DNA from: an uncultured Poribacteria bacterium
GTDB lineage: Bacteria > Poribacteria > WGA-4E > PCPOR2b
DNA length: 64,000 nt
Direction of reading: 5' to 3'
Assembly (NCBI GenBank): GCA_958296125.1
Contig: OY282444.1
Coordinates: 2,947,623 to 3,011,622 of the forward strand
Below, in pieces: positions 1 to 64,000 of the stretch. Every line of letters starts with the position of its first letter. Within the stretch, counting starts at the first letter, position 1. The notes below the pieces were generated by a model, which saw nothing but the letters and a program-made list of their open reading frames with translations, did no database searches and had not been told where the DNA came from. The translations under genes were made by a program, and so were the position numbers.

Positions 1-348
1 ATCGAGACCCATTTCACCGAGTGCCAACACTTTGGGGTGGGCTGCAAGGTCACGAAAGATGCAAATGGTTTCGTCGTCTAAATCTTTCGCATCATGTGGG
101 TGCATACCAACGGTCGCATAGATCTGGGGAGGCAAATTTTCCCACCTCTTATTTTTTTTATTTGTAGCGGAAATTTGCCTCTCATGTTTTTCCGCGAGTG
201 CAATTGCCCTGCGGCTGGTCTCCAGATCGAATCCGATGACCAAAATCGCGTGCACCCCGGCTTCTTGAGCCCGTTCCAAAACGGCTTCCCGATCAGCATC
301 AAATCTATCGAGTTGAATGTGGGCGTGCGAATCTATAAGCATGTTCAT
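1..348 (-). CDS. tatD: TatD family metal-dependent hydrolase (5' part, cut by window edge)
   Basis: The N-terminal 116 residues of a TatD-type hydrolase, a TIM-barrel metal-dependent DNase/hydrolase of the cytoplasm. The metal-binding motif SHAH (H8, H10) follows the start, then VGMHPHD and ALGEMGLD, whose Glu is a usual metal ligand. The start is set at 348 because its ATG overlaps the TGA of the upstream TPR gene (ATGA), a typical coupled junction. About 20 residues rich in K and N sit between the helix ending ALAEKH and the strand IYATVG, where relatives go almost directly from one to the other. The DNA for this insert carries perfect 11-base inverted repeats (129-139 and 171-181). The C-terminal half lies outside the window. 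The family is clear; the insert's effect is unknown. Confidence 0.9.
   Translation of the reverse strand, partial: MNMLIDSHAHIQLDRFDADREAVLERAQEAGVHAILVIGFDLETSRRAIALAEKHERQISATNKKNKRWENLPPQIYATVGMHPHDAKDLDDETICIFRDLAAHPKVLALGEMGLD
129..181. repeat. Palindromic insert inside tatD
   Basis: Perfect inverted repeats gaggcaaattt (129-139) and aaatttgcctc (171-181) separated by 31 bases, about 53 bases in all. It falls on the extra ~20 residues of TatD and keeps the reading frame open. It resembles protein-coding palindromic elements such as those known in Rickettsia. No second copy was noticed in this window. Confidence 0.6.
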
Positions 349-1220
349 TCCCCTTGCTTACCTTCCCCAAATTGGGTTGCTAAGGTTCGCAAAATTCTGT
401 CGACGTGGCGACGATTTTCCCGGTCGTTGAACACCTGTGCTACTTCCGCTGCGCGATAGCGATTCCCTGCATAGTAACGGTGAAACAGAAAGAAGAACGA
501 AAGTAACGCATCGTCATAGTCTCTTTCGATTGCAGCGTCGAGGGTAACATAACCGAGCACCCCATTGAGAAGTAGAGCATTCAGTCCACTTTTCCAGTCT
601 TCAGCGTAAGTCTGTCCCAGCCCCGGCAGAAAGGTGGAAAGCAGCCGCGCTGCCTTTTCCGATTTTTGGGGCAGATTGAGTGCCTCCGAAAAGAGTGCGT
701 CAATCTCGGCAGCAGCTTGTGCCGTGCCGGGAATCCTATCGAAATACGCCTGAAATACCGATCGTGCCTGTTCCCACTTGAACTGGTATAGATAAGCAAC
801 CCCCCGCAAGAAACGGGCGCGTTGACGCAAGCGTGCCGATTGACTTTGCATATCAGCCTTGATGAGTTCAACTATCGCGAGATTATAAGCACCACTGGCA
901 ATCAGCGTCACAGCGAGCTCAACCCGCCTTTCCGCCTGCAATTCGGTTTCCCTCGTCTGCTGGACAGCCGCAATCATCGCTTCAGCCGCTTCCGTCCACC
1001 ATTTCTGAGCGCGGTACGCTAAACCAATTTTGAATTGCGCCTCACTTGCTTGTGGATGGTCGGCATTGAAGAATAGAAACCGTTTGTATTCCGTAATTGC
1101 CGTTTCATAGTCACCCAACGCAAAGAGGTGCTCACCAAGGTCAAGCGCAGGATCGAAGGCGGAGACAGTGACAGCGGTGAAAAGCAGAAGTGTAAATGCT
1201 AGCATGGTGAAATAGCTCAT
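345..1220 (-). CDS. Exported TPR protein with C-terminal PGLGQ domain
   Basis: A 291-residue protein with a signal peptide (about residues 1-21, ending VTVSA). Tetratricopeptide-like helices run from about 27 to 180, including GDYETAITEYKRFLFF and GLAYRAQKWWTEAAEA. The C-terminal region begins STFLPGLGQTYAEDW (195-209) and has two hydrophobic stretches followed by HRYYAGNRYRAAEVA. The PGxGQxY signature and the glycine/hydrophobic pattern resemble the membrane-associated C-terminal region of DUF5683-like and other TPR proteins of the envelope. The gene overlaps tatD by 4 bases, so the two are probably translated together. The precise role is unknown; scaffolding in the periplasm or at the outer membrane is an inference. 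Confidence 0.75.
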   Translation of the reverse strand: MSYFTMLAFTLLLFTAVTVSAFDPALDLGEHLFALGDYETAITEYKRFLFFNADHPQASEAQFKIGLAYRAQKWWTEAAEAMIAAVQQTRETELQAERRVELAVTLIASGAYNLAIVELIKADMQSQSARLRQRARFLRGVAYLYQFKWEQARSVFQAYFDRIPGTAQAAAEIDALFSEALNLPQKSEKAARLLSTFLPGLGQTYAEDWKSGLNALLLNGVLGYVTLDAAIERDYDDALLSFFFLFHRYYAGNRYRAAEVAQVFNDRENRRHVDRILRTLATQFGEGKQGE

Positions 1221-1283
1221 CAGCTAATTTTCTACGCTCCTTAAACACCATGTTATCAAATTGTGACGCTATATGCAAACAAT

Positions 1284-1317
1284 AAAAAAAGGGGCGAGCC
1301 TTTTCAGCTTCGCCCCT
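1284..1317 (-). terminator. Rho-independent terminator of the LamG gene
   Basis: Read on the minus strand, a GC-rich stem (AGGGGCGAAGC pairing with GCTCGCCCCT) is followed by a run of T. It lies about 45 bases after the LamG gene stop. Confidence 0.8.
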
Positions 1318-1359
1318 CTCAAAATTGTTGAAGATGCGCGATACACGCATCACGCGCCT

Positions 1360-2187
1360 TTACCTTACCGCAACCGAACGTTGTTTAACGTGTCCCCACG
1401 TTGTTGACAACTTACCACCGGGTTGAACAGCGAAAGGCTCAAAAGGTTGGTCATCAACTTCCCACAACTCGACCGCCCCTTCAAGGACAGCATCTGGACA
1501 CGGTTTAGCATGGCCACCTTCTTTGGCAGCATTTACAATCGTAGCTGCCCCTTCAATTTCGTTGAGATGGTAGAGGGCCCTCGTATCTGCGTCCGGTGTC
1601 CACTCCTCTTTAGGCACATCGTAGTCGCCCTTGTAGCGGGCACCCGTCGATATACGAGCCTCATCAATCAGTCCATGGAAGATAGAGTGAGTCGCGCCGC
1701 CGCGCTCACGCCGCCCCATCTTGAAGGTATCTTCATGATTCCAAGCCAGTTCATTACCAGCATGTTCCCCTGCATCCCCTTCTTTGCCATTGAGAAACAT
1801 GTGGACTTTCGGCGGATCCCAGATAACTGCACCGTGGTTCCAAACATTAACCCCGACACCGAGACCACTGTTCTCCCAAGCCCAACCGTTATTTTTCCCA
1901 GCCTCGTTGGCACCTGCGATAGCAGATTGGAAGAGGCCATCCTTGTTAGCAAATTCCCAATGATCCTCTTTGTTGAGAATCATCCGTTCCCCTTGGGAGT
2001 CAAAGGGCTTGAACCACGCTTCCATGGTGAATGGACAACAGAGGTCCTCGTCGAAGAAACATGGATCATGTGGTGCTGATACATAACTCTCAAAGTCAGC
2101 ACCGTCAATAAACACCGCCATCTGCGCGGTTGCGTAAGCACCTACGAGAAAAGTTATTGCGAGCGTAACAAATAGTAGGCGTTTCAC
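1360..2187 (-). CDS. Secreted LamG/concanavalin A-like lectin domain protein
   Basis: A 275-residue protein starting at GTG 2187, with a very strong ribosome binding site (AAGGAGGAA). A signal peptide covers residues 1-21 (ends YATAQ). A single LamG-like jelly-roll domain follows (about 30-215), recognisable from FTMEAWFKP, LNKEDHWEF, VWNHGAVIWD, VHMFLNGKEG and FHGLIDEARIS, followed by DTRALYHLNE. These domains bind carbohydrate or other surface ligands and are abundant in secreted proteins of Poribacteria and Planctomycetes. No catalytic residues are recognised. It is transcribed alone, with its own terminator. Confidence 0.85.
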   Translation of the reverse strand: MKRLLFVTLAITFLVGAYATAQMAVFIDGADFESYVSAPHDPCFFDEDLCCPFTMEAWFKPFDSQGERMILNKEDHWEFANKDGLFQSAIAGANEAGKNNGWAWENSGLGVGVNVWNHGAVIWDPPKVHMFLNGKEGDAGEHAGNELAWNHEDTFKMGRRERGGATHSIFHGLIDEARISTGARYKGDYDVPKEEWTPDADTRALYHLNEIEGAATIVNAAKEGGHAKPCPDAVLEGAVELWEVDDQPFEPFAVQPGGKLSTTWGHVKQRSVAVR

Positions 2188-2289
2188 TTTAATTCCTCCT
2201 TAAATTGAGGTTAATGAAATTTTAGGGTTGAAATTTGACGCTAATCGACTCTAAAACTAAGTTCATGATGATGGGAATCCATCATCATT

Positions 2290-2322
2290 TGACATACTCC
2301 CAAACCTAAAGGATTGGGATTC
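2290..2322 (-). mobile_element. Relic right end of an IS605/TnpB-type element
   Basis: The 33 bases match, in reverse complement, the end of the tnpB element at 59840-59872 with a single difference (32/33). No tnpB gene survives beside it, so this is a solo or relic end. It preserves most of the subterminal hairpin, CCCAATCC/GGTTTGGG, with one T-T mismatch. Confidence 0.7.
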
Positions 2323-2706
2323 GGACGAGTCCGTCCTTCAGGCATCGAATTGTGGTATCAACACGGATAGCGAACCGAAGTCCGTCTTACGTCCGCGACT
2401 CCAAAGACCTGTTAAAAGGGCTTATGGACAATTCCCTGCCATTTGGGGGGGCACCCCCGCGGCAATACAGGAAGAATATGGCATCGAATTATGCCCCTAT
2501 ATTTGCCACTCGGATTTGTTTTCGTGATAAGCAACTGGGTAAGACGATACCCGATTGGGCACGCCAACCGCGCAGGATGTGACCCCATGTCTTCGTGTTT
2601 TTGCACTCAAACGGTTATCCAATTCCTTATCCGATAATTAAGGGGTTTGGCTGACTACCTCCCCTCCCTAAAGGGTTTAGGCTGCGGGGGCTTGTCAGCA
2701 AGATAT

Positions 2707-2742
2707 GATAATGTCCGATAAGAACAATTATCGGACATTATC
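2707..2742. repeat. Palindromic repeat, copy 1
   Basis: A perfect 15-bp stem (GATAATGTCCGATAA and its complement) around the 6-base loop gaacaa. An inverted copy lies at 7176-7209 with the same core and loop. Confidence 0.75.
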
Positions 2743-2827
2743 CCCCTAAAATCCGCTTTAGATCTATTATCATTAGGGCTTACGCAGTTGAATGCTCGAA
2801 GCCAACTTCCCTTATCAGGGTGTGAAG

Positions 2828-2867
2828 GGGCGATTCATCGCCCATCCGGACGCGCAATGAATTGCGC
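2828..2867. repeat. Tandem short hairpins
   Basis: Two perfect 7-bp hairpins with 2-base loops in tandem: GGGCGAT-tc-ATCGCCC (2828-2843) and GCGCAAT-ga-ATTGCGC (2852-2867). The arrangement resembles REP-like extragenic units. Confidence 0.55.
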
Positions 2868-3096
2868 TACTACGAACTGAAGTGCGTAATTCCTAACCAT
2901 GTAAAAATTATATCATAAATGAAAACAAAAAGCAACACTTTTAAGAACGGATTAAGCCAGCAACCTTTGGAAATCGCTAGAAATTCCCTGATTGTTTGGT
3001 TCGCTTTGATTGTGCTCGGCAGGGCAACTATTGTGTCACAACTTTTAGGGATTGCGGTTTCCTTTTACGTTATTCAGAGATGGCAATTTGGGTTAG

Positions 3097-5034
3097 TTAG
3101 TAATAGAAAGTGTACGTCGGCCGGTTAATCATAATACTCAGGATATTCCAAAAACTTCCAATCACGAAATCGCCCAGCACCAGCCCCAAGAAAAACGGGA
3201 CAGCCCTCCGATAAAGGCGAATCCCTCCATATTTCAGCACCCCCCATTTGGCAACAGCGGCGACGATAAACGCCGCCCAGAAGGTGTACATGTGGAAGGA
3301 AACCCCGTAACCGAGGGGGTGGATGGGCCACCAGAAGAGGTGACTGCGTACGATTGCTAGCAGAAGCGTAAACGCGAACCCGATGGTTATGGCGATGATG
3401 TGCGCGGTCTCTGCATCTCGCGGCACCGTGAGCCAACCGTGTAGAAAGCGATACGAGCGTCCTCCAAAACTGTTAATCTGCCCCCCCACCTTGCCGGTAT
3501 CCACGCCGAGTTGGAAAAAGACATCTACCAGCATCAGAATACATAACGGCATCGCAACGATGATAAGCACCAGCATCAGACGGGACAACCCTTTGACATC
3601 AAGGTTCCCCCGTTCCGCAAGTTTGAACGCCTCAAGCTGATGTGGCATTGGGTGGCTGCGATTGTCTCGATTGAACCAGAAGAATAGGGAAAACCAAGTG
3701 AGATTTTGCCCTCCAATTCTTCGCGTACCAAATAGACTGACTAGGCTATGGTGGGGCCCAATGAAAGTCGTATTATGGATGGAAAGGCCAATCTGTGCAC
3801 GAATACGTGTGATGGCGATGGCAATGGTCAGAAAATGTGCCACGAAAAACAGGACCGCAATCCAAAGTGCCATTCCCCCTCGCATTGCAAACCAGATGAG
3901 GAATATCCCGCCGAATAACAGGCCTAAAAACGCTGTCCGATACCGCATTGGCTCATTCTCATCTTCACGCGGTCTTTGCCCGATAGCTTGCAGAAATGCC
4001 CGCCATATCTGTCGTCGTGTCCCCCATAGCACAATCACCGAGACCCCTGTATACGCCCCAATGTTCTGCTCATAAGGGAAGGGAAAACCGGGCAGACTGT
4101 CCAGCCCAGATACAATTCCAATGAAGGCTTGCATCTTATATAAGAAGAAAAAGAGGATGCATGACATGAGCAGGTCGAATGGCATTAGAAAGCTAAGGCC
4201 AACGGCAAATGGATAGACGAGAATCGCACTACCGCCCGTCAAAAAAGCGGTCCACGGTTTTTCCGTGAAGAACAGATTTAAGGAGAAATGCTTCACCGGA
4301 ATTTCAGGGAGAATGGGGAAAAAGAGGTGCAGCCCGTTGAGGATACTGATGAACGCCGCGATCGAAAATCCCCACCACATTGGGATGCTGCGAAAGAAGT
4401 TCTTGCTGTTGTAAGAAATCTGATAAGGGAGTTCGACAATGGGGTAGACTAGCCGTTCCTGCTCCGCCCACTGCTTACGGATGATTGTATTGATGCACTG
4501 CATCACAAAAAGCAGGGCAAGCGTAAAGGCACACCACCAGAGTGTAGGCTCTATCCAGCGGCGAAGATAACGCCACTGCAGGAAGTCTTCGTCACCGCGA
4601 TAAAAAGCAATCAGAACGTCTGGGTCGTTAATGGTCAACCACTCCGGTAGATATTTCCAGAACAGGTCGCGCCATTCATTTTCCGGTGTGGCGAAATAGA
4701 AGGCGTGGACAATGGTCGAGACCAACGGCAGGAACATGTCGTAGGACATGAACAAGAGCGTCACCGACATCAGGACGTAGAGGGAGATCAATTCTCCACC
4801 CGTCAAAGCATACCTGGCGGCGAATTTTTTCAGGGGAATGTTGATTATGACTAAAATTAGGATGGTAAAGACAACGCTGTAAAAGGGAGCCATCAGCGTC
4901 GGGAAGGTGTATCGAAGGGCTTCACACTCGATGTGCCAAACGTAGATAAACGGCAGGAAAAGCAGCGAAAGTAGGACTGTTCGCCAAGTAATTTTTTCGG
5001 GTGGTTGTCTGGAAAGCAAGGCAGGTGTCGTCAT
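3097..5034 (-). CDS. Polytopic membrane protein, DUF6785/DUF6784 type
   Basis: About 645 residues with roughly a dozen or more hydrophobic segments, beginning with TVLLSLLFLPFIYVWHIEC. It matches my recollection of the DUF6785/DUF6784 membrane proteins common in Poribacteria and related phyla, which resemble transporters but have no assigned substrate. Conserved-looking stretches include GGELISLYVLMS, ERLVYPIVELPYQI and HMYTFWAAFIVAAVAKW. The start is placed at ATG 5034 (MTTPALLS); an in-frame upstream ATG at 5073 would add 13 residues, and neither has a strong ribosome binding site. No neighbour suggests a substrate. Confidence is high for an integral membrane protein and moderate for the family name. 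Confidence 0.75.
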   Translation of the reverse strand: MTTPALLSRQPPEKITWRTVLLSLLFLPFIYVWHIECEALRYTFPTLMAPFYSVVFTILILVIINIPLKKFAARYALTGGELISLYVLMSVTLLFMSYDMFLPLVSTIVHAFYFATPENEWRDLFWKYLPEWLTINDPDVLIAFYRGDEDFLQWRYLRRWIEPTLWWCAFTLALLFVMQCINTIIRKQWAEQERLVYPIVELPYQISYNSKNFFRSIPMWWGFSIAAFISILNGLHLFFPILPEIPVKHFSLNLFFTEKPWTAFLTGGSAILVYPFAVGLSFLMPFDLLMSCILFFFLYKMQAFIGIVSGLDSLPGFPFPYEQNIGAYTGVSVIVLWGTRRQIWRAFLQAIGQRPREDENEPMRYRTAFLGLLFGGIFLIWFAMRGGMALWIAVLFFVAHFLTIAIAITRIRAQIGLSIHNTTFIGPHHSLVSLFGTRRIGGQNLTWFSLFFWFNRDNRSHPMPHQLEAFKLAERGNLDVKGLSRLMLVLIIVAMPLCILMLVDVFFQLGVDTGKVGGQINSFGGRSYRFLHGWLTVPRDAETAHIIAITIGFAFTLLLAIVRSHLFWWPIHPLGYGVSFHMYTFWAAFIVAAVAKWGVLKYGGIRLYRRAVPFFLGLVLGDFVIGSFWNILSIMINRPTYTFYY

Positions 5035-5484
5035 AAAGACTTCTGTCGAATGGAATTGTGTTGCTCGCTGCATACGGAGAGCGAAGCGGCATCGTTAGAA
5101 AATAAGTATACCTGATTTCCGCTTTCACTTGCCCCCGGTTTTTTGTGAGAAGGTATCATCAGTGGTTTTGTCAGTTGTAGTCAGATACTCCTGACCCAAA
5201 ACACTCACCGTTTGAAGCAAGGAGGGATTATGAGTGCGCGTCTGCGTAACCTAATGCAATGCGGGTTAAAACCCCGCTACGGCAACTTATCGCCATAAGT
5301 TTGACTCCTTGCCCGAAAGAGCAGGGTGAAAAGCAGGAGGAAAAGGCGAACCCCTCAATGGGAATGTGACCCGAAAGATTGGGGCATCCACCGTCATGAC
5401 TCCGTTAAGGGGCCCATCTGCCCCCTCTGACAGAGGGGAGATCCTCTATCAGAGGAGTTATGACAGGGTTTTAGATCGAAACCT
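5035..5484. other. Intergenic region with short palindromes
   Basis: No gene seen. It contains the imperfect palindrome GCGGGTTAAAACCCCGC (5261-5277) and two tandem hairpins at 5422-5438 (CCCCTCT-gac-AGAGGGG) and 5442-5456 (TCCTCT-atc-AGAGGA). The pair lies just after the FG-GAP gene stop on the minus strand. It could slow transcription or protect the 3' end, but there is no T-run. Confidence 0.5.
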
Positions 5485-7122
5485 TTATTTCAGGATAACC
5501 ATGCGGCGGGTTTTTGAAAACGCGTCCGCCTTTAGTGTATAGAAATAGATACCACTCGAAACCGACTTGCCCAGTTGGTCTCTACCATCCCAATAGGCAG
5601 CCTTGTGCTTACTGAGATACCTTCCCGATTGCTGCTGACCGATGTCCAACTGACGGACCAGCTTGCCTTCGACATCATAGATACGGAGCTTCACCTCCGC
5701 ATCGTCGGCGAGGGTGTAAGGTATCCATGTCTCAGGGTTAAACGGATTGGGAAAGTTTTGAAGCAGAGCAGTCCGCTTGATATCCCCCAACATAGTCAGT
5801 GTCAAGTCGCGGTGTGGCTCGACCGACAAGGGTATGTTGAGACCTTCAACATCTTCGGTATCAAAGACATATACGGAACCCGCATCATCTCCGCCATCTT
5901 GAGCGTCCCATTGGACACCGATAGCGGCGAAGTTAAAGTTGCGTCCGAATGCTCCGTCAAGCGCGACAGCACTGCCCATGTTGTCGCCGCTGGTCAGACC
6001 TTGCCCCTCCTCCGGTCCTTTTTCAGGTATGATTGTCGCCTGCAACACCCAGTCAGCACCGACTTTCAGAAAGGCGTGAGCAGCACCTGAATCGTCACCC
6101 CTTTTCGTATCGGTAAAAGGCGCGCCGATGAGAGCACGGTTCACATCGATCGCAACTGTCAACCCGAAGCCCGCACCTTCCTGAGGCTCAGCCGCGGTCA
6201 ACTTCGCCTCCTGTGTATAGACATCCCCAACGCCGCTAAAGATATAGGCGGAGCCGGACTGGCGCTTGTTCACTTCGTTTTCGTCTTTGTTTGCCCCGAT
6301 GATAATGCGACTCTTGCTGACATCAACAGAAGCACCGAAACTATCGCCACCATCCCCGTCATCGGGGGTAAGCTTTGCCACCTGCGCCCAAGCATCTCCC
6401 TGCCGCTTAAAAACATAGGCTGCACCCGAAAGCCTAGCAGGCGCAGCAGCAAGCGGCGCACCAACAACAATCGTGTTTTCATGAATCGCGCAATCCCAGC
6501 CGAACCGGTTCTTTACGCCCGCATCGTCTGCTTGGAGTTTAGCTTGCTGTTTCCATTGACCTTTATCGAGTTTGTAAACATAGACGGCCCCTTTTTCCTC
6601 GTCATGAAAAGGGGTTCCAGCGACGAGGGTTGTCCCGCTGATGTCAACGGCATATCCGAATCGGTCATTGTTTTGGACACCCTCACCTTTAAATTTTGCC
6701 ATTTCCACCCACCCTTTCACACGCTGGTAGACATAAACCCTTCCCGGGCCCTCTCCCAAATGTCCACCCGCGACGGGTTTTTTACCACCATGTTCGTAGG
6801 CACTCACGACCGCGTAATCTCCATCAATAGCGACCGCGTGTCCGTACTGATCCCTCGGCCCCGCATCAGGTGTTTTAAATTGAACTACAAGATCCCACTT
6901 CTTCCCCTTTTGCTCAAGGATAAAGACACCCCCATTGTTACCGACATACGAGGTATACCCAGCGATGAGGGTTGTCCCACTGATGTCAACGGAATGCCCC
7001 CAATTGGTATCCCCCCCCATTGGCCTAGGAACAACCACTCCCTCAGGGTCTTTTGCATCACTTAGCATAACCTGTCCAATTAATAGAATAAGACAGGCGA
7101 AGGTAATTTGCAAGACTTTCAT
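5485..7122 (-). CDS. Secreted FG-GAP beta-propeller protein with C-terminal sorting-like tail
   Basis: A 545-residue protein with signal peptide (ends VMLSDA) and ribosome binding site AAAGGAG before ATG 7122. About seven integrin-alpha-like FG-GAP repeats fill residues 25-430. They recur as FGYAVDISGTTLVAGTPF, FGWDCAIHENTIVVGAP and FGASVDVSKSRIIIGA, each followed by GAAYVFKR-type strands. The last ~90 residues carry NFPNPFNPETWIPYTL, IYDVEGKLVRQLDIG, YWDGRDQLG and SGIYFYTLKA. This tail is shared with the WD40 protein at 23476-25797 and resembles type IX secretion C-terminal (type A-like) or FlgD-Ig domains. The protein is probably surface-attached or secreted. Its ligand is unknown. Confidence 0.85.
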   Translation of the reverse strand: MKVLQITFACLILLIGQVMLSDAKDPEGVVVPRPMGGDTNWGHSVDISGTTLIAGYTSYVGNNGGVFILEQKGKKWDLVVQFKTPDAGPRDQYGHAVAIDGDYAVVSAYEHGGKKPVAGGHLGEGPGRVYVYQRVKGWVEMAKFKGEGVQNNDRFGYAVDISGTTLVAGTPFHDEEKGAVYVYKLDKGQWKQQAKLQADDAGVKNRFGWDCAIHENTIVVGAPLAAAPARLSGAAYVFKRQGDAWAQVAKLTPDDGDGGDSFGASVDVSKSRIIIGANKDENEVNKRQSGSAYIFSGVGDVYTQEAKLTAAEPQEGAGFGLTVAIDVNRALIGAPFTDTKRGDDSGAAHAFLKVGADWVLQATIIPEKGPEEGQGLTSGDNMGSAVALDGAFGRNFNFAAIGVQWDAQDGGDDAGSVYVFDTEDVEGLNIPLSVEPHRDLTLTMLGDIKRTALLQNFPNPFNPETWIPYTLADDAEVKLRIYDVEGKLVRQLDIGQQQSGRYLSKHKAAYWDGRDQLGKSVSSGIYFYTLKADAFSKTRRMVILK

Positions 7123-7175
7123 TGATAGTGCTCCTTTCAGGTTGAAAAACTCCTTTCAATTAACTTTCAGACTCT

Positions 7176-7209
7176 AATATCCGATAATTGTTCTTATCGG
7201 ACATCATCC
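7176..7209. repeat. Palindromic repeat, copy 2 (inverted)
   Basis: The core TCCGATAA-ttgttc-TTATCGGA (7180-7201) plus flanks is the reverse complement of the 2707-2742 palindrome. It sits between the MFS/spermidine-synthase gene stop and the FG-GAP gene start. Confidence 0.7.
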
Positions 7210-7308
7210 CCTTAGCTTTATACATTTATTGTATCATGTTTTTACCTTTAGGTCAACAGTGATTTTTCAATTCAATCTGTCAGAAGGACCATTGGGCAAT
7301 TGCTGCGC

Positions 7309-10152
7309 TCATTTTTGTGGCACCGATTGTAAGACTTTCCGCACTCCAGCCAGGTTGCGCTTAGCTTCAGTGTAGTCGGGGTCCAATCGGACTGCTGTTT
7401 TGAAGTGCTGCCGTGCCTCGACGAAGTCTCCCCGCGTAGCCAAGGCAAGCCCGATATGATTGTGTGTCTCGGCGTGGTTTGGTCGTAGGCGTAACGAAGC
7501 CCGATAGTATGGGATTGCTGCCTCAATTCTGCCGAGCCGATAGAGCGTATGGGCGATGCCATGCAGCACATGGGGGTTTTCCGGACGAATTCGGTTAGCC
7601 TCCACATAATGGTGCCCTGCCGCTTTATTCCGTCCCTGCTCTATGAATGCATCCGCGAGCATACGATTCGCCTCGAAGTGGTCAGGATTCCAACGCACAG
7701 CTTCTGAAAGTAGCGTGATAGCTTCGTCAACTCCATCGTCCCTCAAAAGTGTCAATAATTCTACCCGCCGGATGATGGCTTCTGCGATGATCGCACCTAG
7801 ATTTTTCTTGCGGACCCTCTCAATAGCTGAAATCTCCTCGGAAGAAAGTGCGAAATCAATGACTTCGTCAAGGGAACCGATATGCTTGATCAGATGGTCT
7901 TTGACAATCGGGATTTCATTCGTTTGAACGATGTAGTCCAGACTAGTTGCGTAGTCGAGGACCGGGAGATCATCACGGTAAAGACGAGCCCCCAATGCCA
8001 GATCGGCGAGTTCACGGGGACCTGCCAGATACCCTCCGAGAAAGACAGGGAGCTGATTGAGCCAATGTTGAGGCCCTCCCCAAAAGGTGTAACGCAAGTC
8101 TCGGTGCACCGCTTCATTAGACGATAACCGTTTCAAGGTGGTGCGGCTGAGTTTGAAATCCGTATCATTGAGGCCAATCAGGAGCAAATCGGAGGAATTG
8201 TACCACAGGAAACTTTGTGGGAAGGCATCAAGGAAGGTTTTGACTACCCCCTGGAATTGGTCGGTTGTGAGTGATGGTATTGAGACCAGTTGAGTGAGGA
8301 GGCCGCCGGGACGGAGGCGTTGCCGGGAACGGTGGTAGAAATCAACCGTGTAGAAGAACGCGATACCGGGGCGAAAGATTTGCCCCACCTCAATGGCAAT
8401 CAGGTCATACATGGCATCGCTGTGATTCAGGTAGTTGAGACCATCTTCACTGATCAGTTTGACCCGTTTGTCATCCATCCACTTCGAGTCGAAATGGCCG
8501 CGAATAAACTCAAATAGCGTCGGTTCGATATCAACGCAATCTAGGCGGTCAATATCGTACATCAGAAAGCGGCTCGGCGTTTGTCCTGTGCCGGTGCCGA
8601 CGACGAGAACGCTCTTCGGATTCGGGTGTAAAAGCATTGGGATGTGCGCGCCAACGACCTGCTGATTTTTCAGATTGCTTCCTTGCCACCATCGGTCAAT
8701 TTCAAGTTCGATCCACTCCTCGTCCCTCCGGATAACAGCCAAATCCCCGTCAACCCCTTCGCGGAAAGCCACCAGTTGCCGATCATCGGCGAGAAAATCC
8801 GCAGGAATCTGAGTCCCTGTAGTGAAAGGGATGCAAAGCCAGAGGAGTAACGCCCCGGCGACTGCACCTCCTCGAAAAAGCGGTGAGAAGGTTTTGTCGA
8901 TCCAGAACCATGCGGCGAATCCAGTTAACAAACTGACCCCTGTAATAAACAGGAGGCTGAATTTTATTCCGAAGATGGGGAGTCCTACAAATCCAACGAG
9001 CAGTGAGCCGAGAATTCCGCCCAGCGTGTTAATCGCTGCCATCCGTCCCGTGCCGATGCTCGCCCTTGATGCATCTTCGACAACCATCCGCACCGCAAGC
9101 GGAAATGATGCGCCCGAAAGGACAGTGGGAGGCAATAATAGGATGAAATACATCCCCAACTCGTTTTTGACATCTGCCCAAAAGGTATGTGGAAGGGTCA
9201 TAACGGTTAGCACCGATAGTCCTGTGAGGATTTGGAATAGGCCAAAATATCGGGCTCGCGGCGTTGATCGGTCAAAGAGGCGGGAAGCGAGCAAGCTACC
9301 GAGGACAATACCAACCAGTACCACTGTCAATGTCAAGGTGTAGATGTGGGCGTTATTCTGACGGGTCAAGAGTCGCAGGTAGCGTGTCCAAAGCACCTCA
9401 CTTCCAAGGACGACGAAGCCGACGGAAAAGAACAGCACGGCGATGGGAACTTGAGCAGCAGTAAATCGCTCCGTAGATATTTTACGCTGACGTTCAGGTT
9501 GCTTTGAATCTCGATGCAGTTGAGGAGGTTGGTTTTTGGTAATGGGTAATAGCCCGATGGCAATGCCACACAGGATGTTCAGGACAGCCCCAAATTGAAC
9601 GGTGAGCTGAAGGCCCAGTGTCGGAAGCAATAAGAGCCCGGCTGCTACACAGCCCACCGCCGCTCCCAAGGTGTTCACTCCATAAAGCAGGCCAACAGAA
9701 TGGGCGACTCTCGCATCACTGCGGACAAACTGACGGCAAAAGAGGGGGAGTGTACTGCCCATGAGGATGGTAGGTGGGAGAATGACGAGAGACACTAGCA
9801 TTCCACGTACCACAAATAGAATGATAGCATGACCTGCTAGTGCGCGATAGATTGGTCCGTAGAGGCTCTCCGTAAAGTCGAAGAGGTAAGGGCTCGCTAT
9901 GACGAACAACCCAAGTCCGACTTCGATCAGCGCGTAAAGCCTCAGCGGTTGCAACGTTCTTTGGCCGATTCGCCCGAATAGGTAACTTCCGCAAGCCAGA
10001 CCGAGAAAAAAAACTGCTAGTATTGTGCTAACAGCAAACGTCGTGGATCCGAAGACCAGAGAAGCCTTGCGTATCCACGACACCTCATATACCAGTCCTG
10101 CAAAACCAGAGAGAAAGAAGCAAACAATTGCGATGCCATTTTGGAGTTTCAT
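7309..10152 (-). CDS. MFS-like/spermidine synthase-like/TPR fusion protein
   Basis: A 947-residue protein with three parts. The first half holds two blocks of membrane helices of the fused MFS/spermidine-synthase type, with the recurrent ends SGFAGLVYEVSWIR and GFVVLGSEVLWTRYLRLL. Next is a Rossmann-like aminopropyltransferase-type domain with VLVVGTGTGQTP, DCVDIEPTLFEF and SEDGLNYLNH. The last ~130 residues form about three TPR repeats, e.g. HVLHGIAHTLYRLGRIEAAI. Such proteins are widespread, but few are shown to make polyamines, and the soluble domain's substrate cannot be told from sequence. The TPR tail suggests a protein-binding role. There is no adjacent speD or other polyamine gene. 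ATG 10152 has no obvious ribosome binding site. Confidence 0.85.
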   Translation of the reverse strand: MKLQNGIAIVCFFLSGFAGLVYEVSWIRKASLVFGSTTFAVSTILAVFFLGLACGSYLFGRIGQRTLQPLRLYALIEVGLGLFVIASPYLFDFTESLYGPIYRALAGHAIILFVVRGMLVSLVILPPTILMGSTLPLFCRQFVRSDARVAHSVGLLYGVNTLGAAVGCVAAGLLLLPTLGLQLTVQFGAVLNILCGIAIGLLPITKNQPPQLHRDSKQPERQRKISTERFTAAQVPIAVLFFSVGFVVLGSEVLWTRYLRLLTRQNNAHIYTLTLTVVLVGIVLGSLLASRLFDRSTPRARYFGLFQILTGLSVLTVMTLPHTFWADVKNELGMYFILLLPPTVLSGASFPLAVRMVVEDASRASIGTGRMAAINTLGGILGSLLVGFVGLPIFGIKFSLLFITGVSLLTGFAAWFWIDKTFSPLFRGGAVAGALLLWLCIPFTTGTQIPADFLADDRQLVAFREGVDGDLAVIRRDEEWIELEIDRWWQGSNLKNQQVVGAHIPMLLHPNPKSVLVVGTGTGQTPSRFLMYDIDRLDCVDIEPTLFEFIRGHFDSKWMDDKRVKLISEDGLNYLNHSDAMYDLIAIEVGQIFRPGIAFFYTVDFYHRSRQRLRPGGLLTQLVSIPSLTTDQFQGVVKTFLDAFPQSFLWYNSSDLLLIGLNDTDFKLSRTTLKRLSSNEAVHRDLRYTFWGGPQHWLNQLPVFLGGYLAGPRELADLALGARLYRDDLPVLDYATSLDYIVQTNEIPIVKDHLIKHIGSLDEVIDFALSSEEISAIERVRKKNLGAIIAEAIIRRVELLTLLRDDGVDEAITLLSEAVRWNPDHFEANRMLADAFIEQGRNKAAGHHYVEANRIRPENPHVLHGIAHTLYRLGRIEAAIPYYRASLRLRPNHAETHNHIGLALATRGDFVEARQHFKTAVRLDPDYTEAKRNLAGVRKVLQSVPQK

Positions 10153-10582
10153 GATAGGGTCAAATATAATTCATGTCTTGCGACCAATAAAATGTTGGCT
10201 CATGTCAAAAGAATGTGCAAAACGCGAAGAGCGTGAAACGTGAGGCCAATTTATTGGTTCATTGGTGCAGTCAGGCTATGAAACCCGACCTACGGGGCTC
10301 AAAAAAAAGAAAGTGGAAAATACGAACGATTTCTTAACATGAGCCAACTTTGAATACTCCGATTGACCGGTGCACATGGTATTGCTTGAGTTTACTGATC
10401 GGGAATTGTAGACAATGACAAACGAGGATCTGTCGCCCCGATTTCTTATAGCTGCTATGAGGTTAATCCCTGGACTGAAACTAAAGTTAAATTGACATCC
10501 CCGACAAGCTATGCTAAAATTAGGGTCTCAATTGGAAATTATAACCTATTGAAGGTGGGAGTTCAAGGAAGGAGAATAACAG
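10153..10582. other. Intergenic region between divergent genes
   Basis: No gene seen. The only supported element is the sigma-70 type promoter at 10492-10520 reading into the DUF983 gene. Confidence 0.5.
10492..10520 (+). promoter_or_regulatory. Sigma-70 type promoter of the DUF983 gene
   Basis: TTGACA (10492-10497), a 17-base spacer, then TAAAAT (10515-10520). The start codon follows about 55 bases downstream of the expected transcription start. Confidence 0.75.
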
Positions 10583-10981
10583 ATGGGAAAATATAGTAAG
10601 CGTCAGATTCTCATAAAAGGGTTGCGCTTAAAGTGCCCAAGGTGCGGTGAAGGTCAAATGTTCGGGGGTATGTTCAAAATGTGTTCGGAGTGCGATAATT
10701 GCCACTTCAAGTTTGAGCGCGAGGCGGGATATTTTGCTGGGGCAATGTATATCAACTACGGTGTGACTGTTTTTATTGCATTTGCCAGCTATTTTGCGTT
10801 GGACTATTTTACTTCTATCTCTTTTCTTCAGAACTTCATTTTGTGGGGAGCTTTCAGTGCCCTTTTCCCCATCTTCTTCTTCCGCTATTCTCGCAGTCTG
10901 TGGTTGAGTTTCGACTACATTTTCAACCCTTCTGAACCGCCGGATTCGCGCCGGGAAGGGACGAGGCCCCCTTCCTCCTAG
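10583..10981 (+). CDS. DUF983 family small membrane protein with zinc-binding cysteines
   Basis: 132 residues. The N-terminal part begins GLRLKCPRCGEGQMF with CPRC (C18, C21) and continues with CSECDNC, giving a zinc-ribbon-like cluster. GYFAGAMYINYG and two hydrophobic helices follow (about 55-75 and 80-100), then a polar tail. This is the layout of DUF983 proteins, small inner-membrane proteins of unknown function. ATG 10583 is preceded by AAGGAG at 8 bases and by a near-consensus promoter. It converges with the sigma factor gene, 25 bases away, with no obvious terminator between. Confidence 0.85.
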   Translation: MGKYSKRQILIKGLRLKCPRCGEGQMFGGMFKMCSECDNCHFKFEREAGYFAGAMYINYGVTVFIAFASYFALDYFTSISFLQNFILWGAFSALFPIFFFRYSRSLWLSFDYIFNPSEPPDSRREGTRPPSS

Positions 10982-11006
10982 GCTATACGCCTCCAAAATC
11001 CCGGAA

Positions 11007-12170
11007 TTACTCGCATCGGATATCGTGACGTAATCGATTCAACGCTTTCACCTCAAGTTGTCGAATCCGCTCTCTGGAAAGGTTCAGAAGTGTGCCGATC
11101 TCCTGTAAGCTGTGTTCCTTCCCATTTTCCAGTCCATATCTTAGGGAAACGATCCGCTGTTCGCGCGTCGGTAAGGTAGTTAGGGCTGTTTTCACTGCGT
11201 CCACCAGATTTTGCCGAGTGATTTCCGTTAACGGATTAGGGGTCTTTTCACACGCGACAAAATCCTCAATTCCACCTTGATCTGAACTAGTGTACGTCTC
11301 CAAGGATACAGTACTAGCGGTTAGTTGGTCTAATAGCAGGAGCCGATCTACGGTGAGTCCCGATGCCTCAGCGATCTCCTCTCGACTCGGTTCATGGTTC
11401 TTCTGCTGACGCAGGCGTGCCTCCACTCGATTCACCTTCCGAATCTCGTTGAGAATATAGGCTGGCAGCCGAATTGTTCGCCCATGGTTGGCAATGCTAG
11501 AGCCAATTGCCTGCTGCATCCACCACGAAGCATACGCCCCAAATTTGACACCGCGCTGCCAATCAAAGTGATCGACAGCCTGGAGGAGTCCAATGCTCGC
11601 CTCCTGAACCAGATCGAGTAAATCCAGTCCACGCTCCCGATATTTTTTGGCGATGCAAACCGCTAGTCTTAAATTCGCTTCAACAATGTGGTTCTTAGCA
11701 GCGTGGATCTCTGCATTGCATAACTTTAGGTGTTGCGCCAAATTCAAAAGGTACTTTTCGATAGACCGTGGTAAGCATTCAGCTATAATTCTCTGATTCA
11801 GAATAACAGTAGATGGCGGGTTGTCCAGAGAAATGTCGGGCAGGTAGGTTGCCAACTCCTGATAGAACTCATCAATTTGCATCTGACGCTTTTCAATTTT
11901 GATGAATAGGTGCGTTTCTTCGTCTTGAGTTAAGCGAGGGGTTCTCCCAATCTGATGAAGGTAACTCCTGAATGAACCATCCTCCTGATCCGAATAATAG
12001 GTTTTAAACACCTTGGTGCTACCGTTGGCTGCGTCAACAGGAAATTCTTCAGGCGGCTCGTGTATCTGTGCATCGGTGGGTACAGAACGCAGTTTCGGGA
12101 TTGTTGAATCGTCAACGTGCATTTCAGTGGGATTTTTCAGCCGTGTGACTTCATTTGTCTGTTGAACCAT
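11007..12170 (-). CDS. Sigma-70 family RNA polymerase sigma factor (RpoD/SigA-like)
   Basis: 387 residues. Region 1.2 is GSFRSYLHQIGRTPRLTQDE. Region 2 has ANLRLAVCIAKKYRERGL, DLLDLVQEASIGLLQAVDHF and KFGAYASWWMQQAIG, the core-binding and -10 recognition segments. Region 3 contains EIAEASGLTVDRLL. Region 4 ends with ERIRQLEVKALNRLRH, the -35 recognition helix. A long region 1.1 is missing, as in many group 1/2 factors outside Proteobacteria. The start is placed at ATG 12170 behind GGGGGAAAGA; a TTG at 12182 is an alternative. It could be the primary factor or a stationary-phase paralogue. The TTGACA/TAAAAT promoters in this window are of the kind such a factor reads. Confidence 0.9.
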   Translation of the reverse strand: MVQQTNEVTRLKNPTEMHVDDSTIPKLRSVPTDAQIHEPPEEFPVDAANGSTKVFKTYYSDQEDGSFRSYLHQIGRTPRLTQDEETHLFIKIEKRQMQIDEFYQELATYLPDISLDNPPSTVILNQRIIAECLPRSIEKYLLNLAQHLKLCNAEIHAAKNHIVEANLRLAVCIAKKYRERGLDLLDLVQEASIGLLQAVDHFDWQRGVKFGAYASWWMQQAIGSSIANHGRTIRLPAYILNEIRKVNRVEARLRQQKNHEPSREEIAEASGLTVDRLLLLDQLTASTVSLETYTSSDQGGIEDFVACEKTPNPLTEITRQNLVDAVKTALTTLPTREQRIVSLRYGLENGKEHSLQEIGTLLNLSRERIRQLEVKALNRLRHDIRCE

Positions 12171-12452
12171 TCTTTCCCCCAACCCTTGAATCTTTTCTTT
12201 CTGATAATCGCCTCTTTTTGGAGCAATATATGTGCCATATTGTGAGAGGGTGGAAATTGGGAGGAAATGGGAAAGGGAAATCGGAAATAAAGCAATTATA
12301 AAAGTGGGGTAGAGAAGATTGACGATTATTTATTGAAAAATACTACTCTTTTTTCGATAATTGTATTCAATTGGCAATCCCAAGACGATTTACGCATCAC
12401 GCCAACGTCATCTGAATGTGACGATGTAACACAGAAGTGACACAAATTGCCA

Positions 12453-13919
12453 CTAAGTCTTGTTCAGATCTCGCTGCAACCCCAGTTCATTAATCTTACG
12501 ATGCAACGACTGACGCCGAATGCCGACCTGCTCCGCTGTTGCCTGAATGTTCCAGTGATTTTGCTTGAGTTTGTGTTCCAAGAAAATCCGTTCAAATCCC
12601 TGTGAAGCTTCCTTAATTGTTGCAGCGTTAAGTAAGCTGCGAAAATCTGCTTCCAGCAAATCGACATTGGTGCCCGCCCCAGCTGTCCCTCGATTAAAGA
12701 GTTCGGGGACAGGTGCCGCGCCTTTATCAAAGATTTCCGGTGCCAAGTCGCGTGTAGAAATCTGTTGCCCCGTGCAGGTGAGGGCAGCATATTCGATTGC
12801 CTTTTCCAACTCTCGCACATTCCCTGGCCAATGATACTGCTCAAATGCGGAGAGCACCGCATCGTCAAAACTAAAGGGACGGTGCTGTTCGAGGCCATGA
12901 GAATATTTGCGAAGAAAATGCCATGCTAACAACTCAATATCTCCTTCGCGTTCACGCAAAGATGGCAAAGCGATTATCGGTTTCAAACGATAATAGAGAT
13001 CGCTGCGAAACTTTCCTGCCTCCACAGCCGCCCCGAGGTCACGATTGGTTGCAGCGATAATCCGAACGTCAACCCGTTGCACCTTCACCCCGACTCCCTG
13101 AATCTCTTTATAATCCAGCACACGTAGCAATTTCGGCTGCATCGCCAGACTCAAATCGCCAATCTCATCAAGAAAAATAGTCCCGCCGTGTGCCTGCTGA
13201 AATTTGCCCGGACGTTGGTCAACCGATGTTGCCACCCGTCTCCCGATTCCGAATAGTTCTGCTTCAATTAATTCCGCTGGAATTGCGCTACAATTCACGA
13301 CTTCAAAGGGACCTTCGCAACGCGGGCTATGTTTATGGATAGCACGCGCAACAAAATCCTTTCCGGTGCCGCTTTCACCATAGAGTAAGACATCCGTTTC
13401 TGATCGTGCGACTCGCCCAACCGTTGTCATCACTTCAATCATGGCAGAACTTTTGCCGATAATTTCATAATCGTCCGCAGAACCTATGCTGTCATCCTGA
13501 GAGAGAGGCTTGTCGTTACGCTGGCTCAACATCTCTTTGACGACTTCGATCAGATGGGTGTAGTTAATCGGCTTGCTGATATAGTCATAAATGCCCAACC
13601 CACTTGCCTCAAGTGCAGTTTCCGAAGAACTGTTGGCAGTGATGACTATAGCTTGCGGCGGTATAGGGTGTTGCTGCTTGCTCCGCTTAAGGACCTTGAG
13701 CCCTGCTTCTCTATCCAAAACACCGTGCGCGTCTGGCATCCAGAGATCTACCAGAATCAAATCATAAGGCGGATTTTCGTCTAGCCGTGCGATTGCCGCA
13801 TCCCGATTACAGGCAAAATCGACGGAGGCATTGATCGATGCCTCCATCTTGAGTTGTGCATTGATGTATTTACAGGTCGCTTGTTCATCCTCTGCGATTA
13901 AAATTCGTGCGTGTTTCAT
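12453..13919 (-). CDS. NtrC-type response regulator lacking the GAFTGA loop
   Basis: 488 residues. The receiver domain (1-125) has acidic E10/D11, phospho-acceptor D58 in LVDLWMP, T94 and K117. The AAA+ domain (about 155-385) has Walker A GESGTGKD (181-188), Walker B GGTIFLDEIGD (245-255) and the sensor segment RSDLYYRL. The Fis-type helix-turn-helix is at 452-482. At 225-233, where GAFTGA contacts sigma-54, the sequence is GRRVATSV, so classical sigma-54 activation is doubtful. FGI-VATG-type variants with the same change are known in the family. It lies 63 bases downstream of the CHASE2 kinase gene and is very probably its partner. The output could be repression or activation without sigma-54; this is inference. 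Confidence 0.9.
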   Translation of the reverse strand: MKHARILIAEDEQATCKYINAQLKMEASINASVDFACNRDAAIARLDENPPYDLILVDLWMPDAHGVLDREAGLKVLKRSKQQHPIPPQAIVITANSSSETALEASGLGIYDYISKPINYTHLIEVVKEMLSQRNDKPLSQDDSIGSADDYEIIGKSSAMIEVMTTVGRVARSETDVLLYGESGTGKDFVARAIHKHSPRCEGPFEVVNCSAIPAELIEAELFGIGRRVATSVDQRPGKFQQAHGGTIFLDEIGDLSLAMQPKLLRVLDYKEIQGVGVKVQRVDVRIIAATNRDLGAAVEAGKFRSDLYYRLKPIIALPSLREREGDIELLAWHFLRKYSHGLEQHRPFSFDDAVLSAFEQYHWPGNVRELEKAIEYAALTCTGQQISTRDLAPEIFDKGAAPVPELFNRGTAGAGTNVDLLEADFRSLLNAATIKEASQGFERIFLEHKLKQNHWNIQATAEQVGIRRQSLHRKINELGLQRDLNKT

Positions 13920-13982
13920 GGTTCGTATCCGTTAATCCCTAATTGCCTAAAATGTATTGCGTAAGAAAACGGTGGAGGTTCA

Positions 13983-15920
13983 CTAAAGCCTAACGAAAAA
14001 CGCCGTTCCGATGCCAACCTCGCTTTCCACCCGCACTGTTCCATTATGCCCTTCGACGATATTCTTTACATTGACCAAACCAAGTCCCAATCCACGCGGT
14101 TTAGTTGTATAAAAAGGTTCAAAGATTCGATAGAGTTCGTGCGCAGGGATGCCTGCCCCTGTGTCCTTGACGATGACAGTAACTCCCTTCTGCTGAGATG
14201 TTGACACCTCCACGACGATTTCCAGCGTTCCACCCGATGACATCGCTTGACAGGCATTTTTGATTAGGTTCGTAAAGACAATCCGCATTTTATCAGCATC
14301 AAGGAGGAGCGGCGGAATTTGCGGCGGTAGACTCAGCCGAACTTGAATTTGATTCTCATCGATCACCGGTTGTACCATCTCCACTGCAGATTTCAGAATG
14401 GGTTCGAGCACTTGCTGTTGAAAATTCATGTGAGAATCTTGGAAGAAGCTGAATTCATCTTCGATCATTTCGTCCAGTTTCGTCACCCAACCAATGATCT
14501 GGTTCATTTCACCAACAATCTCTTCGGGTTGTTCTCGCAGCTTGAGCGGGTCTTGCTTCTGGAAATTAACCCGTATCATTTCCGCGGGCGCGCGGATCAG
14601 GTTCAGAGCATTTCGTAACTCATGGCGCACCCGTGCGGACATCACACCAAACACCGCCTCTTTCTCCGATCTGACTAGCTGATCTTGGGTTGTTTGCAAC
14701 TGCCGCAGCAAGTGCCGCAGCCGAAGATGCGCCAAGAGCAAGCTACTGATCACACTGCTAAGAAGCAATGCCAGAGTCGATCCCGTGACTTCAACCCAAA
14801 AGTCGAAGAAAACGAACATCCCGCCGACAAAAAGAAGGTGGCATAGTATCAGGCCGCTGCCGAAGAGCAGCATAGATCGGTAGCTGTGCCCGCTTCGGTA
14901 GATTAAAATTGTTGCTGCGACAGAAAGGATTGCAAGGCAGACCATACAGAGGAGATTTCCCCTCTGACTGAGTTGCCAGACAAAATCTCGATTCAACAGA
15001 CTATTGAGCAGATTTGCGCGCAGAGCAAGTGCTGACAGTTCCCCCAAGGGTGTTGCTCTCTTGTTGACTCCTGCTGTCGTGATACCAATCAATATGCACT
15101 TATCGTTAAAACCTTGCAGAAATTGGTTGGTCCTATCCTCTGACATTGACAGAGCATCAACAAAGGAAGTGGGTTGAAACATTGCCTCGTCCCCTGCAAA
15201 CCGAATGAATAATTGACCCTGTGAGTCAATAGGGATACGGACCACCTCTCCCACCGGCGAGTTAAATTCGAGATGTTTGCCACTCCAAAACCCTTCCCGC
15301 AATTCTATTGACGTGGGGAAGACACCATAGGTTTGACACAAGATTGACATTACGAAGGAATAACGGTAGGTATCTGTGGCACGGTCTTTCACGACAAGTT
15401 GAGCGGAGCGGGAGATGCCGTCGGAATCGCTAAGCGGGAAATGGCTAAAGCCCCAACCCGACGCTTGTGTCAAATTGTCAGGTAAGGTAAGCCAATCGGT
15501 GACTTCTGGCAGAGCATGACGGTCTATGGTCTTGACCTGAGGGTAGGGACGAATAACGAATAGTTTTTCACCGGGGATCCGTTGTTCATCTTCCCACTCG
15601 CGGTTGAACCACACAACTAAGCCAATTGCCTTCGGGTCTGCTTGTTGGAGGGCATCCATCAGAGCGGCGTAAATGTCAGAGTGCCATTGCATTGCCCCAA
15701 GCTCCTCCTCGCTTTTAGCATCAATCGTAATCAGTGCAATCTGAGAGGATGTTTGCGGGGAGCGAGGCGCGGTCCATTTTAGCCGGCCATCTAGTGTCTT
15801 CAGTTCAATAAACTCAAAGGTATCCAAATCCCGTAGAACCCCAACCACTACGAATGGCAGCAGACTCACAATGCCGATCAGGAGATATACTTTCTGAGAT
15901 TGCGCTTGTCTGGAGAGCAT
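13983..15920 (-). CDS. CHASE2-domain sensor histidine kinase
   Basis: 645 residues. One N-terminal transmembrane helix (about 10-30) precedes a periplasmic CHASE2 sensory domain (about 40-315, with [28 protein letters not shown] and [10 protein letters not shown]). Three helices follow (320-395) and a short coiled coil. The kinase core has [10 protein letters not shown] (phospho-acceptor H433), N-box [10 protein letters not shown] (551-560), G1 DTGAGIP (586-592) and G2 LGLGL (611-615). CHASE2 domains sense unknown envelope signals. The gene sits between the FecR-like gene and the response regulator gene in the same direction, consistent with an operon-like two-component pair. All catalytic boxes are present. 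Confidence 0.92.
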
Positions 15921-15987
15921 AAGGTTTCGTGATGTGTAATGCTTAATCTCCTCCGCCGCTCATGGGCCTATTTCCCCTATTTTCTGC

Positions 15988-16866
15988 CTATTGCTGGCTT
16001 CCTTGATACCACGCTGTTGTGAAATTCTGCTGAACCGCTTGGAGCTGCACAGAAATCCAGACCGTATCTTCCCCTTGCCTCTTATAGATTAACTGCTCAT
16101 TTGCGGCGATCTGTTTTGCATTATTGGAGGAAATATCGCTGTCAAAAACGACGAACAGTTGCCCTTTTTCATTTGCGGAGAGATCAACATCGAGACCGGC
16201 ATAGTGAAGGAGCTGGGCATACAACAAGGGACGAAGTGATGACTCCGCCTCAATCGTGTTGAGTATACCGTAGAGCTTTCGAGCCATGTCCAGCTTGGGC
16301 GCAGGATATGAAGGGTTATCCGCATTTTCTTGGGCAGGGGTGACGAGGAAAGAAGATACTAAAAATGCAACCTCATCGGGAAGCAGATCGATTTTGTGGC
16401 GGAGGCGTTCCAATTCGCTTTGGCTTATCTTGACTGCCGGTGTTTTCTCAAAAGCCGAAGTGCGATTCCGCGTTTTCGACTTATTACCAACGGGCAGCAC
16501 ATCAATTGCGGGGCTCTCATCAAATGCTTCATTAACCCGCCTCCCTTTTTGGGCATCTCTGCGCTGAAGCCCTTCATTGATTAACGTGCGAACAAATACC
16601 TCACGTCCACCGGGGAGAGTTGGCAGACGGGTGTCATTCGCTATTTTTAATCGCATCAGCGAGAAAGGAGGCATTCGCACCAAATCATCTGCAGCCAAGA
16701 CCATGCCTTTTTCCAGAAAACGCCACTCCTGTTCGCCAGTTTTTAGAATTTCTATCTTGCCAAAGGTAAATGTTGCTGTTGACTCTCCCAATTCGGCATA
16801 CGAGGTGTACGCCACCATCATACAGAGTAAACAGATTGTAGAGGTTAAGGTTTTGTGTGCTATCAT
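15988..16866 (-). CDS. Exported FecR-like domain protein
   Basis: 292 residues with a signal peptide (ends TSYAE) and a strong AGGAGG ribosome binding site. Residues about 30-95 (FGKIEILKTGEQEWRFLEKG, DLVRMPPFSLMRLK) have the spacing of a FecR domain: a GxVxV-like strand, then a W.. L.. G.. L segment and a threshold followed by S. The rest, about 150-290, is unassigned and probably alpha/beta, with LYAQLLHYAGLDVDLS. FecR-like proteins are periplasmic signal or ligand-binding modules and are often encoded beside CHASE2 proteins. It lies between the barrel-transglutaminase gene and the CHASE2 kinase gene, so a role in the same pathway is likely. The family call is moderate. Confidence 0.65.
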   Translation of the reverse strand: MIAHKTLTSTICLLCMMVAYTSYAELGESTATFTFGKIEILKTGEQEWRFLEKGMVLAADDLVRMPPFSLMRLKIANDTRLPTLPGGREVFVRTLINEGLQRRDAQKGRRVNEAFDESPAIDVLPVGNKSKTRNRTSAFEKTPAVKISQSELERLRHKIDLLPDEVAFLVSSFLVTPAQENADNPSYPAPKLDMARKLYGILNTIEAESSLRPLLYAQLLHYAGLDVDLSANEKGQLFVVFDSDISSNNAKQIAANEQLIYKRQGEDTVWISVQLQAVQQNFTTAWYQGSQQ

Positions 16867-17052
16867 TGATTTTCCTCCTAGTGTGACCTATTGTGGGCTA
16901 TGTATTGTGTTATACCGATTTTTCCGATGATAAACCTCCGGGCTCCAACCGAGGTGCCAAGACTCAACGTAATGGAGAATGCCAAACCTAGTAGCCTGTC
17001 AGATTTCGTATAAAATGTGAAACATAAATTTTCTCTTTCTGCGCCTTGCCAC

Positions 17053-19155
17053 TCATTTTTCTATTCCTGAATCGGAGAGTGCGTTCAAAAATTCTATCAT
17101 CCATGGAGTGGCAAGGTCCGCATCGATCCGGTTTTGGATGCGGTCCTTCGGGATAGAAAATTGGATCGGTTTTCCCCGAAGAAAACTCTCACCGTATTCT
17201 TCCCATGCATCCTCAACAGGAACAGCTTCCGAAATCACTGTTTGGAGTGATTCCCACCCTTTCCGCCACGCAGCGGCAAAACCATCGTTGATAAGGGTCG
17301 TCTCAACCGGAATCCACGCCTGTCCGTTGACCGTCTTGTAGTAATCGTTGGGCAAGCCTATCTCTTGCGCTTGTTTAACAGAAATATTGCCCAGATCGAA
17401 CGCCATTAACACATGACTTGGTAGTTGAATGAGTGCCGTTTTAATGCCGACCGATTCAAGCAGAGAACAGTAGAGAGCCGTGCTGTCATCACAGTCACCA
17501 AAGGTGGATATATCGTCAGTCCCTGAGCGTGGTCCCATGAGACTCTCTAACATTTCATGGGGATACTTAATCTCATCAATGGTCCCACTTCCCTGCGGTA
17601 TGTTTCGATCCGGCGCATACGATACACCGTGCAGGGTATTAAACAACAGCATGGCGACATACAAGTTTTCTGGCATGTCAGCAGCATCGATCTCCGTCTG
17701 AAATGAGGTGCGAACCTGATCGATAAAGGCTCCAATCGCCGAATCCTTTGTCGAGCTTTCCGAGGAAATGAAACAAGCAAGTTTCGCTACATCATCCAAC
17801 TGGATGGTGTGATTGTCGTGTAACAAAAATGTTACAGGAAAAGTTCGGTAGGCGGAACCCCCGCTCTCAATCACTCGAATCTGTGCCTCGACAGGCTGAC
17901 TTTGAGACAATTCTAGTGCCCGCTGTGATAAGACCAGTCGTTGCATTGGCACGGATTTCCGCGCCGACGGCGGCACATCAATCTCACCAAGAGCAACTTC
18001 CGTGCCTTTTTTGCTGACAAATTCAGGAATAAAGAGTCTGATGTGAACGGTTAGAGGTTTGTTACTCTCGTTTTTAAGCCAAATCCTGCCGATTGAATCC
18101 GCCTTTTTGAGTGAATAGTATCGCTCTCGATCCGCGTCAGTAAATGTGGCAGCGTCCGGTAAGACCTCCGTTTCGATTGCTCGATTCCGTCTGGCATAGT
18201 AGTGGTGAAGAACAGGGTAGAGATCTCTTATACGAACCTCCTCAATGTGCACTGGCAACTTCCGAAAATCGAAGTTGAGTGATAGCCCAACATAGGTTGT
18301 TGGCGGCAACGTCGGAGGAATGAGATAGGCGACGTTAAAATCCATCCATTTATATCTGACACTTCCGCCCAGTGAATAGGTCGGTGGCTCAGATGTATGC
18401 AAATCTTTCTGGAATCCAGCACGGATGGCAAAAATTCGATTCGGCAAAAATTCTGTGCCGAGCTGCAACCGGTCTGTAAGGTCCGCTGAAATCAACCAAT
18501 TCGAGATGGGTCGATACGCGATACCCAATTTGTATGCAGTCGGAAAGACCTTTTCGCTGACATCTGAATCGTGGCGTATCCAGGTGCCAGTGCTCAATCC
18601 CACCCCAGATCCAAAACCGATGAAATCTTGTGCAAGTACCCCCAACTTCCAGTGGGGATGAGGATGGAGCAGAATACCAAAGTCTGTACCCCAACCTGTT
18701 GCTGCCCCTCTCGATCGACCGTCTAGAGAAATTGACCATGTAAAGTATTTCAGATTTGCCCCAAGGGAGAGCCGGGACGAAGGGGCGTAACTATAAGCGA
18801 AGTTGAAACTGCTACGATTCGAGTCAAGTTCTTCGTCTTGAATGCCGATTTGCAACCAATCAATGCCCAACGCCATTTTCTCCGATGTGGGCAAGACCGC
18901 ACTGAGATAGCTTGTTTCTAGCGCATCAAACAATCCAGATGGTGTCCGCTCAAACCCTACGGCATACCTCTCCAAACGGGTCAGTCCAGCGGGATTCCGA
19001 CGCACCGCGTTTTCGTCGTCTGCAACACCGATGAATGCTCCCCCTATACCGATGGCACGGGCACCTGTTGTCGCTCGCTCTTCAACACCGTATATCACGG
19101 TTGCGGCGGATAGCATGAAACATACTAAGAGGCAGCACCGCATTCCGAATATCAT
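17053..19155 (-). CDS. PorV/UPF0164-like outer-membrane barrel fused to a transglutaminase-like domain
   Basis: About 700 residues from ATG 19155. That start is chosen because a signal peptide follows at once (CCLLVCFMLSAATVIYG); an open frame extends to 19233. The first ~320 residues look like a PorV/PorQ or UPF0164-type barrel: ARAIGIGGAFIGVADD, AVRRNPAGLTRL and alternating strands ending YVGLSLNFDFR. A middle segment (about 365-475) looks like an Ig-like periplasmic domain. The last part has the papain/transglutaminase signature GDCDDSTALY (C555), PSHVLMAF (H581) and WIPVETT (E618), an apparently complete triad. Barrel plus transglutaminase-like fusion is unusual. The gene heads a run including FecR-like, CHASE2 kinase and regulator genes. 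Confidence 0.75.
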   Translation of the reverse strand: MIFGMRCCLLVCFMLSAATVIYGVEERATTGARAIGIGGAFIGVADDENAVRRNPAGLTRLERYAVGFERTPSGLFDALETSYLSAVLPTSEKMALGIDWLQIGIQDEELDSNRSSFNFAYSYAPSSRLSLGANLKYFTWSISLDGRSRGAATGWGTDFGILLHPHPHWKLGVLAQDFIGFGSGVGLSTGTWIRHDSDVSEKVFPTAYKLGIAYRPISNWLISADLTDRLQLGTEFLPNRIFAIRAGFQKDLHTSEPPTYSLGGSVRYKWMDFNVAYLIPPTLPPTTYVGLSLNFDFRKLPVHIEEVRIRDLYPVLHHYYARRNRAIETEVLPDAATFTDADRERYYSLKKADSIGRIWLKNESNKPLTVHIRLFIPEFVSKKGTEVALGEIDVPPSARKSVPMQRLVLSQRALELSQSQPVEAQIRVIESGGSAYRTFPVTFLLHDNHTIQLDDVAKLACFISSESSTKDSAIGAFIDQVRTSFQTEIDAADMPENLYVAMLLFNTLHGVSYAPDRNIPQGSGTIDEIKYPHEMLESLMGPRSGTDDISTFGDCDDSTALYCSLLESVGIKTALIQLPSHVLMAFDLGNISVKQAQEIGLPNDYYKTVNGQAWIPVETTLINDGFAAAWRKGWESLQTVISEAVPVEDAWEEYGESFLRGKPIQFSIPKDRIQNRIDADLATPWMIEFLNALSDSGIEK

Positions 19156-19233
19156 GCGAAGTGCACTCAGTTTTGTCAAGGCTATTTCGGTAAGCCATAT
19201 TATTGAAATCATCACCAATCCAAAAGTCGTCAT

Positions 19234-19762
19234 GTGCGTGTGGATAGCCTTGTTGCCATTGATACCTGTTCATCAATTGGATACACTCATTCCAAACAGA
19301 AGCCGAGGCAGCATGAATTTCAGAGAAGATAGACTGCGATTGAATCTTTAACACGCCCGTCCTGACCAGTTTCAAATCTATACTCCTTTCTAATCTTCAA
19401 CATACTGCTTGAGGGCTCTAATGTAACACCACTTGTGGACGCAATGAATTTAGAACTTGTCCAAAGTTGTAGGAGTCGTTTGTTGAGGGCGGGGAATTCT
19501 TCACGAAGAGGGTTAGAAACAAACCCTCAATTCTGTATTGTGTAGAAGGCATTATGCTGCACTTTTAGAAGTATTGCAACCTTTTTTACCAAAACCCTTT
19601 GCCGATCGACGGAGTTTTAGATCGGAAGATTTTGATAAAATGGTAAAGCCACAGTTCGTGTGCAATATGGCAAGCGACACTTGATAATTTCTAACCGCCT
19701 TCGTCGTTTGTCTCGGCTTCCAGAGTCCCGCCCCTCACGTTTTACATTTCACGCTTCATTCC
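19234..19762. other. Intergenic region
   Basis: No gene recognised. A minus-strand open frame across its left edge (19082-19375) overlaps the barrel gene's start and has no known motif. No repeats or terminators stood out. Confidence 0.4.
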
Positions 19763-22700
19763 TTAGTTATTCTGTACCACAACAACTTTCGTCCCCAACG
19801 CTCCCTCCCCTTCAACAGTGACGATGTAAAAATTGCTGACAACTCGTCGATCCTCATCATCACGTCCATCCCACTCGAAAACATGTCCACCGATTGGCAA
19901 AGGTTCTGATTCTCTTAGTAACCGTCGCAATCGTCCGGCTTCATTATAGATTTTAATCGTTATGTCGTCAGGGTGATTTAATTGAAACGAGATCCACGTT
20001 GATTCTCGGCTGGGCGAGAATACGCGCGGCTGGCATGTCAAATCAGAGATGGCTGTCTTCTCATCAGTTTTTATAGCAGGCCTTGTTGTGATAGTGTACC
20101 GTCCGAGCATTGAAACCACTGTTGAGATTGTTCCGCGCTGCGTATCAATTGTCCCACCGATAGGGAGCCATGTTTTGCCATCCCAGCGAGTGATTGTCAA
20201 GGTTTCTTTTATTTTGGAGCGCGAGAGTGCTGCAGCTTCGATGAAAAATTGGATGGTTGCCGGTTTCAACCGGTATAGCCGCAGCCCTTCAGGTGCAAAA
20301 TCGTAAGCCTGAAACGAGATAGGGGCAGCAGAGGGCGTTGATTCCTCTGCTGCCGGGTTTACTGTCACGATGGTTGTCCGTGGCAAGCTGTTGGACGGAA
20401 AGGTGATTTTGGCGCGATTGTCATGGCTCTTCACCACGCCACCAGCTTCGCTATTCACGCTCGAATTGAAGAATATATGCACTTGGTCAAATTCTTTATG
20501 TCCCGCCGTATCTTCCACGATCAACCGCAGCGTGTGTAGCCCCGATAAATTCGGCGCATCCCATAACGCCAATATATCGCGGGTAACAGGGTTTGAAAAC
20601 GCCGGCGGTTTGGAGATAGGCAACCAAGTATCAGGAGATTCTCCGAGTCCGTATTCAATGATATATTCCTTGAAATTTCGGTCATCTGCGGTGCCGCGGA
20701 TCTCAATTTTCTGCGGCACTTGTTCGTTCTCAGCGGGAGAAAGGATTTCGACTTGAGGGCGGACCCTATCAACTTCAATTGTGACCGATGTGGCGGCAAT
20801 ATGTTGCTTATCGAAACCGCCATTCGGAGTATCCCGCGCCACCAACTCTATCGTGTACAAACCAGCCGCGACTGTCCGTGTATCCCAACGATAAAGCGTG
20901 TTTCCTATGACGTGCACCGTTGAAGTGAAAGAGAGCAAGGGCTCACCTGAAACTGAATTACCGGGAAAGATACGAATCTGGTAATCCAGAAAATCTGTTG
21001 CATCCGTCGCAGTGCCTTTGATTTCATAAATGTCGCCAATCACAGCGTTTTCTTTGGGCGCGGTGATATTCACGTTCGGGTCGAGGGAATCAACCACAAA
21101 TTCCGCGCTTGCCCCCGTCATATCCTGATTACCCTCCCGATCAATAGTATAAACTGTAAAGCGGTGTGGTCCCTCTGTGAGACCTGACAATAGTACGCTA
21201 TTAGCGACACCGCCCTCATCGTCGGTGGGGATCAGGGGTCCGTCGTCAAGCGTGTAGCGATAACGCAGTTCCCCCGCTGGGGTGCTAGCATCACCGCCTT
21301 CAAACTTAAAGGCAAGACTTGTCTCCCCGACAACTTCACCGTTTTTCGGACCCTCAGTGATAATTCTCGTGCGAGGCGGAGCCTGCTCCGGACTGAAGAT
21401 GCTTAACCCACCATTACCCCTACTACCAAACCAGAGCACCCCGCCGACTTCGGCGATGGCAGAGATGTTGTTACTATTGAGCCCATCGCTTGCAGTCAGT
21501 GTTCGTTCAAACCGGTCATTTCGGAACAAGCTAACACCATCTGCGGTTCCAATCCAGATCCGATTGTCTTGATCGCGGTAAAGTGCCTGTACACGGTTAT
21601 CTGCTAATCCATCGGTGGTTGTCAGTGAAGTCGTGAGATTTAACGTCTCTTTGTCGAAAATCTGAATACCGGTGTCTGTTCCAACCCAGATTTCACCGCT
21701 AGCAACTTCTAAAATCGCGTGAATCGAGAATGGTTCAGGCAGGCTGTAGAGCTTGTTCAACTTGAACCCGTCGTAAACCCACAGATCGCTACCACCTTCT
21801 TCGTTTCCAACAGTGCCGAAATAGATTCGTCCTCGCGAGGCTGCGGACATAACGACGATCGTCCGGTCAATCTCCAGAAATTGATTTCTTTCCCATTGCT
21901 CCCCGTCATAACGGTCTAAACCGGGGAGGTCATCTGTCGGCAAAAACCCCGTTCCAGCCCAAACATCGCCACCTGAATCAACAACAATAGATTGAACACT
22001 ATTGACGTTAATATCTGGAATCCGAAAAACTTCCCATGATACTCCATCGAAAACGCCGATGCCGGTGTTTGTTCCAACCCAGATTCGCCCCCGAAGATCT
22101 TCGGCTAACGTGCGAATCTCATTTCCCGGTGTCCCGCGGACCAGCTCAACCCCATTCCGCGTATAGAGGCTCAATCCATTGCGCGTTCCGACCCAAAGCC
22201 GACTCTGTCGATCTTTCAACATCGCTGTCACACTATTGTGACTCAATCCGTTATCTGTGGTGACTGATTTCCACGATCGATCTGAAAAATTGACCCCATT
22301 ATCGCGTGTCCCAACCCAGATCTCGCCGGTTCGTGTTTCAAACAGGGCTTGAATATTGTTACTTGCCAAACCATTTGCTCTCGTCAGATGACGCCAACGC
22401 CCTACATCGCGGAGCGCCGCGGGGGAGAATTGTGCCGGTAAGCGAAATTGGCTGATGCCGGCGGTGGTTCCAATCCAGATCGTTGCCTCCTGATCACTCA
22501 TTATATATTGCACATTGTTCCCAATTAGAAGTCCATCCTGTGTTGTTACAACATGCCAAGTTGAACCGTCGTAAACCGCCGCGCCAGCTGTTGTACCGAT
22601 CCAGAGATTGCCGAGCCGGCCTTCCAAAATTGTCTGCACATCACCATTCGGTAAGCCATCGTTCACACTAAAAATTTCCCACTCTACACCATTGAAACGG

Positions 22701-23389
22701 CTGATAAGGTTTCCACTCTGAAGGCGATTGCTCTGTGAAAGTCCAAACCAGAGGTCCCCTCCCTCATCTTCATAGATGACCTGTACGCCTTGATCGAGTT
22801 GTCCGATTTCTGCGTCAGCCACGGAGTGCCAAACTGCGCCATCAAACCGGTTGACACCGAGCGGGGTGCCGATCCAGATTTCACCATTTTGACGCTGGAT
22901 CATCGTCAAAACACGCGCGCCGATACCGATCAATCCCATTTGTTGGTTATAATGTTGTAGCCAGTTAACCTGCCCACGTGAACGATCCCATACCCCTCGA
23001 TAAACCCCTGCATCCGTTGCAACCCAGATGAAGCCTGCAAGGTCTTCAAAAACCTTGAAAACATCAGCCCCTTGGGGCCCTCCGTTCGACCTACCGGCTT
23101 CGCGCCAGAAACCGTCCAAACGGCTCAATCCCTTGTCTGTTCCCAACCAGATTTGCCCGAATCGATCCTCAGTGATGGTTCTAACATTGTTGCTGCTAAG
23201 ATCGTCGCCGATTCGTGTGAAATTTCGCCATTGGAAGTTTTGCTGGGCAAATATGGTGTCGGGTGTCAGAGAGGTGAGAATAAGGAAGAGGGCGAAAGGT
23301 GAAAGGTGAAACGGGAATCGAAAATTATATTTGGAAAATAGGGTGATGCGGAAATGAAGAAATCGAAAAAAATAGAGAAATGCGCTCAT
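19763..23389 (-). CDS. Very large secreted two-component-regulator-propeller protein
   Basis: About 1,208 residues from ATG 23389 (a TTG at 23404 is an alternative). A basic N-terminus and a hydrophobic stretch (FALFLILTSLTPDTIFA) act as a signal. Some 14 Reg_prop repeats follow, each like NVRTITEDRFGQIWLGTDKG, SRLDG and NGLxxNxVxAL, forming two seven-bladed propellers. After about residue 690 come Ig-like domains with VDSLDPNVNITAPKENAVIG and RPQVEILSPAENEQV. A ZU5-like or beta-sandwich segment follows, then a FlgD-Ig-like end, TIKIYNEAGRLRRLLRES and FEWDGRDDEDRRV. Such propellers normally form the sensor half of hybrid kinases; here there is no kinase, so it is a stand-alone exported sensor or adhesin-like protein. 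The ligand is unknown. Confidence 0.8.
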   Translation of the reverse strand: MSAFLYFFRFLHFRITLFSKYNFRFPFHLSPFALFLILTSLTPDTIFAQQNFQWRNFTRIGDDLSSNNVRTITEDRFGQIWLGTDKGLSRLDGFWREAGRSNGGPQGADVFKVFEDLAGFIWVATDAGVYRGVWDRSRGQVNWLQHYNQQMGLIGIGARVLTMIQRQNGEIWIGTPLGVNRFDGAVWHSVADAEIGQLDQGVQVIYEDEGGDLWFGLSQSNRLQSGNLISRFNGVEWEIFSVNDGLPNGDVQTILEGRLGNLWIGTTAGAAVYDGSTWHVVTTQDGLLIGNNVQYIMSDQEATIWIGTTAGISQFRLPAQFSPAALRDVGRWRHLTRANGLASNNIQALFETRTGEIWVGTRDNGVNFSDRSWKSVTTDNGLSHNSVTAMLKDRQSRLWVGTRNGLSLYTRNGVELVRGTPGNEIRTLAEDLRGRIWVGTNTGIGVFDGVSWEVFRIPDINVNSVQSIVVDSGGDVWAGTGFLPTDDLPGLDRYDGEQWERNQFLEIDRTIVVMSAASRGRIYFGTVGNEEGGSDLWVYDGFKLNKLYSLPEPFSIHAILEVASGEIWVGTDTGIQIFDKETLNLTTSLTTTDGLADNRVQALYRDQDNRIWIGTADGVSLFRNDRFERTLTASDGLNSNNISAIAEVGGVLWFGSRGNGGLSIFSPEQAPPRTRIITEGPKNGEVVGETSLAFKFEGGDASTPAGELRYRYTLDDGPLIPTDDEGGVANSVLLSGLTEGPHRFTVYTIDREGNQDMTGASAEFVVDSLDPNVNITAPKENAVIGDIYEIKGTATDATDFLDYQIRIFPGNSVSGEPLLSFTSTVHVIGNTLYRWDTRTVAAGLYTIELVARDTPNGGFDKQHIAATSVTIEVDRVRPQVEILSPAENEQVPQKIEIRGTADDRNFKEYIIEYGLGESPDTWLPISKPPAFSNPVTRDILALWDAPNLSGLHTLRLIVEDTAGHKEFDQVHIFFNSSVNSEAGGVVKSHDNRAKITFPSNSLPRTTIVTVNPAAEESTPSAAPISFQAYDFAPEGLRLYRLKPATIQFFIEAAALSRSKIKETLTITRWDGKTWLPIGGTIDTQRGTISTVVSMLGRYTITTRPAIKTDEKTAISDLTCQPRVFSPSRESTWISFQLNHPDDITIKIYNEAGRLRRLLRESEPLPIGGHVFEWDGRDDEDRRVVSNFYIVTVEGEGALGTKVVVVQNN

Positions 23390-23475
23390 GGTGTAGATGT
23401 CCAAATTAACAACTCTAATTGCTTTGTAAGCAATAAAGAACGAGGCTCGTTTTTCATTGAGCGGCTACGCCCTTC

Positions 23476-25797
23476 CTATTTGTTGACGATTATTTTCCGG
23501 GTTGCATGGAAGGACGCTGTGGAGAGTGTGTAGAAATAAATTCCGCTGGCAACAGCTTCACCATATACATTTGTCCCGTCCCAGTATGCCGCGTCTGCTC
23601 GATTCAGATAACGTCCGGGCATCAGGTGTCCCAAGTCAAGCTGACGAACAAGTGTTCCGGCAGCATCGTAAATTTGGATAGTGACCTGGCCGGCTGAAGC
23701 GAGGTGGAAGGGAATCCACGTCTCCGGGTTGAATGGGTTAGGATAGTTTTGCAGCAACAGATTGTACGCCGGAACCGATGGGAAAAGAAGGTGTCGCAAA
23801 ACCTGTCTAGTCCGAATAAACTCCGGGGAATCTTCAGGCGTGAACAGGAGCTCGCGGTAAATCAAGTCAAGCTGCTTGTGCATCGTTGGTGAGATTAAGC
23901 GCAGGGATTGACCGGAGGCTTGGGGAGCGGCGGGGGTTCCATTAATCTTATAAGATTCACCGAAATGTGAACCGACCAGCGTAAAATCATCGAGATCGAC
24001 AACGTTGTCACCGTTGACATCTGGATAGACCTCCAAATCTGTCGGGATTGGCTGCCCTAAGTATCGCCCGACGATGCTGAGATCCAGAATATTCACAACC
24101 CCATCAAGGTTGACATCCCAGGGTCGGACTGGTGCTTCGACAATTATTTTGATTTCGTGAATTTCACAATCGATCCGCTCCTGATTTGAATCAACAAGAA
24201 TAAGATTTTGTAATTGAATCTTGCTCGATCCGATAGATTTCGCCCGAAACGAGGCACCTAACATGATGCCGCTACCAGTTACTCCGCTCGCTCCGGTTTT
24301 GGCAGCGATAACATCTTTGTATATCCCATTTATCCGGTCTGGCGGCTCCGTCGGCCGGTGCCCAATTCCGGATTCTCCAAAGATATTTCGGAACTTGGTG
24401 ACAGTCACAAATGTAAGAACATCAGGGTTGGTCCATCGCAGATCGAACTCAAACCCTCTCAAGTCGACAACGGACTCGACAAAAACATCAACGGCAAATT
24501 CCTCTCCTAGGTTGACCCGTCGAACCGGCGTTACTATCCTGACCACGCAACTTGGAACTTGGAAACCCCGGACTTCAGACCACTTACTGACCCCACCAAA
24601 GCTGCCGGTACGAACACGCCACCAATAGCCGGAGATATTGTCCTCAACCTCAAAGGACAATTCGTTGGCAGTAACAGTCGTAAACAGCGTGTTCGCTGCG
24701 ATAAAATTTGAATCGCTAGAGATTTTGACATCATAGTAGACTGAACTTTCAACGGCTTCCCATTTCAAGTTGACTTGCGGGGGTTTGATGAGCACCCCTC
24801 TTTGTGGTTCAAGGAGCACCGGCCTTAGATGGCTCGAATTCCAGATAGTAATGGTTCCGGCAGCCGCCCCCGCGACTGCGAGTTGGGGGCGAGTCTGGTT
24901 GAAAGACAGATCATGTATGATTTGCGTATCGAAAGATTGAAGTTCAGAACGGGTGACGACCTCCCACAGTTTAAGGGTATTGTCAGTCGGTGAATCTAGC
25001 AGACCAACGGCAAGGATTCGCCCGTTTGGATTAAAGCGAACTAACATAACTTGGCGGTCATAGGTTGCGAACAACTCCGTTTCCTCAATAGCAGCCCCCG
25101 GTTCTGCTGGATTGATGTTCCAGAGTCGGACAGTTCCATCCCTGGCTCCGGACGCGATGCGGTTGCCATCGGGATGGAACGCAACAGAAAGAACCCCTTT
25201 GATATGTCCAGTCAAGCTATGGAGTTGCGACCCGTCTGAGGCATCCCAAAGGCGAACAGTGCCGTCTTCTGACCCGGAAACGATTATGCGGCCATCTGGG
25301 CTGAATGCAACCGACCAGACAACATCTGTATGCCCTTCAAAGGTCGCCAGAAGTTCACCGGTGTCGGCTTTCCACAGCTTGAGCGTTCGATCTCGCGAGC
25401 CAGAAACGATGCGCGTTCCGTCGGGATTAAAATCCACAGACGTGACTTGTCCAGCGTGCCCTTTGAATGCACGAATTTCTTGTTGCGCCGATACATTCCA
25501 CAATCGCACCGTCCCATCAACAGAGGCAGATGCTAGATTGCCGTTGGGCCGAAAAGCGAGGTCTTTGATTTTGCCTGTGTGTCCAGTGAGAGTGTAAATC
25601 GGCTTATCGGCACCGGCCTCCCAAATGAGAATTTCATTCGCACCGCCGGAGGCGAGCCACCTCCCATTGAGGCTGAACGCAACTGCAAGAGCGCGTCCGG
25701 TGTGTCCGAACAGAAATTGGTGAGGGAATTCGGCATAACCGTTTACGCATAAAAGAACAGCGAGAAAGATTGGAAACAGTGAAACCAGGCGTTTCAT
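23476..25797 (-). CDS. Secreted WD40, cohesin-like and dockerin-like protein with sorting tail
   Basis: About 773 residues from ATG 25797, preceded by GGGGGA. A signal peptide (LFPIFLAVLLCVNGYAEF) leads into six or seven WD40 repeats (HTGRALAVAFSLNGRWLASG, GTVRLWNV and so on). A fibronectin-like segment follows (PPQVNLKWEAVESSVYYDV), then a cohesin-like domain (GEEFAVDVFVESVVDLRGF, FEFDLRW). Next are dockerin-like repeats with calcium-type loops DVNLDGVVNILDLSIVG and DVNGDNVVDLDDFTLVG. The end is NYPNPFNPETWIPFHL, IYDAAGTLVRQLDLG and SGIYFYTLST, shared with the FG-GAP protein at 5485-7122. Cohesin-like and dockerin-like modules in one chain suggest assembly of surface complexes; this is inference. 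Confidence 0.85.
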   Translation of the reverse strand: MKRLVSLFPIFLAVLLCVNGYAEFPHQFLFGHTGRALAVAFSLNGRWLASGGANEILIWEAGADKPIYTLTGHTGKIKDLAFRPNGNLASASVDGTVRLWNVSAQQEIRAFKGHAGQVTSVDFNPDGTRIVSGSRDRTLKLWKADTGELLATFEGHTDVVWSVAFSPDGRIIVSGSEDGTVRLWDASDGSQLHSLTGHIKGVLSVAFHPDGNRIASGARDGTVRLWNINPAEPGAAIEETELFATYDRQVMLVRFNPNGRILAVGLLDSPTDNTLKLWEVVTRSELQSFDTQIIHDLSFNQTRPQLAVAGAAAGTITIWNSSHLRPVLLEPQRGVLIKPPQVNLKWEAVESSVYYDVKISSDSNFIAANTLFTTVTANELSFEVEDNISGYWWRVRTGSFGGVSKWSEVRGFQVPSCVVRIVTPVRRVNLGEEFAVDVFVESVVDLRGFEFDLRWTNPDVLTFVTVTKFRNIFGESGIGHRPTEPPDRINGIYKDVIAAKTGASGVTGSGIMLGASFRAKSIGSSKIQLQNLILVDSNQERIDCEIHEIKIIVEAPVRPWDVNLDGVVNILDLSIVGRYLGQPIPTDLEVYPDVNGDNVVDLDDFTLVGSHFGESYKINGTPAAPQASGQSLRLISPTMHKQLDLIYRELLFTPEDSPEFIRTRQVLRHLLFPSVPAYNLLLQNYPNPFNPETWIPFHLASAGQVTIQIYDAAGTLVRQLDLGHLMPGRYLNRADAAYWDGTNVYGEAVASGIYFYTLSTASFHATRKIIVNK

Positions 25798-25969
25798 AGT
25801 ATCCCCCGGAAACGTCAAATGTAAAAATACGGTTTTTAAGGGAAGCATAATTTATGCCAACACAAATTGTTAACCGTAAAAATGCGCCGAGGAGGTATCA
25901 GGAATTTGTCAGTCTGAGAGGCTATCCGTCGTTTTGAACGTGACAGTGTACCGGGTTTCACATTTCATG

Positions 25970-28246
25970 TTACGGATTCCACCAATAAGTCATCTTTCCG
26001 ACAAATGTGGATTCCTCCAGCTTGGCTCTTGAGCCGCTGCTATCATAAATCTGGTTGAAGACGAGGAAGAAATCGCTGCCGGGACGATAGATGTAGTTGA
26101 GCAAAAAGTTGGTGGAAATTACACCGCTATCGCCGTTCCATTGGGCAAATAGTTTGGTAAAGAATCTTGTGGAAAAGGAATAACTCATACGTGCACCGAA
26201 AATGCTTGCATTGAATGAACCCGCCGGAAGGGTAACCCGATTAAATTGGTAACGAGGCTCAAGACTAAAGTGCCCATTTGGTTTGAAATCCGGTCCGACA
26301 TCAAAACTGAATCTTTCTCCATCGAAGAAGTCTCCAAAATTTGTGCCTAACTGGATGGAAACCGTTTTCGTATCGTCGGTGTTAATCGAAGCCCTGAAGG
26401 AATTGAAATGATATTCGCCAACCGGAATCGTGATATCATCTCGAATTTCAAAATCCTCACTAAGGTGTTCAAAGGTTCGTTGCGCCTGAAAACCGAACCA
26501 GCCCCCGCCCTCAAGTTCAAACCAGTTCACGTATGTAAACTCTCGGGTAGCTAATTCATTATCTCGATTGAGGATGAAGTCAAATTCCGGGCCCGCCCAG
26601 ATTTGACGAATTCCAAATTTACCGAGCACGGGCGTAAAGCGAACTTCACCGCGGAGGCGGCGGACATCCTGCCGCCGGACGAATCCGACTTCGGGGTGAA
26701 AGTTCTCGCCGATATCTATGTATGAACCCGCCAGCCGTAAATTCTCATTCCGCCAATTGCCCCCAAGGTACCAAGCGTCCCTCTGCTCCGACACGCCATC
26801 TTCAAATGTGCGAGCCCAGAGCCCCCGTAGGTTGATATTATCAGAAGGGCGGTACGCGATATCAAATCCACCAGCTCGGTTGTATGTGTCAGCATTTTGC
26901 TTATTGATGGCAATCAGTCCGACACTGGAACCGCTGAAGAAATCTCGCCTCATGCGCAGCACCGAGTAGTTTGTGCGCGGCTCATCAACGATGTCATCCG
27001 GATCGGTGACGGAGGTGTCGGTGTGAAATTTGTCTGTAAACACATTTAACAGACCGATGCCGTAAGGTCCCACTTTGCCGGTAATCTTGCCTCCGGTAAT
27101 AATCGGGATAGCATGCCCTTCCGCAAGGCCGATGCGGCGGCTGTAAAAGAGGAGCAATGGAGGCGGCCGACGGAAACTGGTGCGTGGAATACCGAAATCA
27201 AACAGGCCCGCCCCTTCTAAGAAGAACGGACGCTTCTCCGGGAAAAATAGGCTGAAGCGGGTTAAGTTGACCTGCTCCTCATCGGCTTCGACTTGCGCGA
27301 AATCGGTGTTGAAGGTCAGATCGGCGGTAAGATTTGAGGTAAGTCCATACTTGACATCAAGACCGAGCTCAAACTCTCCATCCGTATCATCATCTGCTTC
27401 GGTTCGACTCACCCCCGGCAAAACGTAAGGCAACAACTCCAGATTCCGAGAGGGCGCAATTCCTTCCAAACCCACCAAGCGACCGAGGTTGGCGGTGCGA
27501 TATCTGGCTCGCCATCCATGCGCTCTAGAGACCGGTGTCCACATCCCCTCCTCTTGGTTTCGCATGAGGCTCCGTCCCAAATTCAGTCCCCATGTCATCG
27601 CGTTGCTCCGATTGAAACGGAGTTGGCTGAAGGGAATGCCAATCTCCGCTGTCCAGTATTTCTCATTGGTCTTTGCGCGACAGGCCCAAACTGCATCCCA
27701 GTTTTCGTTCCGACTGTCTCCGTTATCCATTATAGCGACATCTTCCATCGCTCCCAACGGATTGACACGGAAGAAAAACCCGCTCCGCCGATCGTCATAA
27801 GTATCCAAAAGCACGAAGACGCTGTCGTTGTCCCATAGATTTCCATCGCGGCGCATCTCGTTGGCAGCAATCTTGGAAATGTCCGAGTCAAAACAGGTGA
27901 AACCAAAATAGATGTTTTTCTCATCATAAAGAATGCGGACATCTGTTGTCTCTGTCATCGGTTGACCCTCGTCGGGTTCCATTTGGACAAACTGACGGAG
28001 GCGTTTTGCGTTTTGCCAATCAGGTTCAGTGAGATCACCGTCGATCTCGATGGCTTGAAAGGTCCGATATGCCTCTGCTTTGTACTCTATAGGGTCGGGC
28101 TCCGCATTCACAATCAACGGAAACAACAAACAACAAATAGTCAAACAAATTGCTTTGAACCCCGGTCCCATCGGGGGGAACAATCCCCCGTTTTGAAGGA
28201 TTCCACACGGTGGAAGTTGATGCCGAAAACTAAAATGATAAGTCAT
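25970..28246 (-). CDS. DUF5916/CBM9-like outer-membrane protein, paralogue 1
   Basis: 758 residues. The N-terminus is hydrophobic (ICLTICCLLFPLIVNA), behind AGGAGAAAGCT and ATG 28246. Residues about 50-230 form a family-9 carbohydrate-binding-like domain (IEIDGDLTEPDWQNA, VRILYDEKNIYFGFTCFD, WTAEIGIPFSQLRF). The remainder is a DUF5916-type beta-barrel, with FSLFFPEKRPFFLEG and FGIPRTSFRRPPPLLLFYSR, ending in aromatic strands with the C-terminal WWNP. Outer-membrane location and carbohydrate handling are inferred from the family. Two intact paralogues and one collapsed copy follow between 32301 and 37319, with identical core motifs. Confidence 0.85.
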   Translation of the reverse strand: MTYHFSFRHQLPPCGILQNGGLFPPMGPGFKAICLTICCLLFPLIVNAEPDPIEYKAEAYRTFQAIEIDGDLTEPDWQNAKRLRQFVQMEPDEGQPMTETTDVRILYDEKNIYFGFTCFDSDISKIAANEMRRDGNLWDNDSVFVLLDTYDDRRSGFFFRVNPLGAMEDVAIMDNGDSRNENWDAVWACRAKTNEKYWTAEIGIPFSQLRFNRSNAMTWGLNLGRSLMRNQEEGMWTPVSRAHGWRARYRTANLGRLVGLEGIAPSRNLELLPYVLPGVSRTEADDDTDGEFELGLDVKYGLTSNLTADLTFNTDFAQVEADEEQVNLTRFSLFFPEKRPFFLEGAGLFDFGIPRTSFRRPPPLLLFYSRRIGLAEGHAIPIITGGKITGKVGPYGIGLLNVFTDKFHTDTSVTDPDDIVDEPRTNYSVLRMRRDFFSGSSVGLIAINKQNADTYNRAGGFDIAYRPSDNINLRGLWARTFEDGVSEQRDAWYLGGNWRNENLRLAGSYIDIGENFHPEVGFVRRQDVRRLRGEVRFTPVLGKFGIRQIWAGPEFDFILNRDNELATREFTYVNWFELEGGGWFGFQAQRTFEHLSEDFEIRDDITIPVGEYHFNSFRASINTDDTKTVSIQLGTNFGDFFDGERFSFDVGPDFKPNGHFSLEPRYQFNRVTLPAGSFNASIFGARMSYSFSTRFFTKLFAQWNGDSGVISTNFLLNYIYRPGSDFFLVFNQIYDSSGSRAKLEESTFVGKMTYWWNP

Positions 28247-28370
28247 AGCTTTCTCCTGTGATGAGTGTCTAAATTTCGGACAAAACGTTCCAAGTGGGCG
28301 TTAGGTTGCTTTGAAGCCCGATCTCATTGAGGGAGTAGACTAGCAACCGATTTTTGAACCCCTCACCAAC

Positions 28371-28946
28371 CTACAGATGTCGCTGAATCTGATTAAAACT
28401 GTGCGAATCGAGTCTGTGATAGTCAGGAATATCGTATCGATTGCCACGGACATCTGTTACAAGCAGTCGCGCAGGTGGAACCTGCTTAACGTTCTGATGA
28501 AGTCCCTGCACAGAGAAAGTGACCCGGCCGCGCGATGTCTCGACCTCCCAGTCATGGATGCCGAATCGCTCCTTGACGCGGTGAATCTTCTGAATGACAG
28601 GTGTAAAGTATCGCTTATCAAGCTCCTCACGAAGGATTTTGAGGCTTTCGGAATCGAGTCGTGAGGGGTATTCGATGATACCGATTTCCACCTCCTCCCC
28701 AACCCCAAGCGAGATGTAGCGATCGGGATCGCTCAACGGGAGAATGCGGCGCGCTGTCACGCGAGTATAGCAGACTTCCTCTAAGATTTCCAGACGGAGA
28801 GCACCCATTGGCGACCGAAACAGACGTATCTGCTCCGGGTCCAAATATCTCGGCGTGAAATCATTGTCGTTAAGCGTGACTGGAAGTGGTGGACCCGACT
28901 CCAAAGCGGTGATATCTTTAGACATCTTTTCTTTTTTCGTGTTCAT
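28371..28946 (-). CDS. DUF1854 protein paired with the ABC transporter
   Basis: 191 residues with DUF1854 features: PRYLDPEQIRLFRSPMGALR, the central RRILPLSDPDRYISLG and VKERFGIHDWEVETSRGRV, ending PPARLLVTDVRGNRYDIP. The ATG at 28946 lies two bases after the stop of the ABC transporter gene, so they are surely co-translated. In sequenced genomes DUF1854 proteins accompany such transporters, including ones annotated as cyanophycin-metabolism associated. No cyanophycin synthetase is in this window. Function is unknown; a cytoplasmic accessory subunit is likely. Confidence 0.85.
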   Translation of the reverse strand: MNTKKEKMSKDITALESGPPLPVTLNDNDFTPRYLDPEQIRLFRSPMGALRLEILEEVCYTRVTARRILPLSDPDRYISLGVGEEVEIGIIEYPSRLDSESLKILREELDKRYFTPVIQKIHRVKERFGIHDWEVETSRGRVTFSVQGLHQNVKQVPPARLLVTDVRGNRYDIPDYHRLDSHSFNQIQRHL

Positions 28947-28948
28947 GT

Positions 28949-31258
28949 TTACCCCTCGACCACCTGCGCTGCTGAGCGAATCTCGGAAGCTTGTCGTTGT
29001 GTCTCAACGAGGTTGTAGTAAATTCCCTTCTTCTCCATCAATTCTTCATGGGACCCGCATTCAACACCTCGTCCCTTATCTATGACGAAAAGGCGATCCG
29101 CATTCCGCAGCGTGGAGAGCCGATGGGCAATGGCAAAAGTGGTTCGGTTCTGGACAAGTCGGTCAATCGCCTGCTGGATTTTGCGTTCTGTCTGAACATC
29201 CACCGACGAGGTCGCTTCATCAAGAATCAGGATGCGTGGATTGTGTAGGATTGCCCGTGCAATTGATATGCGTTGTCGTTCCCCGCCGGACAGTCTGCCC
29301 CCTCGCTCGCCAACTTCCGTATCATATCCATCGGGAAATTTCACGATGAATTCGTGGGCGTTGGCAGCTTTCGCGGCGGCAATGACCGTCTCCATCCCCG
29401 CCCCCGGCTTTGCGTAGGAGATGTTCTCCGCAATCGTTCCGTTGAAAAGGTACGGTTCTTGGAGCACCACGCCAATCTGCTGCCGCAGGTCTTCAAGGCG
29501 AATGTCCGTTATCTCGACACCATCAATAGTCATACTCCCCGAATCCGGTGTATAAAACCGGCAGATGAGGTTAATCAGTGTGGATTTGCCCGCGCCGGAA
29601 TGCCCAACTAAGCCAATCATCTCGCCCGGCTTGACGTGGAGGTTGATGTCTCGGAGGACAGGCTTGTGCGGATCATAGCCGAAGGTCATATTGTGAAATT
29701 TGACCTCTCCCTTGAGTTCCGAGGTCGAGACAAGGGTACTGTCATCTAGCTGCTCTGGCTCGGAGTCAATGACTTCAAAAATCCGTTCCGCTGCGGTCAT
29801 CGCCCGCGATGCCCAGTTAATCATTGGGCTCAGATGCCGTAACGGACCGTAGAACATTGCGAGGAAACTGTGAAACGCCATCAACGTACCGAATGTCATA
29901 TCACCCGTGATGACCTGCAGACCACCGGTATACCAGACGATAAGCGTCCCTAACTGAACAGAAAACCCTAGCAGCGGATAATAGGTTGCCCAGACCTTCT
30001 CGGCAACCGTATCGTAATTCCGGGCATCTTCGTTCGTAAAGGAAAACCGTCCGACCTCACTCTTCTGCTGACCGAACGCCCGAACAACGCGGATACCGGA
30101 GACCGAGTCGTTTACAATGTCGTACAGCTTCGATCGTCGCCGCCACGCCCGATGCCAGAGCCCACGAACCTTCTTCCAGAACCATCTCGCGCCGAGGACA
30201 ATCAGCGGAATTGGAATGAGGATAAAGCACGCCAATCGCCAGTTCATCGAGAACAGAAAGGCACCAATTCCAAAAAGCATCAACAGGTCAATAATGAGGA
30301 ATTGAAGCCCATCCAGCAGAAACCACTGTAGGCGCGTACTATCCTCTGTGATGTGGGAGATGACGGTCCCAGTCTTGCGCCTATCGAAGAATCGCAGGGA
30401 AAGCCCGTGCAACCGCTCATAAATCTGACCACGGATGTCCGCTGTCATGCGGAAGGTCAACCATGCGGCCAAACGCCCACGAAAAATGTCGAGGACATGG
30501 GTGAGGATATGGGCTACCACGAGACAACCGATGGCAATCGTCAACGCAAGTGTCGCTGTCTCAAGCGACCGGAAGATTCGACCTAACGCTGTTTGTCCGG
30601 TACTCTGCGCCGCTACGAGGTCTTCGTTTAACTTTAACACATCGTCAATGAGGAGGCGTGTAAAATAGGGAGGCACGAGCGAAATTAGTGTCGAGATAAG
30701 CATGAGCAACGCCACCCCGGTCGCCCGCGCCTTATGCGGCTTGAGATAAGAGAGAACGCGCAACATGACACGATGCTTTTTGGTGCACGCCGGGCACGGT
30801 AAAAACGCATCGGGCAGCGGCAAGCCACATGCCTTGCAGAATTTCTGATCTTCTTCGTAGTCCCATATTGGGGCCTCGTCGCGTTTCCCTTGACGGTGCT
30901 CGATTTCTTCACTGAGAAATTTTGCTATATACCCGAACTTCGGCATCAGTCCGTTTGAGTAACGAATGAGATCGAGAGCATCTCCCATCATCTCCAGAAC
31001 GAGAATCCCCCCGTCAACAACCGCCTCTGAACGCATCTCTATCACTTCGTTATATGGCACACGATGGAGAACAGCACCTTCTGCATTGAATGCCAAGATT
31101 TCTGTTTCGGTTAGGACGAACCAGCTTTCACCGAACAGACCGTCTGGATTGAGATCGCTCCGTGCGGCGAACCGTACCTCTTCTGCAGGAATGTCCGCCG
31201 CCCTTAAAGCTGTTTCCATTGAGTTAGGTAATGTATCTAACATCTCTTGATGTGCCAA
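28949..31258 (-). CDS. ABC exporter (fused permease/ATPase) with N-terminal zinc-ribbon region
   Basis: 769 residues. The first ~165 contain a regulatory-looking region and a cysteine cluster CKACGLPL...CPACTKKH. Six transmembrane helices follow (about 175-450). The nucleotide-binding domain has Walker A GHSGAGKS, Q-loop VLQEPYLF, signature LSGGERQR, Walker B ILILDEATS and the switch histidine in IAHRLS. All catalytic features are present, so it should hydrolyse ATP, probably as a homodimer. The substrate is unknown. It pairs with the DUF1854 gene immediately downstream. The start at TTG 31258 is uncertain; ATG 31243 is an alternative, and AGGAG lies 12 bases before the TTG. Confidence 0.9.
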   Translation of the reverse strand: MAHQEMLDTLPNSMETALRAADIPAEEVRFAARSDLNPDGLFGESWFVLTETEILAFNAEGAVLHRVPYNEVIEMRSEAVVDGGILVLEMMGDALDLIRYSNGLMPKFGYIAKFLSEEIEHRQGKRDEAPIWDYEEDQKFCKACGLPLPDAFLPCPACTKKHRVMLRVLSYLKPHKARATGVALLMLISTLISLVPPYFTRLLIDDVLKLNEDLVAAQSTGQTALGRIFRSLETATLALTIAIGCLVVAHILTHVLDIFRGRLAAWLTFRMTADIRGQIYERLHGLSLRFFDRRKTGTVISHITEDSTRLQWFLLDGLQFLIIDLLMLFGIGAFLFSMNWRLACFILIPIPLIVLGARWFWKKVRGLWHRAWRRRSKLYDIVNDSVSGIRVVRAFGQQKSEVGRFSFTNEDARNYDTVAEKVWATYYPLLGFSVQLGTLIVWYTGGLQVITGDMTFGTLMAFHSFLAMFYGPLRHLSPMINWASRAMTAAERIFEVIDSEPEQLDDSTLVSTSELKGEVKFHNMTFGYDPHKPVLRDINLHVKPGEMIGLVGHSGAGKSTLINLICRFYTPDSGSMTIDGVEITDIRLEDLRQQIGVVLQEPYLFNGTIAENISYAKPGAGMETVIAAAKAANAHEFIVKFPDGYDTEVGERGGRLSGGERQRISIARAILHNPRILILDEATSSVDVQTERKIQQAIDRLVQNRTTFAIAHRLSTLRNADRLFVIDKGRGVECGSHEELMEKKGIYYNLVETQRQASEIRSAAQVVEG

Positions 31259-31317
31259 TGGTATTAATTTCTCCTACGGGTGGATTTGTGGCTGATAAGC
31301 AAAAGAAAACCAAGCTC

Positions 31318-32253
31318 TCAGGCCGCTTTCGGCATGTGAACGACGAGCCCGCTGAACAACCTCGGATAATCGGCTACCTTTCGCCAATTTAGCCCCCAGT
31401 CATCGGTCTGGTATAGAGCGGTGTCGTCCACGACAACCAGCGCATTCGCCCCACCAACGATAATAATCTGAAAGGTGTCAATATTTTCACCGATATGTTC
31501 CGGCAGACCATTGACCAACGTCCAGTTTGCGCCTGCGTCATCACTTCGGTAAAGTTGGGCATCTACTCTGCTGTGGGGACCTCGTGATGTGGAAACCAGA
31601 TAGACATCGCGTTCAGGAAAGCAGGCACACGCCCGTTGATAATAGTAGGGCATGTCACTCCGCTGGTGTGCAAACGTATCGCCATAATCTCGGCTGAGAT
31701 AGAACCCTCTAGCGGTCGCGGCGAAAACGGTCGCTGGATCGGATGGGTGTGTAGAGACCTGATGCACATCCATCTCTAACCCTTCCCGAAGATTTGCCCA
31801 CGTCTTCCCACCATCGCGCGAGCGAACAATCCAGCCGACATGAATGTTGGCGTAGATAGTTCCATCCGTGGAAACCGCCAGAGAACGTACATCCGGAGGC
31901 CCACCCCACGGTGTCTTCCAGAGCCTGCGCTCTGGCACCGCGTCAAAACTGTCGATAAAATTCAACTCACCATCGTCGACCCATGCGAGGCGGGCACGCT
32001 CCGTGCCCACGAGTAGCCGATCATCGGATGTCCAGCAAACGCAGTTCAGGGTGAGGTCCGTTGATACCTGCTGATCCCACGTCCCCGAAGCATACGTCCA
32101 CACCTCATGGTCGTTGACGATGATGGATAGCCGATCTCGTCCCACATCCCCCGCAATGACCGATGCAGATTGAAATGGGACATCGTAGATTGGTTCGCCG
32201 TTGAAGTCTAAGATGCCCTCTTCTGAGAGTAACCAAACTGTCTCTTGGCTCAT
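31318..32253 (-). CDS. BNR/Asp-box-type beta-propeller protein
   Basis: 311 residues from ATG 32253, preceded by AAAGGAG. No signal peptide is apparent. Asp-box-like segments recur: SRDGGKTWANLREG, SRDYGDTFAHQ, SDDAGANWTLVNG and TDDWGLNWRKVAD, as in sialidase-fold or YVTN-like propellers. No sialidase catalytic residues are evident. The sequence resembles the WD40/YVTN-like proteins abundant in Poribacteria. Function is unknown; it may act in the cytoplasm or leave by a non-Sec route. It starts just after the stop of the second DUF5916 gene. Confidence 0.65.
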   Translation of the reverse strand: MSQETVWLLSEEGILDFNGEPIYDVPFQSASVIAGDVGRDRLSIIVNDHEVWTYASGTWDQQVSTDLTLNCVCWTSDDRLLVGTERARLAWVDDGELNFIDSFDAVPERRLWKTPWGGPPDVRSLAVSTDGTIYANIHVGWIVRSRDGGKTWANLREGLEMDVHQVSTHPSDPATVFAATARGFYLSRDYGDTFAHQRSDMPYYYQRACACFPERDVYLVSTSRGPHSRVDAQLYRSDDAGANWTLVNGLPEHIGENIDTFQIIIVGGANALVVVDDTALYQTDDWGLNWRKVADYPRLFSGLVVHMPKAA

Positions 32254-32300
32254 GGGAAATGCTCCTTTCTCGAAATACGTTAGTTCATTAATGTACCAAT

Positions 32301-34550
32301 TTACGGATTCCACCAATACGTTAGCTTTCCAACAAGTGTGGATTCCTCAAGATTGACGCTCCCGCCGTTACTGTCATAAGTTTGGTTGAAAACGAGGAAG
32401 AAATCGCTGCCGGGACGATAGATGTAGTTGATCAGAAAATTGGTGGAAATCACTTCATCGTTGCTGTTCCACTGGGCAAACAATTTCGCAAAGAGTTGAG
32501 TCGAGAAGGAATAGGCGAAACGTCCTCCGAACACATTTACATTGAAGGGTTCTTCCCCGGGGAGGGTCACCCGGTTAAACTGATATTGGGATTCGAGGGC
32601 GAAACGCCCGCTCGGTTTGAAGGTTGCCTCGATATCAAAACCCCGTCTGTTACCGTTGAAGAACTCACCAACATTCACGTCGAATTCCCCGGCAAGCATT
32701 TTACTTTCATCGGTTTGAATCCCTGCCCTAGCAGATGTAAAATTATATTCACCGATGGGTATGATAACATCATCTCGGACCTCGAAATCCTCGTCGAGGT
32801 ATTCAGAATTTTGCCGAATTTCAAATTGTAGGCGACCGCCGGCTTCCAGTTCAAACCAGTTACTGAAACGGAGGGCGCGGGTTTCCAAGTCACCGTTCCG
32901 ATTGAGGACGAGGTCGAATTCCGGTCCCATCCAGATGCGGCGAATGCCAAATTTTCTGGGCCAAGGAGTAAAACGCATGTCACCCCGGATTTGGCGCACC
33001 CCCTTCCGCCGGATGAATCCAACTTCGGGGTTGAAGTGCTCACCGATGTCGGTGTATGAACTGCTCAGTCGAAACCGGTCATTCCGCCACCTGCTGCCGA
33101 TATACCACGCATTGCCCCCCCCATCTGCCTCCTCCGAATCAGAGATATGCGCCCACAGTCCATGTACATCAAAATTGTCTACCGGACGGTATGCGAAGTC
33201 GAATCCACCGGCGCGATTGTAGGCATCCCCATCTTGCTTATTGATACCGATTAACCCGATGCGTGAGCCACTGAAAAGGTCCCGCGTCAACCTTAGCACG
33301 GAGTAATTAGTGCGCGCTACATCAATAGGGTCGTCCAGATCCGTTTCATCGTGAAATTCATCCGTCAACACATTCAGCAAACCGATGCCGTAGGGTCCCA
33401 TTTTGCCGGTGATCTTGCCACCTGTGATAATCGGGATGGCACGCCCTTCCTCAAGACCGATGCGGCGGCTATAAAACAGAAGCAGTGGAGGCGGCCGACG
33501 GAAGCTGGTGCGTGGAATGCCGAAATCAAACAGCCCGGCACCTTCTAAGAAGAAGGGACGCTTCTCCGGGAAAAACAGGCTAAAGCGGGTTAAGTTGACC
33601 TGCTCCTCATCGGCTTCGACTTGCGCGAAATCGGTGTTGAAGGTCAGATCAGCGGTGAGATTGGAATTGATACCGTACTTGAGGTCCAAGCCAAAGTCCA
33701 ATACCCCATCGGTGTCATTATCTGCTTCGGTCCGACTCATCCCCGGCAAAATATAAGGCAGCAGTTCCAGATGCCGAGACGGGGCAATCCCCTCTAAACC
33801 AACGAGGTTGCCGAGATTACTCATGCGGTATTTTGCCATCCCCCCATACCTCCTGGGAACCGGCACCCATATCGACTCCTCATTGTTCCTACGGACTGCC
33901 CGTCCCACATTCATCCCCCAAGCCATCTGATCGCTCTTATCGAAACGGAGTTGGCTGAACGGAATGCCGAGCTCGGCGGTCCAGTGGTCACCATTAATCT
34001 TTGTCCGACATGCCACAACCGCATCCCAACTCCGATTCAAGCTGTCTCCACCGTTTGTTATGGCTCTGTCTTGTAGGGCCCCCAATGGGTTGATACGAAA
34101 GGCAAATCCGCTGCGTTTGTCATTATAGGTGTCCAAAATTAGAAAGACGTTGTCGTTTTCATGTAGGTCTCGTGCGTCACGACGCATTTCGTTGGCAACC
34201 AGCTTGGACATCTGTGAGTCAAAACAGGTAAAACCGAAGTAGATGTTTTTGTCATCGTACAGGATGCGGACTTCCGTCGGTTCGCTTATAGACTCGCCTT
34301 CATCAGGCTCAATTTGGAAAAATTGATTAATCGGACTCGCGGACTGCCAGTCAGATTCATTGAAATCGCCATCAATTTCAATACTTTGAAATGTTCGATA
34401 TGCCTCAATCTTGTACTCTATCGGACCGGGGTTGGCGCGCACAGTGAGCGGAAATAACAGACAGCAGATAGCCGAGAGAAAAAAACACCTTCTGAATCGC
34501 AGAATACTACTACTTGAAAACTGATGCCAAAAACTGATGTGATAAATCAC
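32301..34550 (-). CDS. DUF5916/CBM9-like outer-membrane protein, paralogue 2
   Basis: 749 residues, GTG start at 34550 behind AAAGGAG. The architecture is as in paralogue 1: signal region (FFLSAICCLLFPLTVRA), CBM9-like segment (IEIDGDFNESDWQSA) and barrel. The stretch from NLTADLTFNTDFAQVEADEE through SLFFPEKRPFFLEGAGLF to SFRRPPPLLLFYSRRIGL is identical to the other copies at protein level and nearly so in DNA. The outer parts diverge, e.g. EPFNVNVFGGRFAYSF. Near-identical cores with divergent flanks suggest gene conversion. It is probably an outer-membrane barrel; the substrate is unknown. Confidence 0.85.
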   Translation of the reverse strand: MIYHISFWHQFSSSSILRFRRCFFLSAICCLLFPLTVRANPGPIEYKIEAYRTFQSIEIDGDFNESDWQSASPINQFFQIEPDEGESISEPTEVRILYDDKNIYFGFTCFDSQMSKLVANEMRRDARDLHENDNVFLILDTYNDKRSGFAFRINPLGALQDRAITNGGDSLNRSWDAVVACRTKINGDHWTAELGIPFSQLRFDKSDQMAWGMNVGRAVRRNNEESIWVPVPRRYGGMAKYRMSNLGNLVGLEGIAPSRHLELLPYILPGMSRTEADNDTDGVLDFGLDLKYGINSNLTADLTFNTDFAQVEADEEQVNLTRFSLFFPEKRPFFLEGAGLFDFGIPRTSFRRPPPLLLFYSRRIGLEEGRAIPIITGGKITGKMGPYGIGLLNVLTDEFHDETDLDDPIDVARTNYSVLRLTRDLFSGSRIGLIGINKQDGDAYNRAGGFDFAYRPVDNFDVHGLWAHISDSEEADGGGNAWYIGSRWRNDRFRLSSSYTDIGEHFNPEVGFIRRKGVRQIRGDMRFTPWPRKFGIRRIWMGPEFDLVLNRNGDLETRALRFSNWFELEAGGRLQFEIRQNSEYLDEDFEVRDDVIIPIGEYNFTSARAGIQTDESKMLAGEFDVNVGEFFNGNRRGFDIEATFKPSGRFALESQYQFNRVTLPGEEPFNVNVFGGRFAYSFSTQLFAKLFAQWNSNDEVISTNFLINYIYRPGSDFFLVFNQTYDSNGGSVNLEESTLVGKLTYWWNP

Positions 34551-34725
34551 AAACTGTCTCCTTTCAACATGGCTCTAGAATTGATTCTACTGAACAAGTC
34601 CTGACGTTGTTTGCTTGCTCGGAAGCATTACAACATCGGGTAAGGGATTTGTTACCATTCTGAGTATATCAGTCGTCTGAAGCCGCTTAATCGGGACATG
34701 GCGTACTGATTATACGTTTCACGAG

Positions 34726-37044
34726 CTACGGATTCCACCAGTAAGTCATTTTTGCAACAACTGTGGACGCTGCAAGTGCTGTTTTTGCGCCGCCAGTATC
34801 ATAGATTTGGTTGAAAACGAGGAAGAAATCGCTGCCGGGACGGTAGATATAGTTGAGCAGAAAGTTGGTGGAAATCACTTCATCGTCGCTGCTCCACTGG
34901 GCGAATATTTTCGCAAAAAGTGTTGTCGAAAAAGAGTAAGCCACACGTGCGCCGAAAATGCTCGCATTGAATGCGTCGCTGGGAAGCCTTACACGGTTAA
35001 ACTGAAATATGGGCTCAATATTGAGGTGCATGTTCGGTTTGAAGCCCGCATTGAGAGTCAATCCCCACCTGCTTCCATTGTAGAAGTTGCCAAAATTCAT
35101 ACTATACTGTCCTGTGAGCATTTTCGTATCATCGGTGGAACCTCTAATCATCATTTCAGTGAAAGTGTAGTCGCCCTGAGGGATAATAATCCCCGATCGG
35201 ATTTCAAAATCCTCGTCGAGACGTTCTGTGGTTCGTTTAGGTAGAAAGCCGATATAGCTGCCGCTTTCAAATCGAAAATAGTTGGTCAATGTGATTTCTT
35301 GAGTTTCCAGTTGGTTGTCTTGATTGAGGATAAAATCAAACTCCGGTCCTGTATAGATTTGGCGAATCCCAAATTTACCGAGCCGGGGGCTGTAACGCAC
35401 TTGGCTATTGATTCGGCGGATTCCCTCTCGCCGGATAAATCCGACTTCGGGGTTAAAGTTTTCATCAATGTCCGTATATGAACCCTCCAAGCGAAGATCC
35501 CTGTTTCGCCAAGTGCTGCCGAGGTACAAGGCGTTGTTTTGATCGGAGACATCTGCTTCAAACGTGCGAGCCCAGAGCCCCCGCATATCGAAGCTATCGG
35601 TTGGGCGATACGTGAAGTCAAGTCCACTTGCTCGGTTGTATGTTTCAGCATCTTGCTTGTTGATGCCAATTAACCCGATGCGTGAGCCATTGAAAAGGTC
35701 CCGCGTCAACCTTAGCACAGAGTAATTGGTGAGCGGCACATCAATAGGGTCGTCCGGATCTGTCTTATCGTGAAAGTTGTTCGTCAACACATTCAGCATA
35801 CCGATGCCGTAAGGCCCGGCTTTGCCGGTAATCTTGCCCCCACTGATAATCGGAACAGCACGTCCTTCAGCTAGACCAATACGACGGCTATAAAACAGAA
35901 GCAGTGGCGGTGGCCGACGGAAGCTGGTGCGTGGAATGCCGAAATCAAACAGCCCGGCACCTTCTAAGAAGAAGGGACGCTTCTCCGGGAAAAATAGGCT
36001 GAAGCGGGTGAGGTTGACCTGCTCCTCATCGGCCTCGACTTGGGCAAAATCGGTGTTAAACGTCACATCCGCTGTCAGATTGGAGGTAATACCGTACTTG
36101 ACATCCAAGCCGATGTCGAATACCCCATCGGTTTCCTTCTCTTCTTCAATACGAGTCAGGCCCGGCAAGAAATAGGGCAGCATTTCCAGATTCCGAGAAG
36201 GAGTAACTCCTTTCAAACCAACCAAATTGCCGATGATGTCGGTGCGATATCTCGCAAAGAACCCATGCGCTTTGGAAAGCGGTGCCCATGTTGCGTCCTC
36301 TTGGTTTCGCATGATGCTCCGTCCCAAATTCAGCCCCCAAGTCATATCGTCACTCTTACTGAAACGGAGTTGGCTGAAAGGAATACCTATCTCGGCTGTC
36401 CAATGGTTCTCATTGATTTTGGTGCGACATTCCCAGATCGCATCCCAAGCCTGATTTCGACTCTCTCCGCTGTTTATTAAAGCGATGTCTTCCTTTGCTC
36501 CCAGCGGATTGACACGGAAGAAAAATCCGTTGCGCCGATCGTTATAGGTATCCAGAAGGATAGAAACATGGTCGTTTTCACGCAACCCGTCCCGACCGCT
36601 GCCATCGCGGCGCATCTCGTTGGCAACCATTTTCGAGATATCCGTGTCAAAACAGGTAAACCCGAAGTAAATCTCTTTAGCATCATAAAGAATGCGTATC
36701 TCTGTGGGTTGCGAAATTAATTCGCCCTCGACGGGTTCATATTGGATGAGTTGAGTGATGGACTGTGCGTTCTGCCAGTCTTCCTCGTTGAACTCTCCAT
36801 CAATCTCGATACTCTGATAAGTTCGGTATGCCTCGGCTGGGTATTCCATAGCCCCCTGATCTGCCCTCACAATGAGCGAAAATAGCAGACAGCACACAGA
36901 CAAAATAAAAAACGATTTTCCACATTGAGGAATTCTACACTGTAAAATCTGAAAATACCCGGTGTGTTGCGCTATAATGTCTGATAAATTGAGCCAGAAA
37001 CCATGGCGCGACGTTGTAGGTATCCTGCTGAAAGGGCAAATCAT
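34726..37044 (-). CDS. DUF5916/CBM9-like outer-membrane protein, paralogue 3
   Basis: 772 residues, ATG 37044 behind AAAGGAGG. The N-terminus is longer than in the other copies, before the hydrophobic FFILSVCCLLFSLIVRA. The CBM9-like domain has IEIDGEFNEEDWQNAQ and VRILYD-like strands (IRILYDAKEIYFGFTCFD). The barrel carries the same FSLFFPEKRPFFLEG core and C-terminal WWNP. It forms a near-tandem pair with paralogue 2 (175 bases apart) and is preceded by the collapsed fourth copy. Distinct N-terminal halves with a shared core may mean different ligands and a common barrel. Confidence 0.85.
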   Translation of the reverse strand: MICPFSRIPTTSRHGFWLNLSDIIAQHTGYFQILQCRIPQCGKSFFILSVCCLLFSLIVRADQGAMEYPAEAYRTYQSIEIDGEFNEEDWQNAQSITQLIQYEPVEGELISQPTEIRILYDAKEIYFGFTCFDTDISKMVANEMRRDGSGRDGLRENDHVSILLDTYNDRRNGFFFRVNPLGAKEDIALINSGESRNQAWDAIWECRTKINENHWTAEIGIPFSQLRFSKSDDMTWGLNLGRSIMRNQEDATWAPLSKAHGFFARYRTDIIGNLVGLKGVTPSRNLEMLPYFLPGLTRIEEEKETDGVFDIGLDVKYGITSNLTADVTFNTDFAQVEADEEQVNLTRFSLFFPEKRPFFLEGAGLFDFGIPRTSFRRPPPLLLFYSRRIGLAEGRAVPIISGGKITGKAGPYGIGMLNVLTNNFHDKTDPDDPIDVPLTNYSVLRLTRDLFNGSRIGLIGINKQDAETYNRASGLDFTYRPTDSFDMRGLWARTFEADVSDQNNALYLGSTWRNRDLRLEGSYTDIDENFNPEVGFIRREGIRRINSQVRYSPRLGKFGIRQIYTGPEFDFILNQDNQLETQEITLTNYFRFESGSYIGFLPKRTTERLDEDFEIRSGIIIPQGDYTFTEMMIRGSTDDTKMLTGQYSMNFGNFYNGSRWGLTLNAGFKPNMHLNIEPIFQFNRVRLPSDAFNASIFGARVAYSFSTTLFAKIFAQWSSDDEVISTNFLLNYIYRPGSDFFLVFNQIYDTGGAKTALAASTVVAKMTYWWNP

Positions 37045-37097
37045 AAATAGCCTCCTTTAAGAAAATCAATATTACAAGATGTGCTACATTTCACGGG

Positions 37098-37319
37098 TTA
37101 CGGGTTCCACCAATGAGTCGTCTTTGCGACTACTGCGGATTCCTCAAGTGCTGTTTTTGCGCCACCAGTATCATAGATTTGGTTGAAAACGAGGAAGAAA
37201 TCGCTGTTCCGCTGTTCCATTGAGCGACCAACTTCGCAAAAAGGCAGGAATAACAGTGCAAAACCTAAAAGAAACAGGTATCTTCTGATTGCAGGTGATT
37301 GATGCAGATCGAAACTCAT
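37098..37319 (-). pseudogene. Collapsed fourth DUF5916 copy (signal peptide plus C-terminal tail)
   Basis: A start with a good site (AAGGAGT then ATG) and a hydrophobic leader is followed after ~30 codons by SDFFLVFNQIYDTGGAKTAL and THWWNP, the end of a DUF5916 barrel. Between them, read in another frame, is FAKLVAQWNS, which precedes that tail in the intact copies. At least two deletions and a frameshift removed about 90% of a fourth gene. The 73-residue product might still be made but could not form a barrel. Confidence 0.8.
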
Positions 37320-37479
37320 ACTCCTTCTTCTGACATTTCGGTATCGGGAGGTGCTATATATTTGGACATTAGAATGACGAAAAAGGAGAGGAAGGGATTA
37401 GCCAAAATTGTGTGATAAGAATTTGGGTGGGTTGATTGAACCAGCATAAGAGGGGAAGATGTCGGAGACCCCGATTCGA

Positions 37480-38004
37480 TTAGGGCACCCGGCTATAAAT
37501 TCGCGTACTTTCCAGCGTGTCCTTAAATGGTCCTTGCTTTTCTGTTTGCAACGTGACAATAATCACGCCCATCTCCGTGTCGCGTTGTTCATCCTCTTCA
37601 ATCAGTCGATGGGGTATCTCCGCAAAAAGGACCCTACGGTTTCCACCGAGCGCGCCCCAACGCAGATCTATGAGGCGCCCATCGTAGACTTTCTTGCTTT
37701 TAGCACCATTCCGCATCGAGTAAATTTCGGCGTGTGTTGTGAATTTGGATTCCGAGAGGGTACTGACACCAATTTGCGGTGTCAGGATGCTTCCCGTTTG
37801 GATTAACGGACGACCGTTCTCATTAAGCAGAAAAATATCGAACTCAATCCGATCGAATCGAAAAGTGCTTTCAACTTTGATACCCTCGAAATTCTCTATT
37901 ATACCGCCACTACAACCTAAAATTGCGATTAGGCATCCCCAAGCGATCCAAGACAAAATTGGTCCTATTGTTTTATCTTTCAAGAAATCCACGTTCAATT
38001 CCAA
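37480..38004 (-). CDS. Predicted lipoprotein of unknown function
   Basis: 174 residues. A hydrophobic segment (ILSWIAWGCLIAILGC) ends in a lipobox-like AILGC followed by SGG, so it is probably a lipoprotein. The rest is beta-rich (VESTFRFDRIEFDIFLL, KKVYDGRLIDLRW) with no family I recognise. The gene ends 8 residues from a TRIYSRVP tail. The outer-membrane protein gene upstream at 38029-38742 is 24 bases away in the same direction, so they may form a pair. Confidence 0.6.
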   Translation of the reverse strand: MELNVDFLKDKTIGPILSWIAWGCLIAILGCSGGIIENFEGIKVESTFRFDRIEFDIFLLNENGRPLIQTGSILTPQIGVSTLSESKFTTHAEIYSMRNGAKSKKVYDGRLIDLRWGALGGNRRVLFAEIPHRLIEEDEQRDTEMGVIIVTLQTEKQGPFKDTLESTRIYSRVP

Positions 38005-38028
38005 TCTCCATTTTCCGATTCATGCTTT

Positions 38029-38742
38029 TCAGAATCGCAATCCAATCCCCAACCCAATCGCTGTCCCGTCAAAATCAAGATCGAAGGGAACTGTGCCGCT
38101 CCCCCTGAAAGTTTGGAGGATGCGCTTCGCCTCAAGGGTAAGGGTAAGCCGATCGCCGAGAAGCAGATACGTTAGCCCGATCTGAGCATACCCTGTCAAG
38201 CCAGAATTCCCGTCATCAATAGTCACCCCTTGTGCCGCCAATAAGCCAAGGGTGTTGCCATCAACGCTCAGGTATGAATACCCGATGCCACCACCAAAGT
38301 AAAGGGGGAGGAATTCGCGTAGCAGTATCGGGTGGTAGAGCAAGTTGAACGAAATGGGGATAAAGGTGGCGGAAAGATTTGCGGCGTTCGGCAGCGGTAT
38401 TTCCGTATCATTCGTCCAGTACCCGAGGGCTATTTGGGAAGATAGCTCCGGCGTGTGTTTCAGTTTCACCGACGCAACAGGCATCAACGCGGCGTTGAGT
38501 GCGGGGACACCGAGACTGTTCAACAACGTTGTGAACTGCTCTAAGTTTGGCTTGTATGAAAAGAAAGAGATGTGAAACGATGCGGATTCAACGCCACGCC
38601 TTACAACATCATGTAATAGATTCGGACGCTCGCCTTCAGTTGGCGTGTCTGAGACGACCGCCGATCCAAGCGAGATATTTCCTATGAAACAGCCAATAAG
38701 CATTAGGAGCAGCAGCGGGAGAACTGTATAAGATTTGTCCAT
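38029..38742 (-). CDS. Small outer-membrane beta-barrel protein
   Basis: 237 residues with a signal peptide (LLLLMLIGCFIGNISLGSA). Alternating hydrophobic strands follow: ASVKLKHTPELSSQIALGYW, FIPISFNLLYHP, YFGGGIGYSYLSV, AQIGLTYLLLGDRLTLTLEA, and a C-terminal strand GLGIGLRF ending in Phe. The last-residue Phe and the pattern fit an OmpW/OmpX-size barrel. Function is unknown. It neighbours the lipoprotein gene 37480-38004. Confidence 0.7.
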   Translation of the reverse strand: MDKSYTVLPLLLLMLIGCFIGNISLGSAVVSDTPTEGERPNLLHDVVRRGVESASFHISFFSYKPNLEQFTTLLNSLGVPALNAALMPVASVKLKHTPELSSQIALGYWTNDTEIPLPNAANLSATFIPISFNLLYHPILLREFLPLYFGGGIGYSYLSVDGNTLGLLAAQGVTIDDGNSGLTGYAQIGLTYLLLGDRLTLTLEAKRILQTFRGSGTVPFDLDFDGTAIGLGIGLRF

Positions 38743-38806
38743 TGCTTGTTAATTGTCAACGGTCCTTTTTCGTTTTTGATTGTCACTACGTTTCACGCAT
38801 CACACC

Positions 38807-39541
38807 TTATTTTGGTTGGCATCGGTAGATGGTTCTGCCTTTTGTTGCACCGAGCAGCGTCGCTACAAAATATGTCTCCAACAGTGTACGAATTGGCTGA
38901 TCGACTCGGTAACAGATTAGGAGCGTAGCCACATTCGGTGCTTCTGCAACCTGTTGAAGGAACGGCTCAAGGGGGCCAAAATCCGCTGATTTAAGTCCAT
39001 CTTTCGGATTCCAATGGTCATTGTGAGTGTAAGGCGGGTCTGTGATGAGAGCAACTTCGCCATCAATCGAAGCCAAGTGCTCACAAATCCGAGTTGCGTC
39101 GTGCTGGAAGAATTCCACATCAAGGTGAATCTGTTGTGCGTGATTGAACATTGACCGACACCGTTTCTGATAAGATTCTTTCAGTCCATCATCCCTAGTT
39201 TTGTACGCTTGGATTGCGCGTAATCGCTCCTCAAGGGCGTTTTGCTCCTTCATCCACTGAAAATTTCGCCGCGCCGTTTCTAACACAACTGGATGCAGGT
39301 CTGATCCGATCAATTTTTTTATTTTCTGTGAAAAAAGAAGATACGCCGTGCAAAGGATGACACCGTTACCACAGAACGGATCATATACTGTAATCGCCTC
39401 TTGCCTCTCCTCAAACAGTGAGTTAAGCATTGCATAAGCAACACGGGGCGGAAATCGCGGGGTCCGCGTTGACACAGCTTGATAGAGTGTCTTGCCGACT
39501 TCTATATATTTGTAAGTGATGGGACCTTGTGGGAGGTGCAT
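38807..39541 (-). CDS. Class I SAM-dependent methyltransferase, AviRa-like
   Basis: 244 residues. The SAM-binding motif is VYDPFCGNGVILCTA, followed by IGSDLHPVVLETARRNF (acidic motif II) and the catalytic-type DPPYTHNDHW. The combination of DPxCGxG, SDxxP, ARRNF and D-P-Y-x-x-x-x-W resembles AviRa-type 23S rRNA guanine methyltransferases, known for avilamycin resistance. It could equally be another RNA or DNA methyltransferase. No antibiotic cluster is present, so a housekeeping rRNA role would be the simplest reading. The AviRa assignment is moderate. Confidence 0.65.
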   Translation of the reverse strand: MHLPQGPITYKYIEVGKTLYQAVSTRTPRFPPRVAYAMLNSLFEERQEAITVYDPFCGNGVILCTAYLLFSQKIKKLIGSDLHPVVLETARRNFQWMKEQNALEERLRAIQAYKTRDDGLKESYQKRCRSMFNHAQQIHLDVEFFQHDATRICEHLASIDGEVALITDPPYTHNDHWNPKDGLKSADFGPLEPFLQQVAEAPNVATLLICYRVDQPIRTLLETYFVATLLGATKGRTIYRCQPK

Positions 39542-39654
39542 GGTGCGTGAAACAGCAATGGGTCAGCCTAGTATTGGTTGACGGAAAATCTTCTAGGATA
39601 TAGTGATTCAATCTGATTGTGCAGAGTAAGCATTTCGTTCCTGTAATGTAACCT

Positions 39655-40122
39655 TTAATGTGACACCGACCGCCAAGGGATACAGTGTGCAGCGAAACGT
39701 TTGAGTGCACCACTTTTAACGATAATCGCTTCCGGTCGCAGCACGGTTGCGTACATCATAAGTAACGAAATCGTATCGAGCAAAGACCGGTAGCCGGACA
39801 AACCGGACATATCAATATAGATCTTGTTGAATTGTTCACCGAGCTCAAGTGCTGCCTTGACATCGAATCCGTCTAGGACTTCAAAGGACAAGTCAGGATG
39901 CATTTCCCGCGCACGCTCGATACATTTAGGGCTGATGTCAGTACCAATGACCTTCTTACAATGCGGCGCAATTAACGCAGTTGTCGTTCCCCACTCACAG
40001 CCGAGCTCTAGCACAACATCACCGGCATTCACCCAAACGGGGATGGTCTCACGGTACTCCCTAACGCCGCGTGTGCCGATAAATTCTGTTTTCGCCTCAA
40101 ATAGTTGGTTCTTACTTGCCAT
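39655..40122 (-). CDS. Small class I SAM-dependent methyltransferase
   Basis: 155 residues starting at ATG 40122 behind GGAGAACGC. SAM motifs are VVLELGCEWGTTTALIA, VIGTDISPKCIERARE and FEVLDGFDV; KIYIDMSGLSGYRS follows. There is no recognisable substrate-binding domain. The short length and the C-terminal KSGALKRFAAHCIPW suggest a complete small enzyme. The substrate is unknown. It lies apart from the larger methyltransferase gene by 113 bases. Confidence 0.7.
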   Translation of the reverse strand: MASKNQLFEAKTEFIGTRGVREYRETIPVWVNAGDVVLELGCEWGTTTALIAPHCKKVIGTDISPKCIERAREMHPDLSFEVLDGFDVKAALELGEQFNKIYIDMSGLSGYRSLLDTISLLMMYATVLRPEAIIVKSGALKRFAAHCIPWRSVSH

Positions 40123-40352
40123 GCGTTCTCCAAACAGTAGCTTGTAACCCCGGTGATTCGGCGTGTTGGCCCTTTATTCCCCGTTTCTGAAAATCGTTCC
40201 GGGTTGAAAATCTGGAGCTAGAAGAATCAAAATTAGAACAATAACTGATCGCTTCCCATTCTTCCAGTCTGCCCGCCACATTGGCTCTGAAATCAGTCGC
40301 CAAAAAGAACAAGCCAAGTGAGTGCCAGATATGAGCAATTCAGGTTAATCAC

Positions 40353-40398
40353 AAAAAAAGGGAAATTGGGATGAAGCCGATTCCACCCAATTTCCCTT
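40353..40398 (-). terminator. Rho-independent terminator of the OmpA-like gene
   Basis: On the minus strand, a 13-bp stem AAGGGAAATTGGG with its complement surrounds a loop of about 15 bases and is followed by a run of T. It lies about 23 bases after the OmpA-like gene stop. Confidence 0.9.
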
Positions 40399-40420
40399 AA
40401 AGTCGATACAGTGTGAAGTG

Positions 40421-41293
40421 CTACATCATTGAGTTGGTCGGATGGACAATCACTTCCGATCGTCGGTTTTGGGAGCGCCCCGCTTTTGTATTGACTGGAG
40501 CAATAGGCTCGGTGTGTCCAAGCCCACGAGACTCGATTTTGTTCGTTACGCCTTTGCTCTTGAGATATGTCACAACCGCATCCGCGCGGGCTTGAGAAAG
40601 ATCCCAGTTGCTGCGAAATCTTCCGCTTAACACGGGGTTGCCATCTGCGTGACCTTTGACGAGTACCAGTGCCTTAGAATTTGATTGAATCACTGTAACC
40701 GCTTTATCAAGTGCTTCTTTGGCAGCTTCGGTCAAGCTGACCTTTCCGCTGGAGAACTGAATCGTAGCCGCTACCATTGGCTTGGCAGCAGCCATCGCTT
40801 TCGTTTCAGCGAGCTCCTCGTCTGTTTTCATAAGCGCAGCTTGCAAATCGGATATGCTTTGGGCTTGCATTTTGGTCGTATTTTCAAGGGCAGCAATCTG
40901 GTCCTGGAGTTTCTGATCTCCAGACATGGCGGCCTGTTGTGCCTTTTCCCCAACCATATTTGCAGTCTGCATGAGCTCCTCACGCAGCTTGGTGTCCCCA
41001 CCTTCAGCGAACTCTTTGGCGGCTGTAATTGTATCCGCATCACCTTGTTGAGAAGCGGTAATGGCAGCCTCTTTTGCCATAGATACCTCTGACCTCAAAG
41101 CATCCCCTTGAGCATCAACCTTGCCACTAACCTCAGAGACTTGGTTGCCCAAATCAGTGTGTGCCGCTGAATTTTCTTGGTTGTATTTATCCATCTCCAT
41201 GGCAAACTCCTCTTTGCTCAATTTGCCGCAGCCACTGAGGACGATGCTAAAAACAAAAATGCTAACAATCGCTATTCCCGCTATATTTCTCAT
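40421..41293 (-). CDS. OmpA-like peptidoglycan-binding lipoprotein
   Basis: 290 residues. A lipobox LSGC puts the lipidated Cys at 22. A coiled-coil/Ala-rich region follows (about 30-160; e.g. EEFAMEMDKYNQE, QGDADTITAAKEFAEGG). The OmpA-type domain (about 175-285) has IQFSSGKVSLTEAAKE, LVKGHADGNP and LSQARADAVVTYLKSKGV, with the NRRSEV end. Such proteins anchor the outer membrane to peptidoglycan. The start is ATG 41293 rather than the upstream ATG at 41320 because the lipoprotein signal begins there. It has its own terminator and a promoter at 41374-41402. Confidence 0.9.
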   Translation of the reverse strand: MRNIAGIAIVSIFVFSIVLSGCGKLSKEEFAMEMDKYNQENSAAHTDLGNQVSEVSGKVDAQGDALRSEVSMAKEAAITASQQGDADTITAAKEFAEGGDTKLREELMQTANMVGEKAQQAAMSGDQKLQDQIAALENTTKMQAQSISDLQAALMKTDEELAETKAMAAAKPMVAATIQFSSGKVSLTEAAKEALDKAVTVIQSNSKALVLVKGHADGNPVLSGRFRSNWDLSQARADAVVTYLKSKGVTNKIESRGLGHTEPIAPVNTKAGRSQNRRSEVIVHPTNSMM

Positions 41294-41719
41294 TGTTACC
41301 TCCTCAAAAAAATCATTCATTCTAAAGTGAATGAATATGGTTTATGATATAACAATTTCCAAAAATTTACTATATTGTAGCACAAACCGAATTTTTATAC
41401 AAGCAAAATTCTGCATCATACTTGAGGAAGGATTTGCTTTTGGATTCTATCTCGTAATTTGTTGTGGGGCGAAAGCAGATTGTTCAACGAATTATTTCAA
41501 TAGCCTTGCCTTTTCCCCGAAAATCCATTAAATTCAGTATATATAAGCGGCTATCAATCAACAACAGGAATCCCAACTATGAGATGAAAGCAAAGTGTAA
41601 CTGTTTGCAACACGATTGATGGTCTATAACAAAACCCTCAATTCCGAGATAGAAACAATTTTTGCATTTTCGCGTGTAAAATGTGTAATTTCTAAACTAA
41701 ATGGTGAAGGGATAGAAAC
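41294..41719. other. Divergent intergenic region
   Basis: It separates the OmpA-like gene (minus) from the oxidoreductase gene (plus). Apart from the promoter at 41374-41402 no element is recognised; it is AT-rich with no gene. Confidence 0.5.
41374..41402 (-). promoter_or_regulatory. Sigma-70 type promoter of the OmpA-like gene
   Basis: On the minus strand TTGTAT (41397-41402), a 17-base spacer and TACAAT (41374-41379), about 75 bases before the start codon. Confidence 0.55.
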
Positions 41720-42760
41720 ATGGGAAAAATTGGTGTCGGTATTATTGGATTGGGAATGGGAAAGTCGATGTTCGGGATTAGGCAGATTCCCGACACCGCT
41801 CTGGAAATTCGCGGGATTTGCGATACAGATGTGAATCGGCTTGAAAGCAGCCGTGCGGAACATAATGTCCCGTTTGCAACGACGGATTATCAAGAACTGC
41901 TTCAGCGTGATGAAATCGACATCGTTGGCATCTACACGCCGGATCCGCTTCATGCACAGCACTGCCTCGATGCCCTCGATTGTGGTAAACATGTGATTTG
42001 CACAAAAGGCTTCGTTGACAATCTCGATGATGCGATTCATGTGTTACAGAGAACGCGGGAAACCGGTTTGAAGCTCATGGTCGGGCAGACCTGTCGCTTT
42101 CGACCAGATTTCATGTACACGCACCGATTAATGGAGTCCGGCAGACTTGGCAGCATCGTCGCGGTCGAAGCCCATTACGTGCACGATATGCGTGGCGTAC
42201 TCACAGCGACACCTTGGAGATACCAGATGCCCCAGAAAACCCTCTACGGCGGACTGTGCCATCCGATGGATCTCATTATCTGGTTTCTCGGTTTCCCAAG
42301 TGCCGTACATGCAGTTGGTCACGAAAGTGGAATTGATGAGCGATATCCGTCAGGTGAAGGACGTTTCAATGACAATTGGATGGTCAATCTAATCTATGAG
42401 GATGGACGGCTCGGACGCCTACTGGGGCTGTATGGCCTCTGCCATCCACCGCTGCCAATGCTGGGACTATCGGTCTACGGGACTGCCGGCAGCGTTGTCA
42501 ATGGGGATGCAATTTTCGACGATAACCATCGCACCGTTATCCCCGTTGAAGATGCTGTTTCTATGGAAGCAGATGAGATCGCGGATAGCGGACATATCGG
42601 CGAAGTTGTGCGCTATATGCTGCATTTTGAAGATTGTCTTAAGCACGACAAACAGCCGTTAATCAACGCAGAGGTCGGTACGAAGGTCATCGCTGTGTTA
42701 GATGCGTGCGAGGGATCCGCAAGAAGCGGAAAGGTGGAAAGGGTGCAGTCTATGTTTTAG
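41720..42760 (+). CDS. Gfo/Idh/MocA family oxidoreductase
   Basis: 346 residues, ATG 41720 preceded by GAAGGGA. The nucleotide-binding N-terminus is VGIIGLGMGKSMFG (GxGxxG-like), then IRGICDTDVNRLES and VGIYTPDPLHAQHCLDALDC. HVICTKGFVDN stands in for the usual EKP motif, with Lys kept. The second domain has YVHDMRGVLTATPW and GGLCHPMDLIIWFLGFP. Members reduce or oxidise sugars and inositols using NAD(P). The substrate is unknown. The gene faces away from the OmpA gene and converges with the PhyH genes. Confidence 0.85.
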   Translation: MGKIGVGIIGLGMGKSMFGIRQIPDTALEIRGICDTDVNRLESSRAEHNVPFATTDYQELLQRDEIDIVGIYTPDPLHAQHCLDALDCGKHVICTKGFVDNLDDAIHVLQRTRETGLKLMVGQTCRFRPDFMYTHRLMESGRLGSIVAVEAHYVHDMRGVLTATPWRYQMPQKTLYGGLCHPMDLIIWFLGFPSAVHAVGHESGIDERYPSGEGRFNDNWMVNLIYEDGRLGRLLGLYGLCHPPLPMLGLSVYGTAGSVVNGDAIFDDNHRTVIPVEDAVSMEADEIADSGHIGEVVRYMLHFEDCLKHDKQPLINAEVGTKVIAVLDACEGSARSGKVERVQSMF

Positions 42761-42842
42761 CAAACCCTTAAACTCCTGAACGCAAATTGAGGTTGTATAA
42801 AACGAGGGATAGGGATATGAACAAGCTACGCTAGGGCAGAAT

Positions 42843-43694
42843 TTACCCACGCGAAGGCTCGGTCATTGTTTCCCGAGCTTTTCGGGAAAGCTCGGTGAGA
42901 TGACCATCGTTAGCCATCACCTGTTCTAGGTGTGGCATCCGTTCCGGGCCCGCGGTACTCAGCATCTTCGGACCATATTTGCGGTCAATCCAGAAACGCG
43001 CCGAGTTGCCGATATAGGTGCGTAAATCTTCCAAACGGTCCTCAGGATAGCGTTCACAAAGGTTCATGGTAAACATCCGTCGGCGTGTGCCACCGCCAAA
43101 CGCAGCATGCTTGGTATTGTGGTTGAAACAAACTACATCTCCCGGCTGTGTCTCGAATGCGATTGCCGGTACGTCTCTACCATGAACGCCCCAGTCTGCT
43201 TCACTTTCCCGAATCTCCTCCTGAAGCCGATTCGCGTAACCATCTCCAAAGAGGTGGCTGCCGGGGATGACCCGTAGGGCACCGGTGTCACGGGTTAAAT
43301 GATCAAGGTAAAATGCAATTTTGATGTGGGTGGGATCCTCCGGCTTGTGCCCCCCATCGGAGTGCCAACGCGTATCTCCAACGTAGTAGTTCCCATCACT
43401 GCCCATATAGTTGAAGTCGTCGCCGAGAAGAGTCATTGTTATCCCCAATATACGGGGGTTGTCCAACAGAGAAGACAAGTATTCGCTCTGATCGATGAAT
43501 GGAACGATACAGGAGCGCGCTGTCCCTTCGTGGGGTTTTCCGTTATGACCTCCCCCATGTTCCGCCCAAACTGCCTCAAACGCATCAATGATTTCCGCGC
43601 TACAGTCCGCCAGAAGTCCGGGAAAACTCAGATAACCGAAGGTCTGAAAAAAATTGATTTGCTGCTCCGTCAGTTTGAACTCTTGATTTTTCAT
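42843..43694 (-). CDS. Phytanoyl-CoA dioxygenase-like Fe(II)/2-oxoglutarate oxygenase, copy 1
   Basis: About 283 residues from ATG 43694, behind AAAGGAG. The Fe(II) ligands are visible: HxD in TRWHSDGGH and the distal His in CFNHNTKHAAFGG, followed by RRRMFTMNL. A 2-oxoglutarate-binding Arg is likely among RRRMF. The family hydroxylates varied small molecules; the substrate cannot be read. It lies downstream of the second PhyH gene, with a gap of 90 bases, and the two share only moderate similarity. Poribacteria carry many PhyH paralogues. Confidence 0.87.
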   Translation of the reverse strand: MKNQEFKLTEQQINFFQTFGYLSFPGLLADCSAEIIDAFEAVWAEHGGGHNGKPHEGTARSCIVPFIDQSEYLSSLLDNPRILGITMTLLGDDFNYMGSDGNYYVGDTRWHSDGGHKPEDPTHIKIAFYLDHLTRDTGALRVIPGSHLFGDGYANRLQEEIRESEADWGVHGRDVPAIAFETQPGDVVCFNHNTKHAAFGGGTRRRMFTMNLCERYPEDRLEDLRTYIGNSARFWIDRKYGPKMLSTAGPERMPHLEQVMANDGHLTELSRKARETMTEPSRG

Positions 43695-43784
43695 CGAAAT
43701 CTCCTTTCCGAGTTTCAACGCAACCAATTAATTGATATAACTCAAGTTGCTATTGGAAGATCTACCAAAAACCGAATTGGAACG

Positions 43785-44612
43785 CTACCCAAGCGGGTCA
43801 TGCACAACAAAGCGAGGCATCGCAAACGGCAAATGTGTCGCCCCACGAGCAAGAATATGATTCTGATTGCCTTCGCCCCATTCGGTATAGGACCGGGCGT
43901 TGGCATAGTGGCAGACATACGCCCGCCGAAATCGGTTTTCCGAGCGATTCTGCTTAGATCTGTGGATGAGGTGACCATGGAAGAAGATGACATCTCCAGC
44001 ATTGGCGGTCGCCGCCACCTCGCCGCTTTCCTCCACGCCTACAATTTCTGTCAGGCCTGACAGAAAATCCTCTGTATTGTCCGGCAGTGCCACCTCCTCG
44101 TAGATTGGATGCAGGTGGGAACCGGGAACAATATACATGCAGCCGTTCTCCTCGTCACAATCGTCGATCGCTATCCAAGCCCCGCACAGCGTATCCGGAG
44201 CCGTTTTGATGTAAAAAGAATCCTGATGATAAGCCTGACCGGATTTCTGCGGCGGCTTTAGGAAAAGCATCGACTGCATCGCCATCACATCGGGCCCAAT
44301 CAAGGTTTCAAGCACATCAAGGATGCGGAGGTGTAGCAGAAACCGCTCATGAATCTCCAGATGACGGTGGAATTGAATGAAGCGGAAAAATTTGTCTTCC
44401 ATATCCGCGGGGGTGTCCCCCTCACTTCTCGGGGTGACCCCTTCTAGTTGGCTGAAGTCCACCTTTCCCATCGCTATATCCATCGAATGGTGGTCTAGCT
44501 TACAGAGATCTTCGTCACTCAGCAGCCCTGCGACTTTCAGATAGCCTTGCGTTCCAAAGAAATACCGCTGATTAAGGGTGAGTTGATATTTTTCTCGCGG
44601 TTTCTGTTCCAT
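43785..44612 (-). CDS. Phytanoyl-CoA dioxygenase-like oxygenase, copy 2
   Basis: About 275 residues. ATG 44612 is preferred to the TTG at 44618 because AGGAG lies 9 bases before it. The HxD is in YHQDSFYIK, the distal His in FFHGHLIHRSKQN, and NRFRRAYVCHY gives the Arg; so the metal site is complete. GAWIAIDDCDEENG and YIVPGSHLHP are typical of the family. Together with copy 1, the oxidoreductase and the MlrC-like gene it forms a small metabolic neighbourhood that may catabolise an organic substrate (inference). Confidence 0.88.
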   Translation of the reverse strand: MEQKPREKYQLTLNQRYFFGTQGYLKVAGLLSDEDLCKLDHHSMDIAMGKVDFSQLEGVTPRSEGDTPADMEDKFFRFIQFHRHLEIHERFLLHLRILDVLETLIGPDVMAMQSMLFLKPPQKSGQAYHQDSFYIKTAPDTLCGAWIAIDDCDEENGCMYIVPGSHLHPIYEEVALPDNTEDFLSGLTEIVGVEESGEVAATANAGDVIFFHGHLIHRSKQNRSENRFRRAYVCHYANARSYTEWGEGNQNHILARGATHLPFAMPRFVVHDPLG

Positions 44613-44758
44613 CAGCAATTTCTCCTGTTGTGATTGGAATGGTTCATGTTCCGTGCGACAACTAACCTGTTAGAATCAGTATCGGAACTAGCAAATTAAC
44701 GTCGCAAAAGTACAAAGGTTCAGCAATGTATTGAATGATAGCAGATTATCCCTAGACG

Positions 44759-46291
44759 CTACGCAGAAAACGTCCAGCGCATCTCCTCATCAATAGGCCA
44801 GATCGGGCGGCGCAGATGGCGATAAGGAAGGCTGGCGTAGTTCACCGTGCTGACACCAGGGGTGTCCAGTTCAATGGTACTAGCGACGACTGGATCAAAG
44901 GAGGCACGATGTGCTTGATTAGATTTGACAACAAGAATCTGTTTCTCCTCCAGTAGAATACCAGCACTCTTAAAAAAATCTCGGTCTTTGCCGGTCCCTG
45001 CTTGAGAGAAGATAACGTCGATTTTATTCCCGATGCGCAGCACAACTCGCTTACTCACATTCGCCTCACGAAATGCTTCCTTGTTGACCTCACGACCCCA
45101 ACCGCCATGGGTGGGCCCACAGATCATGTACCTGCCATCATTGATGGACTTGACCTGACCTGTTATTTTTAGGGGTTGGTAGAAGCGTTGATCAATCTTG
45201 CCTCCCACTGTGATGTTGAGACTTGCACCCACACCGGCTGCTATGCCGGCGCGAACCACTTCGGCATCGCGAATAGTGAGCGCGCAATCCTGCGCCCCAC
45301 AGCGGAGGAGACTTTCCAACACCGCCGGACTATCGGCTGGGCAGGCACTGCCGGGGTCGTCACCTAAATCCACAAGGAGAATCGGCTTTCGCGGATTAGC
45401 CATCGCCATTTTCACCCCCGCATCAATGGGTTGTATCGGGCGCACCGTTTTCAGTCGCTCCCGTTGCTCCCACAAATCTTTTGCCAACTCTTGAGCCAAC
45501 CGCTTGGCGAGTTCTGGGTCGCCATCAGTCGTCGCTATGACTGACATACCGGCATCCGGAGAATCACCGTACCCATAGCCACCGAGAATGGTGATGTTGA
45601 TAGTTTTGGGAATCTTTTCCATCTCCGCGCGCTTTTCATTCAGCTGATAGAGCAGCAGTTCCTGCTCTTCTTGCGGTAGGTGTGACCAAGTACTCTGACC
45701 GATATTGGGACCAATGATTGGCACAAACGCCCGATGAGTGACCGGATTGATTTTGCTATCCAGCATCTGGAGCAGACAGTTCGCCGCCTCCAATCCCCGC
45801 TCATAACCATCAATATGGGGGTTGGTGTTATTAGGAAACGGGACCAGCCCTTCAACCTCTTTGTCGCTCATGATAGCATGAAAATCGTAAGTGCCGACTA
45901 TAGGGATATTCCCCAGGACCCGGCGCGCTTCCTGCACCAGTTCGCCTTCGGCATCGGTATAGGGTGTCCCGGCGACCATCGCTCCATGAAGGGCAAAGTA
46001 GACACCATTCAGTGGTCCTGCCTCCTGCAAGCCTGTCACGATCATATCACGACAGCGTTGGTAAACTTCGGCATGGATGATGCCACCGTGGGCGAAGCCA
46101 ATTCCGACGGTGGGAACCAGTTCCACATCATATCGCTTAGTGCCTTCCACAAAGCCGCCGATAAACCCCCTAGGGTGTGCCTGCGTAAGCAACGCCTCCC
46201 CACGCTGGATATGGACGGTATCCATGGTATTGTTCTGTTCCAAAGCAAAAGTGTTAGTCTCGTGCCAGAGACCGGCGATACCAATCCTCAT
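44759..46291 (-). CDS. M81 family (MlrC-like) metallopeptidase
   Basis: 510 residues, ATG 46291 behind AAGGAGG. The N-terminal domain begins IGIAGLWHETNTFA, with HETNTF a family signature, and GVYFALHGAMVAGTP follows. TYDFHAIMSDKEVEG and FPNNTNPHIDGYERG are further conserved blocks with candidate metal ligands. The C-terminal domain follows (LVDLGDDPGSACPADSP, GPTHGGWGREVNKEAF). MlrC takes part in microcystin breakdown, but most relatives have unknown substrates. It is apparently cytoplasmic (no signal). The length is normal for the family. Confidence 0.9.
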   Translation of the reverse strand: MRIGIAGLWHETNTFALEQNNTMDTVHIQRGEALLTQAHPRGFIGGFVEGTKRYDVELVPTVGIGFAHGGIIHAEVYQRCRDMIVTGLQEAGPLNGVYFALHGAMVAGTPYTDAEGELVQEARRVLGNIPIVGTYDFHAIMSDKEVEGLVPFPNNTNPHIDGYERGLEAANCLLQMLDSKINPVTHRAFVPIIGPNIGQSTWSHLPQEEQELLLYQLNEKRAEMEKIPKTINITILGGYGYGDSPDAGMSVIATTDGDPELAKRLAQELAKDLWEQRERLKTVRPIQPIDAGVKMAMANPRKPILLVDLGDDPGSACPADSPAVLESLLRCGAQDCALTIRDAEVVRAGIAAGVGASLNITVGGKIDQRFYQPLKITGQVKSINDGRYMICGPTHGGWGREVNKEAFREANVSKRVVLRIGNKIDVIFSQAGTGKDRDFFKSAGILLEEKQILVVKSNQAHRASFDPVVASTIELDTPGVSTVNYASLPYRHLRRPIWPIDEEMRWTFSA

Positions 46292-46496
46292 TTTTTCCTC
46301 CTTACGAACAATCAGGCTGCACGTTGAAATTCAACTAGCCTCTGCTTCCCTGAATTGGGGAACACACCTGATTGCCCTCAGCACATACAGTCATTTCAGC
46401 TGTTATATGACGTGTTCCACGATTTCACCTGTCTGTCATCCACCCCAATGCGGCGAATTTGCGATTGCAGTTAAAGTTGGGGGATTTACAAGTTGA

Positions 46497-48011
46497 TTAA
46501 AAATTAACGTCTGTAATTGTTTTACCTTCTAGCACCTGTTCGATAACCCGACGTGTTTTCTGGTAAGCGGCATTAATCTGCCCCTGCCGTGAACGGATCT
46601 GGCTGTCGATTTCATCCAGTTTTGCCTCAAATTCACCCACCATCCGCTTCACCTCTGCGGGCGATGTGCCGCCAAGGCTCTGGTTATTGCGGAGGGAAAG
46701 TTTCGGATCGAGTATGCGTTGGAGTTGTGGGATGGATAAGTCAATACCTTCGGACCGTAACAGCTGTTGTGTTTCCTCCCAATCCCGGAAGGTTTTCCCC
46801 TTTTGCGCTAGACCGCCGACAACGCCCCCAACTATCTCATGACAGTTGCGGAATGGCAGCCCCTGTTCACTAACGAGGAAATTGGCTAGCTCTGTTGCTG
46901 TCGCAAAGTTCGCCTCGACGAGCAGTTCCAACCGATCCGTGTTGAAGTCAAGTGTCTCAAGGAGACCGGGCAGAATCCCCAAGCAGGATTGGACCACATC
47001 AAATGCATCCCACAACGGCGGTTTGTCCTCTTGGAGATCGCGATTATATCCCATAGGCAACCCCTTGAGATTCGTCAAGAGGTCCATAAGCGCTGCATAA
47101 ACCCGCCCCGTCCGTCCACGCGTCAATTCCGCGATGTCGGCGTTCTTTTTTTGGGGCATGATCGAGCTGCCTGTCGCATACGCATCGTCAAGCGTTGCGA
47201 TATTAAATTCATAAGTTGTCCAATAAACAATCTCTTCACCGAGCCTTGAGAGGGTGCTCATCAGCAGCGTCAACGCAAAAAGGGGTTCAGCGATAAAATC
47301 ACGGGAGCTAATCACGTCCAACGCATGTTCATGTGTTGCATCAAAGCCGAGCAACTCGGTTGTCAAGTTTCGATTGATTGGGAAGGAGGTCCCCGCAAGC
47401 GCGCAAGCACCAAGTGGATTAAAATTAGCAAGTTCGGAAGCGGCGTTTAATCGCTTCTGATCGCGGAGGAACATGCTGACGTAGGCTGTCGCCCAAAACC
47501 CGAGGCTAATTGGCTGTGCGTGCTGTGTGTGCGTATAGCCCGGCATTACCGTTTCAATGTGTTCCCGTGCGATAGAGAGAAAAGCACGGCACAAACGCGA
47601 CACCCCCTGCTGCGTGTCAAGGAGTTGTTCGCGAATATAGAGATGTGCATCAACAAGCACCTGATCGTTTCGAGAGCGGGCGGTATGAAGTTTTCCACCA
47701 TATTCACTGCCAGCACCTTCGATGAGATAGGACTCCACATTCATGTGGACATCTTCCTTTTCAGGTTTGAGGGCAAACTTCCCATCGCGGAAATCTGATT
47801 CCGCCTTACCCAGCCAGCGCAAGATCTGCCGAAGGTCATCATCAAAAATGATACCCTGCCGTGCTAGCATGATTGCGTGGACTTGGCTGCCCCAGATGTC
47901 ATGTGCAACCAAGCGTGAATCGACATCAATAGATTGTGTAAAGGCCTCGGTTTCAGTTGACGACTCGGTGCGAAATCGCCCGCCCCATAGTTTGGTGGAA
48001 GTGCTCATCAT
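46497..48011 (-). CDS. argH: Argininosuccinate lyase
   Basis: About 504 residues (ATG 48011 or 48008). It begins TKLWGGRF, as in most ArgH. The fumarase-superfamily signature GSSIMPQKKNADIAEL supplies the catalytic Ser, and TARSRNDQVLVDAHLYI and GYTHTQHAQPISLGFW supply other active-site residues (His in the latter). It splits argininosuccinate into arginine and fumarate, the last step of arginine synthesis. No other arg gene is adjacent. A promoter TTGTCA-18-TATAAT lies about 70 bases upstream (48083-48112). Confidence 0.96.
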   Translation of the reverse strand: MMSTSTKLWGGRFRTESSTETEAFTQSIDVDSRLVAHDIWGSQVHAIMLARQGIIFDDDLRQILRWLGKAESDFRDGKFALKPEKEDVHMNVESYLIEGAGSEYGGKLHTARSRNDQVLVDAHLYIREQLLDTQQGVSRLCRAFLSIAREHIETVMPGYTHTQHAQPISLGFWATAYVSMFLRDQKRLNAASELANFNPLGACALAGTSFPINRNLTTELLGFDATHEHALDVISSRDFIAEPLFALTLLMSTLSRLGEEIVYWTTYEFNIATLDDAYATGSSIMPQKKNADIAELTRGRTGRVYAALMDLLTNLKGLPMGYNRDLQEDKPPLWDAFDVVQSCLGILPGLLETLDFNTDRLELLVEANFATATELANFLVSEQGLPFRNCHEIVGGVVGGLAQKGKTFRDWEETQQLLRSEGIDLSIPQLQRILDPKLSLRNNQSLGGTSPAEVKRMVGEFEAKLDEIDSQIRSRQGQINAAYQKTRRVIEQVLEGKTITDVNF

Positions 48012-48082
48012 TGACCATTCCTGAAGGTGGGAAATTGTGGAAGTCTGTAAAACCTCTGTTTTATAGCATCGGATTGGGCGGT

Positions 48083-48112
48083 ATTATAGCATGAAGTAGG
48101 TTGGGTTGACAA
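48083..48112 (-). promoter_or_regulatory. Sigma-70 type promoter of argH
   Basis: On the minus strand TTGTCA (48107-48112), an 18-base spacer, and a perfect TATAAT (48083-48088). Confidence 0.7.
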
Positions 48113-48335
48113 GCGATGATTATACCAACCTCCTGCAGGATAATCGTGCGTGTCTGGTTAGTAGGATTCCAGCCCCAGCGAGAATAAAAAAGCCCACACC
48201 AACTCTGATTGGATATGGGCTTTCTTCGTGAATGCGTTCAAGGTGACTACTGCGATGTCACACGCACATTGACGGGATCTCGACTTTATCTGGTCCACCA
48301 ATGACGCGATTTGTCACCGCACAGCTGGCAATGTA
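48113..48335. other. Intergenic, with terminator
   Basis: No gene seen between the argH promoter and the selenoprotein-candidate stop. It contains the terminator at 48184-48223. Confidence 0.5.
48184..48223 (-). terminator. Rho-independent terminator after the thioredoxin/TPR gene
   Basis: On the minus strand AAGCCCATATCCAA pairs with TTGGTGTGGGCTT, followed by a T-run. It lies about 115 bases after the gene stop. Confidence 0.8.
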
Positions 48336-49232
48336 CTACTCCCTCAGACTTTTGAGACGCTCCAACCAGATTGCCGCCTGTTGTCGGACCTCATCATTTT
48401 TGGCATCACTTAACTTCTCAAGCGTTGTTATTGCCAATTCGGATTTCTCTTGAACCGCGTAGGTAACCCCCAGATAATATTGCGCGTCTTCATAGAACTT
48501 GCTGTCGGGATAGGTGTTGATGACCTTCTGGAAAAACTTTTCAGCTTTCTGGAAATAGGCCTTCTCATTGTCGCCGGCAGCGTTCTGCCCGTAATGGAGC
48601 GCGAGATTCACATACAACTCCGGTAAAAGCCCCGTTTCGTTGCTTGGATCCTGTTTTACCACCTGATCAAATAGGGGTTTCCCTTGTTCAAGTTTGCCGC
48701 GCTTGATGTAAATCAGTGCGAGGCCAGCGTTAGCCTTTGGGTCCTTTGGATTCTTCTGAACCGCTAGTTGCAACGCCTTAAATGCCTCTTCCTCTTTGAA
48801 GGTACTCTCCATCACTCCAAAAAATTCTTCCGGAGGGCTATAACCGTTGCTGAGACGGATTAAATCCCCCTCGGCATTGAGAAACGCAACCGCCGGAAAT
48901 CCACTGACACCGTATTTGATTCGGGCAGCCTCATTTTCAGGATGGTCTGTATTTTCAGGATTGATCTTGAGGTTGACAAATTTTTTCGAGAGCGCAACGA
49001 TTCTTGGATCTGTGAACGTTTCGGCATCCAGCCGCTTACACCAGCCTCACCACTCGGTGTAGAAGTCCATCATGACTGGCTTGCCTGTTTTTTGAGCTTC
49101 TGCCAATCCTTTCTCGATTGACTCCCCCCACTGAATTTCTTCCGTTGCCAGTGCCACCGAACTTACAACAACAGCCAGCAATAGGGTGGCAAGCGCGATA
49201 TGCTGTCTTTGTCTCCAAACAGAATTTAACAT
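48336..49232 (-). CDS. Exported thioredoxin-fold/TPR protein, candidate selenoprotein (in-frame UGA = Sec62)
   Basis: One frame of 299 codons, interrupted only by a UGA at 49049-49047. ATG 49232 has a strong AAAGGAG site. A signal peptide spans about residues 1-29 (LLLAVVVSSVALA). The thioredoxin fold follows: KPVMMDFYTEW, then UGA at position 62, then GWCKRLD, so the redox motif is U62-G-W-C65. The cis-Pro is P113 in GVSGFPAVAF. TPR repeats occupy about 150-290 (ALQLAVQKNPKDPKANAGLA, YEDAQYYLGVTYAVQEK). Downstream of the UGA lies a hairpin at 49012-49041 fitting a bacterial SECIS. Neighbours use UGA as a stop, so no code change is needed. Alternatively, a single mutation or sequencing error. 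It is probably periplasmic and a disulfide or peroxide reductase (inference). Confidence 0.8.
49012..49041 (-). promoter_or_regulatory. Candidate bacterial SECIS element
   Basis: In the mRNA, the upper stem CGGC/GCCG (49034-49031 with 49025-49022) is capped by UGGAU. The second loop base is G and the loop starts 17 bases after the UGA, compared with 18 in E. coli fdhF from memory. A lower stem pairs GUG(u)AA (49041-49036) with UUCAC, leaving a bulged U and a small internal loop. The arrangement follows the rule of an apical loop about 16-37 bases after the UGA with a G among its first two bases. Confidence 0.65.
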
Positions 49233-49281
49233 CGTTTTCTCCTTTGAAGGAAGTTAGGTATAGAAATTAGAGCCCCCAACA

Positions 49282-49310
49282 AATCTATTAATATTGACGA
49301 ATGGATTCAA
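49282..49310 (-). promoter_or_regulatory. Possible promoter of the thioredoxin/TPR gene
   Basis: Minus strand TTGAAT (49305-49310), 17 bases, TAGATT (49282-49287). A weak match to the consensus. Confidence 0.35.
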
Positions 49311-49366
49311 AAAAAGTGTAATTTTCATTCCAAATTAGTTGATCAGCAGTCGATTCTGTCCCGATT

Positions 49367-49537
49367 TCATCGGGAGGCTGGGGTTGTAACTGTTTTGCTG
49401 CTCAATGTTGTGCGGCACTTTTGGCAGGTCGTGATCAATTTCATCAGATTGCTGCGCCTACCTAATTTATTTTGCTTCTGTTCCGTCTCAACGTAGCGTT
49501 TGCAGCGAGGGCACCATTGCTGTTGCTGCGCTAACAT
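49367..49537 (-). CDS. Small zinc-ribbon protein
   Basis: 56 residues, ATG 49537 preceded by GGAGG. Two CxxC pairs, C9-P-R-C12 and C38-Q-K-C41, 25 residues apart, make a zinc-ribbon-like fold. The middle is Lys/Gln/Arg-rich (YVETEQKQNKLGRRSN). The stop lies inside a palindrome (TCCCGATttcATCGGGA). No family name is recognised. It may bind nucleic acid or a protein partner; this is inference. Confidence 0.6.
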   Translation of the reverse strand: MLAQQQQWCPRCKRYVETEQKQNKLGRRSNLMKLITTCQKCRTTLSSKTVTTPASR

Positions 49538-49667
49538 TTGATATCCCTCCTTCGGTACTTTTAATCAGAGATTAGTCGTTCAAGTGTGCTCGGACGCGCC
49601 TCAAAAGATTGTAGCTCAATGTCCGCCGTGATGGTCTCCAATACGGTTGATTTTCCATCGTTTTACT

Positions 49668-51074
49668 TCATTTGCCAACACAGAATTGGGAGAAAATTCT
49701 GCCCAAAATATCTTCCGTCGTTGTTTTGCCCACAATTTCGCCGAGGCAATCTAAACTGCTGTGTAGATCGACTGCCACAAGATCTGGAGGCATCCGTTGG
49801 GTGAAACTCTCTATGACATGCCCAAGTGCAAGCCTCGCTCGATGCAATGCATCGTGGTGACGGATATTTGTAACAATTGGAGAATCTCCCCATATCGCGT
49901 CTCCTTCAAGGAGCTCTTGGTGAACCGCGGATTTCAACTCTTCAATCCCTTTGTCATCAAGGAGAGAGGTCTGAACAACCGGCTTCTGAGGCGCATCGGT
50001 GTATAAATCTGCACGAGTCGTTACGATAGGCAGGTCAATTTTGTTCAGAATGAGAATTGATTTCCGGACGTTCGCCGCGCGGAGTAGTTCTCGATCTTCC
50101 TCGGTTAAGGACCGAGATGAGTCAAACATTATTAAGAGCAAGTCGGCACGGTCAAGATAGGCTTTACTCCGTATTACCCCCTGCTGTTCAACAATATCGG
50201 TGGTTTGGTGTATCCCGGCTGTGTCTATTAGCTTGATCGGAATCCCACCAAGGTTCAGCGGTGCTTCGATTGTATCCCGTGTCGTACCAGGTATTTCCGT
50301 GACTATCGCTCGATCTTCCTGCAATAAAGTGTTTAGCAAGCTCGATTTTCCGACGTTTGGTCGTCCGAGTATTGCAATGTTGACACCTTCTCGCAGGAGT
50401 TTGCCATCCGATGCGGTCGCAATTAACTGCTCCAAGTCATCAAGGAGGTCTTGGGCAGTTTGCCTCATCGCCGTTAAATCCATGAAATCGAGTTCTTCTT
50501 CAGGAAAATCGATAGATGCTTCGACTTCCGCAAGTAGATTCGCAAGCCGATCATTGAGTGCGTTAATCGTCCGGGACAACCTGCCGGCCAACTGGTCTAT
50601 CGCAATCTGACGGGTGAGGTCAGTCTTTGAACGAATGAGATCTACGACCGCTTCTGCCTGCGCCAGATCTAGCCGCCCGTTGAGAAAAGCGCGCTTGGTG
50701 AATTCCCCCGGTGCCGCAAGCCGCGCTCCGGCTTTCAACGTGAGTTCGAGCACGCCTCTGAGGGGGACAATACCGCCGTGACAGTTAAACTCAACGACAT
50801 CCTCTGCTGTATATGATTTTGGGGTCCGCATGATACCAAGCATTACTTCGTCAATAACCTCTCCCGATGATGACTGGACGACATGCCCGTAATTCAGCGT
50901 GTGGGTCGGTAATTCAGCCGGGGAAATGTGGCGAGGCGAACGAAAAATCTGGCAGGCAATGGGGATAGCGAGACTACCGCTCACTCGGACAATACTGATA
51001 CCACCCTCGCCCCGCGGTGTTGCAATGGCTGCGATTGTATCCCATTCAATTATACTGCTTTGAGTTTGTCTCAT
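49668..51074 (-). CDS. mnmE: tRNA modification GTPase MnmE
   Basis: 468 residues. The N-terminal folate-binding domain has DTIAAIATPRGEGGISIVRVSG. The helical region leads into the G domain with G1 GRPNVGKSS, G2 TRDTIE, G3 DTAG and G4 NKID (LNKIDLP). The C-terminal end is FCVGK, matching the conserved C-[IV]-G-K whose Cys is catalytic. With MnmG (not in the window) it makes 5-carboxymethylaminomethyluridine at wobble U34. It is overlapped by the jag gene stop by 29 bases, so the two are coupled. Confidence 0.97.
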   Translation of the reverse strand: MRQTQSSIIEWDTIAAIATPRGEGGISIVRVSGSLAIPIACQIFRSPRHISPAELPTHTLNYGHVVQSSSGEVIDEVMLGIMRTPKSYTAEDVVEFNCHGGIVPLRGVLELTLKAGARLAAPGEFTKRAFLNGRLDLAQAEAVVDLIRSKTDLTRQIAIDQLAGRLSRTINALNDRLANLLAEVEASIDFPEEELDFMDLTAMRQTAQDLLDDLEQLIATASDGKLLREGVNIAILGRPNVGKSSLLNTLLQEDRAIVTEIPGTTRDTIEAPLNLGGIPIKLIDTAGIHQTTDIVEQQGVIRSKAYLDRADLLLIMFDSSRSLTEEDRELLRAANVRKSILILNKIDLPIVTTRADLYTDAPQKPVVQTSLLDDKGIEELKSAVHQELLEGDAIWGDSPIVTNIRHHDALHRARLALGHVIESFTQRMPPDLVAVDLHSSLDCLGEIVGKTTTEDILGRIFSQFCVGK

Positions 51075-51696
51075 ATCTTTCGTGTGTTGTCACAGCAACG
51101 CGCCGCATAATTCCCTCACCCCGGCTATAGGTGCGAACATACTCATCCTGTTGTAAGGTTACATGAATGATCCGGCGGTCTCGAGGGGGCATCGGGTCTA
51201 GGACAATCTCTTGATGGGTCTGTTTGACCTTTGCAGCAGCCCGATAAGCCAGATCGATCAGCATCTGCTCGCGGCGTTCACGGTATCCTTCCGCATCAAC
51301 AAAGACCTTCTTCTTTACGAGAGAGGATCTATTTAATATGCAATTCAGCAAATATTCGACAGCATTCAGTGTTTGCCCATGTTTACCGATCAGTATCCCA
51401 GGGTTATCAGAACTCACTGTCAGATGTACACTCCCATTGATGATTCGAGATTCAATCTGCGCCTCAAGCCCCATATGACTTAGAATTTCATGAAGCACCG
51501 CCTCTGGTGTCGAAGAAACATCCTCTTTTAGGGTCACGCGGATTTTGGCAAGTTTTGCCCCTAAGCCGAGGATACCTTTCGTGGGCTCATGTATAACCCT
51601 TACACTAACTTGGTCACGACTGACACCAAGCTCTTTAAGGGCAGACTCCAAGGCTTCTTCTGTTGTACTTTCTTCGATTTCAATATATTGGTGCAC
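51046..51696 (-). CDS. jag: Jag/KhpB family RNA-binding protein
   Basis: 216 residues from GTG 51696, behind AGGAGGA. The N-terminal Jag-N part has EIEESTTEEALESALKELG and GILGLGAKLAKIRV. The KH domain has LIGKHGQTLNAVEYLLN and the R3H domain has DRRIIHVTLQQDEYVRTYS. It binds RNA and affects cell-envelope processes in other bacteria. It is followed by mnmE and preceded by yidC, the usual order. Confidence 0.94.
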   Translation of the reverse strand: MHQYIEIEESTTEEALESALKELGVSRDQVSVRVIHEPTKGILGLGAKLAKIRVTLKEDVSSTPEAVLHEILSHMGLEAQIESRIINGSVHLTVSSDNPGILIGKHGQTLNAVEYLLNCILNRSSLVKKKVFVDAEGYRERREQMLIDLAYRAAAKVKQTHQEIVLDPMPPRDRRIIHVTLQQDEYVRTYSRGEGIMRRVAVTTHERYETNSKQYN

Positions 51697-51780
51697 GATT
51701 CAGTGTCCTCCTGAACAACCGCATAATATCTATAGTTATTTGAATGGTGTCATTCAAATATATGAGTCGCGTTCCGCATC

Positions 51781-53655
51781 TCATGTCTTACGGCTCGCGC
51801 TTGAGGGTTGTCGCCTCTTGGATTGAGGTTGTTTTTTTGTCGATGGGGCATTAATAGGTGTTGCTTCTTCCGTTTCATCAGATTTCCATAATTTGGGTAA
51901 ATACTGTTGTCCGATGGTAAAAATATTGTTGCATAACCAATAGAGAGCCAACCCCGAGGCAAAGTTATAAAGGAAAAAGACAAAGACAAAGGGCATAAAT
52001 TGCATAATTTTTGCTTGCGTATTGTCGGTCACCGGTGTCATACCGCCTGACACCTTCTGTTGTAACCAAGTAGTTAAACCGTTGATGATTGGTAGAAATC
52101 GAACTGCATCTCCAACGAACGGAATTGTAAAGGGAAGGGTGAATAGGACATCGGGGGCGGCCAAATCGTCTATCCATAAAAAGAACGGTTCGCCTCGTAG
52201 TTCAACCGCGGTGCCGAGGAGTGCAAATAGCGCAATGAAGACCGGGATTTGCGGGATCCAAGGAATGCAACCACCAAATGGATTAACGCCATGTTCTTTG
52301 TATAATTGCATCGTCGCCTTATTGAGTTTCTGCGGATCATCTCGATGCTTTTCACGGATTTCCGTAAGTAAAGGTTGGAGTTTCTGCATCGCTTGCATGG
52401 ACTTGTAACCTTTACGGGTCAGCGGGTATGAGACCACCTTTACTAATAAGGTCAGGAGAATAATGGCAATGCCATAATTGTTGATGATGCCATAGAAGAA
52501 ATTCAGGAGCCAAAGCATTACCCAAGCAATATACCAAAAGAAACCAAAGTCGATAATATCAGCAAGTTGGAGGTCCTCTTCTTGAGCTCCCGGTGGCTCG
52601 ATTGTTTTTAGAACTTTGTACTCCTTTGGACCGACATAGATGCGGAATTGGTCTGCCCGGCTTGCGTTGGAATCCAATGAAAATCCGGGGATAATGAGGC
52701 TTGTGGCTTCCGATGGGGCCGTAATAGTCGCTGGTGGCGTTGTTCCATTGTCTAAGAGGGTTTCAAGTTCGTATGTCGCATTAAGCAATCCATCTGGAAT
52801 CATGAGCGCAGCAAAATATTTATTATTCATACCCGCCCATAAGACTGTCTCCGTACTTTGAGAATCATCAAATTTTTTAACAGGTTTGCTAGAGCCACTG
52901 CTCAAGGCTCTGGCTCCCTCGCTCTTCGGATTGTGTCTCCCACGTTTATCATTTTTGCGTTCATGTGCAAGGAGATCTGCATTCATCCCAGGGCCCCAAC
53001 GGAGTTTATAGCCATTACGGTTATCGCTCATTGTATCAAGAGAAATTAAGGGTTGATTGGACAAATTTTGGAAAGTCAATTCAAGGTCAATGTAATAGCT
53101 ATCGTGGTAAAACGTAAATTTCTTAAGAACTTTGAGGGTTTCTCCAATCTGCTTGCTAAATGTAAGAGTAGCTTGCGGGTTCCGATCTGTGAGAACGAGT
53201 TTCATTTTGTCGGCATTCCAAAACGTGTCCATAGCATCGTCTGTCAAGGCCTGATTAAGAAAGTGGACTGACAGGCAGTTTTGGGCTGTTTCTGGAATCA
53301 GGTTAAACAACGGTTCACCCACACCGGATCTGTCTGGATATTCTTTAAGTATCCATTTATGCGCGTAAGCAAATCGTCCCAGTGAAAACATGATATGATA
53401 CTTCCCAGTTTCAACACGAACCGTTTCACTTTCCCTAACCGGTTGCCGGGGGTGCGATGGTGCTTCTATTTGCGATGGTTGAACAGAACTATCAGATGAG
53501 GACATATCTGGTGAGAGGGGTGAGGTGTCCCTTGATTGCTCAGTCGCTTGCTCAGTCGGTTGTGCCGGCTTGGGGAGTTTTCGACTGTAAAACAAACTCC
53601 AACCGAACATCACAGCGACCATGAGCACAAGAGCTAAAACATAACGTTTCTCCAT
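51781..53655 (-). CDS. yidC: Membrane protein insertase YidC
   Basis: 624 residues. The N-terminal helix ALVLMVAVMFGWSLFYS precedes a Pro/Ser-rich linker and the periplasmic P1 beta-sandwich domain (about 80-330). The conserved insertase core has helices beginning IIDFGFFWYIAWVML. YKSMQAMQKLQPLLTEIREKHRDD is the cytoplasmic coiled-coil hairpin, and NPFGGCIPWIPQIPVFIALFALL follows. The P1 domain and N-terminal helix are the Gram-negative architecture. It inserts membrane proteins with or after SecYEG. The position in rnpA-yidD-yidC-jag-mnmE is typical. Confidence 0.96.
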   Translation of the reverse strand: MEKRYVLALVLMVAVMFGWSLFYSRKLPKPAQPTEQATEQSRDTSPLSPDMSSSDSSVQPSQIEAPSHPRQPVRESETVRVETGKYHIMFSLGRFAYAHKWILKEYPDRSGVGEPLFNLIPETAQNCLSVHFLNQALTDDAMDTFWNADKMKLVLTDRNPQATLTFSKQIGETLKVLKKFTFYHDSYYIDLELTFQNLSNQPLISLDTMSDNRNGYKLRWGPGMNADLLAHERKNDKRGRHNPKSEGARALSSGSSKPVKKFDDSQSTETVLWAGMNNKYFAALMIPDGLLNATYELETLLDNGTTPPATITAPSEATSLIIPGFSLDSNASRADQFRIYVGPKEYKVLKTIEPPGAQEEDLQLADIIDFGFFWYIAWVMLWLLNFFYGIINNYGIAIILLTLLVKVVSYPLTRKGYKSMQAMQKLQPLLTEIREKHRDDPQKLNKATMQLYKEHGVNPFGGCIPWIPQIPVFIALFALLGTAVELRGEPFFLWIDDLAAPDVLFTLPFTIPFVGDAVRFLPIINGLTTWLQQKVSGGMTPVTDNTQAKIMQFMPFVFVFFLYNFASGLALYWLCNNIFTIGQQYLPKLWKSDETEEATPINAPSTKKQPQSKRRQPSSASRKT

Positions 53656-53695
53656 TTAAAGAATCTCCTCGTGGCGATTTTCTCGACATAGAATT

Positions 53696-53905
53696 TTACT
53701 TGAGGGGATGGTAGCCCCCGGGGTGATAAGGGTGACACTTGGATAGCCGTTTAAGCGCAAACCACCCTCCTTTCAAAGCTCCATACTTTGTAATTGCTTC
53801 AAGCGCGTATTGAGAGCACGTTGGATAAAACCGGCAGGTTGGTGGAAAAAACGGTGAAATCAGTTTACGATAGCAGTGTATGGCATAAATGAGGGTAATT
53901 TTCAT
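53696..53905 (-). CDS. yidD: Membrane protein insertion efficiency factor YidD
   Basis: About 69 residues from ATG 53905; an upstream TTG at 53926 is possible. The hallmarks are [20 protein letters not shown] with its C-R-F-x-P-T-C-S-x-Y-A core and a final HPGGYHPL. It promotes YidC-dependent insertion. It lies between rnpA and yidC. Confidence 0.94.
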
Positions 53906-53980
53906 GGCACTGACAGAACAACTCAAAGGGCTCAGCCCTGCTAGGCTTATAAAATCTAGCAGGTTTACATACGCGCCGAA

Positions 53981-54331
53981 TCACTCGGTTTTGCAGACCT
54001 TGGCTCGTCGTAGAAGTTGCAAGAATGACGCTTGAACTTGCTGACATTTCACACCGACCGCCGCGGATCTACCAACAGCGACAATATCATATCCTTGATA
54101 TATTTGCTGCTGTGATAGTCTAAAGGATTCCCGGATCAGGCGTTTGAGGCGATTCCGTTTAACACTGTTTCCAACCTTTTTACTGACAGTAATACCCAGA
54201 CGAGTAGAGGATAGAGACTGTCTGAAAACATATATAACCAGATGACGATTCCAGTACTTTTTCCCTTTTTTATACCCCCGTTGAAATTCCCAACGTTGCG
54301 TCAATCTCTCCGGATGAACTTTACGCGCCAT
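53981..54331 (-). CDS. rnpA: Ribonuclease P protein component
   Basis: About 116 residues from ATG 54331. The stop of the preceding lipoprotein gene is immediately upstream (TAATATG), so the two are coupled. The RNR motif is KRNRLKRLIRE, preceded by LGITVSKKVGNSV. It is the protein subunit for tRNA 5' processing. The usual rpmH partner is not upstream. Confidence 0.93.
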   Translation of the reverse strand: MARKVHPERLTQRWEFQRGYKKGKKYWNRHLVIYVFRQSLSSTRLGITVSKKVGNSVKRNRLKRLIRESFRLSQQQIYQGYDIVAVGRSAAVGVKCQQVQASFLQLLRRAKVCKTE

Positions 54332-54332
54332 A

Positions 54333-55076
54333 TTAAAATCTCTGGAGTCGAAGCCGCTGCTCCCACTGCTGTCCATCAATTTTTCCTTGAAGATAGGCAG
54401 TATAATTCTCGACTTGAGCCTCCAAACTCATCTGCGGTGTGCCGTTTTCGTCCTCTGCCATTCCCCGTATCATATCAATTGTATCTGCCTGTGTTTGCGC
54501 CGCATGCACAATCGCAAAAATCATCAGGAACTCTTCCTTGATTGCGCGTTCAGATAAGGCGCGCGGAATAAAGTTGAGCAGCACAACGTTCTGATCGTCC
54601 TTCAGACGACCATTCCTCAACCGCCAATGGACAACCCGAATTTGCTTCTCATCAAAAAGTTGCCGCAATACTTCACCCCGTAGTGAAATTGACACCTTAG
54701 GGGTTGCAACATCAGGGGGTCGATCTACGTCCGGTAAATCTGGAACATCATACGGCACAAAACCGAGCAATGCTGCCGGCGGTTCCCCAACTTCAAAGGT
54801 AATCGCAAGCGGTTCGCTGTGCTCCGGGTGATGGATGACTTCATGAAGCTGTCTTCCAGTGTGCTGCCGGTTCGTTTTTCCCCACCCTTCCATTAGGGCA
54901 AATTCATAGTAATAATCTTCTGGGGCTTGTAGTGCACAAGCCAACAGTAGGAATGGAAAACTCGATATCAAGACATTAGAAATATGCACATGAGCACAGG
55001 AACACAGGAGCGAGGGGACAGAAAAGCATTTGCGAATTTTTGCGAATTTCCTCAATAGATACAATTTAACCTCCAC
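54333..55076 (-). CDS. Predicted lipoprotein upstream of rnpA
   Basis: About 247 residues. A hydrophobic leader ends FPFLLLAC, a lipobox-like Cys; the true start may be one of the later in-frame codons. The soluble part has AITFEVGEPPAALLGFVPYD and VVLLNFIPRALSERAIKEEF, then acidic, helical sequence MRGMAEDENG-like. No family is recognised. The stop touches the rnpA start. It takes the position normally held by rpmH. Confidence 0.6.
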   Translation of the reverse strand: MEVKLYLLRKFAKIRKCFSVPSLLCSCAHVHISNVLISSFPFLLLACALQAPEDYYYEFALMEGWGKTNRQHTGRQLHEVIHHPEHSEPLAITFEVGEPPAALLGFVPYDVPDLPDVDRPPDVATPKVSISLRGEVLRQLFDEKQIRVVHWRLRNGRLKDDQNVVLLNFIPRALSERAIKEEFLMIFAIVHAAQTQADTIDMIRGMAEDENGTPQMSLEAQVENYTAYLQGKIDGQQWEQRLRLQRF

Positions 55077-55158
55077 TGAAATGACATCCGCCGTTTTCGA
55101 CTCGCTTTGTCAATTTCTAGCAAGACGCAGATATTGGGGGCCCGGAGGGCTCATCAAG

Positions 55159-55671
55159 TCAGTTGATGTACAGGTACTTTTTCCAAGATTCATCATAAGA
55201 TCGACCATTGCGGCTCAAGTGCAGATAGGAGATAATCGAGGGTGCCTTGGGCGAACGCTTGGGGAACATACGCGCTTCATGAGGCGTACAATCTCCCTTC
55301 TTGGCGTTACACTTTTTACACGCTGTCGCCACATTTTCCCACACGGTTGTCCCTCCCCTCGAACGAGGTATGACATGATCAATTGTTAGCGTTGATGGTG
55401 GAAAATGTTCATCGCAATATTGGCACGTGTATTGATCTCGAACCAAAACATTCTTACGTGAAAACTTCACAACACAGTGAGGGATATGGACATAATTCAC
55501 CAAACGGATGACTAACGGTATTTTCATCGAAACAGTCGGCGAACGAATTTCGAGATCGGAAACTTCTTCCATGCACGCTACACCCTTGACCAGCATTTTC
55601 ATTGCACGTCTTAGGTTGCAAACGTTGATCGCTTCATAGCTTGCATTTAATACCAGTACATTTGCTTCCAT
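55159..55671 (-). CDS. HNH endonuclease family protein
   Basis: About 170 residues from ATG 55671. The zinc pair CQYC and CKKC flanks LTIDHVIPRSRGGTTVWENV, giving the HNH core (D-H...N...C). The N-terminal part (VLVLNASYEAINVCNLRRAM) is typical of a widespread HNH protein with unknown targets. No restriction or phage genes are nearby, so it may serve housekeeping DNA metabolism. A TTGCAG-18-TACAAT promoter lies at 55726-55755. Confidence 0.87.
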   Translation of the reverse strand: MEANVLVLNASYEAINVCNLRRAMKMLVKGVACMEEVSDLEIRSPTVSMKIPLVIRLVNYVHIPHCVVKFSRKNVLVRDQYTCQYCDEHFPPSTLTIDHVIPRSRGGTTVWENVATACKKCNAKKGDCTPHEARMFPKRSPKAPSIISYLHLSRNGRSYDESWKKYLYIN

Positions 55672-55725
55672 GGTCCCCGCTCCAATCATGAAGCCTAAAT
55701 TCCCGAAGGTATGAAAATTGAACTT

Positions 55726-55755
55726 ATTGTAACACACCTATCTTTGAACCTGCAA
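55726..55755 (-). promoter_or_regulatory. Probable promoter of the HNH gene
   Basis: Minus strand TTGCAG (55750-55755), 18 bases, TACAAT (55726-55731). Confidence 0.45.
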
Positions 55756-55812
55756 GCAAAATATCCATTCTCCATCCCTTGACTACTGGCTTGATCTCAA
55801 GGGGAATTTTCT

Positions 55813-55841
55813 TTGACATACGGAACGTTTGGTGATAAAAT
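55813..55841 (+). promoter_or_regulatory. Sigma-70 type promoter of the VWA gene
   Basis: TTGACA (55813-55818), 17 bases, TAAAAT (55836-55841). The first in-frame ATG region (55829) lies inside it, so translation begins at 55874 or later. Confidence 0.75.
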
Positions 55842-55873
55842 CGCAGCGAGCAAATTGGCGAATGAGGAAATCA

Positions 55874-57112
55874 ATGAATCAGCGAACCCTGTTTACGCCT
55901 CGTCCTTCAAACTTCAGGTTTTACAGAGGGGGTATCATGCTTGACTTTCAACGCTCCAAGCCTCACACGGCCGACCCTACGCCTGACAATCACCGATGGT
56001 TTCCGATGTCCAATCGAGCCCGGGCCAGCCGACGCACACGCTTTGCATGTGTTATCTCCTTGCTGCTGCACCTGATAGCGGTCCTTATGATTAGTATCAA
56101 TTTGCCGCGATGGTATCGACTACCCCCACCGCCGGAGCCGATTGTCGCGGAGTTTATCAAAGTCGAACTTCATTCCCAACGCCTCCATCCTGTAGCTGTC
56201 AAAAAGCCAATCTTTCATGTTAATACCCCCGTCCAACCTCACGCAAATGGTGCCCCTTCCGCATCATCGACATCCCTAAAGGCTTTAATGGTGCAGGTGG
56301 ACCGAGTGAACCAGCCGATTCCGTTGGCATCTAAGCCGCTGAGTACGACAACCCGCTTACTACCCACATCAGATACTCCGCTTGTAGAAGCATCCGAAAA
56401 CGCTTGGCGTTTGCAGGAATCAATTGGCGAGTCTCTGGAAACCGTGGCTGAAATTCCTCAATCAATGTCTACCGAAGTCGGGCGCAACCTTTCGCAAACA
56501 CAAACCCTGCAAACTGACAACGTTGGGATACAACCGCTTGATCGTGAGGCACAGATGGGATCGGTTCTCCAAAAAATCGCCAGCGGCATCGCGAGTGGGG
56601 AAGATTCGCCGACCGTAGATATTGTCTTTTTGTTGGATACCAGTGGCAGTATGGAAGATAACATTCGTGCAGTGGGCAGGCATCTAATTGATATGGTAGA
56701 AATCTTCCGAGCAGAACCGTTGGATTTCACAATGGCAGTGGTACCGTTCAAGTATCTGGCACAGCACTTTCATCAACCAACGAAGGATTATCAGAGGTAT
56801 GAACGCCTCCTAGAAAACATCAAGTGTGGTGGGGCTGAACGGGCGTATAATGCGATTGTCAAATCGATCGCGAGGATAAAATTCCGTCCGGAGGCGCGAC
56901 GACGTTTCATCCTTATCACCGATGCACCCTGCACAGGAACTTATACAATCCAAGAGGTCCTGCAGCGATGCTGGGAGGCAGAAATAACATTAGACATCAT
57001 TGGGGGCGTAACTGATAGAACCGAAGCCGACGATCCACTCAAAGCTGAACGCGAACAAAAGGCGCTAGCGAGAAAAACTGGTGGGTTGTGGTTTCCGATA
57101 CCAGGAAATTAA
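55874..57112 (+). CDS. Membrane-anchored von Willebrand factor A domain protein
   Basis: About 412 residues. The start is set at ATG 55874 (GAGGAAA before it) because the promoter rules out 55829; ATG 55937 with AGAGGGGG is an alternative. One transmembrane helix (FACVISLLLHLIAVLMISI) is followed by Pro-rich PPPPEPIVAEF, reminiscent of TonB. The VWA domain (about 245-410) carries the MIDAS motif DTSGSM and later TDAP. It is probably a periplasmic or surface adhesion/assembly factor. Its stop overlaps the convergent enolase-like gene's stop by a shared TTAA (57109-57112). Confidence 0.8.
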   Translation: MNQRTLFTPRPSNFRFYRGGIMLDFQRSKPHTADPTPDNHRWFPMSNRARASRRTRFACVISLLLHLIAVLMISINLPRWYRLPPPPEPIVAEFIKVELHSQRLHPVAVKKPIFHVNTPVQPHANGAPSASSTSLKALMVQVDRVNQPIPLASKPLSTTTRLLPTSDTPLVEASENAWRLQESIGESLETVAEIPQSMSTEVGRNLSQTQTLQTDNVGIQPLDREAQMGSVLQKIASGIASGEDSPTVDIVFLLDTSGSMEDNIRAVGRHLIDMVEIFRAEPLDFTMAVVPFKYLAQHFHQPTKDYQRYERLLENIKCGGAERAYNAIVKSIARIKFRPEARRRFILITDAPCTGTYTIQEVLQRCWEAEITLDIIGGVTDRTEADDPLKAEREQKALARKTGGLWFPIPGN

Positions 57113-58278
57113 TACTCCCTCAGTCCGCCATCCGGAGCGATGAGCGGGGGGCGCACGTATGGCTGTGGAGGGTAATGTTTGAACGCCTCTTCGTTGAGTT
57201 CAATCCCGATTCCCGGCGTGTCCGGAACGATTAGATAGCCGCCTTCCCGCTTGATCGGCTCTTTGACAAGGTCGCCTTTCGGGGCTTTGTCTTCACCCAA
57301 CGGATACTCTTGCACTGCGAGGTTGTGAATGGCTGCATCGATTTGCACACACGCGGCGGTGAGGACGCAGCTCAACGGATTGTGCGGCACCACACCGACA
57401 TAACTCGCCTCTGCGAGCGTTGCAATTTTCTTGACATTGGTGATGCCCCCGGCGAGTGACAGGTCAGGACGGACGAATGCAGCACCGTTGTGGTTCAGCA
57501 GATCTCGGAACTGGTAAATTGTGTAGAGCCGTTCCCCCATCGCAAGCGGCATAGGAACGCTAGCCGCAACGTACTCCCATGCGTCCATGTTTTCAGGTTC
57601 AATTGGATCCTCGAAAAAGTATAGGTTATATGGCTCAAGTGCGCGTCCCACAGCGATCGCTTCCGCTGGGGTGAGTCGGTTGACGACATCGATCATGACA
57701 TCCACATCCGGCCCCACGGCATCCCGGACCGCTGCGACTCGGTGTTCTGCATTGCGAACCATCGCGGTATAGCTCATGTTTTCCAGACCGCGTCCCTCCT
57801 CGAAATCGGAGACACCGAAATCGCCGAAGGGATACAACCGAACCGCGGTGAACCCCTCTTCAACCCGCGCGGATGCTTGTTCTGCCAATTCTTCGGGCGT
57901 AGTGCCGCCCAGATGCGTATAAAGGCGAACCTTCTCCCGCGTGGGCCCACCGATCAGTTCATAAACTGGTGCCCCAAGGACTTTGCCTTTGATGTCCCAT
58001 AGAGCGATGTCGATTGCACCGATGGCGGACATTATATCTGCGCCGCCACGGAATAAACAGCGACGAAATGTATGCTGCCAGTGGCGTTCAATGTGCAGCG
58101 GGTCTCTGCCGACGAGATATTCGGCGCAATATTCGACCCCTGCGATTGGCACAAATGGTGTGCCGCCGGTGCCGCTAGCGGGATGGAGCTCGCCAACCCC
58201 CGTAATACCTTCATCCGTTCCAACTTTGACGTACATGAATCGGCTCGCTCGAAGTGTCTCAATTTTAGTGATTTTCAC
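57109..58278 (-). CDS. Enolase superfamily enzyme (mandelate racemase/muconate lactonizing type)
   Basis: About 390 residues. The start is placed at GTG 58278 (AAGGAAAGG before it) rather than the upstream TTG at 58302. The N-terminal cap is KITKIETLRASRF. The barrel has metal ligands in VMIDVVNR, FFEDPIEP and MGERL, with candidate base or ligand residues in VRPDLSLAGG and VVPHNPLS. These resemble sugar-acid dehydratases such as galactonate dehydratase. Substrate is unproved. A TTGTCA-17-TAAAAT promoter precedes it (58324-58352). Confidence 0.88.
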   Translation of the reverse strand: MKITKIETLRASRFMYVKVGTDEGITGVGELHPASGTGGTPFVPIAGVEYCAEYLVGRDPLHIERHWQHTFRRCLFRGGADIMSAIGAIDIALWDIKGKVLGAPVYELIGGPTREKVRLYTHLGGTTPEELAEQASARVEEGFTAVRLYPFGDFGVSDFEEGRGLENMSYTAMVRNAEHRVAAVRDAVGPDVDVMIDVVNRLTPAEAIAVGRALEPYNLYFFEDPIEPENMDAWEYVAASVPMPLAMGERLYTIYQFRDLLNHNGAAFVRPDLSLAGGITNVKKIATLAEASYVGVVPHNPLSCVLTAACVQIDAAIHNLAVQEYPLGEDKAPKGDLVKEPIKREGGYLIVPDTPGIGIELNEEAFKHYPPQPYVRPPLIAPDGGLREY

Positions 58279-58323
58279 GGTCTTGCACCTTTCCTTAATC
58301 AATTTTTACCTTGAACCAACTGT

Positions 58324-58352
58324 ATTTTAACGTGATTGGATCTGGATGACAA
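58324..58352 (-). promoter_or_regulatory. Sigma-70 type promoter of the enolase-family gene
   Basis: Minus strand TTGTCA (58347-58352), 17 bases, TAAAAT (58324-58329). Confidence 0.7.
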
Positions 58353-58407
58353 TAACTTTTGCACCTTTCACAGAAATCCTTACAGATGGGGGCTTTAGCC
58401 CGTAAAA

Positions 58408-58481
58408 CCCAAGCATTGTCCGTTCCGCCTGCCTGTCCCGTTCGCGGGGGTCTCGGCACGGACAGACCAGGTATGCTTGGG
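58408..58481. repeat. Inverted-hairpin repeat, left copy
   Basis: The outer stem CCCAAGCAT (58408-58416)/ATGCTTGGG (58473-58481) and inner stem TGTCCGTTCCG/CGGCACGGACA make a long hairpin. Copy 2, in reverse complement, is at 60552-60608 with a shorter loop. Confidence 0.7.
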
Positions 58482-58508
58482 ATATAAGTTTCGCTTTAGT
58501 GTTTTTGC

Positions 58509-58537
58509 TTGATACGGTTGTCAAAATATGTTAAAAT
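58509..58537 (+). promoter_or_regulatory. Sigma-70 type promoter of tnpB
   Basis: TTGATA (58509-58514), 17 bases, TAAAAT (58532-58537). Confidence 0.65.
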
Positions 58538-58631
58538 TCTTTTGTCTTTCGTGGGAGAATCTGATCCCTATCGCACGATAGGGTCTCCCACATCCTATCA
58601 GATGGACTTGAAAGACAGAAAGACAATTCCA

Positions 58632-59786
58632 ATGAAAACCTACAAGTTCAAGATGTATAACCATCCCTGGTCTCGGAACGGACACGGTAACGGGGAGTTG
58701 CACAGAACCATAGACGGTCACGCTCACGTCTGGAATCATTGTGTCGCCCTTCAACGTCGCTACTATGCTATCTATGGTAAATACATCAGCAAATTTAGAT
58801 TGATGAAACACCTCTCTAAACTCAAAAAACTCACTCGTTTTGCCCACTGGAATCCGTTGCCAAGCCAAGCGATTCAGGATGTGGCGGCACGGATAGACAA
58901 AGGTTACAAAAAGATGTTCAAAGACCGTGCCGAGGGCAAAAAGTGTGGCAGACCCCGTTTCAAGTCCCGTCGTAAATATAAGTCTTTCACCTTAACACAG
59001 TCTGGATGGAAACTTTTATCAGATAACCAAATCAGAATAGGAAAACGAATATACCGCTATTTCAAGTCCCGTGAGATACAAGGCACTCCCAAGCGGTGCA
59101 CCGTGAAACGGGATGCCTTAGGCGATATCTATATCTGTGTGCTAACCGACTATGTAGAACCAGACACAATCAGAACTATGACGGGTAACATCGCAGGTTT
59201 TGATTTTGGTCTCAAACGGTATCTCACAGGGTCAAACGGACATGATATAGAATCCCCTCTGTTTTTCAAACGCAGTCTCAACGCTATCAAACGGTTTAAC
59301 CGCAGACACAGCACTAAACGCAAGGGGTCAAAGAATCGGGAACGCGCCCGTTTGGATTTAGCCCGCAAGCACCGCAGACCTGGTCTCGGAACGGACATTG
59401 CTAACCAGCGTGAGGACTTCCATTGGAAGTTGGCACACCAACTCACTGATAAGTATGATGAGATACGCCTTGAAGATTTGAACCTCCAAGGCATGAAAGC
59501 CCTTTGGGGACGCAAGGTTAGCGATTTAGGCTTTGCAGACTTCATCAAAAAACTGGTGTATATCGCTTCCCTTAAAAGTGTTAAAATCACTTTCATCGAC
59601 AGATGGTATCCTTCCAGTAAGACTTGCTCGGTTTGCGGTGCAGTGAATGAATCGTTAAATCTGCGAGATAGAACATGGCAATGTCCGTCTTGCCACACAC
59701 AGTTAGATAGAGACCGCAATGCCGCGGTTAATATCAACCGGGTTGGGGCATCAACCCCTTCAGGAGAGGTCGTAAGTTCCCGATGA
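58632..59786 (+). CDS. tnpB: TnpB RNA-guided nuclease (IS605 OrfB)
   Basis: About 384 residues from ATG 58632; the open frame continues upstream to 58509 but that part overlaps the promoter and hairpin. The RuvC-like site is complete: D in GFDFGLKRYLT, E in IRLEDLNLQG and D in DRDRNAAVNI. The zinc finger CSVCG...CPSCH is intact. TnpB is guided by a reRNA/omega RNA from the element's 3' end to cut the donor site, which keeps the element. All these residues being present suggests recent activity or selection. The gene ends at TGA 59786, before the RE hairpin. Confidence 0.92.
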   Translation: MKTYKFKMYNHPWSRNGHGNGELHRTIDGHAHVWNHCVALQRRYYAIYGKYISKFRLMKHLSKLKKLTRFAHWNPLPSQAIQDVAARIDKGYKKMFKDRAEGKKCGRPRFKSRRKYKSFTLTQSGWKLLSDNQIRIGKRIYRYFKSREIQGTPKRCTVKRDALGDIYICVLTDYVEPDTIRTMTGNIAGFDFGLKRYLTGSNGHDIESPLFFKRSLNAIKRFNRRHSTKRKGSKNRERARLDLARKHRRPGLGTDIANQREDFHWKLAHQLTDKYDEIRLEDLNLQGMKALWGRKVSDLGFADFIKKLVYIASLKSVKITFIDRWYPSSKTCSVCGAVNESLNLRDRTWQCPSCHTQLDRDRNAAVNINRVGASTPSGEVVSSR

Positions 59787-59872
59787 ATCGGGACTAACCT
59801 CGTTGATTGAACAATTCCACGCCTTTGGGACAGGGATAAGAATCCCAATCCTTTAGGGTTGGGAGTATGTCA
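59700..59872 (+). ncRNA. Predicted omega RNA scaffold (tnpB 3' end to right end)
   Basis: By analogy with TnpB systems, the guide RNA scaffold covers the last tnpB codons and the RE, with the guide beginning after 59872. A palindrome TCCCGATgaATCGGGA (59778-59793) and the RE hairpin lie in this stretch. Bounds are inferred, and no transcript data are available. Confidence 0.4.
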
Positions 59873-59886
59873 CCAAATAGAAAAAG

Positions 59887-60531
59887 ATGGGACTTAAAAG
59901 ACATTTCAAGAGCACATTGTTCACAGGAATTCTAACGCTGATACCGTTGGGTGTTACTTTTTTTGTGCTGTCCTTCCTTTTTACAACGATCGATGGCTGG
60001 CTTGCGCCGATAATGGCAGAGGTCTTGGGGGAGAGGTATCGCATCGGTATGGGGGTGCTAGCGACAATCCTGATCGTCTACTTGGTAGGCCTGGTTGTCT
60101 CTAATTTTTTGGGGCAAAAGCTACTTGGGGCGAGCGAGAAAATTTTAACAAAGATTCCGCTTGTGCGAGAGGTCTATGCACCCGTCAAACAGGTGGTGCA
60201 AATGGCTTTAATGCCCTCGGCTGGGAACAAATTCAAGCGAGCAGTAGCGATTAAGACCCCCGGGTCGCCCATGCGTGTCATCGGCTTCGTCACAGGAGCG
60301 TTCCACGAGGAAGGGAATCCCGTCCCCCTCGTTTCTGTTTTTGTCCCAACCAGCCCAAATCCGACAACAGGCGTTTTGCTCTTCTGTGATCCGGAGATTG
60401 TTTATGAAACAAACATGAAAGTTGAAACTGCCATGAAAATGCTGATTTCAGGGGGGATTGTTGCCCCTGACGACTTTATCATTCGGGAGCAAATACAACA
60501 ACAGATCAACAGGGACCGCAAATCTGAATGA
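59887..60531 (+). CDS. DUF502 family membrane protein
   Basis: 214 residues. Two transmembrane helices near the N-terminus (FTGILTLIPLGVTFFVLSFLF and GVLATILIVYLVGLVVSNF) are followed by a conserved cytoplasmic part (IPLVREVYAPVKQVVQMAL, VSVFVPTSPNPTTGVLLF). DUF502 proteins are inner-membrane proteins of unknown function found across bacteria and plants. The tnpB element's end lies 14 bases before its ATG, so its native leader has been displaced. No convincing ribosome binding site remains. Confidence 0.88.
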   Translation: MGLKRHFKSTLFTGILTLIPLGVTFFVLSFLFTTIDGWLAPIMAEVLGERYRIGMGVLATILIVYLVGLVVSNFLGQKLLGASEKILTKIPLVREVYAPVKQVVQMALMPSAGNKFKRAVAIKTPGSPMRVIGFVTGAFHEEGNPVPLVSVFVPTSPNPTTGVLLFCDPEIVYETNMKVETAMKMLISGGIVAPDDFIIREQIQQQINRDRKSE

Positions 60532-60551
60532 AAGAAACTAAAAACAATCTC

Positions 60552-60608
60552 AATGCTTGCCTTGGTCTGTCCGTGCCGAGACCAGGCGGAACGGACAGCG
60601 TTGGGTTT
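60552..60608. repeat. Inverted-hairpin repeat, right copy
   Basis: TGTCCGTGCCG (60568-60578) and CGGAACGGACA (60587-60597) around the loop agaccagg. It is an inverted, shorter-looped relative of 58408-58481. The two flank the tnpB element and the DUF502 gene. Confidence 0.7.
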
Positions 60609-60682
60609 AACCCTGTAATTTTACTTTTCAAAAGAAGGTTTTAGAATCGGTCAACAAAACCATCTATAAGGAGAAACGCTCT

Positions 60683-63600
60683 GTGTTTAACTGTCATGTC
60701 ATATCCTATTTGATTAGGGCTCAATATCGCATCGCACTCATCGTCCTGGTGTTCATCATCGGTTCTCAAAATGTATCCGCCCAAATCGCGCAAGATGCTT
60801 ATGCTATCTTTGAACGGAGTTGTCTCATCTGCCACGGCCCCGACGGTGCCTATCGGGAGACCCTCTTAATCGAACACAACGCACTCATCGGAGAGGGGAG
60901 CGTTGTCCCGGGAAACCCCGATGCTTCCGAACTGTATAACCGACTCCTAACCACTGACCTAGCCAAACGGATGCCGCTCGCACAACCGCAGCTATCCACC
61001 CAAGCAGTTGACACCATCCGAAACTGGATTTTAGCCGGCGCACCCGATTGGGCGGTCACCTCTACAACCGATGGCGACTTCATCTCCCCCAGTGAAATCC
61101 TCAATACCATCGAGAATCATCTGATGTCACTTTCAGCTTTTGACCGTGCGTTTGCCCGTTACTTCACACTCACCCATCTCTATAACGCGGGTGAGACACC
61201 GAGGAGACTCCAAGAATACCGTAAAGGACTCTACAAACTGGTCAATAGTCTCTCATGGGGGGTGACAGTCACGAATCCACAGCCTATCGATCCACAGGGG
61301 ACAATCTTCTACATCGACCTCCGACACTACGAGTGGGATCGCAATGATGGCTGGACACAAATAGAAGCGGCGTATCCCTATCACATTGCGTTTAATGCGG
61401 CGACACAGACTGCGCTGCGGGAACAGTTGGGGCGGTTGCAGACAGAGATGAACTGTGATGTGCCATCGGTTCATATCGACTGGTTTCTGGCAACGGCATC
61501 TTTACCCCCACTATACCACGATTTACTATCCCTACCCTTAACGGATAGGGAGCTAGAGACTCGATTGGAGGTGGATGTTACCCAAAATCTACGCAATGCG
61601 CCGGGGGTGCGTGTCTGGCGGGCAGGCACCAACGATTCCGGTGTCTCCAATCACAACCGGGTGATAGAACGACACACCTCCCGATATGGCGCGTATTGGA
61701 AGAGTTACGACTTCGCGGGGAGTGTTGGCACACAGAACATCTTCACCTACCCCCTCAATTTCACGCATGATGGTGGGGAGGTTATCTTCAACCTACCGAA
61801 TGGGTTACAGGGATATTACCTTGCCAATGCGTCCGGTTTTCGTTTAGATGACGCACCGATAAACATCGTTTCCAATCCTGCGGCGAGCGATCCGACGGTG
61901 CGGAATGGGTTATCCTGTTTGGGGTGCCACACGGATGGGATGAAGACGTTTGAGGACCAAGTCCGTTCCGTGATAGAGAGTAATGCCACTCCAGCGTATG
62001 ACAAAGCGCAGGCGTTACGCTTGTATGCCGAACAATCAACGCTGGACGTGCTTGTTCAAGAAGACACGGATAGATACAAAGCGGCACTGGCAGCGACAGG
62101 GGGTGCGTTTGGTGACATTGAACCGATTTCACGATTTCATGAGGCGTTTGAGGGGTCGGTGGACGCGGCTTATGCCGCAGCTGTGGTTGGGTTGGAGACC
62201 GCAGCCTTCCAAGAGAAGATACGTGAGAATATAGGGCTACAGAACGCAGGCTTGCTAGTGTTAGAGGGTGAGAACGGGAGTATGAAACGGGACGCATGGA
62301 CATCAAGGTTTCGGGATGTGATTTTTGCGTTGGATTTCCCGGAGCAGTTCACCCCTCCGACGGTCATAACACCGCCGGAACAGACACCGAGTGCGGTTGT
62401 CCATATCCCGGACCCGAACCTGCGCGCTGCAATTGCGGAGGAGCTCGGCAAAAGCCCGAATGCCCCGATTACTGTGGAGGAGATGAAAAGGTTGAGAGCA
62501 CTCCTAGTATCGGGTAGGGGCATCCGTGATTTGACAGGCATTCAGTTCGCAACCAATCTGTATAGGTTGCATATTGGTGGGTGGGGCGAGGATGAGAATC
62601 AGGTATCTGACCTTTCGCCAATAGCGGGTTTAATCAACCTGGAAAGACTCTATCTTTCCGGTAATCCCATATCTGACTTCTCTCCCCTGAAAGGCTTAAC
62701 AAATCTCAAAGGACTGGTGTTGAATCATACTTTGGTGTCCGACTTATCTTTCGTGAGAAGTTTAACGAATCTCGATGCACTGATAGTGCAGGACACTTTG
62801 GTAACCGACCTGTCGCCGGTTGCAGGACTAATTAACCTGGAGTGGATAGCTTTTAACGATGGCGAGGGCAAAATATCCGACATATCGCCCTTTGCAGGGT
62901 TAATCAACCTGACAAAAATTAACACGTGGGGTAACCCCATATCCGATTTATCGCCCCTTGCGGGTTTAACAAAACTGGAGACGATAGATGTTTGCGGCAG
63001 TAATATATCAGACCTTACGCCTTTGGCGGGATTAACAGACTTGGAAGAACTGTATCTTGTGGGCAACGAAATATCTGATATATCCCCCCTTACGGGATTA
63101 ACCGGGTTAACCCGTATGGATCTCCATTCCAATGACATATCAGACGTAGCCCCACTTGCGGGATTAACCGGATTAACATGGTTAAATCTTTCAGTAAACG
63201 ACATATTGGATATATCCCCGCTTACAGGATTAACCAATTTGAAATGGCTAGCGGTCGATCGCAACAACATTTCTGACCTTTCACCTTTGGCGGGGTTACG
63301 CGAGAATATAACGCTCTCTTGGTCCAACAATCCGGGGATTCCCAAAGACGGGGGGCCGAATATAGAGGGACCGTGGTTATGGGTCCTGTTATCGGACGTA
63401 GAACTGAGTAACAGGGATTTACTATCAGACGCGAGTGAGGGTAAGGTGAAAGAGGTAGAGGTCGCTACCCACGGGGCGACAGCGGGAAATCCTGTTGGCG
63501 ATCAGGTGTGGGCCTTCCACAAACTCCCGTCTGGGGTACAAAATAACATCGGTGATATGCTGAAACGCGACCCACCCGATGGCCTCATCTACGGGACTGT

Positions 63601-64000
63601 ATCGCTCTATTCTCCACGGGAACAGGAGACAACGTTGCACGTCGGTGCCGATGATGGGTTAAAGGTTTGGCTCAACGGAACTTTAGTTTACAATAACCCC
63701 CGAATTTTTGGGTCTGGCGGTTACACCGATTTCGCTCCCGTCACGCTTAGGGCAGGGAAAAATATCCTATTAGTTGCGGTTGGGATAAGGGGGCGCATTC
63801 ATAACGGCGAGTTTGGGTTTAAGCTTGGCACGGAATATACAGTAGCAACCCCCGGTGTCGGCTACACTTTTTCCAACAGCTCAATTCATACGGGCGATAC
63901 CTTCACCCTTGATATCCGCGCAGAAACTGTCACCGACTTGGCAGGGTGGCAGTTTGATATTGAGTTTGCCCCTGCCGCCCTCGAAGCTATCAACGTGACC
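60683..64000 (+). CDS. Very large exported multi-domain protein: two haem c motifs, LRRs, cohesin-like start (runs off window)
   Basis: A single open frame of at least 1,106 codons, from GTG 60683 (AAGGAG 9 bases before) to the window end without a stop. The leader is hydrophobic (IALIVLVFIIGSQNVSA). The haem c motifs are CLICH (C47-H51) and CLGCH (C412-H416). Residues about 570-890 are internalin-type leucine-rich repeats with an N-cap VVHIPDPNLRAAIAEELGK. The repeat pattern is NxISDLSPLAGLTNLxxLxL. A stretch VGADDGLKVWLNGTLVYNN (about 980-1005) looks PA14-like or jelly-roll. DTFTLDIRAETVTDLAGWQ marks a cohesin-like start. It is probably an extracytoplasmic haem protein displayed at the surface. 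Confidence 0.85.
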   Translation, partial: MFNCHVISYLIRAQYRIALIVLVFIIGSQNVSAQIAQDAYAIFERSCLICHGPDGAYRETLLIEHNALIGEGSVVPGNPDASELYNRLLTTDLAKRMPLAQPQLSTQAVDTIRNWILAGAPDWAVTSTTDGDFISPSEILNTIENHLMSLSAFDRAFARYFTLTHLYNAGETPRRLQEYRKGLYKLVNSLSWGVTVTNPQPIDPQGTIFYIDLRHYEWDRNDGWTQIEAAYPYHIAFNAATQTALREQLGRLQTEMNCDVPSVHIDWFLATASLPPLYHDLLSLPLTDRELETRLEVDVTQNLRNAPGVRVWRAGTNDSGVSNHNRVIERHTSRYGAYWKSYDFAGSVGTQNIFTYPLNFTHDGGEVIFNLPNGLQGYYLANASGFRLDDAPINIVSNPAASDPTVRNGLSCLGCHTDGMKTFEDQVRSVIESNATPAYDKAQALRLYAEQSTLDVLVQEDTDRYKAALAATGGAFGDIEPISRFHEAFEGSVDAAYAAAVVGLETAAFQEKIRENIGLQNAGLLVLEGENGSMKRDAWTSRFRDVIFALDFPEQFTPPTVITPPEQTPSAVVHIPDPNLRAAIAEELGKSPNAPITVEEMKRLRALLVSGRGIRDLTGIQFATNLYRLHIGGWGEDENQVSDLSPIAGLINLERLYLSGNPISDFSPLKGLTNLKGLVLNHTLVSDLSFVRSLTNLDALIVQDTLVTDLSPVAGLINLEWIAFNDGEGKISDISPFAGLINLTKINTWGNPISDLSPLAGLTKLETIDVCGSNISDLTPLAGLTDLEELYLVGNEISDISPLTGLTGLTRMDLHSNDISDVAPLAGLTGLTWLNLSVNDILDISPLTGLTNLKWLAVDRNNISDLSPLAGLRENITLSWSNNPGIPKDGGPNIEGPWLWVLLSDVELSNRDLLSDASEGKVKEVEVATHGATAGNPVGDQVWAFHKLPSGVQNNIGDMLKRDPPDGLIYGTVSLYSPREQETTLHVGADDGLKVWLNGTLVYNNPRIFGSGGYTDFAPVTLRAGKNILLVAVGIRGRIHNGEFGFKLGTEYTVATPGVGYTFSNSSIHTGDTFTLDIRAETVTDLAGWQFDIEFAPAALEAINVT

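Follow-up and report, generated by a model that had tools for sequence, protein, structure and literature searches.

A UGA codon at the thioredoxin active site of a probable exported selenoprotein with a TPR domain in Candidatus Poribacteria

In a thioredoxin-like gene of an uncultured Candidatus Poribacteria bacterium, a UGA codon stands exactly where the first cysteine of the CxxC motif would lie, which raises the question of whether this codon ends a dead gene, acts as a functional stop or is read as an amino acid and, if so, which one. The window analysed, a stretch of 64,000 nucleotides, belongs to a closed single-contig assembly of 5,156,246 bases, and the gene lies on its minus strand. 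The original prediction was of an exported selenoprotein with the UGA at the first cysteine of the thioredoxin (Trx) CxxC and a frame continuing beyond it with TPRs and a conserved proline, and the UGA, the continuing frame, the TPRs and the proline were all confirmed (Table 1). The coding frame runs from the ATG at 49232 to 48339, followed by a TAG stop at 48336-48338, and comprises 298 codons including UGA62, its one in-frame stop; 236 sense codons remain open past the UGA, and the protein read through has 298 residues. The active site reads U-G-W-C, Cys65 being the sole cysteine of the protein, and the signal-peptide-like N-terminus, as read from the sequence, has an AxA-like site with an invariant Ala29 and no lipobox cysteine. 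The best explanation as a whole, to which we give a probability of about 0.93, is that UGA62 encodes selenocysteine (Sec) in an exported Trx-TPR oxidoreductase; the product is very probably an exported protein that resembles thioredoxin and contains selenium.

Table 1. Features of the selenoprotein gene, in window coordinates.
Feature	Position	Strand	Basis
Selenoprotein gene, exported Trx-fold/TPR protein (predicted)	48336..49232	-	ORF reading, homologue search, alignment
Shine-Dalgarno-like AGGAG, 6 nt ahead of ATG	49239..49243	-	sequence
Predicted signal peptide, residues 1-29 (MLNSVWRQRQHIALATLLLAVVVSSVALA)	49146..49232	-	sequence reading
Thioredoxin-fold domain, residues 35-145, Thioredoxin_7 / Thioredoxin_2	48798..49130	-	Pfam, structure comparison
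UGA62, probable Sec codon at the first position of the UGWC active site	49047..49049	-	translation, homologue alignment
Cys65 (TGT), putative resolving Cys, invariant	49038..49040	-	alignment
bSECIS upper hairpin CGGC-UGGAU-GCCG (candidate)	49022..49034	-	comparative analysis of homologues
Hairpin 5' arm	49031..49034	-	
Hairpin loop	49026..49030	-	
Hairpin 3' arm	49022..49025	-	
Pro113, invariant, at cis-Pro place of thioredoxin fold (predicted from position)	48894..48896	-	alignment
TPR region (residues 147-298), similar to the TPRs of YbgF/CpoB and BamD	48339..48794	-	Pfam, predicted fold comparison

A search of 85 genomes of the phylum recovered the gene in 72 of the 73 genomes of the same order and in one genome from another family of the class. 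When genes were extracted from these loci with TGA read as U and frames split at TAA and TAG, the aligned codon was TGA in all 122 Poribacteria loci covering it (duplicates included; 77 distinct genes), and neither TAA, TAG nor a Cys codon was found at this position among the Poribacteria Trx-TPR copies that cover it. Downstream of the UGA, dN/dS was 0.05-0.20 in 10/10 same-genus pairs, the TPR part included, and by this measure the region is under purifying selection. Taken alone, the ORF is split by the stop into 61 and 236 codons, as would be the case in a pseudogene in which a nonsense mutation, or a sequencing error, had introduced a UGA that ends a dead gene. However, the identical TGA, never TAA or TAG, recurs in every copy from Poribacteria, across assemblies that are independent of one another, the sequence beyond it has remained under selection, synonymous codons are frozen only within the hairpin described below and the full Sec machinery is present in the genome. 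Because the UGA is conserved in more than 70 genomes, a decayed or misread gene is refuted, its probability being close to nil, and the locus is better read as a selenoprotein gene, as originally proposed. The three checks suggested with that proposal, on the Sec genes, the aligned homologues and the hairpin, all turned out in its favour. The sole genome of the order without the Trx-TPR selenoprotein (G010, 95% complete) retains selB and a double-Sec peroxiredoxin. A more divergent Sec form of the Trx-TPR protein (L198-L203), with motifs such as DSUYWC, also exists, and several genomes of genus g6 carry it in addition to the main copy.

Alignment of homologues at position 62 showed UGA to be fixed within Poribacteria and Cys to be present in other phyla. 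Cys, encoded by TGC or TGT, occupies the aligned codon in 57 rows, two of which are poribacterial DsbD whereas 55 are from other phyla, including Armatimonadota, Spirochaetota, Zixibacteria, Omnitrophota and Planctomycetota. These Cys homologues were gathered by a peptide pattern containing DFYT[DE]WC, which is blind to Sec forms, so that the result does not show that Sec forms are lacking outside Poribacteria. Phylogenetic reconstruction from the Trx domain placed the poribacterial Sec proteins of the order in a single supported group (98/97), next to and interspersed with Cys proteins, with the sole exception of the long-branched L204, which fell elsewhere; this topology is consistent with, but no proof of, a single replacement of Cys by Sec. 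The Cys homologues also bear on the possibility of regulated termination, whereby the UGA would be a functional stop or switch giving rise to a short exported peptide or allowing selenium-dependent Sec insertion, with the long form as a minor product. In bacteria, release factors compete with the decoding of UGA, and the short form would include the signal peptide, but the 61-residue product would amount to a partial Trx fold devoid of the catalytic site, the Cys homologues have no stop at the aligned codon and it is the part downstream of the UGA that is under purifying selection, so that regulated termination appears very improbable.

A frame that is open when TGA is taken as a sense codon would also be expected if UGA were reassigned to a different residue, for instance Trp, Gly or Cys, as happens in codes 4 and 25. 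Against this, TGA terminates 13 of the 37 long ORFs in the window and lies 4-10 codons beyond the aligned C-terminus in homologues L052, L054, L177 and L189, while UGA62 aligns with Cys only and is accompanied by both a SECIS-like hairpin and the Sec machinery. As TGA serves as a normal stop, reassignment is excluded in practice. Decoding as Sec, in turn, finds its components in the genome, where selA, selB, selC and selD are all present. The tRNA-Sec gene (76.6 bits, cut-off 47; called by ARAGORN as tRNA-SeC with anticodon tca) is adjoined by selB (370 bits) and selA (601 bits), and selD (370 bits) has TGA as its own catalytic codon, within a CGUAAK motif. The latter gene (L024:1048-3483, plus strand) is thus a selenoprotein gene itself. 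Among relatives, selB was found in 57 of 59, both of those without a match being assemblies that are 80-81% complete.

In bacteria, Sec insertion requires a hairpin shortly 3' of the UGA. The candidate identified here has a 4-bp stem and a UGGAU loop, with 16 nt from the UGA to the loop. The published bSECIS model allows 4-16 bp for the stem, 3-9 nt for the loop, in which a G must come early, and 16-37 nt for the distance from the UGA, and sets an MFE <= -7.5 (PMC13188914); this MFE was reached in 66/69 Sec genes when the UGA and the following 39 nt were folded. The original prediction of a SECIS-like hairpin at the right distance was upheld by comparison, through conservation across these 69 genes with compensatory change, but not by the single window sequence, which was not significant: folded alone, its hairpin was no better than shuffles, and 44% of its synonymous recodings passed loose bSECIS rules. 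A scan of the window against Rfam gave no family match, a null result that does not count against the hairpin, for which the support comes from comparison instead. Among the 69 Sec genes, chosen to differ pairwise by at least 5%, the choice of synonymous codon was almost unconstrained elsewhere in the gene (mean H/H0 0.81) but strongly restricted in codons +5 to +10 (0.24). The frozen codons are CGG (61/62), CTG (69/69), GAT (66/69), GCC (62/69) and GAA (42/42); elsewhere, CTG makes up only about 16% of Leu codons. All four hairpin pairs are present in 62 of the 69 Sec genes but in none of the 55 Cys homologues. In six genes, corresponding to five distinct rows, CAG at the Arg codon coincides with GCT at the Ala codon, which replaces a G-C pair with A-U, and the covariation score was reached by 0/500 shuffles. 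The stem has only 4 bp, and the double changes affect one pair and occur in related sequences, so that the frozen codons constitute stronger evidence than the covariation. Comparison across homologues thus makes a clear case for a significant hairpin, although the window sequence by itself provides little evidence. The pairs of a possible lower stem (UGU/ACG) are often broken (54/69 and 55/69) and RNAalifold omits it, so that no such stem is claimed.

The N-terminal domain matched PF13899 (Thioredoxin_7, 59.1 bits) and PF13098 (Thioredoxin_2, 53.7 bits), both above the Pfam gathering cut-off of 27, and the TPR matches also exceeded the Pfam gathering score. The AlphaFold2 model (mean pLDDT 92) predicts with high confidence that the thioredoxin domain resembles DsbD-gamma and DsbH and that a TPR domain follows it. 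The structure nearest to the Trx domain was an exported cytochrome c biogenesis-related domain of Bacteroides (Z 17.3), with Z 16.5 for DsbH and about 16 for DsbD-gamma, while the TPR part matched YbgF (Z 15.9) and BamD (Z 14.6). DsbD-gamma and DsbH are among the best-matching solved structures, the identity to DsbD-gamma being 26-28%, but the protein described here has no membrane domain, carries TPRs and has Sec in place of Cys. It falls outside the curated families that were considered: the DsbD and DsbH models of NCBIfam scored 59.1 and 39.5 bits against cut-offs of 330 and 190, respectively, and the Trx7/PDZ (seleno)protein NF041199, which has PDZ instead of TPRs, scored 30.3 bits against a cut-off of 300. 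The best NCBIfam match, at 84.2 bits against a cut-off of 805, was to TsoB (NF045694), a rhodanese/DsbD fusion-like selenoprotein, and was confined to its C-terminal DsbD-like part (model positions 432-570, 139/572 matched), the rhodanese part having no counterpart here; TsoB is catalogued with a UxxxxU motif and 2 Sec (PMC13188914). The same curated families recurred as matches across 20 aligned members.

The domain order, with an N-terminal thioredoxin fold followed by TPRs, is shared with the chaperedoxin CnoX/YbbN, and YbbN was among the top Foldseek matches, but the whole-length rmsd of about 20 indicates that the domains are arranged differently. CnoX/YbbN is a cytosolic Trx-TPR protein that acts with GroEL and is not known to contain Sec, whereas the protein here combines a probable Sec codon with a signal-peptide-like N-terminus. 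This likeness, together with purifying selection on the TPR domain, lends some weight to a selenoprotein without a function in disulfide exchange, which might instead be a periplasmic peroxide or sulfoxide reductase partner, or a CnoX/YbbN-like chaperone holding oxidised clients. Such a role is conceivable but rather doubtful, given the poor superposition onto full-length YbbN, the greater proximity of the Trx domain to DsbD-gamma and DsbH and the cytosolic location of YbbN. The most likely role is that of a periplasmic thiol-disulfide oxidoreductase with a Sec62-Cys65 pair and a TPR docking module; its export, chemistry, donor and client, as well as the role of the TPRs, we infer from sequence and fold resemblance. 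On the basis of comparative genomics, SelB and Sec-tRNA-Sec would recognise CGGC-UGGAU-GCCG 16 nt past the UGA, and Sec62 would be inserted to yield the 298-residue protein, which the N-terminal signal peptide would direct to export. Sec62 may then attack a disulfide or other oxidised sulfur of a periplasmic partner, and Cys65 would resolve the mixed selenosulfide, leaving a Sec62-Cys65 bond to be reduced by a membrane donor. The obvious candidate for this donor is the DsbD-like protein of the genome (L206, WCAAC motif), encoded elsewhere, while the TPR domain may dock the client or tether the enzyme to a complex of the envelope. The L206 gene was also considered as a selenoprotein candidate owing to an in-frame TGA near its end, which was taken as an ordinary stop because WCAAC forms the Trx site and the domain ends before the TGA.

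Five further redoxin-family ORFs of the same genome have an in-frame TGA at or beside the catalytic position. These additional ORFs support active Sec decoding and suggest a selenium-rich redox system. One of them (L212:377-1375, minus strand; G000:C1:3702776-3703774) is a single ORF in which a pair of AhpC/TSA domains is combined with two TGAs in frame, each within FTGGU, and with a signal-peptide-like N-terminus; it reads as a tandem peroxiredoxin with two Sec, and most of the 24 relatives searched have homologues that likewise carry 2 TGA. The other four (L213, L214, L215 and L216, at G000:C1:4918700, 1187800, 4810900 and 3735400) have TGA in the catalytic motif, the motifs being SWUPFC, TWUPNS, TYUPHC and AYUPKD. 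It may be speculated that a selenium-based pathway operates in the envelope, in which the exported Sec-Trx, docked through its TPRs, would reduce or recycle the exported-looking two-Sec peroxiredoxin, as a relay from one selenoprotein to another against oxidants in the sponge host, although we consider this unlikely. Another locus, L223, with a carboxymuconolactone decarboxylase-like match, carries both TGA and TAG.

A recent catalogue (2026) lists 119 selenoprotein families, several of which are of the UxxC thioredoxin-fold type, and its Table 1 includes a Sec-containing thioredoxin and a PF13098 'thiol:disulfide interchange protein' with UxxC (PMC13188914). These share with the protein described here the thioredoxin fold, the N-terminal Sec of UxxC and the bacterial in-frame SECIS, but the latter differs in being TPR-fused, predicted to be exported and spread across Candidatus Poribacteria. 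Selenium at the catalytic position of an exported Trx-fold/TPR protein was held to be unusual in the original prediction; it is less so than claimed, since Trx-fold proteins with Sec as the first active-site residue are an established kind of selenoprotein (PMC13188914). What is new is the fusion to TPRs and the fixation throughout an order of a phylum of sponge symbionts. An exported Trx-TPR selenoprotein is absent from the table of the catalogue, the text of which contains neither 'TPR' nor 'Poribacteria' (PMC13188914). A literature search found no paper combining 'Poribacteria' with 'selenoprotein', and the literature with 'Poribacteria' and 'selenocysteine' does not describe the Trx-TPR protein. 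Most bins of sponge symbionts, which belong to various phyla, have been reported to encode SelA together with SelB, both of which most of their close references lack, in a text from which the word 'selenoprotein' is absent (PMC5649159). Where the UGA is annotated as a stop, the gene would be called as two fragments or as a pseudogene in each of these genomes, and its recognition extends the bacterial selenoproteome by a Trx-TPR architecture. It also provides a clean comparative case of a short bSECIS hairpin that is revealed because synonymous codons are frozen and one pair has undergone a compensatory change, and it points to the use of selenium in redox enzymes of Poribacteria, which are uncultured sponge symbionts.

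The gene order yidC-jag-mnmE-mini-ORF-Trx-TPR selenoprotein gene is kept across Poribacteria families, whereas argH and an M81 gene downstream of this block are found in close relatives only. The ORF between mnmE and the selenoprotein gene (window 49370-49537, minus strand) encodes 56 amino acids with two CxxC pairs in a zinc-ribbon-like arrangement; it gave no match against Pfam and is present in almost all Poribacteria loci with 53-86% identity.
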